Source of the DNA: Candidatus Methanophagaceae archaeon GoMg1
GTDB lineage: Archaea; Halobacteriota; Syntropharchaeia; Alkanophagales; Methanospirareceae
Direction of reading: 5' to 3'
Assembly (NCBI GenBank): GCA_013180605.1
Contig: QBUL01000186.1
Coordinates: 1 to 50,857, forward strand
DNA length: 50,857 nt
The notes below the pieces were generated by a model, which was not told where the DNA came from, did not search any database, and saw only the letters and a program-made list of their open reading frames with translations. Below are positions 1 through 50,857 of the stretch, in pieces. The translations under genes were made by a program, and so were the position numbers. The stretch's first letter is position 1, and every line of letters starts with the position of its first letter.

Positions 1-216
1 AAACTATTTCATCTGCTCCTAAAGTCAGCGATTTTGGAGACTTTAGTAGCAAAGCCGCCGTGAAGGGCTTTGGGGCAGAATTTAGATATTTCTATTCTCT
101 GTGGTTATTTGATTGATTTTCTCGGCTGATAGAGGAGATTAGGCTATTCTTGTCCCAATGTCAACTTCTCCAAAAGATATAGGGTGTCGTGAGTAGTGAA
201 CGCCCCGTGTGGCTAT

Positions 217-1755
217 CTATGGTCTTATCATTACATTGGCTAAAGTTACCAGGAACAATGCAAGAGTTAACCACCCTACCAATCCTTCGACCATGACAAA
301 CTTTCTATAGCGATCTACCGGATACCAATCTCCATAGCCGACAGTAGTAAATGTAACCATACTAAAATAAAAAGCATCCCAAAATGATACTCGGATACTA
401 TCTCCATCACTTTCTTTTAATCGCATGATACCATTCCCTAACCTGTAAATAAGGGCGAATACCAGAATTAATACTACACCACATATTATTGTATATTGTG
501 GTCTCACGCCATAGCCACAAGTAACCCACATGAATATGTCACCGAGCTTTGAGAAAGACCATTTTTTGTTTGCTTGACTCAGTCGCCGGTACTGGTAATA
601 AGCATCGTCAGCATCCTCAAACTGCTCCATCTCCCTGAAATTTTTTATTAGTTGGGCATATGTGGGACCATCAAAGACCAGAGAATTTTTGAGGGAACTC
701 CAATCGACTTTCATCCGATAAAAATCTGCTTCACGCAGAGAAATATGAGTAAATGAGGTATTTGAGAAAAATACTCTATTAAATTCTGTAAAATCAAATG
801 AGACACCTTTTCTAAAATTCACATCCCTGAAGTCGGCAATACCACTAAAACTCGCATCTGAGAAGTCGGCATGACCATTAAAACTCGCACCCCAAAATTT
901 GGCATCATCACTAAAACTCGCGTCCTCGAAATCCACGAAATAGGCAACATCATCAAAACTCACATCCCTGAAGTCGGCAATATCACTAAAACTCGCATCG
1001 TGGAAGTCGGCATGACCATTAAAACTCGCACCACTGAATTTGGCATCGTCACTAAAACTCGCATCTGAGAAGTCGGCATCATCACTAAAACATGCATTGT
1101 GGAAGAGGGCAACATTATTAAAATCCGCACCCCTAAATTTGGCAGCACCATTAAAATCCGCATTCCAGAACCAAGAAATTTTACTAAAACTCGCATCTGA
1201 GAAGTCGGCATATCCATCACTAAAACTTGCATCGTAGAATAAGGCAATACCACTAAAACTCGCATCTGAGAAGACGGCATTACCATTAAAATTCGCACCC
1301 CAAAATTTGGCAGCATCACTAAAACTTGCATCGTGGAAGTTGGCATAACCACCAAAACTCGCATCTGAGAAGTCGGCATTACCATTAAAACTCGCACCCC
1401 AAAAATTGGCATCGTCACTAAAATTCGCACCCCTAAAAATAGTCCTTACGCCTGAAAAGGAAGTATCCTGAAAATCAAGAGGTTTTCTAAATTGGGTATA
1501 GGAAAAATCAACTGTATTTTCAAAAACTGAGTTTATAATTGTTATTTCGCTTTCAACAATATTTTGCGGTTCTTTAAAATCAAAAAGTCCGATTATACAG
1601 ACGTTTTCAAGGTATATGTCTTCTCCGTTTTCAATTTGTTTTAAAATATCGTCAGCGTTAACTTCTGCAAGCTCTCGTGCCTGAACACCGATGGACATTA
1701 CCAAAACTACTATAACGGGCAAGAGCGCCCACAGGATCACGTTTCTTGTCTCCAT
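217..1755 (-). CDS. Pentapeptide-repeat protein with C-terminal two-TM potassium-channel-like pore (TTVGYGD) and N-terminal signal peptide
   Basis: ORF 512 aa; repeated A(D/K)FxxASF pentapeptide-like units; C-terminal FYFSMVTFTTVGYGDWYPV selectivity filter between two hydrophobic segments. Confidence 0.9.
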   Translation of the reverse strand: METRNVILWALLPVIVVLVMSIGVQARELAEVNADDILKQIENGEDIYLENVCIIGLFDFKEPQNIVESEITIINSVFENTVDFSYTQFRKPLDFQDTSFSGVRTIFRGANFSDDANFWGASFNGNADFSDASFGGYANFHDASFSDAAKFWGANFNGNAVFSDASFSGIALFYDASFSDGYADFSDASFSKISWFWNADFNGAAKFRGADFNNVALFHNACFSDDADFSDASFSDDAKFSGASFNGHADFHDASFSDIADFRDVSFDDVAYFVDFEDASFSDDAKFWGASFNGHADFSDASFSGIADFRDVNFRKGVSFDFTEFNRVFFSNTSFTHISLREADFYRMKVDWSSLKNSLVFDGPTYAQLIKNFREMEQFEDADDAYYQYRRLSQANKKWSFSKLGDIFMWVTCGYGVRPQYTIICGVVLILVFALIYRLGNGIMRLKESDGDSIRVSFWDAFYFSMVTFTTVGYGDWYPVDRYRKFVMVEGLVGWLTLALFLVTLANVMIRP

Positions 1756-1831
1756 TTATTCACCTCTATTGCTCTATAGATTTAACATTGATTTTTGCCA
1801 TTTCATTTATAACATTCTCTCTTTTATAACA

Positions 1832-1869
1832 GGTTCAGGGCTTGCGGGGACATGGGCGGAGCCCATGAC
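1832..1869. repeat. Short dispersed intergenic repeat with hairpin (cttgcggggacatgggcggagcccatg), second copy at 33969-34010
   Basis: Visual match between the two intergenic copies; internal inverted repeat atgggc..gcccat. Confidence 0.6.
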
Positions 1870-1934
1870 TAAACAAATACAGATGACCAAAATTAAAAAT
1901 TGTTTAGGATTTAGTGCTTAGGATTTAGGATTTC

Positions 1935-2558
1935 TTACCTCTTATTGGGCGTATCCTTTTCACCTCCTTTCATTATAAACCAAACCTCTATAAGTCTATT
2001 CACAGTCTTATAAAGACTTTTCAAGCCTTCTTCATCCTCTTTAACACCATCTGCACCTTTATCCTTCGACCAGAAGGTAGCACCGAGGTTTGCGCCGAAA
2101 GCTCCTCCTCCTACGGGAACCATCTCATTTATCAAATAGAAATCAGTAATAGCTCTGATTGCAAGCTCCTGCCCGCCAATACGATCTCCACCATCCGCAA
2201 CTGATGCTCCTACCTTTCCACGGAGCGCATGAGGTTTGCTCGCTGCAAATGCTCTCATTCTGTCGATAACCACTTTCGTCTGACCGCTGAGTGTTCCCTG
2301 ATAAACTGGCGTTCCAATCAAGATTGCATCTGCCCATTCGAACCCTGCGTAGACCTCATTCATCGCATCGTCGTGGATACAGCTTCCTTCTTTGATGCAG
2401 TGGTCGCAGTGGAGACAGAAGTTGAGCTTCTTACCGCGAACAGAGAAGTACCGCGTCTCAGCATTCCACTTCTCCTCTGCATACCGCAACGCTTCTTGAA
2501 TTATCCAATCGGTAGCTGCTACCCTTGGACTCCCAGAGATACCAAAAAGTTTTAGCAT
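1935..2558 (-). CDS. Iron-sulfur flavoprotein / NADPH-dependent FMN reductase family
   Basis: N-terminal GISGSPR FMN-binding motif, CxxCxxCxxxxxC cluster (CLHCDHCIKEGSC), GTPVYQGTLSGQTKVVIDR. Confidence 0.85.
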   Translation of the reverse strand: MLKLFGISGSPRVAATDWIIQEALRYAEEKWNAETRYFSVRGKKLNFCLHCDHCIKEGSCIHDDAMNEVYAGFEWADAILIGTPVYQGTLSGQTKVVIDRMRAFAASKPHALRGKVGASVADGGDRIGGQELAIRAITDFYLINEMVPVGGGAFGANLGATFWSKDKGADGVKEDEEGLKSLYKTVNRLIEVWFIMKGGEKDTPNKR

Positions 2559-2574
2559 TCGTCTATGTTTCTTT

Positions 2575-2695
2575 GGTAAAGCTTTCTTTACACTTTTTCT
2601 TTTTTACAAAAAGAAAATTTAGCCTGTGCTAAAAGAAAAACAAAATAACGTTTTTAGTCAAGGTTTTTACCGAAGGTAAAAAAAAAGTTTCTCGT
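2575..2695. repeat. A/T-rich hairpin family (cttt..aaag, cctgtgctaaaagaaaaa, ttttaccgaaggtaaaaa)
   Basis: Same motif string recurs at 33052-33134 (inverted) and 40049-40150; inverted repeat ttttaccgaaggtaaaa. Confidence 0.6.
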
Positions 2696-2749
2696 GAAAA
2701 TCTGTGTAATCTTGTGGTTATAAAATTTTATTATACATCCCGTTCCACA

Positions 2750-3970
2750 TCACATCACCTTCTCCAGACTCATATCAAACATCCTCTTCGTCTCTAGTGC
2801 AAGCGCATCCGGAAGACCCGTAATGTCCACATTCAAGAACCCGCGAATGATCACCGAAGTAGCCTCCTCCTCGCTCAAACCCCGTGCCATCAGGTATTGA
2901 ATCTCCTCTTCCGCAACCTTGCCCACCGCAGCTTCATGCGAAAGGTCGAGGTCTTTACGTGTCGCTTTGAGCTCTGGAATTGAATCTACTTCCGCGGAAT
3001 CAGAAAGCATCAAGCCCCTGCATTCGATATGCCCCTTTGCGTTTGCCGCTTCCCCAATGACATCACTACGTGCGATGACCCTCGCATTGTCGGTAGCAAT
3101 CACCCTCGATATGATCTCAGACCTGCTGCCTTCGCCCCGAAGTACAGCTCTTGACCCCGAATCAATCTTTGTGTTTCCATGAGCATATATAATTGTCTGA
3201 AAGGTTGCCCTTGCATTTCTACCCATGCAATACGCGGTTGGATACATTTGGAGCGATTTAACGGGTGTCATCAAGATGTAATTGCTGATAAATGTGCCAT
3301 CATCCTCAATCATCACAGCACTTCTTGGTCTGACTTCCATGCCACGGCTCCAGTTGTGTATCATGGTAAAAGTAATCTTCGCACCTTTCTTCACGTAAAA
3401 TTCAGAAACGCCGAGATGAAGTGCAGAATTGACCGCATGAGAGACAGAACATCCGGTAATAATATGAAGTTCCGAGTCCTCCTCGGCAATTATGATGTTG
3501 TGCACCTTCTGCCCGATTTTATCAGAGCTGATGAAGAGACAGGACTGCACAGGCATCGTTACCTTTTTGCCCGCTTCAGACCGGATAAAGTACCCCTGTG
3601 TCAGGCCTAATTCGACATTCGCGGTATATTTATCCCTATCCACGGGAACCGCCTTCCACAGATAATTTTTTAGCCACTCATGCTCCTTTAATGCATCCGT
3701 CGTGCTCATAAGCTCCAAACCAGAGTATTTCACCGTTGAAAATACCACGGAACCGTCTTGCTGTAAAAACGAACCAGACCTGTCTTCCTCAGAAGGTTCA
3801 ATACCTGCATCGAGCAGGTCTTGCTGATATTCTTCTGGAAATTCGTCCAGTGAGTTGAGGGGCTTGTGTTCTCCCCCGGTAACATATTTCTCGATCGCGA
3901 TGTCTTCGCCAAAAACCGCTTTTTTCGTCTTTGCACGCCCCGCACGCTCAATTATCTCTTCTTTATTCAT
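2750..3970 (-). CDS. sufB: SufB/SufD family Fe-S cluster assembly scaffold
   Basis: 406 aa SufBD-like sequence (SRAVLRGEGSRSEIISRVIA; EEIQYLMARGLSEEEATSVIIRGF); 4-nt overlap with sufC. Confidence 0.9.
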   Translation of the reverse strand: MNKEEIIERAGRAKTKKAVFGEDIAIEKYVTGGEHKPLNSLDEFPEEYQQDLLDAGIEPSEEDRSGSFLQQDGSVVFSTVKYSGLELMSTTDALKEHEWLKNYLWKAVPVDRDKYTANVELGLTQGYFIRSEAGKKVTMPVQSCLFISSDKIGQKVHNIIIAEEDSELHIITGCSVSHAVNSALHLGVSEFYVKKGAKITFTMIHNWSRGMEVRPRSAVMIEDDGTFISNYILMTPVKSLQMYPTAYCMGRNARATFQTIIYAHGNTKIDSGSRAVLRGEGSRSEIISRVIATDNARVIARSDVIGEAANAKGHIECRGLMLSDSAEVDSIPELKATRKDLDLSHEAAVGKVAEEEIQYLMARGLSEEEATSVIIRGFLNVDITGLPDALALETKRMFDMSLEKVM

Positions 3971-4743
3971 TCCGCACCTACCCCTTCACTGCGTTTACAT
4001 AACTCCACACATTTTTCAAAACCATTCTCCATGATGTTCTTTGTTATCTCGTCAGGCATCCCAGAACAAGCTATCCGCCCTTCAAGCATCACATGTGCAC
4101 GGTCTGCCTTTAGGTAGCGCATTATAGACCCACTATGCGTAATTATAAGCCCTGCCTTCTTTCTTTTACTTGGTCTCTTGTTTCTATCCAAAAGCTCACT
4201 CATTATCCTCCCTATGAGCTCTATGTTCTCGACATCCACACCAGAGTCTGGCTCGTCGGACATGATGAAGTCTGGAGATTGTGCGAGCAGTTGCAGTATC
4301 TCCGACCTTTTGACTTCCCCGCCTGAAAATCCGAGGTTCACATCCCGGTTCAAGAAATCAACCGAAATATTAAGCCTTTTCGCAAGCGCTATCAGGTCCT
4401 CATCTATTTTTTCCTCTTTTCTTCCCTGTGCAATATTCACCATATCGCCGAGCTTTACACCTCTTATCTCAGGCGGGTGCTGGAAGGACATACCCATTCC
4501 CAGTTTCACACATTCATTGGTCGGCAAATTGATTATATCAACGCCTTTAAACGTCATACTTCCTCTTGTGACCTTATAATTGGGAAAACCCAGGATGGTC
4601 ATCAGAAGTGTTGTTTTTCCACAGCCATTGGGCCCAAATAACACGTGCACCTCTCCTTGTTCGATATTAAGAGTTAAATCCCTTATAATTTCTTTCCCTT
4701 CCACTTCCACAGTCAAATCTTTTATTTCCAGCATCACTTCCAT
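3967..4743 (-). CDS. sufC: Fe-S cluster assembly ATPase SufC
   Basis: Walker A GPNGCGKTT, LGFSGGEVKRSEILQLL signature, DEPDSGVD; start set at MEVMLEIKDL (ORF open to 4818). Confidence 0.9.
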   Translation of the reverse strand: MEVMLEIKDLTVEVEGKEIIRDLTLNIEQGEVHVLFGPNGCGKTTLLMTILGFPNYKVTRGSMTFKGVDIINLPTNECVKLGMGMSFQHPPEIRGVKLGDMVNIAQGRKEEKIDEDLIALAKRLNISVDFLNRDVNLGFSGGEVKRSEILQLLAQSPDFIMSDEPDSGVDVENIELIGRIMSELLDRNKRPSKRKKAGLIITHSGSIMRYLKADRAHVMLEGRIACSGMPDEITKNIMENGFEKCVELCKRSEGVGAE

Positions 4744-4922
4744 TTTTTGATATCCCCCTCTTACTATTTTAAATGTTCTCCTATCTTTTAAGCTTTTCCA
4801 TTTTTCACGCCTTTGCAATTTCTCAATATCGGTTTTAGACAGATTGAACTGCAGCAGTTTCTTATTTTTTATGATTTTAACCTATCTTGAAACACAACCA
4901 GAATATTTGGATTATCCGAAAG

Positions 4923-6017
4923 TCACGTTTTAAAAAATCGAAACAAATCCTCTATCAGGTCCAGCGCTTCCGGAAGTATCACGAACACTACGTAGGCAAT
5001 AACAATCAACGCAATCATTGAGCCTATCCTCGCTAATACTTCGTGCGCGATAAAAAAGCTGTGTAAAGGGGAGCCAAACCATTGCTCAAAGTATGCAGCG
5101 CCGACTAATGCGTTTCTTAATATGTTTAATCCGTATATAACAGGAACAGAGACAAAAAAGGCTTTTACCTTTCTTCCTATTGGAGCGGTTACACCAAAAA
5201 CCACACCCGTAAAAAGAGCCATACTTTGTATCGCAGTGCAAGCTAAGATTATCTCTATCGGTTTGTAGACCTCATGAAAGGAACCGCTGGTTGAGTAAAT
5301 GCAGGACGGAGGCACGACATAAACGCCCACGTTGAGCAGATTCAGCATCATAGCGCTTATTTTAGCGGTGACAAAAATAAGTGTATCGCCAAGAAGAGCA
5401 AATTCAGAAAACGGGAAGTAAAAGGCCGCGGTTATAAGCGCAATTTTTGTTACCAAGAAAAATAAATCAATAACTTTGTAGTCCTTGTAAATGTTTAGCT
5501 TTTCATCTCCGTTTCTGGAAAAGAACTTTCTCATTTTGTGAAGATTTAGATTCTTAGCTTCTTTTCTGACAATAAACTTTTCTTCATCGGCTATTACCCA
5601 TTCATCCTCTTTTCCTTTCGTAATAAGGGCATTATCAGAAAGTGAAAATCCATTGGTTTTGAACGCTTTCTTCAAGTCTTCCGAGAAGATGCCTTTCTTC
5701 AAGTCTTCTTCAAATCTTATGTCCGTCCTAAACAAAAACAAATCCTCGTTTTCACTTGTTTTTAACAAAAAGAAAGCTAAAAGAAGTGAGAAGGCGAGAA
5801 ATATCAGCGCGAAGGACGTGCGAACGTAGTCCACCAACATTAAACAGCGCAACGTTTCGAAATAGCAGTAACCGGCAAAAGAGACCCAGCCTAAAGCGCC
5901 CACTAATTTTCCAAACCTCGATGAATAGAAAACACCATCTGGTTCTTTCCGGCGGGACAACAGCGCCAGAAGGAAAAAAGCTATTGCAATAAACGGGAGG
6001 GCGGATTGTGAAATCAT
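4923..6017 (-). CDS. Archaeosortase/exosortase family membrane protein (archaeosortase A-like)
   Basis: Multi-TM; IILACTAIQSMALFTGV with Cys, GLNILRNALV with Arg, HEVLARIGSMIAL with His: Cys/Arg/His triad of exosortase family. Confidence 0.8.
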   Translation of the reverse strand: MISQSALPFIAIAFFLLALLSRRKEPDGVFYSSRFGKLVGALGWVSFAGYCYFETLRCLMLVDYVRTSFALIFLAFSLLLAFFLLKTSENEDLFLFRTDIRFEEDLKKGIFSEDLKKAFKTNGFSLSDNALITKGKEDEWVIADEEKFIVRKEAKNLNLHKMRKFFSRNGDEKLNIYKDYKVIDLFFLVTKIALITAAFYFPFSEFALLGDTLIFVTAKISAMMLNLLNVGVYVVPPSCIYSTSGSFHEVYKPIEIILACTAIQSMALFTGVVFGVTAPIGRKVKAFFVSVPVIYGLNILRNALVGAAYFEQWFGSPLHSFFIAHEVLARIGSMIALIVIAYVVFVILPEALDLIEDLFRFFKT

Positions 6018-6040
6018 TTTAATTGTTTAGATTCAGATTC

Positions 6041-6199
6041 TTGTATATAAACCATAACTGCTACCTATTTAGGACGCAGATTTACGCGGATTTACGCAGA
6101 AAACTATTTCCTCAAATCATCAAATGCCTTACGTTTAACTTCCGGTTTAGTGCCAAAATTAAGTTTAAAATCCTGATTATCTGCGTTCATCTGCGTCCG
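6041..6199 (-). repeat. Dispersed inverted-repeat element (copy E1) ending in TATA-like promoter toward the archaeosortase gene
   Basis: aggacgcagatttacgcggatttacgcag ... ctgcgttcatctgcgtccg arms; ttgtatataaacc at gene-proximal end. Confidence 0.6.
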
Positions 6200-6235
6200 A
6201 TTATCAAAAATTATTCTTTCTTGGTTTCCATTGTT

Positions 6236-7033
6236 TTACTTTATTAAAAGATTTGGATTCGTAAGAAAAGCAAGTATTTCGGGTTGTTTAATTAGCTTGT
6301 ACATTTCCGTTTCTTTGTTCAGGTTCAGGCGCAGATTCTGATTTAGTCCAAGTTCCTTTTCTACATCCGATGGTTTCAAGAATCTAATACCCGGCACTTC
6401 CTCATAATTCGCGTTCTTTACAAACTCGCCATTTGTCAGCTCGAAATAAGCTGCACCACCCTTCATCTTTATCGGCTCGTATATTGACGAGAATGCGTTT
6501 GCAACCCAGTTTGCCATCTTTAAAGTCGCTTCAGACGGGTTTATCGTCACGTGCCCGTAATTAGGCGGGATTATAACCTTATCACCTTTCTTTGCCTTTA
6601 CTACCACTACGTCCGTTATTCGCTCAGTATCTCTTCCCTGTTCCCTGCGCTGTAAGAGATAATGCGCTTCGCCTTCCAATACTTCATACAGCTCAGGATA
6701 GGTCATCTTTGAACCGGGTAAGAACGGATGATAGTGTCCTGCAGTTTTAACGAATTCCAACCCGAGCTTATTCGGCGGGATAATGGTGAGGTCATACCTC
6801 AGCCCTTTATCTCTTATTTCCCTCTCGTCCTCCTCGTCCTTCGATACCGCCCTGAACATGTAATACAACTCCGTATCCATGTCCGCAGTCGCTAAAAAGT
6901 TCTTATCAAGCACGACTTCCTTCAGCTCTTCTAATATTCGTACTGCGGGATAAAACGTTCTTTCGCCAAATTTTAACTCGTGCCATGTCGCTTTCGGTTT
7001 CATTGTCTTCTCTATTGAAAGTGATAGCTTCAT
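6236..7033 (-). CDS. pgiA: Glucose-6-phosphate isomerase, archaeal cupin type
   Basis: Cupin motifs KTAGHYHP..YPELYEVLEGEAHYLLQ..IPPNYGHVTINP. Confidence 0.9.
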   Translation of the reverse strand: MKLSLSIEKTMKPKATWHELKFGERTFYPAVRILEELKEVVLDKNFLATADMDTELYYMFRAVSKDEEDEREIRDKGLRYDLTIIPPNKLGLEFVKTAGHYHPFLPGSKMTYPELYEVLEGEAHYLLQRREQGRDTERITDVVVVKAKKGDKVIIPPNYGHVTINPSEATLKMANWVANAFSSIYEPIKMKGGAAYFELTNGEFVKNANYEEVPGIRFLKPSDVEKELGLNQNLRLNLNKETEMYKLIKQPEILAFLTNPNLLIK

Positions 7034-7136
7034 TTTGTTTTAGATTTATCTCGCCTTAAAATAAGTTACATTTACTACTTCGTCCATATAGATTTTTTCG
7101 ATTGTTTGAATTGTCCACAGCCGCATTCTATTCGAC

Positions 7137-7400
7137 TTAGTCATCCTTATACCCTCTTAGGAGAACAGGCGTATAACTTTTGGACAGTAAGCACAGCCCC
7201 TTCCAAACGAAATCGGTATCAATCAGCATTTCTTGTAAAAAAGCGCTTTTTCGCTTATATATAGCTTTCCTCTCATCAACAATAGCATCTACTGGCGCCA
7301 TTCCAGAACAAATTTCATTTGATATGAATTGCCATTCCCTTAGATTTCTTAGTGCAGTTATCATAGAATCTCCCAGCGTATCAAACTCTTTGCGCCTCAC
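7137..7400 (-). CDS. Hypothetical protein
   Basis: 87 aa ORF, no recognised family. Confidence 0.35.
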   Translation of the reverse strand: MRRKEFDTLGDSMITALRNLREWQFISNEICSGMAPVDAIVDERKAIYKRKSAFLQEMLIDTDFVWKGLCLLSKSYTPVLLRGYKDD

Positions 7401-7438
7401 TTCACGAGTTTTAAATACTGCAAGAAATCGAAAAGGAG

Positions 7439-7672
7439 TTACCCTTCAATCTTTCCACCACCAGCCCGTACTAATTTTGGTGGTAAATTACTCCATAATT
7501 CCGAAGATGTATCTTTCCATATCCTTATGGCTTCTTTCTTGTCTTCGCACTGGCTAAACAGCTTTTTTAACTCGGAATCCCTACTTTCTCTTATTTTTGG
7601 ATGGAAAATATCCTCATACGGTGTTCTATCATTTAATTTTGCAGAGGGTATGTATGTATGTTTAAATTGCAT
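7439..7672 (-). CDS. Hypothetical protein
   Basis: 77 aa ORF just upstream of 7137-7400 on the same strand. Confidence 0.35.
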   Translation of the reverse strand: MQFKHTYIPSAKLNDRTPYEDIFHPKIRESRDSELKKLFSQCEDKKEAIRIWKDTSSELWSNLPPKLVRAGGGKIEG

Positions 7673-7778
7673 TCAATTTGAATTAAAACAACCTTCTCTA
7701 CACTTTCTTTCGTCGGAAGCGAGAAATCAAAAAGTCGAAGATTCACAGATCCTTCATCTCTGCTGGCTGTTCTTCTTC

Positions 7779-7907
7779 TCACCGCAACCACCTTATTTGC
7801 TCCAAAGCATGTTTTGCTTCAGGATACCGTGGCATTACCGCCAGCGCTTCCGTTAAAAGCCTTTTCGCTTCTTCATAATCTTTATAGATTTGATTTGCAA
7901 ACTGCAT
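7779..7907 (-). pseudogene. Possible TPR-repeat gene remnant
   Basis: Reverse-strand reading MQFANQIYKDYEEAKRLLTEALAVMPRYPEAKHALEQIRWLR* resembles the end of a TPR domain. Confidence 0.35.
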
Positions 7908-8050
7908 TTTGTCATCAATCTACTCCCGTATTTACTACCATTGCTGCATGTTCCATGATTTTTAGTATTTTAGCAAATTGTGATTGAAGGGAATAAAGGC
8001 AAAAAGTTCGTTATCGATTTATTTGTGCTAAATATAGGTATAGCAGCGTT

Positions 8051-8332
8051 ATGTGTCATTTATACGAGACTGCATGGGATAAAAACCGGTGGAATGAGTT
8101 GAAAGAGAAAAAGAAGGGTCCAAAGAGCAAATCCACGAGAACCGAAAAGTTGGAGAAGCGGGTATTGGCTATCCGATTCAAAAGTCCTGAGAAGGACATG
8201 TATGGGATAATCCACGTCACTTATTACCGATACCCGCCAGAACTCGTGCCTTTGTTCCATGGCTTAAACGAGAAACACAAAAGCAAAGGGATTAATCCAA
8301 AGATACCGTGGTTGAACAATAAAATTCTATAA
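8051..8332 (+). CDS. Hypothetical protein
   Basis: 93 aa ORF; overlaps the convergent ORF 8224-8481. Confidence 0.3.
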   Translation: MCHLYETAWDKNRWNELKEKKKGPKSKSTRTEKLEKRVLAIRFKSPEKDMYGIIHVTYYRYPPELVPLFHGLNEKHKSKGINPKIPWLNNKIL

Positions 8333-8481
8333 TTTCGTTTCAAATAATTTTCAACTTTCTCTAACCCTGTTACAAACTCATCGGGTTTCAGTTGACCCCC
8401 GTAGGATTCAATTATATGAAGATGATAAGCTCTTGAGCCAAATCGGTCTCTTAAATAGTGTGCCTTCACTTCTTCTCTCAT
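8224..8481 (-). CDS. Hypothetical protein, possibly 3'-truncated
   Basis: MREEVKAHYLRDRFGSRAYHLHIIESYGGQLKPDEF... protein-like N-terminus; C-terminus antisense to 8051-8332. Confidence 0.35.
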   Translation of the reverse strand: MREEVKAHYLRDRFGSRAYHLHIIESYGGQLKPDEFVTGLEKVENYLKRNYRILLFNHGIFGLIPLLLCFSFKPWNKGTSSGGYR

Positions 8482-8564
8482 GTTTTTTATATATTTATAT
8501 CCCTTTTTTACTTAAAAACATGAGCCCGAGATTGTTTTTACGAGGAGAGAGGTGAGTAAGTAGA

Positions 8565-9515
8565 TTGTTGAGCCATGAGTCAGGAGTAGCGATTGCCGTT
8601 CTTGTCCTAATAGGGTGTTTTGTAGCCTTTTTCTATCTGACGCGCCTTTTTGTGAGTGGTTTGGGCTCCCTTGCTAAACGATTCAACGTGCCTGAATCAG
8701 TTGTAGGTGCTTCGGTAGCCGCAATGGTAAGCAGTGCGCCAGAAATGGGGACTTCGATATTCTCGGTTGTCGAAGGGCATCCGGACATAGGTATGGGAAC
8801 GATTGTGGGCTCGGCAATCTTTAATATCTCATTATTGATTGCCATTTCGCTCTGGGTAAAAAAATGCGTGCTCGATGAGCATGTGCTCAAAAGGGATGGT
8901 GCATACTACCTCTTCGTCGTGATAGTCACGATAGTGACGATCATGGATGGTGTTTTGACACAGTGGGAGGCACTAACCTGGTTCTTGCTTTATGTGGTCT
9001 ATTTCATCTGGCTTTTCAGGGATGCGATTACGGGGAAGTTCGTTCCCAAAGAGGAGTTCAAGTATGTTCCAACAAAGAAAGCGGTTTTTTATATGGGTAT
9101 AGGAATTGGCGGTATAGCATTGAGTGCTGATATAATGGTAAGATCAACCGTCCATATTACAAATTCTTTGGGTTTATCAGAATCCCTTTTCAGCTTGATT
9201 ATCATCGCGGTAGCAACTTCAATTCCCGACCTTTTTGTGTCTGTGGAAGCAGCGCGAAATGGTATGGGGAGCTTAGCGGTTTCAAACGCAGTTGGAAGCA
9301 ATATATTCGATATTCTGGTAGGGATAGGTTTGCCTTTTAGTTTCGTAGCGGCAACGCCTGTTTATGGCAACATCGGGCTATCAGCCATCTACCTTTTAGT
9401 ATCGGTGTTCGTCTTCCTGGGCATAATTATGTTCAGAAAAAGTCTGGGCAAAAAAGAGGCGTGCGTACTGGCTGCTGTTTACCTCAGCTATCTTTTTATC
9501 GTGATTCTATGCTAA
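8565..9515 (+). CDS. Sodium/calcium exchanger (CaCA family) membrane protein
   Basis: Two alpha-repeats: SSAPEMGTSIFSVVEGHPDIGMGTIVGSAIFNI and VATSIPDLFVSVEAARNGMGSLAVSNAVGSNIFDI; TTG start. Confidence 0.9.
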   Translation: MLSHESGVAIAVLVLIGCFVAFFYLTRLFVSGLGSLAKRFNVPESVVGASVAAMVSSAPEMGTSIFSVVEGHPDIGMGTIVGSAIFNISLLIAISLWVKKCVLDEHVLKRDGAYYLFVVIVTIVTIMDGVLTQWEALTWFLLYVVYFIWLFRDAITGKFVPKEEFKYVPTKKAVFYMGIGIGGIALSADIMVRSTVHITNSLGLSESLFSLIIIAVATSIPDLFVSVEAARNGMGSLAVSNAVGSNIFDILVGIGLPFSFVAATPVYGNIGLSAIYLLVSVFVFLGIIMFRKSLGKKEACVLAAVYLSYLFIVILC

Positions 9516-9739
9516 CTCAACAAGACACTGATTTACATGGTACTAAATGGAATTATTCTATTTAAAGTACCAAGAAATGATACGGAACCGGATGGTGACT
9601 GAAAATTCGGTAGGTTATTTTCTGGCAAGCTACTAAGAACACCTGATACAGCACGACCGCTATTTCTACCAGTGCAAACCTTTTTTCTTTGAAAGAAAAG
9701 GTTTTTAGTAATGGTTTCTTTTATAAAGAAAAGATTAAA

Positions 9740-9972
9740 ATGAAAATCTCCATGGACATCGAACTAACTGACATACCGGGTCAGTTAGTGATCACATTGA
9801 AGCCCGTATCTGACCTTAGCGGTAATATTCTCAGCGTGCTGCATCAACGGGAAAAGAAGACACCTTCATGCTGAATACCGGTTCAACAGACATTAGAAAT
9901 AGAATAGAAGCGTTGAACATTTTAGAACGAACGGTGAACAAAAAGGGCATCATGGTTATCTCCTCTATTTAA
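9740..9972 (+). pseudogene. Internally deleted copy of the ACT-domain gene at 19024-19515
   Basis: MKISMDIELTDIPGQLV.TLKPVSDL.GNILSVLHQR then stop; after ttagaaatagaa it jumps to agaagcgttgaacattttagaacg.acggtgaacaaaaagggcat (3' end of the intact copy). Confidence 0.85.
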
Positions 9973-10011
9973 GGTTGCTCATTTTTTCTTTTTCCCCCCC
10001 CCCGCTATCGC

Positions 10012-13000
10012 CTATGGCGGATTTGACGTGTACCCTATCTCCTTGCTGAACGTGAAATTGCCATATGCTTCCGACTTATCCTCATACATCATTCTGGAGG
10101 CAGGAGTATCCGCATCATGCCCATCCTCGATAGACGCATCCACACCCGCAGACACGCTACCATTACCTTCCACATCTATTCCGTAGTACAAGCCTCTTCC
10201 GGTAATCCCCACTTCGGTTTCCGTCGCAACATTAGTCGCGATCATCTTACCATAAGCATTCACATCCTCGCATTTCGTAGTAGAAGAAAGAGGAGGGCTG
10301 GCTCCAGAATAGCGCATTCCTGCCTGCTCTGCATGGCTTAACGAGCCCAAATCACCTGATGTATAGCCAATGCTTTTCGACACAGCGAGATTTGGCGTGA
10401 CGTTGGTGTTTACACCGAAACGTTTCTCGAACTCAGTAGTCCCGTTTGAGCCAATCATCTTCTCATCGTATTTGATACTTCCAACTGCCTCTCCCGGTGA
10501 TAGGGGCGGGTTATTGAGAAGATTTCCATTGCCGGTCATCCATCCAAATTGTTCTCCTTCTATCACTGTCCCATCGCTTTTGATCTCGGTTGTGACGTCA
10601 ATGAGTGTCTTCGTAGAAGGTTCGATGGTTTTGGCAAGGACCGTTACGGTTACGGTATCAGAACCGGTAACTTCTTCTCCCGTTGACGAAGTTCCCGTAA
10701 CCGTAACTGCGTTTGTTACTGATCCTGAAGCATCGGAAGCGATGAGAGCAGTAAGGGTAATCGTTTTTGAATCCCCGGGATCCAACGGACCCACGTTGTT
10801 CCATATTATTGTTCCATCGTGTGTATCTGCTGCTGGACTGGAAGAGACATAACTCACCCATCCCAAAAGTGTGTCCACAACCCTAACGGGATCGAGTATG
10901 CAGTCACCGGTATTGGAAACGGTGATCGTGAACTCTACGTTTGATGACGGAGCAACATCAGGAGGATCTGCAACCTTAGTCACGCTTATGCCTGGGGCAA
11001 GGACTGTTACGTCTGCGGTATCGGTAGCGGAGACATCATCACCATGAGGTGGAGTTCCTGTAGCAGTAACAGAGTCTGTCAGCGTTCCAGAAGCACCTTC
11101 GTCTATGTGAGCTGTAAGATGGATGGTGGTCGAAGCACCAGAAGCCATAGAACCGAGATCCCAGGTTATCGTTCCGACTGGATCTTCAACTCCTCCAGAG
11201 TCGTCTGAGACATAGCTCATACTATCAGGCAAGATGTCAACGACCTTAACAGGATTGAGAGTGCAGTCACCAGTGTTGGTAACGTTAATTGTGAATGCCA
11301 CATTGGTGTAAGGTGCACCCTCTGTTAGATTTGCTGTTTTCTCCACATTTATGCCTGGAGCAATCACATTCCACACCCACGTCTGCATATCCGAGCCATT
11401 TGCGTTCTCAGCTTTTGCCGATACGTTGTGTTCTCCTATAACTTCCGCATGCAGCGTGTAATTTGATTCTTTTGTACTCACATTCGTGTGCTGGAGCGTA
11501 TTATTCAAATACCAGTTCACGTTTACCGTTTGATTTACGGTAACGTTAAGTGTCCTCCAATTGCAAACCGTATCGTTCACCGGTGAAGGCGGTGCGAAGG
11601 AAGTTATGTTTGGCAGTACGAGTGCGGTTATTTCATAATACGCATCGTCAGTGACATTATCGCCATGAGGTGGTTTACCTTCTGCGGAAACCGTGTTGTT
11701 CAGCGTACCGGAAGCACCGAAATCAACGTGTGCTATGAGATGAATGGTTTTTGCTGCACCTACTCCAAGGTTCAGTGTCCATGTGACTACCTGACCTGCG
11801 GCAGAACCCCCCGCGTCATCCGCGACATAGCTCATTCCCGCGGGCAGCGTATCTTCCACGGTGACCGGATTCAAAGTGCAGTCACCGGTATTGGAGACAG
11901 TAATGGAGAAATTAACAGGAGTAGAAGGAGCACCTTCTGTTACGTTCCCTGTTTTTGTTGCGGATATGCCGGGCGTTATCGTCACTTCAATGGTGCAATC
12001 ATCACTATCGGTAACTGTGCCACCAAGAGGATCGGTTCCCGTTGCTGTGGCTGTGTTGGTGGCCAAAGGTGCATCTGTCTCCACAACCACATGCGTTACC
12101 GTTCCTTCTGTTGATTCTCCCGGAGCCAACGTAGTTGTTCCTAGCGTCACAGCACCGTAGATGTCATCTACTACCGTGACTCCTGTTAATGTGACATCAC
12201 CCGTATTGGTAACGTTAAAACAATAAGTGACCACATCGCCGATGCTAACAGCTAGGGGATCTATACCAGGACAGGAACCAGAGATAGACGCGGTCTTACT
12301 TATGCTTATTTCCGGTTTTGTCACATTCCACACCCACGTCTGCATATCCGAGCCATTTGCATTCTTAGCAACTGCGGATACGTTATTTTCACCCACGAAC
12401 TCCGCATGTAGCGTGTAATTTGCTTCTCGTTTACTTTCGTTCGTGCCGGGCAGCAGTGAACCGTTCAAATACCAGCTCACGTTTACCGTCTGATTTACCG
12501 TCACGTTAAAAGTCCTCCATGTGCAGACCGTATCGTTAACCGGCGATGGAGGCGCGAAAGAAGTTATGTCCGGTGGTTCAGCCGCATACTGCCACTGCAG
12601 GTATGGATATGTTACACCTTCTTCTATGCCCCAAACAGTATCGAAATCCCAGTTATCCATCGGTGCGTGAGTACTGCAATACCAATAATCTGGTTCGGAA
12701 TTGTCACTATTTTTACCGGTACAACCAACGCTTGAACCCCCACCTACACAATTGCTTTGACCAGACCTGTAAATATCCCAGTATGAATTTGTGGTTGATG
12801 CTTGATTAAAACCAACCAAACCGCCGACACAAGAAAAACCATTGACAGAACCGGAAGAATAACAATTTATGATTGGTCCACGATTAACACCAACCAAACC
12901 GCCGACATTGCCATCACCAGTGACAGAGCCGGAAGAATAACAATTTGTGATTGGTCCACAATTAGCACCAACCAAACCGCCGACATGCGAAGAACCACTG

Positions 13001-13902
13001 ACAGAGCCAGAAGAATAACAATTTGTGATTGGTCCATCATAAATATTAATACCAACCAAACCGCCGACATACCTATTACCGCTGACAGAACCGGAAGAAT
13101 AACAATTTGTGATTGGACCTCCACCATTATTACCAACCAAACCGCCGACACGCAGAGAACCAGTGACAGAGCCGGAAGAATAACAATTTGTGATTGGACA
13201 TCCACCATTATTACCAACCAAACCGCCGACAGAAGAAGAACCACTGACAGAGCCGGAAGAATAACAATTTGTGATTGGTCCTCGATTAAAACCAACCAAA
13301 CCGCCGACATACCGATTACCATTGACAGGGCCGGAAGAATAACAATTTATGATTGGTCCATCATAATTATCACCAACCAAACTGCCGACATGCCAATTAC
13401 CACTGACATCTACCTCTTCCAAACCCACATTCTTTATTTCGCTTCCTGAACCAGTATATCCAAACAAGCCGACATAATCAGTAGAAGATCGGTTTATGTA
13501 CAGGTGGGTTATCTTGTAGCCCTTGCCGTCAAAGGTACCGGTGAATTTGTTGCTCCAAGAAGTTCCAATCGGCTCAAATCCTGCACCGCCGTTCCAGCCG
13601 GAAGTACAGGAGCAGTCAATGTCATTGGCTAAATAATAATCGGCAGCCAAATTATTTTTGATATTCTGCAGTTCCGTGCAGGTTGTGATTGGTGTTGCAG
13701 CCAGCGCGGGCTGTGGGAGGAACGCAAGGGCAAGCAGCAGCAGCGTGCCCGCAAGCAGAAGCAGCGCAAATGCGGGCTGGCTGCTGGTTGCAGGTTTACG
13801 GGTTGATGGTTTGCAGGTTGAACCATCAGCTATATAGCTATCAACCATCAACAGTTTTCTATTCTTATCCACTTCCCCATACCATTTCCCCATTTTTTTC
13901 AT
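10012..13902 (-). CDS. Large secreted surface protein with GLUG-motif repeats and DUF11-like repeats
   Basis: Signal-peptide-like LLLLAGTLLLLALAFLPQPALA; about 9 units GGLVGxNxGPITNCYSSGSVSG; several ITVSNTGDCTLNPV..DTLP units. Confidence 0.9.
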   Translation of the reverse strand: MKKMGKWYGEVDKNRKLLMVDSYIADGSTCKPSTRKPATSSQPAFALLLLAGTLLLLALAFLPQPALAATPITTCTELQNIKNNLAADYYLANDIDCSCTSGWNGGAGFEPIGTSWSNKFTGTFDGKGYKITHLYINRSSTDYVGLFGYTGSGSEIKNVGLEEVDVSGNWHVGSLVGDNYDGPIINCYSSGPVNGNRYVGGLVGFNRGPITNCYSSGSVSGSSSVGGLVGNNGGCPITNCYSSGSVTGSLRVGGLVGNNGGGPITNCYSSGSVSGNRYVGGLVGINIYDGPITNCYSSGSVSGSSHVGGLVGANCGPITNCYSSGSVTGDGNVGGLVGVNRGPIINCYSSGSVNGFSCVGGLVGFNQASTTNSYWDIYRSGQSNCVGGGSSVGCTGKNSDNSEPDYWYCSTHAPMDNWDFDTVWGIEEGVTYPYLQWQYAAEPPDITSFAPPSPVNDTVCTWRTFNVTVNQTVNVSWYLNGSLLPGTNESKREANYTLHAEFVGENNVSAVAKNANGSDMQTWVWNVTKPEISISKTASISGSCPGIDPLAVSIGDVVTYCFNVTNTGDVTLTGVTVVDDIYGAVTLGTTTLAPGESTEGTVTHVVVETDAPLATNTATATGTDPLGGTVTDSDDCTIEVTITPGISATKTGNVTEGAPSTPVNFSITVSNTGDCTLNPVTVEDTLPAGMSYVADDAGGSAAGQVVTWTLNLGVGAAKTIHLIAHVDFGASGTLNNTVSAEGKPPHGDNVTDDAYYEITALVLPNITSFAPPSPVNDTVCNWRTLNVTVNQTVNVNWYLNNTLQHTNVSTKESNYTLHAEVIGEHNVSAKAENANGSDMQTWVWNVIAPGINVEKTANLTEGAPYTNVAFTINVTNTGDCTLNPVKVVDILPDSMSYVSDDSGGVEDPVGTITWDLGSMASGASTTIHLTAHIDEGASGTLTDSVTATGTPPHGDDVSATDTADVTVLAPGISVTKVADPPDVAPSSNVEFTITVSNTGDCILDPVRVVDTLLGWVSYVSSSPAADTHDGTIIWNNVGPLDPGDSKTITLTALIASDASGSVTNAVTVTGTSSTGEEVTGSDTVTVTVLAKTIEPSTKTLIDVTTEIKSDGTVIEGEQFGWMTGNGNLLNNPPLSPGEAVGSIKYDEKMIGSNGTTEFEKRFGVNTNVTPNLAVSKSIGYTSGDLGSLSHAEQAGMRYSGASPPLSSTTKCEDVNAYGKMIATNVATETEVGITGRGLYYGIDVEGNGSVSAGVDASIEDGHDADTPASRMMYEDKSEAYGNFTFSKEIGYTSNPP
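12840..13400 (-). repeat. GLUG-repeat-encoding tandem DNA repeats
   Basis: Near-identical units ...ccaaccaaaccgccgaca...gacagagccggaagaataacaatttgtgattgg... Confidence 0.85.
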
Positions 13903-14126
13903 TTAGAATCATTCCAATCCCTACCAGAAGGAAAATAGCACCAATGCCAGTCTGTCATATTTATGGCACTATTAGTTGGATTATACAATTCCACAAACTC
14001 ATTGGTCGCAATTTGCACCTCGCTTATCACCACATGCGCGGGCACTTCTTGTGCAATCGCTATTGGCAGCAGCGCCATCACGACTAAAATCGTTAATACT
14101 GCTAATCCCAAAGCAGTTATTTTCAT
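13899..14126 (-). CDS. Short secreted lamin-tail-domain-like protein (truncated)
   Basis: Signal peptide MKITALGLAVLTILVVMALLPIAIA then HVVISEVQIATNEFVELYNPTNSAINMTDWHWCY; overlaps the downstream start by 4 nt. Confidence 0.6.
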   Translation of the reverse strand: MKITALGLAVLTILVVMALLPIAIAQEVPAHVVISEVQIATNEFVELYNPTNSAINMTDWHWCYFPSGRDWNDSK

Positions 14127-14305
14127 TTTGGCGCTCTCCCTTTTTGGCGGATGCCGCTCCTTCCTGCACAAAACGATAAGAAGAAATGATTTAAACGAAG
14201 TAAGATTATACAAAGGGTTATAAATAACTTTCGGTACCTAATGACATCTCATAGTAGCCTTCTATAACCATCAATTGTTCAATCGTGCTAATTAAAATAA
14301 ATTAT

Positions 14306-14430
14306 AGACACAGATTAACGCAGATTAACACTTAAGATAATAAGTATCAACACGGTTAAACAAAAATAAATCTGCGTAAATCGGTGTAAATCGGTGTCTT
14401 AAATAGAAGGAAGCTATACTTTATATACAG
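14306..14430 (+). repeat. Dispersed inverted-repeat element (copy E2), TATA end facing the DUF63 gene
   Basis: gacacagattaacgcagattaacac ... ctgcgtaaatcggtgtaaatcggtgtcttaaatagaaggaagctatactttatatacag. Confidence 0.75.
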
Positions 14431-14509
14431 CAAGAAAGCTTTACCAGGGAAACTTTATTTCCGCGAAGCATTTTTTATCCTAACTATACAAATACCATAC
14501 TACCGTATT

Positions 14510-15349
14510 ATGCACGAACTGATAAGACAATTTGTCAACACGTACTACATCCATCCTATAACTCATGACACAGGCTACAACCCCGTAAACACGATAACAT
14601 GGGCTTTATTACTGGTATTGTGCCTGTTTTTGACTTTAAAAATACTAAAGAAGCTCGATGTAGAGATAAACAAACCGTTTATCGCTGCTGTATCGCCTTA
14701 CATATTCGTTGGTGCGAGCCTGCGGGTAATGGAAGATGCGAAATTGTTTTCGCCTCCCCTGAGCTACCTGCTGATAACACCGTTAATTTATTTTCTCCTG
14801 TTCTTTTGCTGCATTGCCATACTCACAATATCGGTGAAGTTGTCCCAATCAAACGGTATAGGAGTGAGGTGTTTGGTACCTTTTGCTCTGGTTGGAACGA
14901 TATGGTTCTTCGTAAACTTGGTAATTCTATTAAGCAACGAAGAAATAATTTTATCCTGGGTTCTCTTTGCCGTCATTGGCATTTCTCTCATAATAATGCT
15001 TGTGATATATACAATTGGAGTGAAATTCGGTGTGAATTTTCTAACAGAGAAGCTGAACGTATCTGTTTTAGCTGCTCATCTGCTCGATGCTTCTTCTTCA
15101 TATATTGGTATTGATAAACTGGGTTACACCGGAAAGCATGTGGTAGAAGGCGTTATAGTAAAGTACACAGGTTCCGCAGCCGGAATGTTTCCGCTCAAAC
15201 TCGTAATACTAATCCCCGTGTTGTATCTGCTGGAGACGCAATTTGACGAGCACGAAAGGGAACTAAAGAATCTCGTTCTGTTGGCTCTGCTCGTCATTGG
15301 TCTCGCACCTGCCGTGAGAAATACACTTAGAATGGTTTTGGGTGTTTAA
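14510..15349 (+). CDS. DUF63 family archaeal membrane protein
   Basis: [35 protein letters not shown] and multi-TM pattern. Confidence 0.8.
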
Positions 15350-15428
15350 CAAAAAAACATTTCTTTCAAAAAGGAAGTATTTTTTACCAAAGAGAAATCA
15401 TACGTTATATACTTATAACAATAAACAA

Positions 15429-17054
15429 ATGAAAATCCCAATCGAGAAGCCGGTTCTGGTAACCTGTGCACTGCCTTACGTTAACGGAGAGTGTCACATA
15501 GGGCATCTCAGGACTTACGTCCCCGCGGATATTTACGTGAGGATGCTGCGGAAAATGGGTTATGACGTTATTTTTATAGGTGGCTCTGACACACATGGGA
15601 CGCCGATTGTGCTGAGTGCCGAAGCGCAAGGTATCACGCCCGAAGAGGTCGTTGAGAAATATCATAAGCATTTCAAACGAATGTTTCAAGCTCTGAACGT
15701 CAATTTCGACTATTATGGACGGACTGATTCGGAAAGCAATCAGAGAAGGACGACAGAGATAGTAAAGAAGTTGATAGAGAACGGGTATGTATATGAGAAG
15801 GAAACAAAACAGGCGTTTTGCAATACCTGCGGACGGTTCCTACCCGATAGATACGTAGAGGGGAAATGCCCCTACTGCGGTGCTATGGCAAGAGGAGATG
15901 AATGTGACCAGGGCTGCGGTAAGCACCTTGAACCTGGGGAGATAATAGAGCCGAAATGCAAGATTTGCGGAAGCAAAGCGAATTTTAAGGAGCAGGAACA
16001 TTTCTTCTTCAAACTTTCCTCGTTCGCCGATTTCCTCATTTCCTATTTAGATAAATTAGGTGGTACCCGGAATGCGAGAAACTACGCGCTGGAATGGACA
16101 AAGAAGGAGCTACGCGATTGGTGTATAACGAGAGCTCTGGAATGGGGCGTAAAATTCCCGGGCAGGGATGATTTAGTCGTTTATGTCTGGGTTGATGCAC
16201 CCATCGGGTATATATCCTCTACTGAGGAGCTGTTGAATTATACAACGGATGGGAAGGACTGGAGGATGTACTGGAAAGGAAACAAAGCGACCATTGTGCA
16301 TTTTATCGGTACGGACATTGTATATCATCACTGCATATTCTGGCCTGCAATGCTCAAAGGAGCTGGTTATTCGCTGCCTGATGCCGTTGTCGCCTCCGGA
16401 ATGGTAAAGATAAACGGGGGAACGTTTTCAAAGAGCCGCGGGAACGTGGTATGGGTAAAAGAGTTTTTAGAACGATTCCATCCCGATACGTTACGATATT
16501 ATTTAGTGGCACAATCAAGCCACACGAAGGAATTGAACTTCTCCTGGGACTCCTTTTCCACGCGTGTGAATAACGAGTTAGTAGCGATTCTGGGAAACCT
16601 TGTTCATCGAGTTATATCATTTGCATACAAAAATTTCGGCGTGGTTCCCGAAGGCGATATAGACGAGGATGTTTTTGCTGCGATAGCGCATACGAAGGAG
16701 GAAGAGACGAGAGCGGTAGACGAATACGAATTCAAGAAGCTCGTTGATTCAGCGATGAAACTTGCGGATTTTGGTAATAGTTTTTTTCAACGCGAAGAGC
16801 CCTGGCATTTGATAAAGAAGGGTGATGCGGGTAGAGAAAGATGTGGCGAGATAGTAAAGAATGTGCTGCAACTAATAAAAGCTGTTTGTATTGGATTGGA
16901 AGCGGTGATGCCTACGAAGATGGAAGAGGTGTGGTCGCAATTGGGTATGGAAAGCGATGTGCATTCGGTAAAGCTTGATGAGATGATGACACCGATAAAG
17001 AGCGGGCAACCGCTGAAAAAGCCGAAGAGGTTGTTTGATAGGGTGGAGCTATAA
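15429..17054 (+). CDS. metG: Methionyl-tRNA synthetase
   Basis: [16 protein letters not shown] (HIGH), zinc knuckles [20 protein letters not shown] (KMSKS equivalent); start placed at [11 protein letters not shown]. Confidence 0.95.
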
Positions 17055-17087
17055 GAGAAAAGCGAAAAGATAGTATATGGAAGAAAT

Positions 17088-17222
17088 ATGGAAACACAAT
17101 ACGACCCTGAAGCGGATGCGATGTATATAATGTTTGGAGAAGGGGAATACGAAATAAGCGAGGAAATCCGAGAAGGGATAATCGTTGACTTTGATAAAAA
17201 TAAGAAACAAAGGAGGGGATAA
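17088..17222 (+). pseudogene. Truncated DUF2283-like protein
   Basis: METQYDPEADAMYIMFGEGEYEISEEIREGIIVDFDKNKKQRRG* (44 aa). Confidence 0.6.
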
Positions 17223-17226
17223 AGGT

Positions 17227-17391
17227 ATGAAAAAGAAATTGGTATCAATCATATTGGTGGCGATGTTAGTAAGTGCGGGATTGTTCATTTTTGTTGGAAA
17301 TGCAGTAGCGGAAATAGGAACTCATGCAAAAGCCGTGCCGTGTGTTGAAGCTAACATTCAGTCTATGAGTAAACGAAAGAGGGTTAATTGA
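17227..17391 (+). CDS. Short secreted peptide / signal-peptide fragment
   Basis: MKKKLVSIILVAMLVSAGLFIFVGNAVAE followed by only about 25 aa. Confidence 0.4.
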   Translation: MKKKLVSIILVAMLVSAGLFIFVGNAVAEIGTHAKAVPCVEANIQSMSKRKRVN

Positions 17392-18854
17392 GATAATTCT
17401 TGATGACATCCAAAAGGGAGATGACCGTCTCTATCCCCCATATATCCAAATGGTAGCTGAGACATTGTGCAAGAAGATAGACCAGAATAGTCCGATAATC
17501 ACCAGAGAGTTCTATTTGGACCAATTAAAAGGCGCTGATAATATCATTGCACGGTATTTAATAGAGCGACTAAATGAATTTGGCTCTCAGAAAGAAAAAG
17601 CAGAAAAAGTATTGATATTTTTGACATCATCAACAGGGAAAAAAGCACAGAAAAGTTTAATCGAATTAAGCCAAGAAACCGAAATAGATGTCAATGAGTT
17701 GAAGGGAATCATGAATAAAATGATTGATCTCAGGATGGCACGAGCTGTCAGTGATGGTGAATTTGAAATAATTCATGATTATCTAGGTAAAATTATTGAT
17801 GAGGAATTAGTCAAGGAGGAAGATCGAACAATCAAGTTTCTTGAAGAACAATTGAATTCTTTTTACCAGAATTATAAAGTGCATGGAACACCTATTATGT
17901 CGCCACCTTTATGGCGAGTTTATACAGAAATATGGGAAGGATAAAAATAAGTGAAGAAAAATATCCACTTATTTTATGTACTTGTCTCTCAGAAATTGGT
18001 TTAGGTTGGTACTGGTTGAAAGATGTAGATGCTAAAAAAATGTTTGAAATGATAAAAGACCACATATCTCATGGATTGAGATATGTTAGGAATGAAGCTG
18101 TGGAGGCATTCGCAAAAATAGCGGAACCTGGGGACATGGATAAGATAATCGAGATGTTGCACGATGACAACAGGTATGTTCGGACGGCTGCTCTACGGGC
18201 ATTCGTAGAGATAGCAGAACCCGAGGACAGAAATAAGATAATTGAGATGTTGCATGACGAAGCTTGGGATGTTCGAATGGCTGCTGCTGCGGCATTTGTA
18301 AAGATAGTAGAACTTGAGGACAGGGATAAGACAATTGAGATGTCACATGACGAAGACAGGTATGTTCGGATGGCTTCCACAGAGGCACTCGGAAAGATAA
18401 CAGAACCTGAGGACAGAGATATGATAATTGAGATGCTGCACGATGAAGACCGGGATGTTCAGAGGGCTGCTGTACGGGTGTTTTTAAAAATAGCAGAACA
18501 TGAAGGACAGAGATATGATAATTGAGATGCTGCACGATGAAGACCGGGATGTTCAGAGGGCTGCTGTACGGGTGTTTTTAAAAATAGCAGAACATGAAGG
18601 ACAGGGATAAGATAATTGAGATGCTGCACGATGAAGACCGGGATGTTCAGAGGGCTGCTGCGGAGGCATTGGAAAAGATAGCTGAACCTGAGTGCAGGGA
18701 ATATCTATTAGATTTATTAGCTGACGAAGCACAGGGTTGGAGTGTAAAACAAAGGAACATTTTTGAATCATTGTCAAAGTTGGATAGAAAACTATACTGC
18801 CCCTACTTTAAAGATGAAGAGGATATGTGGAAGAGGAGCGCATTTCGAGTTTAA
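17390..18854 (+). pseudogene. HEAT-repeat protein with winged-helix-like N-terminal part (remnant of a STAND-type NTPase?), split over three frames
   Basis: DDIQKGDDRLYPPYIQMVAETLCKK... then frame change near 17905-17944, HEAT-like 31-aa units, then two +1 changes inside 94-bp duplications. Confidence 0.75.
18421..18608 (+). repeat. Tandem duplication, 94-bp unit x2, inside a 93-bp HEAT repeat array
   Basis: ataattgagatgctgcacgatgaagaccgggatgttcagagggctgctgtacgggtgtttttaaaaatagcagaacatgaaggacag repeated; unit starts at 18421, 18515, 18609. Confidence 0.95.
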
Positions 18855-19023
18855 CTGTAATATGTATGCTTAAAGTTACCATAACCCTTCTCTTTCACTC
18901 TATTTTCACTCCTGGAGATATGCAAGAGGATTGAAGGAGTATAGGCAAAGAAATATTTCATCATAACCCTTTTATATTTACCTTGCCATTTCATTACCAT
19001 AAGCAGAGGTAGGGGACATCATC

Positions 19024-19515
19024 ATGAAAATATCCATGGACATCGAACTAACCGACATACCGGGTCAGTTAGTGCTTGCATTGAAGCCCGTATCCGACCT
19101 TGGTGGTAATATTCTCAGCGTGCTGCATCAACGGGACAAGAAGACACCTTCAGGCCGAATACCGGTTCAACTGACGTTAGAAATAGAAGAACAGGGGTTG
19201 GACAGGTTGGTAGAACGGTTAAAAGAAAGGGACGTGAACGTGGTCAGGATAGGGAAAGAGCGGCTGAAGGAATCAATGATGGTTCTGCTAATCGGGCATA
19301 TAGTGCATACGGATTTGGGGGAGACGATAGATAGTATAGACAGCACGGGATTTGCGGAAGTGGTGGAGCTTTCTCTTTCTATGCCCGGCGTGGATAAGAA
19401 GTCTTCGGCTTCGGTTACACTCTCTGCAATAGGTAAAGAGGAACTAAAAGAAGCGTTGAACATTTTAGAACGTACGGTGAACAAAAAGGGGATTATGATT
19501 ATCCCGTCTATTTGA
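19024..19515 (+). CDS. ACT-domain regulatory/amino-acid-binding protein preceding homoserine dehydrogenase
   Basis: Intact 163 aa; DIPGQLVLALKPVSDLGGNILSVLHQR ACT-like N-terminus; gene context with hom. Confidence 0.8.
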   Translation: MKISMDIELTDIPGQLVLALKPVSDLGGNILSVLHQRDKKTPSGRIPVQLTLEIEEQGLDRLVERLKERDVNVVRIGKERLKESMMVLLIGHIVHTDLGETIDSIDSTGFAEVVELSLSMPGVDKKSSASVTLSAIGKEELKEALNILERTVNKKGIMIIPSI

Positions 19516-19547
19516 TCGGGCGTCGAGAAAAGAGAAAATCAATTATT

Positions 19548-19680
19548 GACACTGATTAACACAGACAAGATGAAGCGAGCAATGCCGTTAAAAATAGGCT
19601 CGCCTGCCAGCACAGCAAAAGAAAGAAAAAATCCGTGTAAATCTGTGTCTTAAATAGAAGGTAGTTACACTTTATATGCA
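19548..19680 (+). repeat. Dispersed inverted-repeat element (copy E3), TATA end facing hom
   Basis: gacactgattaacacagacaagatgaagcgagcaatgccgttaaaaatagg...aatccgtgtaaatctgtgtcttaaatagaaggtagttacactttatatgca. Confidence 0.75.
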
Positions 19681-19706
19681 AGAACAAAAGAGAGGATAAG
19701 GTAAAG

Positions 19707-20720
19707 ATGGAAACAAAATTACCAAAATTAGTACGGATTTCAATAATCGGGCTTGGTAACGTAGGCAGAGGTGTAGCAGAGGTAATAAGGCGCAAACAGG
19801 AAGAGATAAAGAGGAAGTATGGCATATATCTGAAAATTGTCGGCGTAGCGGACTTGCCGGGCGCCGTGGTGGACGAGAATGGCCTGAGTGAAGACGCGAT
19901 AAGAAAATTCAAGTCAAGAGAAACGACGGAAGATATGACAACGCTGGACATGATAAAGGATGTAGAGCACGAGATAGTGGTAGAAACGACGCCAACCAAT
20001 GTCGAGAACGGCGAGCCGGGATTGACGCATATAATTACCGCATTGGAATCCGATAGGCACGTGGTAACCTCGAATAAAGGTCCTCTGGCATTACAGTATG
20101 GGATGCTGATGGACCTCGCAGCGAAGAAAGGGAAGGAACTAAAATTTGAGGCGTCCGTAGGCGGTGCTATGCCGATAATTTCGCTGATAAATGATAATCT
20201 CGCAGGTAATGGGATAATATCCATAAAGGGCATTTTGAACGGCACCTGTAACTATATTTTAACACGGATGCGTGAGGAGAAACTACCATACAAACACGTG
20301 TTGAAGGAAGCGCAGGAACGTGGAATAGCCGAGACAGACCCTTCTAACGATGTTGCCGGGAGAGACACCGCAGTGAAACTCGTGATTTTAGCTAACTCCA
20401 TTTTCGACAGAAACGTGAGTTACAAGGATGTAGAAGTATCGGGCATTACTGGAATAACATCAGAGGCGTTGAAATTGGCTGACGGTGCGGGCTATGTAAT
20501 AAAGTTAATAGGAGAAGTAGACGGCGGCAGCAGCGGAGAATGCCTTAAAGTTGCACCTAGGTTAGTCCCAAAGGATGACCCGCTGAACGTTGGAGGCACG
20601 TTGAACGTAGCAACCATAAAGACGGATTTAGCAGGTGACATCACGGTAATTGGAAAAGGTGCGGGACCTATCGAAGCGGCAAGTGCTGTTTTGTCCGATA
20701 TAATCGGGATTTATATGTAG
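19707..20720 (+). CDS. hom: Homoserine dehydrogenase
   Basis: [56 protein letters not shown]. Confidence 0.95.
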
Positions 20721-21009
20721 CTATATTCATTGTTGAATAATAAGTATAACAGAGATAGGAGTTAGGAGGTCCCTGCAATGCAAACAAATATAAAATAGCC
20801 TTGCTGCTTATCACGTTAAAAGGAATCCTCTTGCTCCTGTCGTTCGCTCGGGGATAAACGTCTTCATAATCCATGAATGTGTCATTATTCACTACTGTAG
20901 AAATAACCTATAACAACCATCAACGGTTGGACCCATCAAGAATCTTATCAGCAGCAGCCAAAGACTCCTTTTTAACCTATGCATATTTTGCCAACCGATA
21001 ACGCGATTT

Positions 21010-21690
21010 ATGCAATCTTTTCAAAACTCCGTGGGTATCATACGCAATAGCAACTCGGTTTCAGTGAAATATGACCCTACGGCAACCACATCCACATTCG
21101 ATTCAGAAGTAGAGAAAGTAGCAGCTGCAAATCATGATTTCGTTATGTTGTGCGCATATCCCGAAACGGGTAGTGCCATCCTGAAGACGGCATATGAGAA
21201 GGGCTATATGGAAAATATTGATTGGCTACTTTCTGATGGGCTCATGGACGACACGTTAGCCGATAGGGTAGGAAAGGACAAAGCGGGTAAGTACATTATA
21301 GCAGGATTAAAAGGCACAACGCCAGACCCGATAGTGGCAGGTCCTGCATACGATGCATTCAAGCAGAACTACACAGCTGAATACGGGAGAGAGCCGATGC
21401 AATTTTGCCCCAACAGCTATGATGCAGTGGCAGTAGTTGCGCTTGCGATAGAAAACATAGAAGCAGGTGACGCTTCTTCCGGAACTGCCATCCGCGACAG
21501 TTTAAAGGAAGTTGCAAGACCGCCGGGCAGAAAAGTCACAGACATCGGTGAGGCATTACGGCTTATTCGTAAAGGATGGGACATAGACTATCAGGGGGCT
21601 TCTGGTAGTCTCGATTTCGATGGGAACGGCGATGTAATTTCGTTACAAAGTCTTCCATTCCTGAAATTGATATTTATGATAACACTTTAG
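21010..21690 (+). pseudogene. Branched-chain amino-acid ABC transporter substrate-binding protein (LivK-like), C-terminal half only
   Basis: No signal peptide or N-terminal lobe; AGPAYDAFKQNYTAEYGREPMQFCPNSYDAVAVVALAIE and DYQGASGSLDFDGNGDV typical of the periplasmic binding-protein C-terminus. Confidence 0.75.
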
Positions 21691-22007
21691 AATCAGGTGC
21701 CAGTGCCGGGGTAGGAGTAGGAGTAGGAGCAGTTCCCTTAGGGACTCCTCTGCTCGCCGGTCCATGCGCTATAACGGCTGTTATGGTGATAATACAATCT
21801 TATGAAAAAATTATTACGGGGGCTTTTGTGGTTCTTTTTGCTATTTTCTCCGCTATTATCGCAACAAGGCTCGTATTAGGGCAATCAGAAAGGATATATC
21901 AGGTACTGGGGGAAGTAGGGTCGGAAGTGTTGAGCCGTGTAATGGGGATAATCGTTGCGGCAATTGCGATACAGTTTATTGCGGGAGGGATAAGGGGGAT
22001 GTTTTAA
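21660..22007 (+). pseudogene. MarC-family membrane protein, C-terminal half only
   Basis: Reading GAVPLGTPLLAGPCAITAVMVIIQSYEKI...VMGIIVAAIAIQFIAGGIRGMF*; no N-terminal TM segments. Confidence 0.7.
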
Positions 22008-22264
22008 CACTTTTTCTTAAAAAGAAAACCTGTACTAAAAAATGTTTTATTTAGCTCACGGGTGATTTCGACTGCTTTTGGGTCATTCAAAATTGAGTCC
22101 TTTGATTGACTTTCAATGGCGTGGCAATACAAGGTAACAAATGAGGTTTCGGCAACATCACCAATATTTATGTTCATAAATATTCATCCCCCGTCATTCT
22201 TTGATCCATAGCTAACTAAAATAGTCCATTTAAATGTTTTTCTAAGCAGGTATATAACGGCCAA

Positions 22265-23095
22265 TTATTTAATGTGTTCTTCAGAACTCTGGATTAGCTT
22301 CTCTATATTACCTGAAAGATCAATTATATCTCCCCACGTAGTTCCAGAGACTATGTCTTGTGAATGGGCAAGTTTGTCCCTTAAGCTTTCAACATCTTCA
22401 AGAATTTTTGAACCTGCGCTTTTCGATTCGAAACCAAAAACATTACGAATTTTATCCGAGGACAAAACTAATTCCCTCTTATCACAAAATTGTAGACAAT
22501 CCATAAAGCCCAATCTCTCATTCCTTTCGATACGCATATTCATAAGGTGTTCTGCTTTTTCGATTCGATCTGGACTCAATTTGGTACGCAATTCTTTGTC
22601 CGTATAAAATTTTCTAATATGGTGTGTTAGATGCATTTCAAGTAAAGTTATCAGTCCAAAAAGCATAATTCGAACAGGTGGTTTTTGTAAATCCGCACGA
22701 GTAATTATGCTATCAACCGAATTTCCTGAAAGTACAAATACGTGCTGTTTTTCTCGAAGAATATGCAACACCTCAATTAATGGAGTCGAATTAGAGATGA
22801 GATCAGACAGTTGAAATTTATGTGTAAAGCTCCCACATTTACCTTTGGTCAATTCTGATGAATTTATGTATCCGATTACCGGTTCATCGTTGGATTTTTT
22901 TATACCCATTGTATTAAAGTAAAGTTTGTCCATTTTATTTAAAATGCTAATGGCATCATCTTCGTAAATGCATGATTGGAGGGGTTCATTTATTGAAGAA
23001 GCGGTAATTCCGAACATAAATAATTCACGTAATTCCAAAACACTTGTACCCCTCCGTCTATATCCATTCCTTCTTGAAACCCAGAGATCTCTCAT
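22265..23095 (-). CDS. CBS-pair-like protein with C-terminal HEPN-like helical domain
   Basis: LIEVLHILREKQHVFVLSGNSVDSIITRADLQKPPVRIMLFGLITLLEMHL CBS-like; ESLRDKLAHSQD contains an Rx4H motif. Confidence 0.65.
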   Translation of the reverse strand: MRDLWVSRRNGYRRRGTSVLELRELFMFGITASSINEPLQSCIYEDDAISILNKMDKLYFNTMGIKKSNDEPVIGYINSSELTKGKCGSFTHKFQLSDLISNSTPLIEVLHILREKQHVFVLSGNSVDSIITRADLQKPPVRIMLFGLITLLEMHLTHHIRKFYTDKELRTKLSPDRIEKAEHLMNMRIERNERLGFMDCLQFCDKRELVLSSDKIRNVFGFESKSAGSKILEDVESLRDKLAHSQDIVSGTTWGDIIDLSGNIEKLIQSSEEHIK

Positions 23096-23147
23096 TGTTT
23101 CACCTCCTACCTTTTCATCTAAGATGTAGCAATTTTAATTGACTGCC

Positions 23148-23212
23148 GTACAACGTTCCGAGCGTATCTGGCGAAGTGCCGAAGGCACGTAGCCAGATAC
23201 GCTCGGTTAAGT
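23148..23212 (-). other. attC-like structured site / long hairpin
   Basis: On minus strand ACTTAAC-CGAGCGTATCTGGC-tac-GTGCC-ttc-GGCAC-ttc-GCCAGATACGCTCG-gaac-GTTGTAC; 15-bp arms 23158-23172 / 23192-23206 are perfectly complementary. Confidence 0.6.
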
Positions 23213-23221
23213 GATGTCGGC

Positions 23222-23599
23222 TCATTGAAATACCTCGTCCAAATTTTTTGCATTCTTTAACTTGTCGAATGTTGTATATCTAGGTGCTTGTGGGGCTTTC
23301 ACTTCCCCCTTGGGTTTAGGAATTAATTTTAAAGGCATTATTTCGTTTGCTTGATCCTTGAAATAAACGATGAATTTATCAGTATCGTTATATCTCTCAA
23401 TTTTGGAGACTTCCGCATAATGTGTTATGGCTGATGTTGGAGCTGTTTGATAACCTGCAATTTTCTTAATATCAATATAAATGGCTTCTTCTCCAAATAA
23501 TTCTTGGGAATGGATGATAACCTCTTTTCCAAATTCTTCTTCCAAGTCCCATAAATACTGCATATAGACTTTCCCATTTATTAGCAAATTTTCCATCAT
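23222..23599 (-). CDS. Small PUA/EVE-like protein
   Basis: 125 aa; ITHYAEVSKIERYNDTDKFIVYFKDQANEIMPL...APRYTTFDKLKNAKNLDEVF resembles PUA-like fold proteins. Confidence 0.6.
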   Translation of the reverse strand: MMENLLINGKVYMQYLWDLEEEFGKEVIIHSQELFGEEAIYIDIKKIAGYQTAPTSAITHYAEVSKIERYNDTDKFIVYFKDQANEIMPLKLIPKPKGEVKAPQAPRYTTFDKLKNAKNLDEVFQ

Positions 23600-23989
23600 T
23601 ACCCTCCTTCTCAGTTAATTGAGCCGATTTTACTTAACTCCGTTATATCCGAACTCGAGTTCGCATAGACCGCCCTTTAACTGAAACTTCCGAATCATTT
23701 TTTACCGCCTGGTTTTTAAATAGATGCATGCCTATAAATACCCTTTATTTATATTTTTGCAATGACGCATAGCGTCTTACAAGTAAAAGAAATCCATCTT
23801 TTTTCTTTTTAGTTGAGTTTTCCATATTCTTCTCACCTCAATACCTCAAAACCTCAAACCATGCCCCAAACAAGAGCAATGCTAAAATATAATTACCAAC
23901 TGCAACATGAAGCATGCTTTTATGATTTAACAAGACAACAAAATCGAAAAGCTTTTTATTTATGTAGCCCCCACATAACTTTATGGGGA

Positions 23990-24800
23990 ACATAGAAGGG
24001 TGGACGAGAAGTTGGTTGGAAAATCAGCGACACGCGGGTCAAAGAACTATGTCTATCATTCAACCAGTCGTTACGATAAAGAGATAAAAAAGGTAGTAAA
24101 GTGTCAAAATACCCCGGAAGACTCGACAAAGAACGGGGATTTATTCTAAAGGGGCGAAATAAGCATGAGCATAAGTATGTCGCGAGTCTGCGAAATATTA
24201 CCGAATACGGTAATTCGATGCTGCTACACGGAAGGATGCAGGACATCAAACCTGTGTTGAAAGAGGGTTTTTCCGACCACTGGTAGGAAATCTGCGCTCT
24301 TACTATGGTGCGTGCTTCTGGCAATGTCCCATTAAAACGTGCGAAAGATGCATGGGTGAAATTATACAACGCCGACGATGCTAAACCGAACCTAAATCCA
24401 AAGAATCTCTCTCTTCGAGGATCAGGACCTCCGACTAGAAGAGCAGAAGACCGGGCACAGGAAAAAGGCTGAGCGCAAGATAGAGAAGAAAAAATTCGAT
24501 GAGGGTATGAAGAAGGCAGGGAAGATCCTTATTCTCTCGGATATGGATGTCGAGAAGCAGGAGATATATCTGCTCTACAAGAAACGAGAAGTGGTTGAGA
24601 AGATGTTTAACACGTACAAGACGGTGCTTAATGCGGACAAGCTCTACCTGCAGGGCGATGAAAGTGCCTTTGGACACATGTTTGTCGCGTTTCTTTCACT
24701 CTATATCCACTGTAAACTGGAGCAGCTCTTAAAGAAAGCAAAACTCAATCATAAGATCACGCCGATTGACCTGCTATTCAAATACAGCAAGGTCTACCAT
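23990..24800 (+). mobile_element. Degenerate IS1634/IS4-like DDE transposase remnant
   Basis: Broken frames: GSKNYVYHSTSRYDKEIKKVV, KYPGRLDKERG, then QEIYLLYKKREVVEKMFNTYKTVLNADKLYLQGDESAFGHMFVAFLSLYIHCKLEQLLKKAKLNHKITPIDLLFKYSKVY. Confidence 0.75.
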
Positions 24801-25016
24801 CCTGAGGTCAAGTCCCAAATCATTGGACATCTCATACATATAAGCAGTTTCATGACTCTTTAAATAACCATCCACCATGTTTTTAGCCTCTGAATATGGA
24901 ACGTCCTTTAACACCACTATCTTTTCAATGACCTCTCCTGATTTGCTCCTTTTAATTTCTTTAAGCTTACAATATATTATTGACATAACAATACATAAAA
25001 GCTTTTTGATTTTCAT
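24774..25016 (-). pseudogene. Short ORF whose 3' end runs into antisense transposase sequence
   Basis: KLKEIKRSKSGEVIEKIVVLKDVPYSEAKNMVDGYLKSHETAYMYEMSNDLGLDLRMV then antisense transposon residues. Confidence 0.45.
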
Positions 25017-25089
25017 ACTATTAGGAAAGGAGTATAACGGAAAAACATTTTAAAAGAAAAAAAACAGAATAGTAAAAAATGCCTTTGAT

Positions 25090-25164
25090 GCCTCGGTAGC
25101 TTAGCTTGGTTTGAGCGGCTGATTTGTAATCAGCAGGTCGAGGGTTCAAATCCCTCCCGGGGCT
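25090..25164 (+). tRNA. tRNA-Thr (anticodon TGT)
   Basis: GCCTCGG/CCGGGGC acceptor stem, anticodon arm GGCTGATTTGTAATCAGC, GGGTTCAAATCCC T arm, U discriminator; CCA not encoded. Confidence 0.95.
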
Positions 25165-25294
25165 TTAACCCCCCAGATTACACAGATTCTCACGAGCCCA
25201 CGACAATAGGGCTGGGTTTTCCTTTGGCTATTCTAACATCCATTGCTTCTTTTTCTTGCTCCTGCTGGCACTATCTAAAAATACAGTGATTTAT

Positions 25295-25400
25295 CACCGC
25301 GGAGGGCGCAGAGTACGCAGAGTTTTAAAACTGTTCCAATCATTGCTCAGGTTTTCTGGTGCCTTTGCGTTCTCTGTGTGCTCTGCGGTGAAATTTAAGG
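25295..25400. repeat. cgcagag/ctctgcg inverted-repeat element
   Basis: caccgcggagggcgcagagtacgcagag ... gcgttctctgtgtgctctgcggtgaaatttaag; related copy at 34666-34820. Confidence 0.7.
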
Positions 25401-25513
25401 GTTTAGCAATTTCACTAGAAAATTCGACAGTGCCCTCCTGCTATACAAATACGGTTTAGGGATTTGTAACCCTCACTAAACCACTAAACCACTAAACCGC
25501 TATCTTCCCCTTC

Positions 25514-26827
25514 TTATCCTCTCTTCTCCCACTTATGCAAATCAAGCACCTGAGAAAGCGTCTTACTCCTCTTTATCTCCTCTCTTATTCGTTCCTCGTT
25601 TTTCCATACTTCCTTCGCACGCCTTGCGATTTCATACGCGTGCTCCTTTGGAACAACCACAACGCCGTTGTCGTCGCCTATAATCCAATCTCCGGGTTTT
25701 ACTTCCTCAGCACCACACACTATCTCAGCATTTAGTTCTCCGAAGCCCTTTGGCTCCCCGGCATTCGGCACCACGTATTTAGCGAAAACCGGGAATCTTA
25801 TTCGTCTGATTTCAGATACGTCACGCACCGCACCGTCTATAACCACACCTGCAATTCCTTTCTGGCGGCAGCTCCATGATGCGAGTTCACCCCATATAGC
25901 TACGTCCTTCGAACCTGCATAAACGACTATTACTTCTCCTCGCTTCGCCACGTCCGTTGCCTCTACCGGCTTCGCCCAGTCGCCCTCAAACGTCTGCACG
26001 GTTACCGCCCTGCCCACGAGCTTTATATCCTCAAATACAGGTTTTATTCCCTGCATTACTCCTTTACGATGCATTGCATCCGAAATGTTCGGTGTGGACA
26101 CCTGCATAAACAACTCGAAAATCCGGGCATCCAACGTTCTCTTCTTCGCACCTTTTAGCTCTTCTTTTCCTACCGTTCCCAAATCCATCCTTTCTCTTAT
26201 CTTTATCGTTGAGTCACGCACCTTTGCAGACCTCGTTATGTTCCCACCCACAATAATGACGTCAGCACCCAGATTCACCGCTTCCAATGCCATTTCCGCA
26301 TCTATACCGCCCGCAACTGCTAATGGTGTGCTTATCGCAGCCGATACGTTTTCCAACAGATTTAACGTATCCATTCCTTTCATCTGCTGGTCTATTCCCA
26401 CGTGCACACAGACGTAATCCACACCTATCTCTTCCAGCTCCTTCGCTCTCCTCACCGGGTCTTCAGTGTTCATTATATCCACCATAACTGCCACACCGTA
26501 TTTACGAGCGGATTTCACTGCCTCCTCTATCACGGCGTTATCGGCAACCGCAAGTATAGAGACCACCGAAGCGCCGGATTTCGCTGCCATCTCCATTTCT
26601 ATCGCACCCGTGTCCATCGTTTTCATGTCTGCAACGATATTCACTTCAGGAAAAGCATCTTTCAACGCTCTTATTGCATCCATACCTTCACTTTTTATTA
26701 GCGGCGTTCCCGCCTCTAACCAGTCAGCGCCGCCTTCTACACTCTCTTTCCCTATTTCTATCGCCCTTTCCAACTCGAGCACATCAAGGGCAACCTGCAG
26801 TATTTTTTGCTCTTTCTTTTCCTCCAT
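25514..26827 (-). CDS. Bifunctional 3-hexulose-6-phosphate synthase / RraA-like domain protein
   Basis: N-terminal VADMKTMDTGAIEMEMAAKSGA, VHVGIDQQ (HPS/OMPDC fold); C-terminal RraA-like VQTFEGDW, GVVIDGAVRD, PGDWIIGDDNGVVVVP; start set at MEEKKEQ. Confidence 0.85.
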   Translation of the reverse strand: MEEKKEQKILQVALDVLELERAIEIGKESVEGGADWLEAGTPLIKSEGMDAIRALKDAFPEVNIVADMKTMDTGAIEMEMAAKSGASVVSILAVADNAVIEEAVKSARKYGVAVMVDIMNTEDPVRRAKELEEIGVDYVCVHVGIDQQMKGMDTLNLLENVSAAISTPLAVAGGIDAEMALEAVNLGADVIIVGGNITRSAKVRDSTIKIRERMDLGTVGKEELKGAKKRTLDARIFELFMQVSTPNISDAMHRKGVMQGIKPVFEDIKLVGRAVTVQTFEGDWAKPVEATDVAKRGEVIVVYAGSKDVAIWGELASWSCRQKGIAGVVIDGAVRDVSEIRRIRFPVFAKYVVPNAGEPKGFGELNAEIVCGAEEVKPGDWIIGDDNGVVVVPKEHAYEIARRAKEVWKNEERIREEIKRSKTLSQVLDLHKWEKRG

Positions 26828-26862
26828 GCTCACTATTAGGCTTTTTGTGAAAATAAATCGTT

Positions 26863-26982
26863 GACACAGATTAACGCAGATTAACACAGATGCTAAGAAT
26901 CAACACGGTTAAACTAAAATAAATCCGTGTAAATCCGTAAAAATCTGTGTCTCAAATAGAAGAATGTTATACTTTATATACA
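26863..26982 (+). repeat. Dispersed inverted-repeat element (copy E4)
   Basis: gacacagattaacgcagattaacacagatgctaagaatcaacacggttaaactaaaataaatccgtgtaaatccgtaaaaatctgtgtctcaaatagaagaatgttatactttatata. Confidence 0.75.
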
Positions 26983-27034
26983 ATAAATAATCTTGTGTAA
27001 ATCTGCGTAATCTTGTGGTTACTTTTCAGAATGC

Positions 27035-29947
27035 CTATAATTCCCAAAACCTCTTCGTCCTCATGTATCTCCTCTCCTCCACCAGTATATTACGATAAAA
27101 GTCATACTCGTACTCATACTCGCCCTTTATGTCTTTAGACCTCCGTATTATTCTCGATGCCACTTCAGGCCCTATGCCGCGAGCCGCAAGTGCAATCACG
27201 GCGAGAACGCCATGCGACAAAACTAGATTTGCGTTTCGATACACCCTTTTCACACGCTCTTTATTCTCCTTTTCAATAGCGGAACCTGTCCTTCTCACAA
27301 CCTTGATTTCTTCCTTCTCCCACGGTTTTAACGCAGCAATCAACCTCGAGTTGCAAAATGGGCAAACAAGCGATTCCGTCCCTGATTCAATTACCGTTTT
27401 CACACGCCTTTGCGATTCCCAGCGCTTGCAATTCACACAGAATAAAATCACTCTGTCGTTCATTATTCTGTTCCTTAACGCATCTATAATCACACTTTCG
27501 TTTCGTTCAGATGCCAGTACGTCCCGCCAACTCAAATACCCGGCGGCGCCAATGGGACTTAACCCGTGTGAAGAAAAGCAGAGTTTTATCTCGCCGGATT
27601 TTAGCCTCCTCAATACTTCTTTCGTTCGCTCCACGTCAAGTTTATCAGCGAAGATGTCATTCACGGTCTCTTCGTATATCGGCGTCCCCGAGAATAATTT
27701 CACCAGCGTATCGGCGGAAATACGTTTCCTATCAAAGTCCTTACGCAGCGCACCGAAACGCTTCGCTACGTTCAACAGCTCCCATTTAAGCAGAAAGGAG
27801 TTTTTTAGTGTTTTTTCTAATATCTGCTGAACGAATTCAGGTTCAATTGAGTTCAACGTCCGCTGCAGGGCTTCTTTCTTCATCCTTCTTCCGGATTTTA
27901 ATTTTATCCGGTAGGGGTCTATCTCCATGGAAATATCCGTACCGAGTAGAGCGCCGAGTAAAGCAACAATCAACCGTCCAAACGTCTCGTTTACACGATG
28001 CCCAAAGCAAGCGTTTATCACCATTTCCTTCTCATCTTTCGCCGTTTCTACAACCACTTCCTTCGCCGTTGGCACTGGACACTTCTCCTTAATCTGCTCT
28101 TTTACTATGTCTATGAGCGTTCCCAAACAAGAGGAATTCACTCTATATTCCCGCTTCAAATCAGTCTCTAAATCAGCAATCTTTACCGCCGCCGAATCAG
28201 AAGCGATAAAAGAAGCGATTTTGTTTCTTAAGTCACCTACTTCCTGTGCAACCGCAAAAGGAACGGGTATTTCCTCGCCTTCCCATTTGGGTATCTCGCC
28301 TTCCCTCTTTACACCAGGTTCTACGTTTATCTTTTCTTTCTCGGTTTCTACATCCAAATCCACTATTCGCCACGTTTCGCCCTTTGCAACGAACAACGCA
28401 CCGGGAGCCGCAAAATTCAGCATGAACCGCTCGTCCAGCAGGCAAATCAATTTCCCGCTTACTATGTCATACACCTCGTATTTCCTCTCGTCCGGAATCA
28501 TCGAAAGATTCTCGTAATAATACACTCTCGTGCCTTTACTCCGCCGTATGTTTCTCCCTTCTATTCTTACCAATCTCTCCTCCCCTAACTGCTCTATCAC
28601 ACGCATCATCGAATCAAAAGAAACGTTCCTGAACGGATACGCCCTTTTTATCCGCGAATGCAGTTTATCCGTCAAAACCGCACCAACGTCCAGCAGCATA
28701 CCACAAATTTGATTTGCTAAGACATCCAATGAACCTTCCTTCAGCTTTATATCTTCTATTTCTCCATTCCTTGCTCTTCGTGCAATCACCAACGATTCCG
28801 CTATATCATCAGGAGTAAGGGCAATGACCTTGCCCGCGGAAATTTTTTGAACGAAGTGCGAGGCACGTCCCACACGCTGCACCAATCTCGTTACTTCGCG
28901 TGGCGATGTATATTGAATCACGAGTTCAATCGAACCGATGTCAATGCCGAGTTCCATTGAACTGGTGCAAATAAGGCCTTTTATCGCTCCTTGTTTGAAT
29001 TTGTCCTCTGCTTCTATCCTTATCTCTTTTGACAGTGAGCCATGATGAACGCCGATTAACCCGGGTTCAAACTTGTTTATAATCGAAGCGAGCATCTCCG
29101 CCGCTCTTCTCGTGTTCACGAATATCAAGCTTGATTTGCACTTTTTCACCGCCGCCCTTATGGTTCTTACGTGTGATATCACTTCGGGGTCAACGCCCAG
29201 CTCTTTTGCCTTCTTTGCATCTCTTTTCGTCTTTTGGGGGTTTAAAACCTCTATTTCAATTGCTTTTGTGGAAACCGTGTCCGTGTTCACAACCCGCATC
29301 TTCTCACGTCCACAACCTGCGAAGAATTTCGCTACTTCTTCCGGATTGCCAACGGTTGCAGACAGACATATTCGCTGGAAATCACCTGCAAGTTCTGCCA
29401 TTCGTTCTAACGCAACTGCAAGCTGTGTTCCTCGTTTGGAGTTTGCTAATTCGTGCACTTCGTCTATTATCACGTACCGCAGCGATTTTAAATTCTCGCG
29501 CAGCCTTTTTCCCGGGATCATCGCCTGTATCGTTTCCGGTGTGGTGATGAGCATATCAGGCGGGTTTAAGGCTTGTCGCCTCCTTGCGTATGTGCTGGTA
29601 TCTCCATGTCGAACTTCTATGGTGATGCCAAGTTGAACACCCCATTGCTCCAATCTCGAAAGCATATCACGATTCAAAGCGCGTAAAGGCGTGATATAAA
29701 GAGCGTAGAAACCCTTTTTCTCACTGTTTTTTTCCTTTTCTTTCGCTTCCAGTATCTTCTGAAACACAGGTAGAACAGCAGCTTCGGTCTTGCCCGAACC
29801 CGTAGGTGCTATGAGCAATACGTCTTTCCCTTCTAAAATGAGCGGAATGCCTAATTCCTGTGGTTCCGTGGGCGCACGAGCGAAAAACTTTTCTGTCTTT
29901 TCTAATACATTTTGAATTTCTACGTTGAGCAAAGAGAAAGCGTTCAT
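27035..29947 (-). CDS. Lhr-like DEAD/DEAH-box superfamily 2 helicase
   Basis: APTGSGKTEAA, DEVHEL, SATVGNPEEVAKF, QRVGRASH; long Lhr-type C-terminus with CVNCKRWE..CPFCNSRL. Confidence 0.9.
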   Translation of the reverse strand: MNAFSLLNVEIQNVLEKTEKFFARAPTEPQELGIPLILEGKDVLLIAPTGSGKTEAAVLPVFQKILEAKEKEKNSEKKGFYALYITPLRALNRDMLSRLEQWGVQLGITIEVRHGDTSTYARRRQALNPPDMLITTPETIQAMIPGKRLRENLKSLRYVIIDEVHELANSKRGTQLAVALERMAELAGDFQRICLSATVGNPEEVAKFFAGCGREKMRVVNTDTVSTKAIEIEVLNPQKTKRDAKKAKELGVDPEVISHVRTIRAAVKKCKSSLIFVNTRRAAEMLASIINKFEPGLIGVHHGSLSKEIRIEAEDKFKQGAIKGLICTSSMELGIDIGSIELVIQYTSPREVTRLVQRVGRASHFVQKISAGKVIALTPDDIAESLVIARRARNGEIEDIKLKEGSLDVLANQICGMLLDVGAVLTDKLHSRIKRAYPFRNVSFDSMMRVIEQLGEERLVRIEGRNIRRSKGTRVYYYENLSMIPDERKYEVYDIVSGKLICLLDERFMLNFAAPGALFVAKGETWRIVDLDVETEKEKINVEPGVKREGEIPKWEGEEIPVPFAVAQEVGDLRNKIASFIASDSAAVKIADLETDLKREYRVNSSCLGTLIDIVKEQIKEKCPVPTAKEVVVETAKDEKEMVINACFGHRVNETFGRLIVALLGALLGTDISMEIDPYRIKLKSGRRMKKEALQRTLNSIEPEFVQQILEKTLKNSFLLKWELLNVAKRFGALRKDFDRKRISADTLVKLFSGTPIYEETVNDIFADKLDVERTKEVLRRLKSGEIKLCFSSHGLSPIGAAGYLSWRDVLASERNESVIIDALRNRIMNDRVILFCVNCKRWESQRRVKTVIESGTESLVCPFCNSRLIAALKPWEKEEIKVVRRTGSAIEKENKERVKRVYRNANLVLSHGVLAVIALAARGIGPEVASRIIRRSKDIKGEYEYEYDFYRNILVEERRYMRTKRFWEL

Positions 29948-30014
29948 GGCTGTGATTTATTTTTATCTTTTTAACTAAACTGTTTTTTTTTGTTAGAAAC
30001 ATTAATAGAAAAAC

Positions 30015-30308
30015 GTGATGACAATAGAACTAAACGTAACGATAAAACTGAAGCATGGAGTTGCAGACCCGGAAGGCGAGAACACGAAAAAAGCCCTGAA
30101 TCTGCTCGGGTTTAGAGACGTGCGTAGCGTAAAATCACTAAAATCTTTTAGGATAGAGATAGAGCCAGGAGAAGGAGAAGACGAAGAAAAGGTGAAGCAG
30201 GAAGTAGAAGAAATGTGCAGGAAACTTCTTGCCAACCCGGTAATACATGATTACGATATATCAGTGGTAAAGAGCGAAAAAAAATACAATGAAGAAATCA
30301 ATATTTGA
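30015..30308 (+). CDS. Translation elongation factor aEF-1 beta
   Basis: 97 aa preceding trpS; V(R)SVKSLKSFRIEIE pattern and LANPVIHDYDI; resembles EF-1beta or PurS-like ferredoxin-fold, with PurS/FGAM-synthase subunit PurS a strong alternative. Confidence 0.5.
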   Translation: MMTIELNVTIKLKHGVADPEGENTKKALNLLGFRDVRSVKSLKSFRIEIEPGEGEDEEKVKQEVEEMCRKLLANPVIHDYDISVVKSEKKYNEEINI

Positions 30309-31446
30309 TAATCGGAGCAAAGGGATAAGCACGGAAAAATCAGATGCGGCTATTCGTATGTCTGTAACGCCCTGGGAAGTCGAAGGGGATATTAACTATG
30401 ATAAACTGATAGAAGAATTTGGTACTCGGCCTCTGGATAGCCACCTGTTTTATAGACTAAAGGACCCGATGCCGCCTCCTGTTAAAAGAGGTATGTGCTT
30501 TTCGCACCGGGATTTAGACAAATGGCTTGATGCTTACGATAATGGAGAAAAGGTTACAGTACTTAGTGGAAGAGGGCCTTCCGAAAAAATGCATATCGGT
30601 CATTTGACGCTATATGCTATACCCAAATATTTCCAGGACGTATACAAATGTACCGCGTATATTCCTGTATCAGATGATGAAAAATTCTACGTAAAAGAGA
30701 ATCTGGAAATAGAGGATGTAGAAATGTTTGCGAACGACAACATATTGGATATATTAGCAATGGGTTTTGATCCGAACAAGACCATCGTTCATAAGGACTT
30801 CGAGCACACAAAAATATACAAGTATGCTGCACAGGTTGCTAAGAAGATAACATACTCTACGGCTAAAGCCGTGTTCGGATTGAAAGCAGAGAACAACATT
30901 GGTTGGGTCTTCTACCCTGCGATGCAAGCAACGCATATACTGTATCCACAATTTATAGAAGGCCCTCATCTGACATTAGTGCCAATAGGAATAGACCAGG
31001 ACCCATTCATCAGGGCAACACGGGATATAGCGGAAAAGTTTGGCTTTCAAAAACCTGCTACAATACATAAAAAGTTGGCACCCGGGTTAGAAGGGCCAAA
31101 AATGAGTTCTAGCGGAAAAAACGCTATATGGCTAAGTGACGATGAAGATACCGTGGCTAATAAGGTACATAAATACGCATTCTCCGGCGGGCAGCCAAGC
31201 ATCAAAGAACACCGAGAAAAAGGTGGTAACCCGGACATAGACGTATCTTTTCTTTATTTGAAATACTTCTTTGAGGAAGACGACAATAAATTGGAACAAA
31301 TAGATCGGGACTATAGAGACGGGAGCCTGCTAAGCGGAGAACTCAAAGAATATTTCATAGAAAAAGTTAATAACTATCTCAAAGAACACAGAAGAAGAAG
31401 AGAAATTGTGGAGAAGAATATTGATAAATATATGCTTAGGGACTGA
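30289..31446 (+). CDS. trpS: Tryptophanyl-tRNA synthetase
   Basis: GRGPSEKMHIGHLTLY, KMSSSGKN, AVFGLKAENNIGWVFYPAMQA. Confidence 0.93.
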   Translation: MKKSIFDNRSKGISTEKSDAAIRMSVTPWEVEGDINYDKLIEEFGTRPLDSHLFYRLKDPMPPPVKRGMCFSHRDLDKWLDAYDNGEKVTVLSGRGPSEKMHIGHLTLYAIPKYFQDVYKCTAYIPVSDDEKFYVKENLEIEDVEMFANDNILDILAMGFDPNKTIVHKDFEHTKIYKYAAQVAKKITYSTAKAVFGLKAENNIGWVFYPAMQATHILYPQFIEGPHLTLVPIGIDQDPFIRATRDIAEKFGFQKPATIHKKLAPGLEGPKMSSSGKNAIWLSDDEDTVANKVHKYAFSGGQPSIKEHREKGGNPDIDVSFLYLKYFFEEDDNKLEQIDRDYRDGSLLSGELKEYFIEKVNNYLKEHRRRREIVEKNIDKYMLRD

Positions 31447-31487
31447 CTTGACATTCTTTGATTAAACTTTCTTAGGGGGAAGAAAGT

Positions 31488-32342
31488 TTGATGGTAAAGC
31501 TTTCTTTCTTAAATAAAGGTAAGTTCATGAACGAACGTGCAAGAATCCAAGCCGAAGAGGTGTACGTGCTAAAGATAGGTGGCAGCGTACTGACCGAGAA
31601 AGATAAGGTGCGGAAAGCACGAAAGAGTGTGATAACGCGAATATCAAAGGAAATCGCCCTTGCACTCGCTCTTGCGCATGGACGAGGAGCAGGGGGCACC
31701 ACCAGAAAAAAACTTATTCTGGTGCATGGTGCAGGCTCTTATGGGCATCCGCAGGCGAAGATATATCTAGCAAGTCGTGCTGCAAAAGACGCTTTAATCA
31801 CGCATGAATCCGCAAAAGAACTGAATCGGATAGTAACATCGTCTTTGATGGAATTTGGAGTAAAGATAATGCCCCTACATCCTCTAAGCGGGGTTGTATT
31901 CAGAGGTGGAGAACCGAACTACAAAATAAAAGAGCAAATAGAATTGGCATTAGAAGCGGGGATAGTGCCGGTTTTGCATGGCGACGTCATCAGGGATGAG
32001 AAAGGAGGTTTTCGTATATTAAGCGGCGACCATCTGGTGGTGTATGCCGCGAAAGAGTTCAAAGCGAGCAGGGTTGGTGTAGGTACGGATGTAGATGGTG
32101 TTTTAGATGATGAAGGAGAAGTGATAAGAAAAATAATGCCGGTGGATGTAGACAAAATGAGCTTAAAAGGGTCTAAGCACGTGGATGTAACCGGCGGGAT
32201 GAAAGAGAAGGTGCATCTGTTAGCAAAGCTCGCATCCGAGAATAACATCCCTTCTGTCATTTTTAACGCATCAAGGGAATCAAACGTGTATAAATTCTTG
32301 ACTGACGATGAGGACCTGTTCGGCACGGTGATAAGTGCGTAG
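31488..32342 (+). CDS. Isopentenyl phosphate kinase
   Basis: KIGGSVLTEKDK, LVHGAGSYGHPQAKIY, VPVLHGDVIRDEKGGFRILSGD, VTGGMKEKV: amino-acid kinase family, IPK type. Confidence 0.88.
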   Translation: MMVKLSFLNKGKFMNERARIQAEEVYVLKIGGSVLTEKDKVRKARKSVITRISKEIALALALAHGRGAGGTTRKKLILVHGAGSYGHPQAKIYLASRAAKDALITHESAKELNRIVTSSLMEFGVKIMPLHPLSGVVFRGGEPNYKIKEQIELALEAGIVPVLHGDVIRDEKGGFRILSGDHLVVYAAKEFKASRVGVGTDVDGVLDDEGEVIRKIMPVDVDKMSLKGSKHVDVTGGMKEKVHLLAKLASENNIPSVIFNASRESNVYKFLTDDEDLFGTVISA

Positions 32343-32430
32343 CAGTTGTTGGGTTTTAATAACCACAGATTACTGCAACTGTACAATTACGAAACTTTTA
32401 TATACCTCTTTCATGTAGTATTTTAAAACA

Positions 32431-32967
32431 ATGAGCCAAGAAAAGACAATTAAAAGCGAGCAAATATACGCGGGTAAAATAGTTAATCTTCGAGTTGATA
32501 CCGTTTCATTGCCGGATGGAAGAACAAAAAGGCGTGAGATTGTCGACCACCCCGGTGCGGCAGCTATTGTTGCTCTGATGGACGAAGGTGTGCTGTTAGT
32601 GGAGCAATACCGAAAAGCGGTTGAAACAGGAACGTTAGAGATACCTGCGGGTACGCTTGAACTGGGCGAGTCGGCGGAACAATGCGCCAGACGTGAACTG
32701 GTCGAGGAGACCGGATTTCAAGCTTCGAAACTGGATAAAATGACGGAGTTTTATCCATCACCGGGTTTCAGCGGCGAGATAATACATATTTTCAAAGCGA
32801 GTGAACTGAAGAAAGTTCCTGATGCCGACGCGGAACTGCCGATAACGTTTGTGCCTCTGGGCGAACTATTGACAAAGATAAGAAACGGCGAGATACGAGA
32901 TGGAAAGACAATAATTGGTGTGCTGATGGTGACGGTGGAGCGGGAAAGGATGCCGCAGCAGGATTGA
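32431..32967 (+). CDS. NUDIX hydrolase (ADP-ribose pyrophosphatase-like)
   Basis: GTLELGESAEQCARRELVEETGFQ Nudix box. Confidence 0.92.
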   Translation: MSQEKTIKSEQIYAGKIVNLRVDTVSLPDGRTKRREIVDHPGAAAIVALMDEGVLLVEQYRKAVETGTLEIPAGTLELGESAEQCARRELVEETGFQASKLDKMTEFYPSPGFSGEIIHIFKASELKKVPDADAELPITFVPLGELLTKIRNGEIRDGKTIIGVLMVTVERERMPQQD

Positions 32968-33022
32968 CTAATGTTTGAAATGCCTGATTGCCATTGGTTC
33001 AAGAAAACAAAGACAAATTATA

Positions 33023-33170
33023 GACACAGATTAACGCAGATTAACACAAACCTTTCTTTCAAAAAGAAAGCTTTACCAAAGAAATTTGTTTTTCTTTTAG
33101 CACAGGTTTTCTTTTTTTGAAAAAGAAAAAGTGTTGCGTAAATCAGTGTAAATCTGTGTCTTAAATAGAG
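33023..33170 (+). repeat. Dispersed inverted-repeat element (copy E5) with A/T hairpin sequence nested inside
   Basis: gacacagattaacgcagattaacacaaa ... [ctttctttcaaaaagaaagctttaccaaagaaa...agcacaggttttcttttttt] ... gcgtaaatcagtgtaaatctgtgtcttaaatag. Confidence 0.75.
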
Positions 33171-33180
33171 CTATCTCTAT

Positions 33181-33849
33181 CTAAGTGCTAAGACCATCCA
33201 CAAACTCCCTCTCAAGTACCGGAGCAGGCACAACGTCAAAAAACATGATTCCTATCATTCGTAATATTTCCAGAAACCGCTGTACATCTTCTTCTGACAA
33301 CCCGTAAAATTCCATGAGCTCACCGAAAGGCGTGAGCAAGATGGAACTGCCGGCGGGTGTAACTTTACCTTTGGAAAATCTATTCGCAGATACGTCACGC
33401 AGAAATGTCCTGATGAGTGCTGCGGTATCGTGCCCGGATATTTTTTCTGTAAATTCCTTTCCGGTAACGTTGACGTTAACGTTAGCATTAACATATCCAA
33501 GGTATGCTTCTTTGAATGTTTCATAAAAATCCGTTTCAATACAATCCAGGACGCCTTCGTATTCCTGATACGCAGTATGGTCAACCAGACGCATAAAGAA
33601 TTCCTTTCCCGCATCTATCGCTGCTGTGTCTATCAGCTTTTTGTCTTTACCTCGCAGGAAAATGGATAGGTAAGGTTTCAATCGCCCCTCTATCTTTCCC
33701 TCCTCGCTGTACAGAGCGGGAATGTCCGTCCTCAACCTCACCCGGAATCGCACTAACAGTAAAGTCACATAGACACCAAGTGCTTTTGCATTGGTATCTA
33801 TCCATTCTTTTCTGAACCATAGCACGGGAATCTCCCCTTCATCATTCAT
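33181..33849 (-). CDS. Hypothetical protein
   Basis: 222 aa ORF, protein-like composition, no recognised family. Confidence 0.65.
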   Translation of the reverse strand: MNDEGEIPVLWFRKEWIDTNAKALGVYVTLLLVRFRVRLRTDIPALYSEEGKIEGRLKPYLSIFLRGKDKKLIDTAAIDAGKEFFMRLVDHTAYQEYEGVLDCIETDFYETFKEAYLGYVNANVNVNVTGKEFTEKISGHDTAALIRTFLRDVSANRFSKGKVTPAGSSILLTPFGELMEFYGLSEEDVQRFLEILRMIGIMFFDVVPAPVLEREFVDGLST

Positions 33850-33850
33850 T

Positions 33851-33968
33851 GTATATGTATGTCCTCGATTCTATTTAAGACACGGATTTACACGGATTCT
33901 TTTTTTGTTGGACGGGCAGGTCTATTTTTAACGGCATTGACTCTTTTCATCTTGTCCGTGTTAATTAA
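33851..33968 (-). repeat. Dispersed inverted-repeat element (copy E6), TATA end facing 33181-33849
   Basis: Reverse complement cacggacaagatgaaaagagtcaatgccgttaaaaatagacctgcc...aatccgtgtaaatccgtgtcttaaatagaatcgagg...atatac matches E3 core. Confidence 0.75.
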
Positions 33969-34010
33969 GCCCTTTCGGGGCTTGCGGGCATGTGGGCAGA
34001 GCCCACAAGC
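33969..34010. repeat. Second copy of hairpin repeat seen at 1832-1869
   Basis: cctttcggggcttgcgggcatgtgggcagagcccacaag. Confidence 0.6.
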
Positions 34011-34021
34011 GTTAATCCTGG

Positions 34022-34276
34022 TCAACAATTTATTTCCTTGTCACTTTTCAACGACTTAATCTTTTCCAAGAACTCTCTAAAACTTATTTCCTTTGTTAGC
34101 TCGGTATTTTTCTTCCCTTTTCCGTGAAAATGAGGTATTCGCTCATCAAGATGATGCACATAGCCCTCACCATATTTTATCTTTAATGCGTTAATGTCCG
34201 GTGCATTATCAAAACCAATTACCACCAAATCCCTATTTATGATTTCATCAAAATGTCTTCTAACCTCATTTTCCAT
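34022..34276 (-). CDS. TumE-like (DUF6516) toxin candidate
   Basis: IGFDNAPDINALKIKYGEGYVHHLDERIPHFHGKGKKN; overlaps the upstream small ORF. Confidence 0.5.
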   Translation of the reverse strand: MENEVRRHFDEIINRDLVVIGFDNAPDINALKIKYGEGYVHHLDERIPHFHGKGKKNTELTKEISFREFLEKIKSLKSDKEINC

Positions 34277-34566
34277 TCTTCCAGTTCCTTCTCCCAGTAT
34301 TCCCACTCGGTCACATCCCCTTCCCAATCCTGGCTTATCTTTTCAACTCCTTTTAGCTCCTCTTCGTTTGATATTGTTTCGATAAATTCAGCATAGCTAC
34401 TGTCGTATTTCTTCTCAAGTTCTACGATTTTTCGCTTTGATTTCTCAATCCTCTCCACGCATTTATCTATTAAATACTTCCGTAGTGCGTTCTCAACGAT
34501 AGTGTCTGCACTACCTAAAGTGTTTAAAATATCCAAATAACCTTTTTTTATGCTGACTGTTGCCAT
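34237..34566 (-). CDS. Small alpha-helical protein, candidate cognate antitoxin
   Basis: 109 aa, partly charged helical; stop overlaps the start of the TumE-like ORF. Confidence 0.5.
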   Translation of the reverse strand: MATVSIKKGYLDILNTLGSADTIVENALRKYLIDKCVERIEKSKRKIVELEKKYDSSYAEFIETISNEEELKGVEKISQDWEGDVTEWEYWEKELEEWKMRLEDILMKS

Positions 34567-34589
34567 TTTCTCTCTTTTTTTCTTTTAAT

Positions 34590-34650
34590 TGTATATAAAG
34601 TATAACCTTCCTTCTATTTAAGACACGGATTTACACGGATTTATTTAACT
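34590..34650 (-). repeat. Dispersed inverted-repeat element (copy E7, half), TATA end facing the TA-like pair
   Basis: tgtatataaagtataaccttccttctatttaagacacggatttacacggattta = reverse complement of E2/E4 3' half. Confidence 0.75.
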
Positions 34651-34665
34651 TGACAATGTCAGATT

Positions 34666-34820
34666 AACCGCAGAGTTCACAGAGAGCGCAGAGGATAGCG
34701 GGTTAGAGGATTAGCGGTTTGGCGGGTTAGAGGGCTAAAACGGCTACTAATATCGGACAACGGACTCTACTCGGGCATCTAATTTTCTCTGCGAACTCAG
34801 CGTTCTCTGCGGTAAATTTA
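34666..34820. repeat. cgcagag/ctctgcg inverted-repeat element, copy 2
   Basis: aaccgcagagttcacagagagcgcagag ... ctctgcgaactcagcgttctctgcggtaaattta. Confidence 0.7.
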
Positions 34821-34908
34821 AAAATAAAAAAGGAAAAAGTGCATGCTTGTACGTACGCACTCACTTCCCCTTACCTTACCTTTTTGGCTTAGCTTACTTC
34901 ACTTTGCT

Positions 34909-35694
34909 TCACTTTACGTACAGCACACCTTTTGCCTTCTTCTCCGTCATTGCGAGGTCGCCTGTGTATTTCTTGTATTCCTCACCCTCTATTGATTCTG
35001 TGCCTTCTAATCTGAACGAGGGTATCATATCCCGCACATTACCCTTCACCGTTATCGCGCCACCGGTCATATCAGCACCGGGCATTACCGCATCGCCTTC
35101 TATCGTTATTTTACCGCCTTTCATGTTCAATCCCGTGAGAATGTATGCGTTCCCTTTTATCTCTATCTCGCCGCCAGCCATGTTTTGTGCGACACACTCA
35201 CCTGTATTTCCTCCTACTGTCACTTTACCGCCAGTCATACCCGTCATCTCGCCCCGGTACATCGCACATAGATTGTCGCCGGCATCGCCTTCTATTACCA
35301 GTTCGCCACCGTGCATTTCACGACCTGCCCAGCAATCTGCAGCCCCCTTTACCGTTATTTTACCGCCGGACATCATCGCACCGCAGTGCATGTCCACGTC
35401 ACCCAAAGCCTCTATCTCTCCTGCTTTCATACCGTCGCCTATGTGCTTCACCCTTGACAAATCACCTTCCAGCACTATTTTTACTTCTTCCGCACTCCCT
35501 GCTTCTCCTTCCACGCTTACGTCAAACAGGTCGCCTGTATTCTCCTCTTTGTTTCCCCACCAGACCTTCACCGCTTTTATCTCTGCTTCCGTCTTTCCTG
35601 CAAGTTTATCCGGCGTCAATGAATCCACTTCAACGGGTATCTTCGCAACTCCTCTCGTAACTTCTTCTTTCAACTTTAATTTTATCGTCTGCAT
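34909..35694 (-). CDS. fwdC: Formylmethanofuran dehydrogenase subunit C
   Basis: Beta-helix-like repeats GGKITVKGAADCWAGREMHGGELVIEGDAGDNLCAMYRGEMTGGKVTV. Confidence 0.93.
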   Translation of the reverse strand: MQTIKLKLKEEVTRGVAKIPVEVDSLTPDKLAGKTEAEIKAVKVWWGNKEENTGDLFDVSVEGEAGSAEEVKIVLEGDLSRVKHIGDGMKAGEIEALGDVDMHCGAMMSGGKITVKGAADCWAGREMHGGELVIEGDAGDNLCAMYRGEMTGMTGGKVTVGGNTGECVAQNMAGGEIEIKGNAYILTGLNMKGGKITIEGDAVMPGADMTGGAITVKGNVRDMIPSFRLEGTESIEGEEYKKYTGDLAMTEKKAKGVLYVK

Positions 35695-35712
35695 TTTTTC
35701 TTCCCTCCTCTA

Positions 35713-37407
35713 TTAGCTCCTCCAGGGCGCCTTTATCTCGTATGGATTCGGTACGTAAGCGTCCTGAACCGGGTAATTGTTGAAACTCACCGAGTAATAA
35801 TGCTCGAACTTGTCCTTCAACTTGACCAGCATCTCATCCGTCAGCTTTTCGTCACATTCCGGCGTCACGAAATACGTCTTTCCCGCAGGTGTCGCTACCA
35901 CTTCGCCGTCTTTTACCACTACTTCACCGCCTTTTATCGTGTATTTCGTATTCAAGAACGCTTTCTGGATCTTCCCCGCATCTGTTTCTTCTGGCGACAT
36001 ATCATATATCGCAACGTCACCGTCAGCACCAATGCCGAGATGTCCCTTGCCATGCTCGTGCAGTCCCAGAGTCTTCGCAGCCATTCCTCTTGTTATTATT
36101 GCTATCTCATTTAAGTCGTACTCGCGGTCTATTGAGCAATATTCCGCTCGGTCGAATATTACCTTGTGCATATCCTCCGCAGACTCATCCCGCCTCTTCT
36201 TGCTCATCAACATCGAGATAATAATCGGATACCCAATGAACGGACCTGCATTTGGATGGTCGGTCGTGAGTGCCAGCTTCCACGGGTCTTTAACCAGGAG
36301 TGCCAATTCCTGTCCTATTGCCCATTGAATGGTATTTACCGGCGATTTGCCGGAATACAAAAACGGTGTTATTCCTGTGCCCGTCTCCAGTTCGACATCA
36401 TGATTCGTCCATTTTCGGCCCGTTATCTGATACAAACTGTATTCCATCGGTCCGTCTGCGGTCATTGTCGTCGTGTCTCCCAGGATTATCGAGCCAAGGT
36501 CAATGCTAACGTGCTCGTTTTTGTTTATATAATCCGCAATAGCTCCCGCCTTCGACTCGAAATTGCCCCATGTCGTCCCTCCGTAAGAGTGAAACTGCGT
36601 GTGCGTCGCGTGCATAGCCGGACGATCTCTATATGGTTTTATTCCTTTCACAAGGTCATAAGTTGATGTTGTTACTTCATAGTTTCCCGGATGTCCCAGC
36701 ATATTCCCATGCACGTGGATGCTGTGTGGCATCTCGAACTTCTCATTCGCCACTGCTAAATTCTTTACTATCTCTGCCGGTGTAACATCGAAATAAGGCA
36801 CTTCGTCATTCAAATCGCAGTTCTTTGCCCACGCCCACGCCTCTGTTCCCCCAGGATTCACTACTTTCACGCTGTATCCCTTCGTTGCTTTTATCATCCA
36901 CGCGATATAAGCCGCAAGCAGGTCTGTATCCCCGCTCTTTACATATTCCATCGTCATCCAGTTGTTGTCAAGGAGCGGTAATGCGGCGTTGTCCAATATC
37001 GGAATGTCTACTAATTCTTCATGCGTGTGCCGTGCTGCAAGCGGAGGCATTGCCGCTTCCATCACGAACGTATAGCCCATCCTCGCATACCGGTAGCCCG
37101 TGGCAAACGTATTCGGCACCGAATAGCCTGATTCCTGTCTGCAAACCTTTGTCCTCGCTTTCACCCCTTTTCTTCCGTCTTCCGGTCGGAACAACCGCCC
37201 TGCATTTACTTTACCACCAGCAATGTGCGAATGAATGTCCACACCGCCGGGCATCACAACCCGCCCTTCGGCATCTATCACCTTTGGATTCGTTACCGAT
37301 TCCACTACTTTACCGTCACGAATGCAAATGTCTTTCTTCTCGCCTTTCACGCCATTTATCGGGTCGTAAACCACTCCATTACGTATTAATAATTCGCCTT
37401 CAGCCAT
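35713..37407 (-). CDS. fwdA: Formylmethanofuran dehydrogenase subunit A (amidohydrolase fold)
   Basis: GGVDIHSHIAGGKVNAGR, HVHGNMLGHPGNYE, TTDHPNAGPFIGYP. Confidence 0.95.
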   Translation of the reverse strand: MAEGELLIRNGVVYDPINGVKGEKKDICIRDGKVVESVTNPKVIDAEGRVVMPGGVDIHSHIAGGKVNAGRLFRPEDGRKGVKARTKVCRQESGYSVPNTFATGYRYARMGYTFVMEAAMPPLAARHTHEELVDIPILDNAALPLLDNNWMTMEYVKSGDTDLLAAYIAWMIKATKGYSVKVVNPGGTEAWAWAKNCDLNDEVPYFDVTPAEIVKNLAVANEKFEMPHSIHVHGNMLGHPGNYEVTTSTYDLVKGIKPYRDRPAMHATHTQFHSYGGTTWGNFESKAGAIADYINKNEHVSIDLGSIILGDTTTMTADGPMEYSLYQITGRKWTNHDVELETGTGITPFLYSGKSPVNTIQWAIGQELALLVKDPWKLALTTDHPNAGPFIGYPIIISMLMSKKRRDESAEDMHKVIFDRAEYCSIDREYDLNEIAIITRGMAAKTLGLHEHGKGHLGIGADGDVAIYDMSPEETDAGKIQKAFLNTKYTIKGGEVVVKDGEVVATPAGKTYFVTPECDEKLTDEMLVKLKDKFEHYYSVSFNNYPVQDAYVPNPYEIKAPWRS

Positions 37408-37408
37408 T

Positions 37409-38713
37409 TTATTCGCCCTCCTTTTCTCTTATCGCTCTCACTTCTTCCAGTATCCTCTTCATTATCTCCTCATCCGCTATGTATTCCGTATCTACTAACT
37501 TACGCAGTCGTATAGGAATATTGTCCATCCGATAGACGTTCCCTTCCGCTTCCACGCCACTTATCGCAGCCGGAATGACAACGTCTGCAAATTCGGTTGT
37601 CGGATTCGGGAACGGGTCTATCTGAATGACCGGAATCTTAGCGAGATGTCGGATTGACTCACCCGGGAAATGCGCTCCTGGGTCCGAAGCGATTATCAAC
37701 GCCGTATCACACTCGCGCCTAATTAAAAGGTCAGTAGCCGATACCTCTCCGGGGTTATACCACGCGTAACCACGGGTTAAGTCAACGGCAAATGGAAACC
37801 CCGTTTCCCACGTGCATACCTGATTGATTCCCGCTACGTTGTAATGCCCGCGCATTGGCATTATGCTGAACTTGGTGTGTGTATGAGCCGCTCTCGTCAC
37901 CTCTATCGCATTAACGATGGTGTTGTGCCTTCCCCTGGTGTGCGTCACACCCATACCAAAGAAGATTATCCCGAACTTCGACTCCTTCATCATCTTCACG
38001 GTCTCTAACAGGTCTTTCTTTGGAATGCCACCTACTTCTTCCGGCACCACATCTTCATAGCCATACAGAAGAGCCCGTAACGCAGATAACACCAGATAAT
38101 CTTTCCCTTGCTCTATCTGCAAGAATACGTCCGCCATCTTCGCCGTCGCCGTCCTCCTCACGTCCACCACGACAAGTTTCTTGTTCTTTTTGCCTTCTTC
38201 CGTCCAGTACCCCTTTGAAATATACGAGTACCGCTTCATGTGATTGGCATGTGCCGCGGCTGGGTTCGCGCCCCAGTATATAATGAGGTCTGCACGGTTT
38301 TTTACCTCTCCCAGCGTGCAACTTGGAAGCCCAACGTCCTGAATCGCCAGCACTGAAGGTCCATGACAGACTGAAGCGGTATTATCTATAACCGCACCTA
38401 TCTCCTCTGCAAGCTCTACTCCTACTTTATCCGCCTCACAGACCGTAGAACTCCAGCCATACAAAAGCGGCCTTCTCGAAGCCGCCAGTATCTCTGCCGC
38501 CTTCTTTATCGCATCGTCGTAAGAACACGCCTTCAAGCTGCCGTTCTCTCTTATCGCAGGCTCCTCTATCCTTCCGTGCCCCATTAACTTGCTCTTCCCC
38601 ACTGCACAAGCTCCCTTCTTCACCTTCGTCACTTTGTTATCCTCGACTTCTACCACTATATCGTCGCATACACACCCACATAAGGAGCATACAACGTCCG
38701 TAATTTCCACCAT
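37409..38713 (-). CDS. fwdB: Formylmethanofuran dehydrogenase subunit B
   Basis: CSLCGCVCDDI Fe-S motif, NTASVCHGPSVLAIQ active-site Cys, WGANPAAAHANHMKRYS. Confidence 0.95.
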   Translation of the reverse strand: MVEITDVVCSLCGCVCDDIVVEVEDNKVTKVKKGACAVGKSKLMGHGRIEEPAIRENGSLKACSYDDAIKKAAEILAASRRPLLYGWSSTVCEADKVGVELAEEIGAVIDNTASVCHGPSVLAIQDVGLPSCTLGEVKNRADLIIYWGANPAAAHANHMKRYSYISKGYWTEEGKKNKKLVVVDVRRTATAKMADVFLQIEQGKDYLVLSALRALLYGYEDVVPEEVGGIPKKDLLETVKMMKESKFGIIFFGMGVTHTRGRHNTIVNAIEVTRAAHTHTKFSIMPMRGHYNVAGINQVCTWETGFPFAVDLTRGYAWYNPGEVSATDLLIRRECDTALIIASDPGAHFPGESIRHLAKIPVIQIDPFPNPTTEFADVVIPAAISGVEAEGNVYRMDNIPIRLRKLVDTEYIADEEIMKRILEEVRAIREKEGE

Positions 38714-38729
38714 TTTTCTTTTTTACCTC

Positions 38730-39119
38730 CTATCCCATATACGTCTTCATCAGCTCTTTTACGTGCAACACTTCCTCCTCTGTGGGCTCTATTTCCGCGT
38801 CTATGCCCTTAAAGGAAGGCATACCAGCGCCGTGTGTATCCCCGCTCACGAGAGCATTTGCCCATGGTCCCATAGGGATAAAAATAACCCCCTCAGGGGT
38901 CCCCGCTTTTTCCTTCGCTTTCACCACCACTTCTCCAAAACTCGTTTTTACCTTCACTCGCTCATCCGCAGCCACACCCAGTTTTTCCATATCGCTTCCG
39001 TTTAACTCACAGGTCGCCACTTCATTGAAGTACGCTTCCGAAAGCTTGTTGTCTAAATTTTGACCCTGCACGATAGTTCTCCCACTTATCAAGTTTACTT
39101 TTGTCCCCATTTTTATCAA
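38730..39119 (-). CDS. fwdD: Formylmethanofuran dehydrogenase subunit D (molybdopterin dinucleotide-binding)
   Basis: NLISGRTIVQGQNLDNKLSEAYFNEVATCELNGSDMEKLGV, GVIFIPMGPWANALV. Confidence 0.93.
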   Translation of the reverse strand: MIKMGTKVNLISGRTIVQGQNLDNKLSEAYFNEVATCELNGSDMEKLGVAADERVKVKTSFGEVVVKAKEKAGTPEGVIFIPMGPWANALVSGDTHGAGMPSFKGIDAEIEPTEEEVLHVKELMKTYMG

Positions 39120-39249
39120 GTTTTAATTCATACAAACTAACATTTAAATCTTTCGGTATTTTTTCCCTTGTTACACTTGGTTCACGAAATTCACATGCAT
39201 TCTCTTTTTTTCTCTTCTGTGTGAATCCTGTGCAATCTCGTGGTTTTAT

Positions 39250-40047
39250 TTATTTTAAAAGTTTTCGGATGAACCCCAAACTCGCTGTTCCGTCTTCTAT
39301 CGTGTATAGTTCCATCACTATCCGCCCTTCATACCCATAATCGTCAATCCCGTGTAACACCTTCTTCCAGTCCAGGTTCCCCTTTCCCAGCGGCAAATGT
39401 AAATCATCCGCTCCGAAGTTGTCGCTCGCATGAAGATGTATTATCTCCATGTCCTCTGCCTTATCGCGGATATTCAAGAATTCATCCAGCGTCTTTGTCG
39501 TGTTCGCATGTGCAACGTCAAGACATATACCCAGATTGTCCCTGTTCACGCCTCGCACTATTTGAATGAGTTCATCCGGATACATACCCAGCATCATATT
39601 TATCGACGGTAGATTCTCCACCGCTATTCGCAATCCGCGTTCAGCAGCGAAATCGCAAAGTGCCGTTAGACCGGCAATCGCTTTCTGAATCGCCTTTTCC
39701 GGCATTTGCACAGATAATGGCGATAAAATACCCGGATGCACCACGCATATATGTTCAACGAACTCGTATGTGTCCTTGATACTCTCTTTTATCTGCCTTA
39801 TGCTCTCTTCCCATATCCCCCTGTTTACACTCGCAATGTTTATATCTGAGAGGGGGGCGTGTAAGGAAAGAACAAGATTCGTTGTTTCGTAGATTTCCTT
39901 CACTCGTTCTCTAAATCTGCCTTCCGCCTTTTGCTGCCCTTCACCCACTATTTCCCAGCCCTGAAAACCTGCGTCTTCTAACCTGTACATCCAGTCCACA
40001 GGGTTGCTGGTGGCATCTACGCACGAAAAACTTATTTTTGCTCTCAT
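39250..40047 (-). CDS. Sugar phosphate isomerase/epimerase (AP-endonuclease-2 TIM-barrel family)
   Basis: LSLHAPLSDIN, IAVENLPS, LGICLDVAHAN, IIHLHASDN. Confidence 0.85.
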   Translation of the reverse strand: MRAKISFSCVDATSNPVDWMYRLEDAGFQGWEIVGEGQQKAEGRFRERVKEIYETTNLVLSLHAPLSDINIASVNRGIWEESIRQIKESIKDTYEFVEHICVVHPGILSPLSVQMPEKAIQKAIAGLTALCDFAAERGLRIAVENLPSINMMLGMYPDELIQIVRGVNRDNLGICLDVAHANTTKTLDEFLNIRDKAEDMEIIHLHASDNFGADDLHLPLGKGNLDWKKVLHGIDDYGYEGRIVMELYTIEDGTASLGFIRKLLK

Positions 40048-40048
40048 A

Positions 40049-40150
40049 ACACTTTTTCTTTTTTTTAAAAAAAGAAAACCTGTGCTAAAAGAAAAAGTAA
40101 TAATGGACTATTTTTAGTCAACTTTTTTACCGAAGGTAAAAAAGTTGTTT
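40049..40150. repeat. A/T-rich hairpin family copy with perfect inverted repeat aacttttttacc-gaa-ggtaaaaaagtt
   Basis: Direct reading; shares cctgtgctaaaagaaaaa with 2575-2695 and 33052-33134. Confidence 0.7.
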
Positions 40151-40610
40151 AGTAGTCGTCAAGAGAAAGGATGAGTTTGACTATCTCTTTTATCGTTTCT
40201 TCTCGGTCTTCAGAATCCGTCGGCAAGTCCACTTTTTTTATTATGTTGCCGACTAAATCTTCATCTAGAAACTCGCTCAGTGTTATCTTCGGCAAGTCGC
40301 TGCTCTTAAACCCTTCAACCAGCACGAAATCAACGTCCGAATGCGCCATTTCCGTTAGCAATTCCGTCACCGTTTTGCCACGGCGGCAAATTTTTATTGC
40401 CTTTTCCTCTGACGTGCCTATAACAACTTCTGCACCGGCGTTAAAGAAGCGGTCTGTATCTTTTGCGGTGGGCGTATCAAAATTCAAATTCAGTTCATGC
40501 GCGTGTTTTATGCACCCTACTTTACCATATTCGTTCAGATAAGGGATTAAATACTCGATAAGAGATGTTTTTCCTGACTTCTTCTTCCCTATTATGGATA
40601 TGACCTTCAT
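40149..40610 (-). CDS. mobB: Molybdopterin-guanine dinucleotide biosynthesis protein MobB
   Basis: IIGKKKSGKTSLIEYLIP P-loop, GCIKHAHEL, DTDRFFNAGAEVVIG, VEGFK. Confidence 0.9.
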   Translation of the reverse strand: MKVISIIGKKKSGKTSLIEYLIPYLNEYGKVGCIKHAHELNLNFDTPTAKDTDRFFNAGAEVVIGTSEEKAIKICRRGKTVTELLTEMAHSDVDFVLVEGFKSSDLPKITLSEFLDEDLVGNIIKKVDLPTDSEDREETIKEIVKLILSLDDY

Positions 40611-40674
40611 AAAAAATGCTTACGCTACCTTTTTAAAACTTTCTTATTAAATAAAGTTTGTATAGAAGAATACA

Positions 40675-40992
40675 ATGGCAGTAGAAGCGCTTAAAGCGAT
40701 AAGAGAAGGGGAAGAAGATGGCAGGAGGTTAATAGAAGAAGCTAAGGGCAGCGCTGCGGAAATATTAAAAGGCGCGGATGACGCAGTGAAGCAGCTAAAG
40801 GAGAAGGTGCATGCGGAGGAAAAGGATTTAGAAGCCCGGATTTCTGATAAGTATGCACAGGAAGGCAAGAAGGAAGAGGAAGCAATAATGGGGGATGCCC
40901 TGGCGGAAGTCGAGAAGCAGAAAGCAACTGCAGAATCCAAGTTCAGCAGCACGGTAAACCTCGTGTTAGAAAGAATTTTAGGTTTGAGGTGA
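40675..40992 (+). CDS. atpH: A-type ATP synthase subunit H
   Basis: Coiled-coil peripheral-stalk protein immediately upstream of subunit E, overlapping it. Confidence 0.8.
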   Translation: MAVEALKAIREGEEDGRRLIEEAKGSAAEILKGADDAVKQLKEKVHAEEKDLEARISDKYAQEGKKEEEAIMGDALAEVEKQKATAESKFSSTVNLVLERILGLR

Positions 40993-41678
40993 TTCAGTTG
41001 GGCGCGACAGAGATAGTAGAGAAGATAAAGGAAGAAGCGGTTTCGGAGGAACAGCGAATAATTAGCGAAGCGAAGGAGAAAGCAAAGCTCAAGCTCGAAG
41101 AAGCGAAAGCTCAGATAGAAGTGCAAAAGAGAAAGTTTATTGACGCTGAAGAACGGAAAGGAGTTGAAGAGCGCGAACGAATGGTTCGAGCCGCGCGATT
41201 AAATGCAAGAAAACTCAAATGGCAATCTGAAGAGGGATTGATAGCGAAAGTGTTAGAGGAATCAATGAAGCAGATAGCCGAAGTAAAAAAAGAAGGTTTC
41301 AAAGGTAATTCATATTCAAATATCCTGACTGGCTTGATAAAGGATGCTGCGATGAGTATAATCGCCGGGAGTGGTGGTACAAATATAAGTATAAGCAGGG
41401 ATAGCGAATTGAACGTGATACTCAGCGATGAGGATGCAGATGCATCTTTTGTGACCCCGGATATGCTAAACAAGATAGCAGATGAAATACGCGCCGGCGC
41501 CTGGGGCGTGGATGTGCGTTTATCACTATCGAGCGATAGGATAAGGTCGGCAGGAGGAGTTATAGTACGAGGAAAAGACGAAAAGATAGAGGTGAACAAT
41601 ACTTTTGAACAGCGAATGGCACGTTTTTCCACCAGTTTACGAGAAGAGATAGTAAAAAACATGTTAGATAGGAGATAG
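40989..41678 (+). CDS. atpE: A-type ATP synthase subunit E
   Basis: Long charged helical N-terminus and ADEIRAGAWGVDVRLSLSSDRIRSAGGVIVRGKDEKIEVNNTFEQRM. Confidence 0.88.
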   Translation: MIQLGATEIVEKIKEEAVSEEQRIISEAKEKAKLKLEEAKAQIEVQKRKFIDAEERKGVEERERMVRAARLNARKLKWQSEEGLIAKVLEESMKQIAEVKKEGFKGNSYSNILTGLIKDAAMSIIAGSGGTNISISRDSELNVILSDEDADASFVTPDMLNKIADEIRAGAWGVDVRLSLSSDRIRSAGGVIVRGKDEKIEVNNTFEQRMARFSTSLREEIVKNMLDRR

Positions 41679-41688
41679 AAAATAAAAA

Positions 41689-42015
41689 ATGATTGCGGTA
41701 ATTGGCGACCCGGAGACTGCTGCTGGTTTTCGGCTCGCGGGCGTAAAAGAAGTGCACGAGTATCCTCCCGGTGGTGGAGAAGACGTTGCACGTATGTTAG
41801 ATAAATTAGCAAGGGATGGATTTGCCATCATAATCATAACTGAAAGATTTGCTGCGGAAGCCCGGAACAGAGACAAGATAAGAGAGATAAACGCGGAGAA
41901 AAAAGGAGTAATGCCCATTATCGTTGAAGTGCCGGACAAGAAAGGGACGATGGAGAAAGAGTATGGCGAGATGGAAAGGCTAATAAAACGTGCCGTGGGG
42001 GTTGCGATTAAGTAA
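41689..42015 (+). CDS. atpF: A-type ATP synthase subunit F
   Basis: MIAVIGDPETAAGFRLAGV, GFAIIIITERFA, MPIIVEVPDKKG. Confidence 0.92.
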   Translation: MIAVIGDPETAAGFRLAGVKEVHEYPPGGGEDVARMLDKLARDGFAIIIITERFAAEARNRDKIREINAEKKGVMPIIVEVPDKKGTMEKEYGEMERLIKRAVGVAIK

Positions 42016-42163
42016 ATTGCAAATATTAAACCACGAGATAGATTTTACGAGATTAACACAACACTTTCTCTTTTTTTAAATAATCTCGTGATAATCTGTG
42101 TAATCTTGTGATTAATACTTTTTGGAATGACGATAAATATATTATCTAATATGATGATGGCAA

Positions 42164-43102
42164 ATGATGATGGCAATAGAAGTAAGAGACTTAACGAAGA
42201 GATATAAGGGTAATGGCTTTGCTGCTGTGGACCACATTTCTTTTAACGTGGAAAGCGGCGAGATATTTGCTTTACTCGGTCCTAATGGAGCAGGAAAGAC
42301 AACTGCGATAAAAATACTGACCACTCTGCTGAAGCCCACTTCAGGGACGGCAAAGGTAGCGGGGTTTGATGTCGGTAAGGACAAGGACAGTGTAAGGAAG
42401 AGCATAGGAATTGTTTTTCAAGAACCCTCTTTGGACTGGAGATTGACAGGAAGGGAGAATCTGGATTTCCATGCCAGGATATACGGAATAGGAAGGAAAG
42501 AAAGAGAAAAGAGGATAGAAGAGGTTTTAAAGCTCGTTGAGCTGGAAGACAAAGCGGACGTGGCGGTGGATAAGTATTCAGGAGGTATGAAACGTCGTTT
42601 AGAGCTTGCAAGGGGCTTTATTCACAACCCCAAAGTCCTTTTCCTGGACGAGCCCACTCTGGGATTGGATACGCACACGAGGAGGAGAATATGGGATTAC
42701 ATACGGGAGCTGAACGATAGCGAAGGAGCAACGATTGTATTAACCACACATCACATGGAAGAAGCGGATTATCTTTGTGACCGTGTAGGGATTATGGACC
42801 AGGGTAAGATAATTGCTCTTGACACGCCGACGAACCTGAAGGATTTGATAGGTTCGGATGTAGTGAGTTTGGAAATGAACACCACTTATAACGTGGAGGT
42901 TTTCAAAAAGCTTGATTTTGTTACTGAGTTCAGAAAACACGATAATTTTGTAACGTTGAAGATGGAGAGAGGCGACTTAAGAATTCCCGCGATAATGGAG
43001 GTTGCGAAGCTGGCTGGAATAGAGATAAAATCGGTGAATTTGAGGAAACCGAGCCTGGAGGATGTCTTTTTGCATTTCACGGGGAGAAGGATAAGGGAAT
43101 AA
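42164..43102 (+). CDS. ABC transporter ATP-binding protein (DrrA-like)
   Basis: GPNGAGKTT, YSGGMKRRLELARGF, LFLDEPTLGLD, TTHHMEEADYLCDRVGIM. Confidence 0.93.
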   Translation: MMMAIEVRDLTKRYKGNGFAAVDHISFNVESGEIFALLGPNGAGKTTAIKILTTLLKPTSGTAKVAGFDVGKDKDSVRKSIGIVFQEPSLDWRLTGRENLDFHARIYGIGRKEREKRIEEVLKLVELEDKADVAVDKYSGGMKRRLELARGFIHNPKVLFLDEPTLGLDTHTRRRIWDYIRELNDSEGATIVLTTHHMEEADYLCDRVGIMDQGKIIALDTPTNLKDLIGSDVVSLEMNTTYNVEVFKKLDFVTEFRKHDNFVTLKMERGDLRIPAIMEVAKLAGIEIKSVNLRKPSLEDVFLHFTGRRIRE

Positions 43103-43114
43103 GTTTCCCGGTAT

Positions 43115-43660
43115 TCATTGAGTATCAACCGAAATGTTCTGTTTTTCAATTTGAGCATTATTAAAGAAGGCATGAACTATTTTTAGTTCTGCATTTTTCA
43201 TTACCACACTGAAAAAGTGAAGCCTCTCTTTGTAAATCCCTCTATATTTATCTATGTGGGTATGAAGTGTCCCGATATTAATGAAAATGCCAAGAGGATA
43301 CTCTAATTCTTTAAACATAACGTCTAACGTATAAAAAACCTCTCCTGCTTCCTTTAAGGTTGTGTTCTTCTTGAATGCAAATACAACAAAGTTGTTTTTA
43401 GAACTATCGGCCAATCCACTGATTTCTGCAGGTATATGCACTATAATATCTGGTCGTTGTATAGTTCTGTGTTCTTTCAGTCTCTTTTGATATTCCTCTT
43501 CAAGGATTGCATCATCGGGAAATATTTCCTTATTATCCATAACCTCATACATAGCACAGGCAAATCGACCTTGATATCCTCTCTCGGTTTTAAAGAAGCG
43601 AGGATTGTTCACTTTCTTCAATGCTTCAATTATAATCTCAATTACAACATTTGTGTCCAT
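43115..43660 (-). CDS. Hypothetical protein, possibly degenerate PD-(D/E)XK nuclease-like fold
   Basis: TIQRPDIIVHIPAEI...NNFVVFAFKKN spacing; start set at MDTNVVIEII. Confidence 0.5.
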   Translation of the reverse strand: MDTNVVIEIIIEALKKVNNPRFFKTERGYQGRFACAMYEVMDNKEIFPDDAILEEEYQKRLKEHRTIQRPDIIVHIPAEISGLADSSKNNFVVFAFKKNTTLKEAGEVFYTLDVMFKELEYPLGIFINIGTLHTHIDKYRGIYKERLHFFSVVMKNAELKIVHAFFNNAQIEKQNISVDTQ

Positions 43661-43870
43661 TACACTACCTCTCTTTTTCTTTTGGTTTTCCAAATCCAAC
43701 GATTGCAATGTGGCGAACTTCAGAGAGGGGGAAATCAAACAATTCTTTGAAGTGGGGATTGGCGTATTGAAATTTACGCTGAGACCGTTTCTTACGTTCT
43801 GACCACGAGCCTGCATCCGCTGAAGTTTCAATATGAGTTAATGTTTTTTTTATAAAAAGTTTGTTAAAAT

Positions 43871-44869
43871 TTAAGAGAGCTCCAGCTCCCCAAGCTTATC
43901 CAGCGATTCACGCTTCCCGATGACCACCACGGTATCGCCCTCCCGTATTTCATCATCAGGACCTATGTTTATGACTTCCTCGCCCCTTATAATAGCGACT
44001 ATTGTTGTTCCTACTTTTTCCTTTATCCCTAAGATAGTACATGCGTCTCTAACGCGCTTATTTGCAATTTTCGCACCATGTTCAACCGTTAAACTTTCTA
44101 ACGAGGTCTCCCCAGTCTTCGTAGCGAACTCGAGGAAATCAACAATTGCCGGCTTTGTTAAGCTTCTTGCCAACCTTCTCCCTCCTATTTTTTCCATTAA
44201 AATCACTTTTTTTACACCAACACTATATAGCCGCTTAGCAGCTTCTTCGGAACTCGCTCTCGTTACCACCTCCAGATTCTTATTGAGTTCTTTCGCAGCA
44301 ATGCACAGGAATAAATTATCAGAATCCGAAGGTAAAGTGGATACCAATCCAGAAGCACGTTCTACGCCCGCTTCTATTAAAGTCTCATCCAATGTCGCGT
44401 CGCCTTCCACTACCGACAAATTCTTTTTCCTTAGTTCTATTGCAATCGCAGAATCACGCTCAATGGTTACAAAATCTAAGCCTTCTTTTCTGAATTCATC
44501 TGCTGTTATGCTCCCTGTACGACCCCCACCACATATTATCTTGTGATTTTTCATTTTCGCCACGCTCCTTCTCACCTTCGCTATACCAAGAGCTTCGCTT
44601 AACCTTCCTTCCAGTACTAATCCTATTATCTCCACCAGCACATATAAGGCTACGCCTACGCCCGAAATCATCAATCCTGCCGTAAATATTCTCCCGGCGG
44701 GGGTCTCAGGAACTATATCACCATATCCAACGGTGGTAATTGTGGCTATGGTCATGTAGAGGGCATCAAGGAGGGAAAGCCCTTCAAGATACACAAAACC
44801 AACTGTCCCCACCACAATTACCAGGAATAATAAGCAAATTGCAATCAGTACGTGTCGTATTGGTTCCAT
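43871..44869 (-). CDS. Potassium channel with cytoplasmic RCK (TrkA-N/TrkA-C) domains
   Basis: TIATITTVGYGDIVPETPAGR filter; HKIICGGGRTGSITADEF Rossmann; TrkA-C-like C-terminus. Confidence 0.92.
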   Translation of the reverse strand: MEPIRHVLIAICLLFLVIVVGTVGFVYLEGLSLLDALYMTIATITTVGYGDIVPETPAGRIFTAGLMISGVGVALYVLVEIIGLVLEGRLSEALGIAKVRRSVAKMKNHKIICGGGRTGSITADEFRKEGLDFVTIERDSAIAIELRKKNLSVVEGDATLDETLIEAGVERASGLVSTLPSDSDNLFLCIAAKELNKNLEVVTRASSEEAAKRLYSVGVKKVILMEKIGGRRLARSLTKPAIVDFLEFATKTGETSLESLTVEHGAKIANKRVRDACTILGIKEKVGTTIVAIIRGEEVINIGPDDEIREGDTVVVIGKRESLDKLGELELS

Positions 44870-45024
44870 TTCTTATTCTGTGTCAACAAGTAGGTTTACC
44901 TATTTGTACATATTAAATAACATTTGAACTTTTATAGTACCGCTCGATTTTATTAGATTATAGTATAGCCTTCACAAAAACAACATCACGATTTGCTAAA
45001 CGGGAAATATAATAAAGGGACAGA

Positions 45025-47859
45025 ATGGTGGGTCTGAACATCAAGAAAACGGAAGAGAAATGGCAGCGTAGATGGAAAGAAAGCAAGATTTTTGATGCTG
45101 AAATAGCAGAACAAAAAGGTGGAAAGAAAAAGTTCTTTTTGACCGTCCCTTACCCCTACACTTCAGGACCGCTGCACATAGGTCATGGAAGAACAAATAC
45201 GATAGGCGATATAATAGCGAGATTTAAGCGATTGCAGGGTTACAATGTGCTATTTCCTATGGCTTTTCACGTTACCGGAACGCCGATTTTAGCGATTGCC
45301 GACAGCATTGCAAAAGGCGACCAGGAGGTTGTAGCACGGTATAAGGATTATGTATCAATTTATGAAGATGCGAGTGAGGTAGACGGAATTATCAGCAGTT
45401 TTAGTCGTGCGGAACGGGTTGCAGATTTCTTCGCTGAACGGATTTCGGAGGATTTCGAGCGTATGGGCTATTCCATAGACTGGCGAAGGAAGTTCAATAC
45501 CACCGAGCCAATGTACAACAAGTTTATCGAATGGCAGTTCAAAAAGCTCTACGATAAGGGAGTAATAAAGAAAGGGCGCTATCCCATCACGTATTCCATC
45601 GAAGATAATTCGGCGGTTGGCGAGGACGACATCGAAGAAGGAGATACGAATAAAGTAACAATAACAGAACACACAACCATAAAGTTCGGAGTTTCTGATG
45701 ACACCTACTTAATCGCAGCGACATTGCGTCCCGAAACGGTTTTTGGCGTTACAAATCTGTGGATAAAACCAACTGCAAAATATGTTAAAGTCGCGGTCGG
45801 CGGGGAATACTGGATTGTATCCCGTGAAGCGGCGTTGAAACTGGGTTACCAGCGGGAAGCAGTAGAGGGTTCAGAAGAAATAGAGGGCAGTTATTTTGTA
45901 GGTAAGAACGTCAAGGAGCCAATGAAGGGCAGGGAAATCCCGGTTTTATCTGCGGGCTTTGTTGACCCGGATGTAGGCACTGGAGTGGTCTATTCGGTTC
46001 CCGCGCATGCTCCTTACGATTACATCGCACTGGAAGACGTGAGGAGGGAGGAAGGGATTGAAATCGAGCCGATAAAGGTAATAGACATAGAAGGGTACGA
46101 ATTGCCAGCGAAAGAGATATGCGAAAAGATGGGAATAGCGAATCAGGAAGATGAGCGACTGGAAGAAGCCACGCAGATAATTTATAATGACGAATTTTAT
46201 CGTGGTGTGTTAAATGAGCAGTGCGGGGACTTTGCGGGTATCAAAATCGCTGCGATAAAGGATGAAGTAAAGGACTGGTTAAAGGGGAAAAATATAGCGG
46301 ACGTGTTTTATGAAACTTCGAGGAAGGCGGTGACGCGAGGCGGTGGAAAGGTAATAGTTGCCGTCTTGCAAGACCAGTGGTTTATAGATTACACACCGAA
46401 ATGGTGGAAAGATTTGGGGCACGAACTCGTGGAAGGCATGACGTTCTATCCTGAGAAGTACAAGGCATATATGCACGACATTATTGATTGGCTGGCGTTG
46501 CGACCGTGTGCACGTAAAAGAGGTCTGGGCACGCGGTTTCCGTTTGAAAAGGAATGGATAATCGAGTCGCTAAGCGATTCTACAATTTACATGGCGCTGT
46601 ACACCATAGCTCATCGGGTAAGGCAATTGCCCGTTGATTGTCTGAATGAGCAGTTCTTTGATTACGTGTTTCTTGGGATCGGAAGCGGTGCAGACGAATT
46701 AGCAAAGGAGATAAACGTTGAAGCAGACATTTTGAACGGGATAAAGGAAGAATTTGAATACTGGTATCCGAACGACCTGCGGCACACGGCACCACCGCAC
46801 CTCTCAAATCATCTGGTTTTCTTTTTAATGCATCATGCAGCGATATTTCCTCCGACTCGGTGGCCCAAGGCGATAACCTTGAATGAGTTGATGATTCGTG
46901 AAGGGCGGAAGATATCAAAGAGCAAGGGAAACGTAATCCCGTTAGCAAAGGTATCAGAACTTTACGGTGTGGATTTATTCAGGCTTTATTGTGCGATTAA
47001 TGCGGATTTCGCAAGTGTGATCAACTGGCGGGAGCAGGACGTGGATGCGCTGAAGAAACGATTTAATGCGTTAGTGGCAATATTCGAGAAGAGCACAGGA
47101 GTGGATGTAGCGGAGCTAAAGGAGGAAGAGTTCACGCATACCGATAGATGGCTGCTGTCGCGGTTCTACAGAAGGTTAAAGGAATCCATTGAGCTGTTCG
47201 ACGCATTCCGAATACGAGAAGCGGGAATAAATCTGGTGTTCAATTTGCTGAATGACATTAGATATTACGAGCGCAGGGAGAGCCCGGAAAAAAGAAGAAG
47301 GATAATCAGAAACGTAATAGATGATTGGCTGCTAATTCTATCGCCAATTGTGCCGCATATATGTGAAGAGGAATGGCATAAGCTGCATCACAGTTTCATT
47401 TCGTTACAATCGCTGCCAAAGCTAAAGGAGGCGTTTATTGATGACCGCGTGGAGCGTGAGGAGAAATATCTGGTTTCGTTAATTGAGGATATAAAGGAGA
47501 TACTGAAAATAGCCCGCATTGCGCCGACAAAAATTTACGTTTATACCGCAGATGCGGATGCGGATACCGAGAACTGGAAGTGGGAGGTGTTCAGGGCGAT
47601 AAAGGACTTGCCAGTGAGGGATAAGATTAAAGAGGCGATGAAACTCCGAAAGGATAAGAGCACGGTGGATTTCGTGAAGCGCGTGATAAAAAGCAATCTG
47701 GATTATTTCGAGCTGAACGAGAGGGAGATTCTGGAACGTGAGAAAGCGTATTTAACGAAAGAGTTCGGCTGTGAAATAGGAATAAACGAGGAACATGACC
47801 CGAAGGACAGGAGGAAGTTTGCTATTCCGCTTAAACCTGCGATTTACGTGGAGGGGTAA
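45025..47859 (+). CDS. leuS: Leucyl-tRNA synthetase
   Basis: PYTSGPLHIGHGR, ATLRPETVFGVTNLW editing domain, KISKSKGN. Confidence 0.97.
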   Translation: MVGLNIKKTEEKWQRRWKESKIFDAEIAEQKGGKKKFFLTVPYPYTSGPLHIGHGRTNTIGDIIARFKRLQGYNVLFPMAFHVTGTPILAIADSIAKGDQEVVARYKDYVSIYEDASEVDGIISSFSRAERVADFFAERISEDFERMGYSIDWRRKFNTTEPMYNKFIEWQFKKLYDKGVIKKGRYPITYSIEDNSAVGEDDIEEGDTNKVTITEHTTIKFGVSDDTYLIAATLRPETVFGVTNLWIKPTAKYVKVAVGGEYWIVSREAALKLGYQREAVEGSEEIEGSYFVGKNVKEPMKGREIPVLSAGFVDPDVGTGVVYSVPAHAPYDYIALEDVRREEGIEIEPIKVIDIEGYELPAKEICEKMGIANQEDERLEEATQIIYNDEFYRGVLNEQCGDFAGIKIAAIKDEVKDWLKGKNIADVFYETSRKAVTRGGGKVIVAVLQDQWFIDYTPKWWKDLGHELVEGMTFYPEKYKAYMHDIIDWLALRPCARKRGLGTRFPFEKEWIIESLSDSTIYMALYTIAHRVRQLPVDCLNEQFFDYVFLGIGSGADELAKEINVEADILNGIKEEFEYWYPNDLRHTAPPHLSNHLVFFLMHHAAIFPPTRWPKAITLNELMIREGRKISKSKGNVIPLAKVSELYGVDLFRLYCAINADFASVINWREQDVDALKKRFNALVAIFEKSTGVDVAELKEEEFTHTDRWLLSRFYRRLKESIELFDAFRIREAGINLVFNLLNDIRYYERRESPEKRRRIIRNVIDDWLLILSPIVPHICEEEWHKLHHSFISLQSLPKLKEAFIDDRVEREEKYLVSLIEDIKEILKIARIAPTKIYVYTADADADTENWKWEVFRAIKDLPVRDKIKEAMKLRKDKSTVDFVKRVIKSNLDYFELNEREILEREKAYLTKEFGCEIGINEEHDPKDRRKFAIPLKPAIYVEG
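47776..47859 (+). repeat. leuS 3'-terminal 84 nt, copy 1 (inside intact leuS)
   Basis: Aligns gap-free with 50465-50548, 11 mismatches counted by eye. Confidence 0.95.
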
Positions 47860-47891
47860 GAGAACAGGATGTTTCTTTACGAGACTGAAAA

Positions 47892-48428
47892 ATGGAGAAA
47901 GAAGAAGGTTCCGTTAAGGAAGAGGAGCTAACAAGTTTGTACGAAGACCTGCTCGAAAGGACGGTAGGCAAAATGAAGAGATATTTTGGTGAAAATTTGG
48001 TTTCTGTTGTTCTTTTTGGTTCTTTGGCGAGGGGAGCAGTGAAAAAGGATTCGGATATTGATTTGTTGGTTATATTCGAGGATTTGCCAAGAGAGAGGTT
48101 GAAGAGGCAGGATATTTTTATGACGATGGAGAGAGAGGCGAAGGTGGATGTGGAAATAGAGCGAATATACGAGAGGAGTGGATGTTATCTTTGTATTTCA
48201 CCGATATTAAAGGCGAGAGAAGAGGCGAAGATTTTGTCGCCTTTGTATTTGGACATGGTGACTGATGCGAGCATCTTATATGACAAAGCGGATTTCTTCA
48301 GGGGAATACTTGAAAAATTAAGGATGAAACTCAAATCATTAAATGCGAAGAAGAAAAAAGTGGGGAAGAAGTGGTATTGGGACCTTAAGCCGGATTATAC
48401 GTTTGGAGTGGTGATAAGAATTGAATAA
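47892..48428 (+). CDS. Nucleotidyltransferase (MNT/pol-beta superfamily)
   Basis: VVLFGSLARGAVKKDSDIDLLVIF GSxxRG..DxD motif. Confidence 0.88.
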   Translation: MEKEEGSVKEEELTSLYEDLLERTVGKMKRYFGENLVSVVLFGSLARGAVKKDSDIDLLVIFEDLPRERLKRQDIFMTMEREAKVDVEIERIYERSGCYLCISPILKAREEAKILSPLYLDMVTDASILYDKADFFRGILEKLRMKLKSLNAKKKKVGKKWYWDLKPDYTFGVVIRIE

Positions 48429-48500
48429 AAACCTTTTCTTAAAAAGAAAAGCTTTATCCAAAGAAATAAAACCCAGACCTGCAAAATTTGTTGTGTAAAA

Positions 48501-50462
48501 ATGAGCATAAGAAAGTGGTTTGGCTTTAAGGGAAAAGGAAAGCCAAAAGAGGAGGATAACCCGGAGCGTATTTTTTATGCTGCTTTGAATTTTCACGAAT
48601 CAAGAAGATTTCAGGATGCGTATCCGCTGTATTTGAAAGCGCTTGAGGGTTTTGAAACTTTTCTTAAAACTGACCCCGCGAACTCCCTGTTCCAGTCTTA
48701 CGTTGCAATGACGCAAAATAACCTCGGAGCTCTGCTTCATGACATGGGTAGGTTGAAAGAAGCAAAGTCGCGGTTCGAACGTGCTTTGGAACTGCGTGAA
48801 AAGTTACTAAAAAGCGACCCTGCGAACACTCAGTTCCAGTCTTACGTTGCAATGACGCAGAATAACCTCGGAAATCTGCTTAGTGACATGGGAAGGTTGA
48901 AAGAAGCAAAGACGCGGTTCGAACGTGCTTTGGAACTGTACGAAAAGTTACTAAAAAGCGACCCCGTGAACTCCCTGTTCCAGTCTCACGTTGCAATGAC
49001 ACAGAATAACCTCGGAAATCTGCTTCGTGTTATGGGAAGGCAGGAAGAAGCAAAGACGCGGCACGAACGTGCTTTGGAACTGGTAAAAGAGCAAAAGAAT
49101 CAGCATGACACAGGCTGGACTTTAACTCTACTTGGAAATTTAGAACTTAAAAGAGACGACCCAGAAACCGCCAGGGCATTTTTAGAATCGAGCATTGGAA
49201 AACTGAACAAGGACGTTAGACCGCATTACCCAAACGCACTGAACTGGCTTGCGTTGTGCTATTTTAAAATAGGAGAGAGGAAGAAGAAGGAAGCGAGAAA
49301 AGAGAAGAGGCGAGAAAATGCAAGAAGAAGGCAGGTATCAGAATCTTCGCAGTTTTTCAGGCTCGCCGCCGAGCGTTACAGAGAGGCGTACGAACTGCCT
49401 TATTGTTGGATGCCTGCGGAATTGTTAATAGATGCGTGTCTCGCGGATACATTCGCGAGTTCCGTGCAGACCGTTTCAGAAGAGGACGACCAGCGGGCGG
49501 TTGAGTTACTGAACGAGTCAATTGAAAAGGTAGAAGAGGCTTTTGAGCCCGCAAAGAAGGATGAAGGGCAGAGAAAGCGAGTAGAGGGTGTGCGGTACGA
49601 CCTGTTAGCAAAGCGGTGCATCCGGTCTGTGAGTTTGTTTAAGGGCGAAAAGGGAAAAAAGAAGCAGGAGGAACTTCTTGCCGAGGCTTCGGACAATCTC
49701 CTAAACGCAGCCCGGAACTTTGAGGAACTGGAGTCGGACAAGACCGCAGCGTCCTGCCAGGGCTGTGCGTGCCTTTACAGGGGCTTGAAAAAGTTTAAAG
49801 ACGGCATTTTGTCCGATAAATTCAAATTGATTGCCGAAGCCCACGGAGAGTTCAAGAACGCTGCTTCGTTTTACAAAAACGCGGAAAGCGAGGTGGGCGA
49901 AGATGTGATTTCAACAATTAATGAAGTCATGTCAGAGATGGAAGGCAGTTACGACAAATGGGAAGGAAGAAAACCCGGAATTGCTGACTACCTCTCTATT
50001 TTTGACAAAATAAGCAACCTGATCGAGCAGGTGTCGGCGATTGGGTTGAAGAATCTGTTCAAAGTTTATGTATTCGATGAGTTTATGAATTTAATGGATG
50101 AGCAAAGGATGAAAATAAAAGAAGGAAATGTTTATGCGGGGGAGGTTGTTATGGGCGACAAATTCGAAAATATCCGGGATGCGACGATAATAAACAAATC
50201 GGTGGTTGAGAATTCGTTCAACAAAATACGAGCGGAGCAGGGAGAAGAAGTAGCAAGTGCGTTAAAGGCAATTGCGGGATTTATTGAACGATCTGGGAAC
50301 AAAGAAGCCGGGGAATTATTTGACCGTTTTAACGAGGAACTAAACAAACCCGAGCCAAAGAAGTCGGTGCTGAAATCCGTGTGGGCAGGGATTGAAAAGG
50401 CTATTCCTGCTGCTACTGCTTTGGCTGAGCCGGTAGCGAAACTTGCAACGTTATTTAAGTAG
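48501..50462 (+). CDS. TPR-repeat protein with C-terminal GDKFENIRDATIINKS + helical module
   Basis: Three 48-aa units FQSYVAMTQNNLGxLLxxMGRxxEAKxRxERALEL; C-terminal beta-like motif then helices. Confidence 0.85.
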   Translation: MSIRKWFGFKGKGKPKEEDNPERIFYAALNFHESRRFQDAYPLYLKALEGFETFLKTDPANSLFQSYVAMTQNNLGALLHDMGRLKEAKSRFERALELREKLLKSDPANTQFQSYVAMTQNNLGNLLSDMGRLKEAKTRFERALELYEKLLKSDPVNSLFQSHVAMTQNNLGNLLRVMGRQEEAKTRHERALELVKEQKNQHDTGWTLTLLGNLELKRDDPETARAFLESSIGKLNKDVRPHYPNALNWLALCYFKIGERKKKEARKEKRRENARRRQVSESSQFFRLAAERYREAYELPYCWMPAELLIDACLADTFASSVQTVSEEDDQRAVELLNESIEKVEEAFEPAKKDEGQRKRVEGVRYDLLAKRCIRSVSLFKGEKGKKKQEELLAEASDNLLNAARNFEELESDKTAASCQGCACLYRGLKKFKDGILSDKFKLIAEAHGEFKNAASFYKNAESEVGEDVISTINEVMSEMEGSYDKWEGRKPGIADYLSIFDKISNLIEQVSAIGLKNLFKVYVFDEFMNLMDEQRMKIKEGNVYAGEVVMGDKFENIRDATIINKSVVENSFNKIRAEQGEEVASALKAIAGFIERSGNKEAGELFDRFNEELNKPEPKKSVLKSVWAGIEKAIPAATALAEPVAKLATLFK

Positions 50463-50464
50463 GA

Positions 50465-50548
50465 ATAAGAATAAACGAGGAACACGACCCGAAGGGCAAG
50501 AGGAAATTTGCCATTCCGCTTAAACATGCGATTTATGTTGAGGGTTGA
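50465..50548 (+). pseudogene. leuS 3'-terminal fragment, copy 2
   Basis: In-frame IRINEEHDPKGKRKFAIPLKHAIYVEG* versus IGINEEHDPKDRRKFAIPLKPAIYVEG* of LeuS. Confidence 0.95.
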
Positions 50549-50857
50549 GGAAAAACGTCAAAATTCTTGCTCAGATAATATTTGTAGATGTGAGCATTCT
50601 CAATCCCTCGGCATATCCAAATTCTGCCTCGTCCAACGATTTGGCACCATCCTTTGATTTTTCCCCTCCCCGCTTCACCATTCAGTGCAGGAATACGTAT
50701 TGATAACGCCCTGGAGTTCATTCCTATTCCTGCACGTATAGAAAGGATATGCGATCAGATATGCAACCGCAGCGCTATGAAGCACCAGTCCAATATCGAA
50801 ATAATGAACAATCAGCTCTAAAATCGCAATGGATAGCAGAACGACCGAAGCGAGAAG

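Follow-up and report, generated by a model that had tools for sequence, protein, structure and literature searches.

A probable decayed integron in an ANME-1 chromosome, and the XerA-like recombinase that accompanies its relatives

A variable locus between MarC and tRNA-Thr

Does a short open reading frame set between inverted core motifs and followed by a long hairpin mark an integron in an archaeal chromosome, and, if so, which recombinase goes with it? Both questions are raised by one segment of the window (the whole 50,857-nucleotide stretch of DNA analysed here), for which an integron-cassette architecture had been predicted from the letters alone. All motifs and the hairpin quoted in that original prediction were found at their positions, and on the minus strand the elements follow one another in the order attI-like palindrome, GTTAAGT, 125-aa ORF, ACTTAAC, hairpin, GTTGTAC, CBS/HEPN-like ORF, GTTATAT, truncated methyltransferase-like ORF and, on the opposite strand, a MarC fragment. 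We regard the segment as very probably an allele, now decayed, of an integron in the chromosome of a Methanophagales (ANME-1) archaeon, composed of an attI, a cassette 1 with its attC, an attC-less cassette 2 and a truncated cassette 3.

The left-hand landmark of the locus is the 3′ fragment of a MarC gene (21783-22007, plus strand; Pfam MarC E 6.4e-13, model positions 132-203 of 203), and the right-hand landmark is a tRNA-Thr(TGT) gene (25090-25164, plus strand), the sole match in an Rfam scan of the window. The variable segment between them (22004-24965) holds the cassettes, the attI and transposase remnants, one of which is DDE_Tnp_1-like (24507-24863, plus strand; Pfam E 2.7e-4, under the cut-off) and lies between attI and the tRNA gene. 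The whole segment is missing from the sister genome G002, in which 21705-22003 (MarC) is joined directly to 24966-25167 (tRNA-Thr), leaving an empty locus. In the relatives G004 and G005, the MarC/tRNA-Thr interval keeps the orientation of the window and contains a recombinase tail adjoining the tRNA, an attI, a different cassette and an attC. Given that the locus is empty in one relative and has other contents in two more, the window shows one of the alleles of an integron locus that varies and is not fixed, which is the outcome that the original prediction had looked for in relatives. Searches with the locus against phage and plasmid DNA returned no matches.

The attI-like palindrome TATGCGAACTCGAGTTCGGATATAACGGA and its core GTTAAGT (23638-23632) occupy 23632-23667 on the minus strand and form the junction of attI and cassette 1. 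When the window was searched with a profile built from 17 attI sites adjoining recombinases in genomes other than this one, the best match (23667-23635, E 8.6e-7; next best 0.077) ended on the GTTAAGT already noted in the prediction. The reading of this motif as a cassette start is borne out by the match of the cassette ends, and what had not been foreseen is that it also ends an attI. Seven more loci of the own genome match the profile, and in the nine attI modules checked (eight from the own genome, window included) the cassette start after attI matched the end of the first cassette at 8 to 11 of 12 positions in every case. A leader ORF of 22 codons (MIRKFQLKGGLCELEFGYNGVK; 23630-23698, minus strand), read from the sequence, overlaps attI, and short ORFs of a similar kind overlap attI at the GLR107 and G017 loci too. 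In relatives, palindromic repeats lie downstream of a tyrosine recombinase gene and end in forms such as GGATATACCGAA|GTTRRRY, so that attI adjoins the integrase gene and cassettes stand at its GTTRRRY; the window retains attI and, as the prediction had observed, has no integrase gene, the recombinase surviving as tails in G004 and G005.

The 125-aa ORF of cassette 1 (23222-23599, minus strand), taken at first for a small PUA-like gene, found no such support in Pfam and turned out to be what an internal, in-frame deletion has left of a 336-aa gene; the gene is full length in GLR107 and G008, relative to which about 627 nt (about 209 codons) have been lost. In G008 the gene follows another attI-like sequence and has different neighbours, with homology stopping at GTT. 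Nothing informative was obtained for the ORF or the cassette 1 gene in Pfam, NCBIfam, PADLOC or PHROGs, and by eye the product of the 336-aa gene resembles PD-(D/E)XK nucleases (IPDGYLIDFS...RLYIVENELS).

Cassette 2 (22265-23154, minus strand) begins at GTTGTAC (23154-23148) and contains the CBS/HEPN-like ORF (22265-23095), whose protein gave weak Pfam matches (CBS E 0.14, HEPN_RiboL-PSP E 0.023) and whose gene had no copy in other genomes of the family (51 family genomes searched). The prediction had listed GTTGTAC behind the hairpin as a GTTRRRY with one mismatch; the motif is there, but it opens the following (HEPN) cassette, and no pairing with ACTTAAC is therefore to be expected of it. 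The prediction had also seen no clear second attC behind the CBS-HEPN gene, and the attC of cassette 2 is indeed missing. The truncated cassette 3 (22004-22258, minus strand) begins at GTTATAT (22258-22252) and retains the 5′ part of a SAM-methyltransferase-like gene (assigned by eye); it is 89.6% identical over 211 nt to L037 1433-1641, and in G059 the methyltransferase-like gene sits immediately downstream of an attC. The window copy is thus decayed, its recombinase gone, the attC lost from cassette 2, cassette 3 cut off and the cargo internally deleted, and it would have no activity in cis. With a single attC, the window alone falls below the two-attC rule of surveys.

Other repeats occur in the window as well. 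A repeat of about 170 bp at 25266-25435 has many dozens of copies in this genome and in others of the genus, and since it is missing at the matching position of G003 and G005, it is a separate, recently mobile element. A second dispersed repeat of about 140 bp (26849-26991) has many copies within the genus, and at 17911-18854 two adjacent ORFs are built of the repeated motif MLHDEDRDVRxAA..., HEAT-like by eye.

The attC family and the recombinase beside attI

The attC of cassette 1 (23145-23215, minus strand) consists of R″ ACTTAAC (23212-23206), a 15-bp stem, a 5-bp terminal hairpin and the 3′ spacer GGAAC, followed by GTT, and is a short form without a second terminal hairpin. Its arms (23158-23180 and 23184-23206) are 91% complementary, and its folding was matched by none of 200 shuffles (z -6.4). 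The own genome has another copy (C57), of the textbook form GCCTAAC - hairpin - GTTAAGT behind a 432-aa ORF, and BLAST found hairpin copies in 45 of 51 family genomes. We built a covariance model, R1, from 26 full copies with the window copy left out; its consensus reads TTCGCCTAAC-A-GAGCGTATCTG-(two small hairpins)-CAGATACGCTC-GGAAC-GTTAGGCGAA, and both inner hairpins show compensatory changes. R1 gave the window site a score of 62.9 bits (genome-wide E 8.9e-14), far above background, and located 21 further sites in the own genome, one additional hit being the window site on its opposite strand. The two checks suggested in the prediction, an attC model and a search for more copies, thus both speak for an integron-cassette architecture, as does the variable locus, and a chance hairpin is not compatible with a related copy elsewhere in the genome and an E-value of 9e-14 from a model of other copies.

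Within the Methanophagales/ANME-1 family, R1 detected 649 sites (table sum) in 50 of 51 genomes. Among 120 genomes sampled from the phylum, 80 had no site at E 1e-4, and the positive genomes belong mostly to few families and include the single-contig genome G035, the presence of sites in which makes contamination unlikely. Two exact attC patterns had no matches in viral contigs.

The sites are polar, with R″ and R′ cores flanking an imperfect palindrome and the GTT core beyond the hairpin conserved across copies. The 11-bp stem carries no extrahelical bases and is perfectly paired in about half of the 26 sites, whereas canonical attC sites have two or three extrahelical bases on the R″-L″ arm (PMC2727003), an arrangement that these 26 sites lack. 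An unpaired central spacer is present but lopsided, 1 nt against 5 nt in 25 of the 26 sites; the 4-nt asymmetry of the stem, at first listed as a weak point, is therefore a constant feature of the family. The terminal structure varies between one and two hairpins.

In G023, a recombinase gene, an attI and five attC sites stand in one row, and comparable units of recombinase, attI and cassettes are present in G062, G080, G104 and the single-contig genome G035. On the contigs where both were listed, all 17 listed attC sites that share a contig with the recombinase lie downstream of it on the same strand, and in relatives the gene or its remnant is found repeatedly directly upstream of attI. Many family genomes contain the gene, mostly as fragments (36 of 51 genomes by a count that includes a more distant Xer-like paralogue), and it is intact or near-intact in G018, G062 and G020. 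The own assembly (189 contigs, 86% complete) yielded fragments only and no intact recombinase of this type; most assemblies of relatives are fragmented too. In viral contigs, only distant relatives of the recombinase were found.

The recombinase scored 233-256 bits against NF040815 (archaeal XerA; cut-off 220) and 202-239 bits against TIGR02249 (integron integrase; cut-off 265), with model positions of about 180-232 unmatched, while the IntI1 control matched TIGR02249 in a single stretch with 505 bits. In every member, 92 residues separate GLRxxE from HxLRH, as against 133 in IntI1, which makes the interval about 41 residues shorter. Alignment with the IntI4 structure 2a3v left residues of about 173-238 unmatched, and no IntI-sized gap opened against XerA structures. 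The IntI-specific domain with the I2 helix around patch III is accordingly not found in this recombinase, and from published descriptions of the IntI domain and of I2 (PMC9668308, PMC7790495) the missing region would correspond to the I2-helix region. The protein encoded directly upstream of attI in relatives is an XerA-like tyrosine recombinase with an N-terminal extension, and it is most likely the enzyme that joined in the cassettes. This extra segment, about 60-75 residues long, gives weak HARP matches (PF07443) below the cut-off of 25 bits in 3 of 8 members, the best with 15.5 bits and E 0.013, and may possibly be a single-strand annealing domain. The segment, which contains the motif GYRWHPEEKYWSIP (first 75 codons of L062 1-1041, minus strand; also in L061, L060, L064 and L180), has a weak likeness to HARP or DUF5710.

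A similar arrangement was found on a Chryseobacterium plasmid, where a recombinase homologue (41% identity over 96% of its length, also with the 92-residue spacing) precedes a row of three cassettes. Their starts and ends agree at 12-13 of 14 positions, and their attC sites have the 1/5 spacers seen in the archaeal family. R1 had no match on this locus, the attC sequences there being different. The same plasmid array includes an IS110-family transposase gene and a 188-nt multi-hairpin element repeated between cassettes with 97% identity (L180 7128-7315 and 9223-9410).

Could the cassettes instead be moved by a canonical IntI with an I2 helix acting in trans, the XerA-like protein being a chromosome-dimer resolvase or a bystander? 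Archaeal IntIs with the extra domain are known from other phyla (PMC9668308), and the own genome has no intact recombinase. The IntI search proposed in the prediction, on the other hand, gave no TIGR02249 match over the cut-off, either in the own genome (weak matches at loose E occur in all 14 control genomes too) or in any of the 51 family genomes; what adjoins attI in relatives, again and again, is the I2-less gene or its remnant, and the arrangement recurs on the Chryseobacterium plasmid. We thus judge a trans-acting IntI unlikely and retain the XerA-like recombinase as the most likely enzyme of the system.

Cassette ends and cargo

In the fetched loci, adjacent sites less than 4 kb apart lie on the same strand in 61 cases and on opposite strands in none. 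Of 62 cassettes, 58 have their longest ORF on the same strand as the attC; the cassettes mostly contain one gene and have a median length of 976 bp, so that the family has tandem cassettes of one orientation, each closed by an attC, of which one attC is left in the window. Their cargo includes DNA methyltransferases, TIR, HicA, HepT and one Cass2 (in Pfam, an integron-associated effector binding protein). One cassette of about 3.5 kb after an attI (L060 1500-5114, G062) carries a 960-aa ORF between matching ends, GTTAGACGC and GCGTCTAAC.

The prediction had noted that GTTAAGT and ACTTAAC are exactly complementary, as expected of an excised circle. For each of 62 cassettes we set the six variable bases that follow GTT at the start against the complement of the six that precede AAC at the end, and on average 5.11 of 6 agreed, against 3.48 ± 0.13 for permuted partners; none of 20,000 permutations reached the observed value, in a test that counts cassettes as independent and keeps related ones in. 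The same comparison across one hairpin, with the own-site partner, gave no signal (3.27 against 3.29 permuted). A start-end match that holds within the cassette and not across the hairpin indicates that each unit was once a one-attC circle cut at the core. The agreement begins at position 4 and continues to about 17, interrupted at 10-11, and represents an outer helix, to which the outward symmetry TCGGCTCA/TGAGCCGA remarked on in the window belongs as a family-wide feature.

This comparison bears directly on the alternative offered in the prediction, a MITE-like small transposable element with terminal inverted repeats that captured a gene, the hairpin being an unrelated terminator or a second element. 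A 24-nt inverted repeat does surround the ORF (23206-23229 and 23615-23638, 79% complementary). A transposase, however, needs constant ends, and here the ends vary between cassettes and match only inside one; the same-strand arrays with mostly one gene between sites and the attI-like sequence ahead of the first cassette also argue against such an element, which we consider very improbable. Even less probable are REP-like hairpins serving as transcription terminators or RNA stabilisers and spread by an IS200/IS605-like transposase, since the position of the hairpins 3′ of genes and their scatter over the genome would fit, but the cassette start-end match, the GTT core beyond the hairpin, the attI and the linked recombinase would be left unexplained. 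On the strength of the cassette-end comparison we reject both the TIR-transposon and the terminator readings.

Beside what is established for the integron reading (the site family and its polarity, the cassette-end signature, attI beside the recombinase, the complete units in relatives and the empty site), we propose a mechanism in which attI would be the entry point for cassettes, and cassettes would be joined by recombination at the GTT core, either attI x attC or attC x attC. The outer attC arm of each cassette would thereby be split, half of it standing at the cassette start and half at the cassette end. The recombinase, supplied in cis or from elsewhere in the cell, would join circular cassettes or single strands of them at GTT, and its substrate is probably attC folded as a single strand. 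That the integron recombines at all is a deduction from these arrangements.

Comparison with known integrons and with XerA

Integrons in archaea have been known since 2022, when Ghaly et al. reported them from 75 MAGs representing nine phyla and detected six IntI (PMC9668308); what is new here is the association of an I2-less XerA-like recombinase with attC sites without extrahelical bases. The I2 helix has been described as the innovation that enables integrases to recombine single-stranded attC, which it recognises via extrahelical bases, and Xer proteins are without it (PMC7790495); an attC stem without extrahelical bases is consistent with a recombinase without I2. We lean towards a distinct integron class, represented in ANME-1, other archaeal families of the phylum and at least one Bacteroidota plasmid, in which an I2-less Xer-type recombinase with an extra N-terminal domain would act together with a folded attC whose lopsided spacer and extended outer helix replace the extrahelical bases. 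If so, the class would either have arrived independently at single-strand cassette recombination or preserve a state that preceded I2, and a cassette system with an I2-less recombinase would make the origin of integrons directly testable. For the methane-oxidising ANME-1, sites in 50 of 51 species genomes would amount to a pervasive gene-capture system, and R1 offers a concrete means of detecting sites that would escape criteria based on the integrase. Full-text literature searches, whose scope excluded subscription journals, preprints and supplements, returned no paper that brings together Methanophagales and integrons, nor any that treats attC and integrons together with archaea and Halobacteriota.

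The archaeal integrons and CALINs of PMC9668308 share with the present system the attC arrays in archaeal MAGs, the position of attI directly behind the integrase gene, the use of the canonical core site for insertion and the predominance of integrase-free arrays. Their IntIs, however, are described with an IntI-specific domain around patch III (three of the six were set aside because they were short or covered the domain in part), which the recombinase here lacks. The main text of that study makes no mention of ANME, Methanophagales or Halobacteriota.

With VCR-type bacterial chromosomal integrons carrying IntI, the system has in common an attI, one-way cassettes, RYYYAAC/GTTRRRY cores, a folded attC with variable terminal structure, and clade-wide attC similarity. 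It differs from them in the absence of extrahelical stem bases, the 1-nt and 5-nt spacers, the pairing of cassette ends to about position 17, the several small attI units per genome and the I2-less recombinase. As for XerA (NF040815), the recombinase passes the cut-off of the model and aligns to XerA structures without an IntI-sized gap, but unlike XerA it has about 60-75 extra N-terminal residues, and its gene is followed by attI and cassettes.
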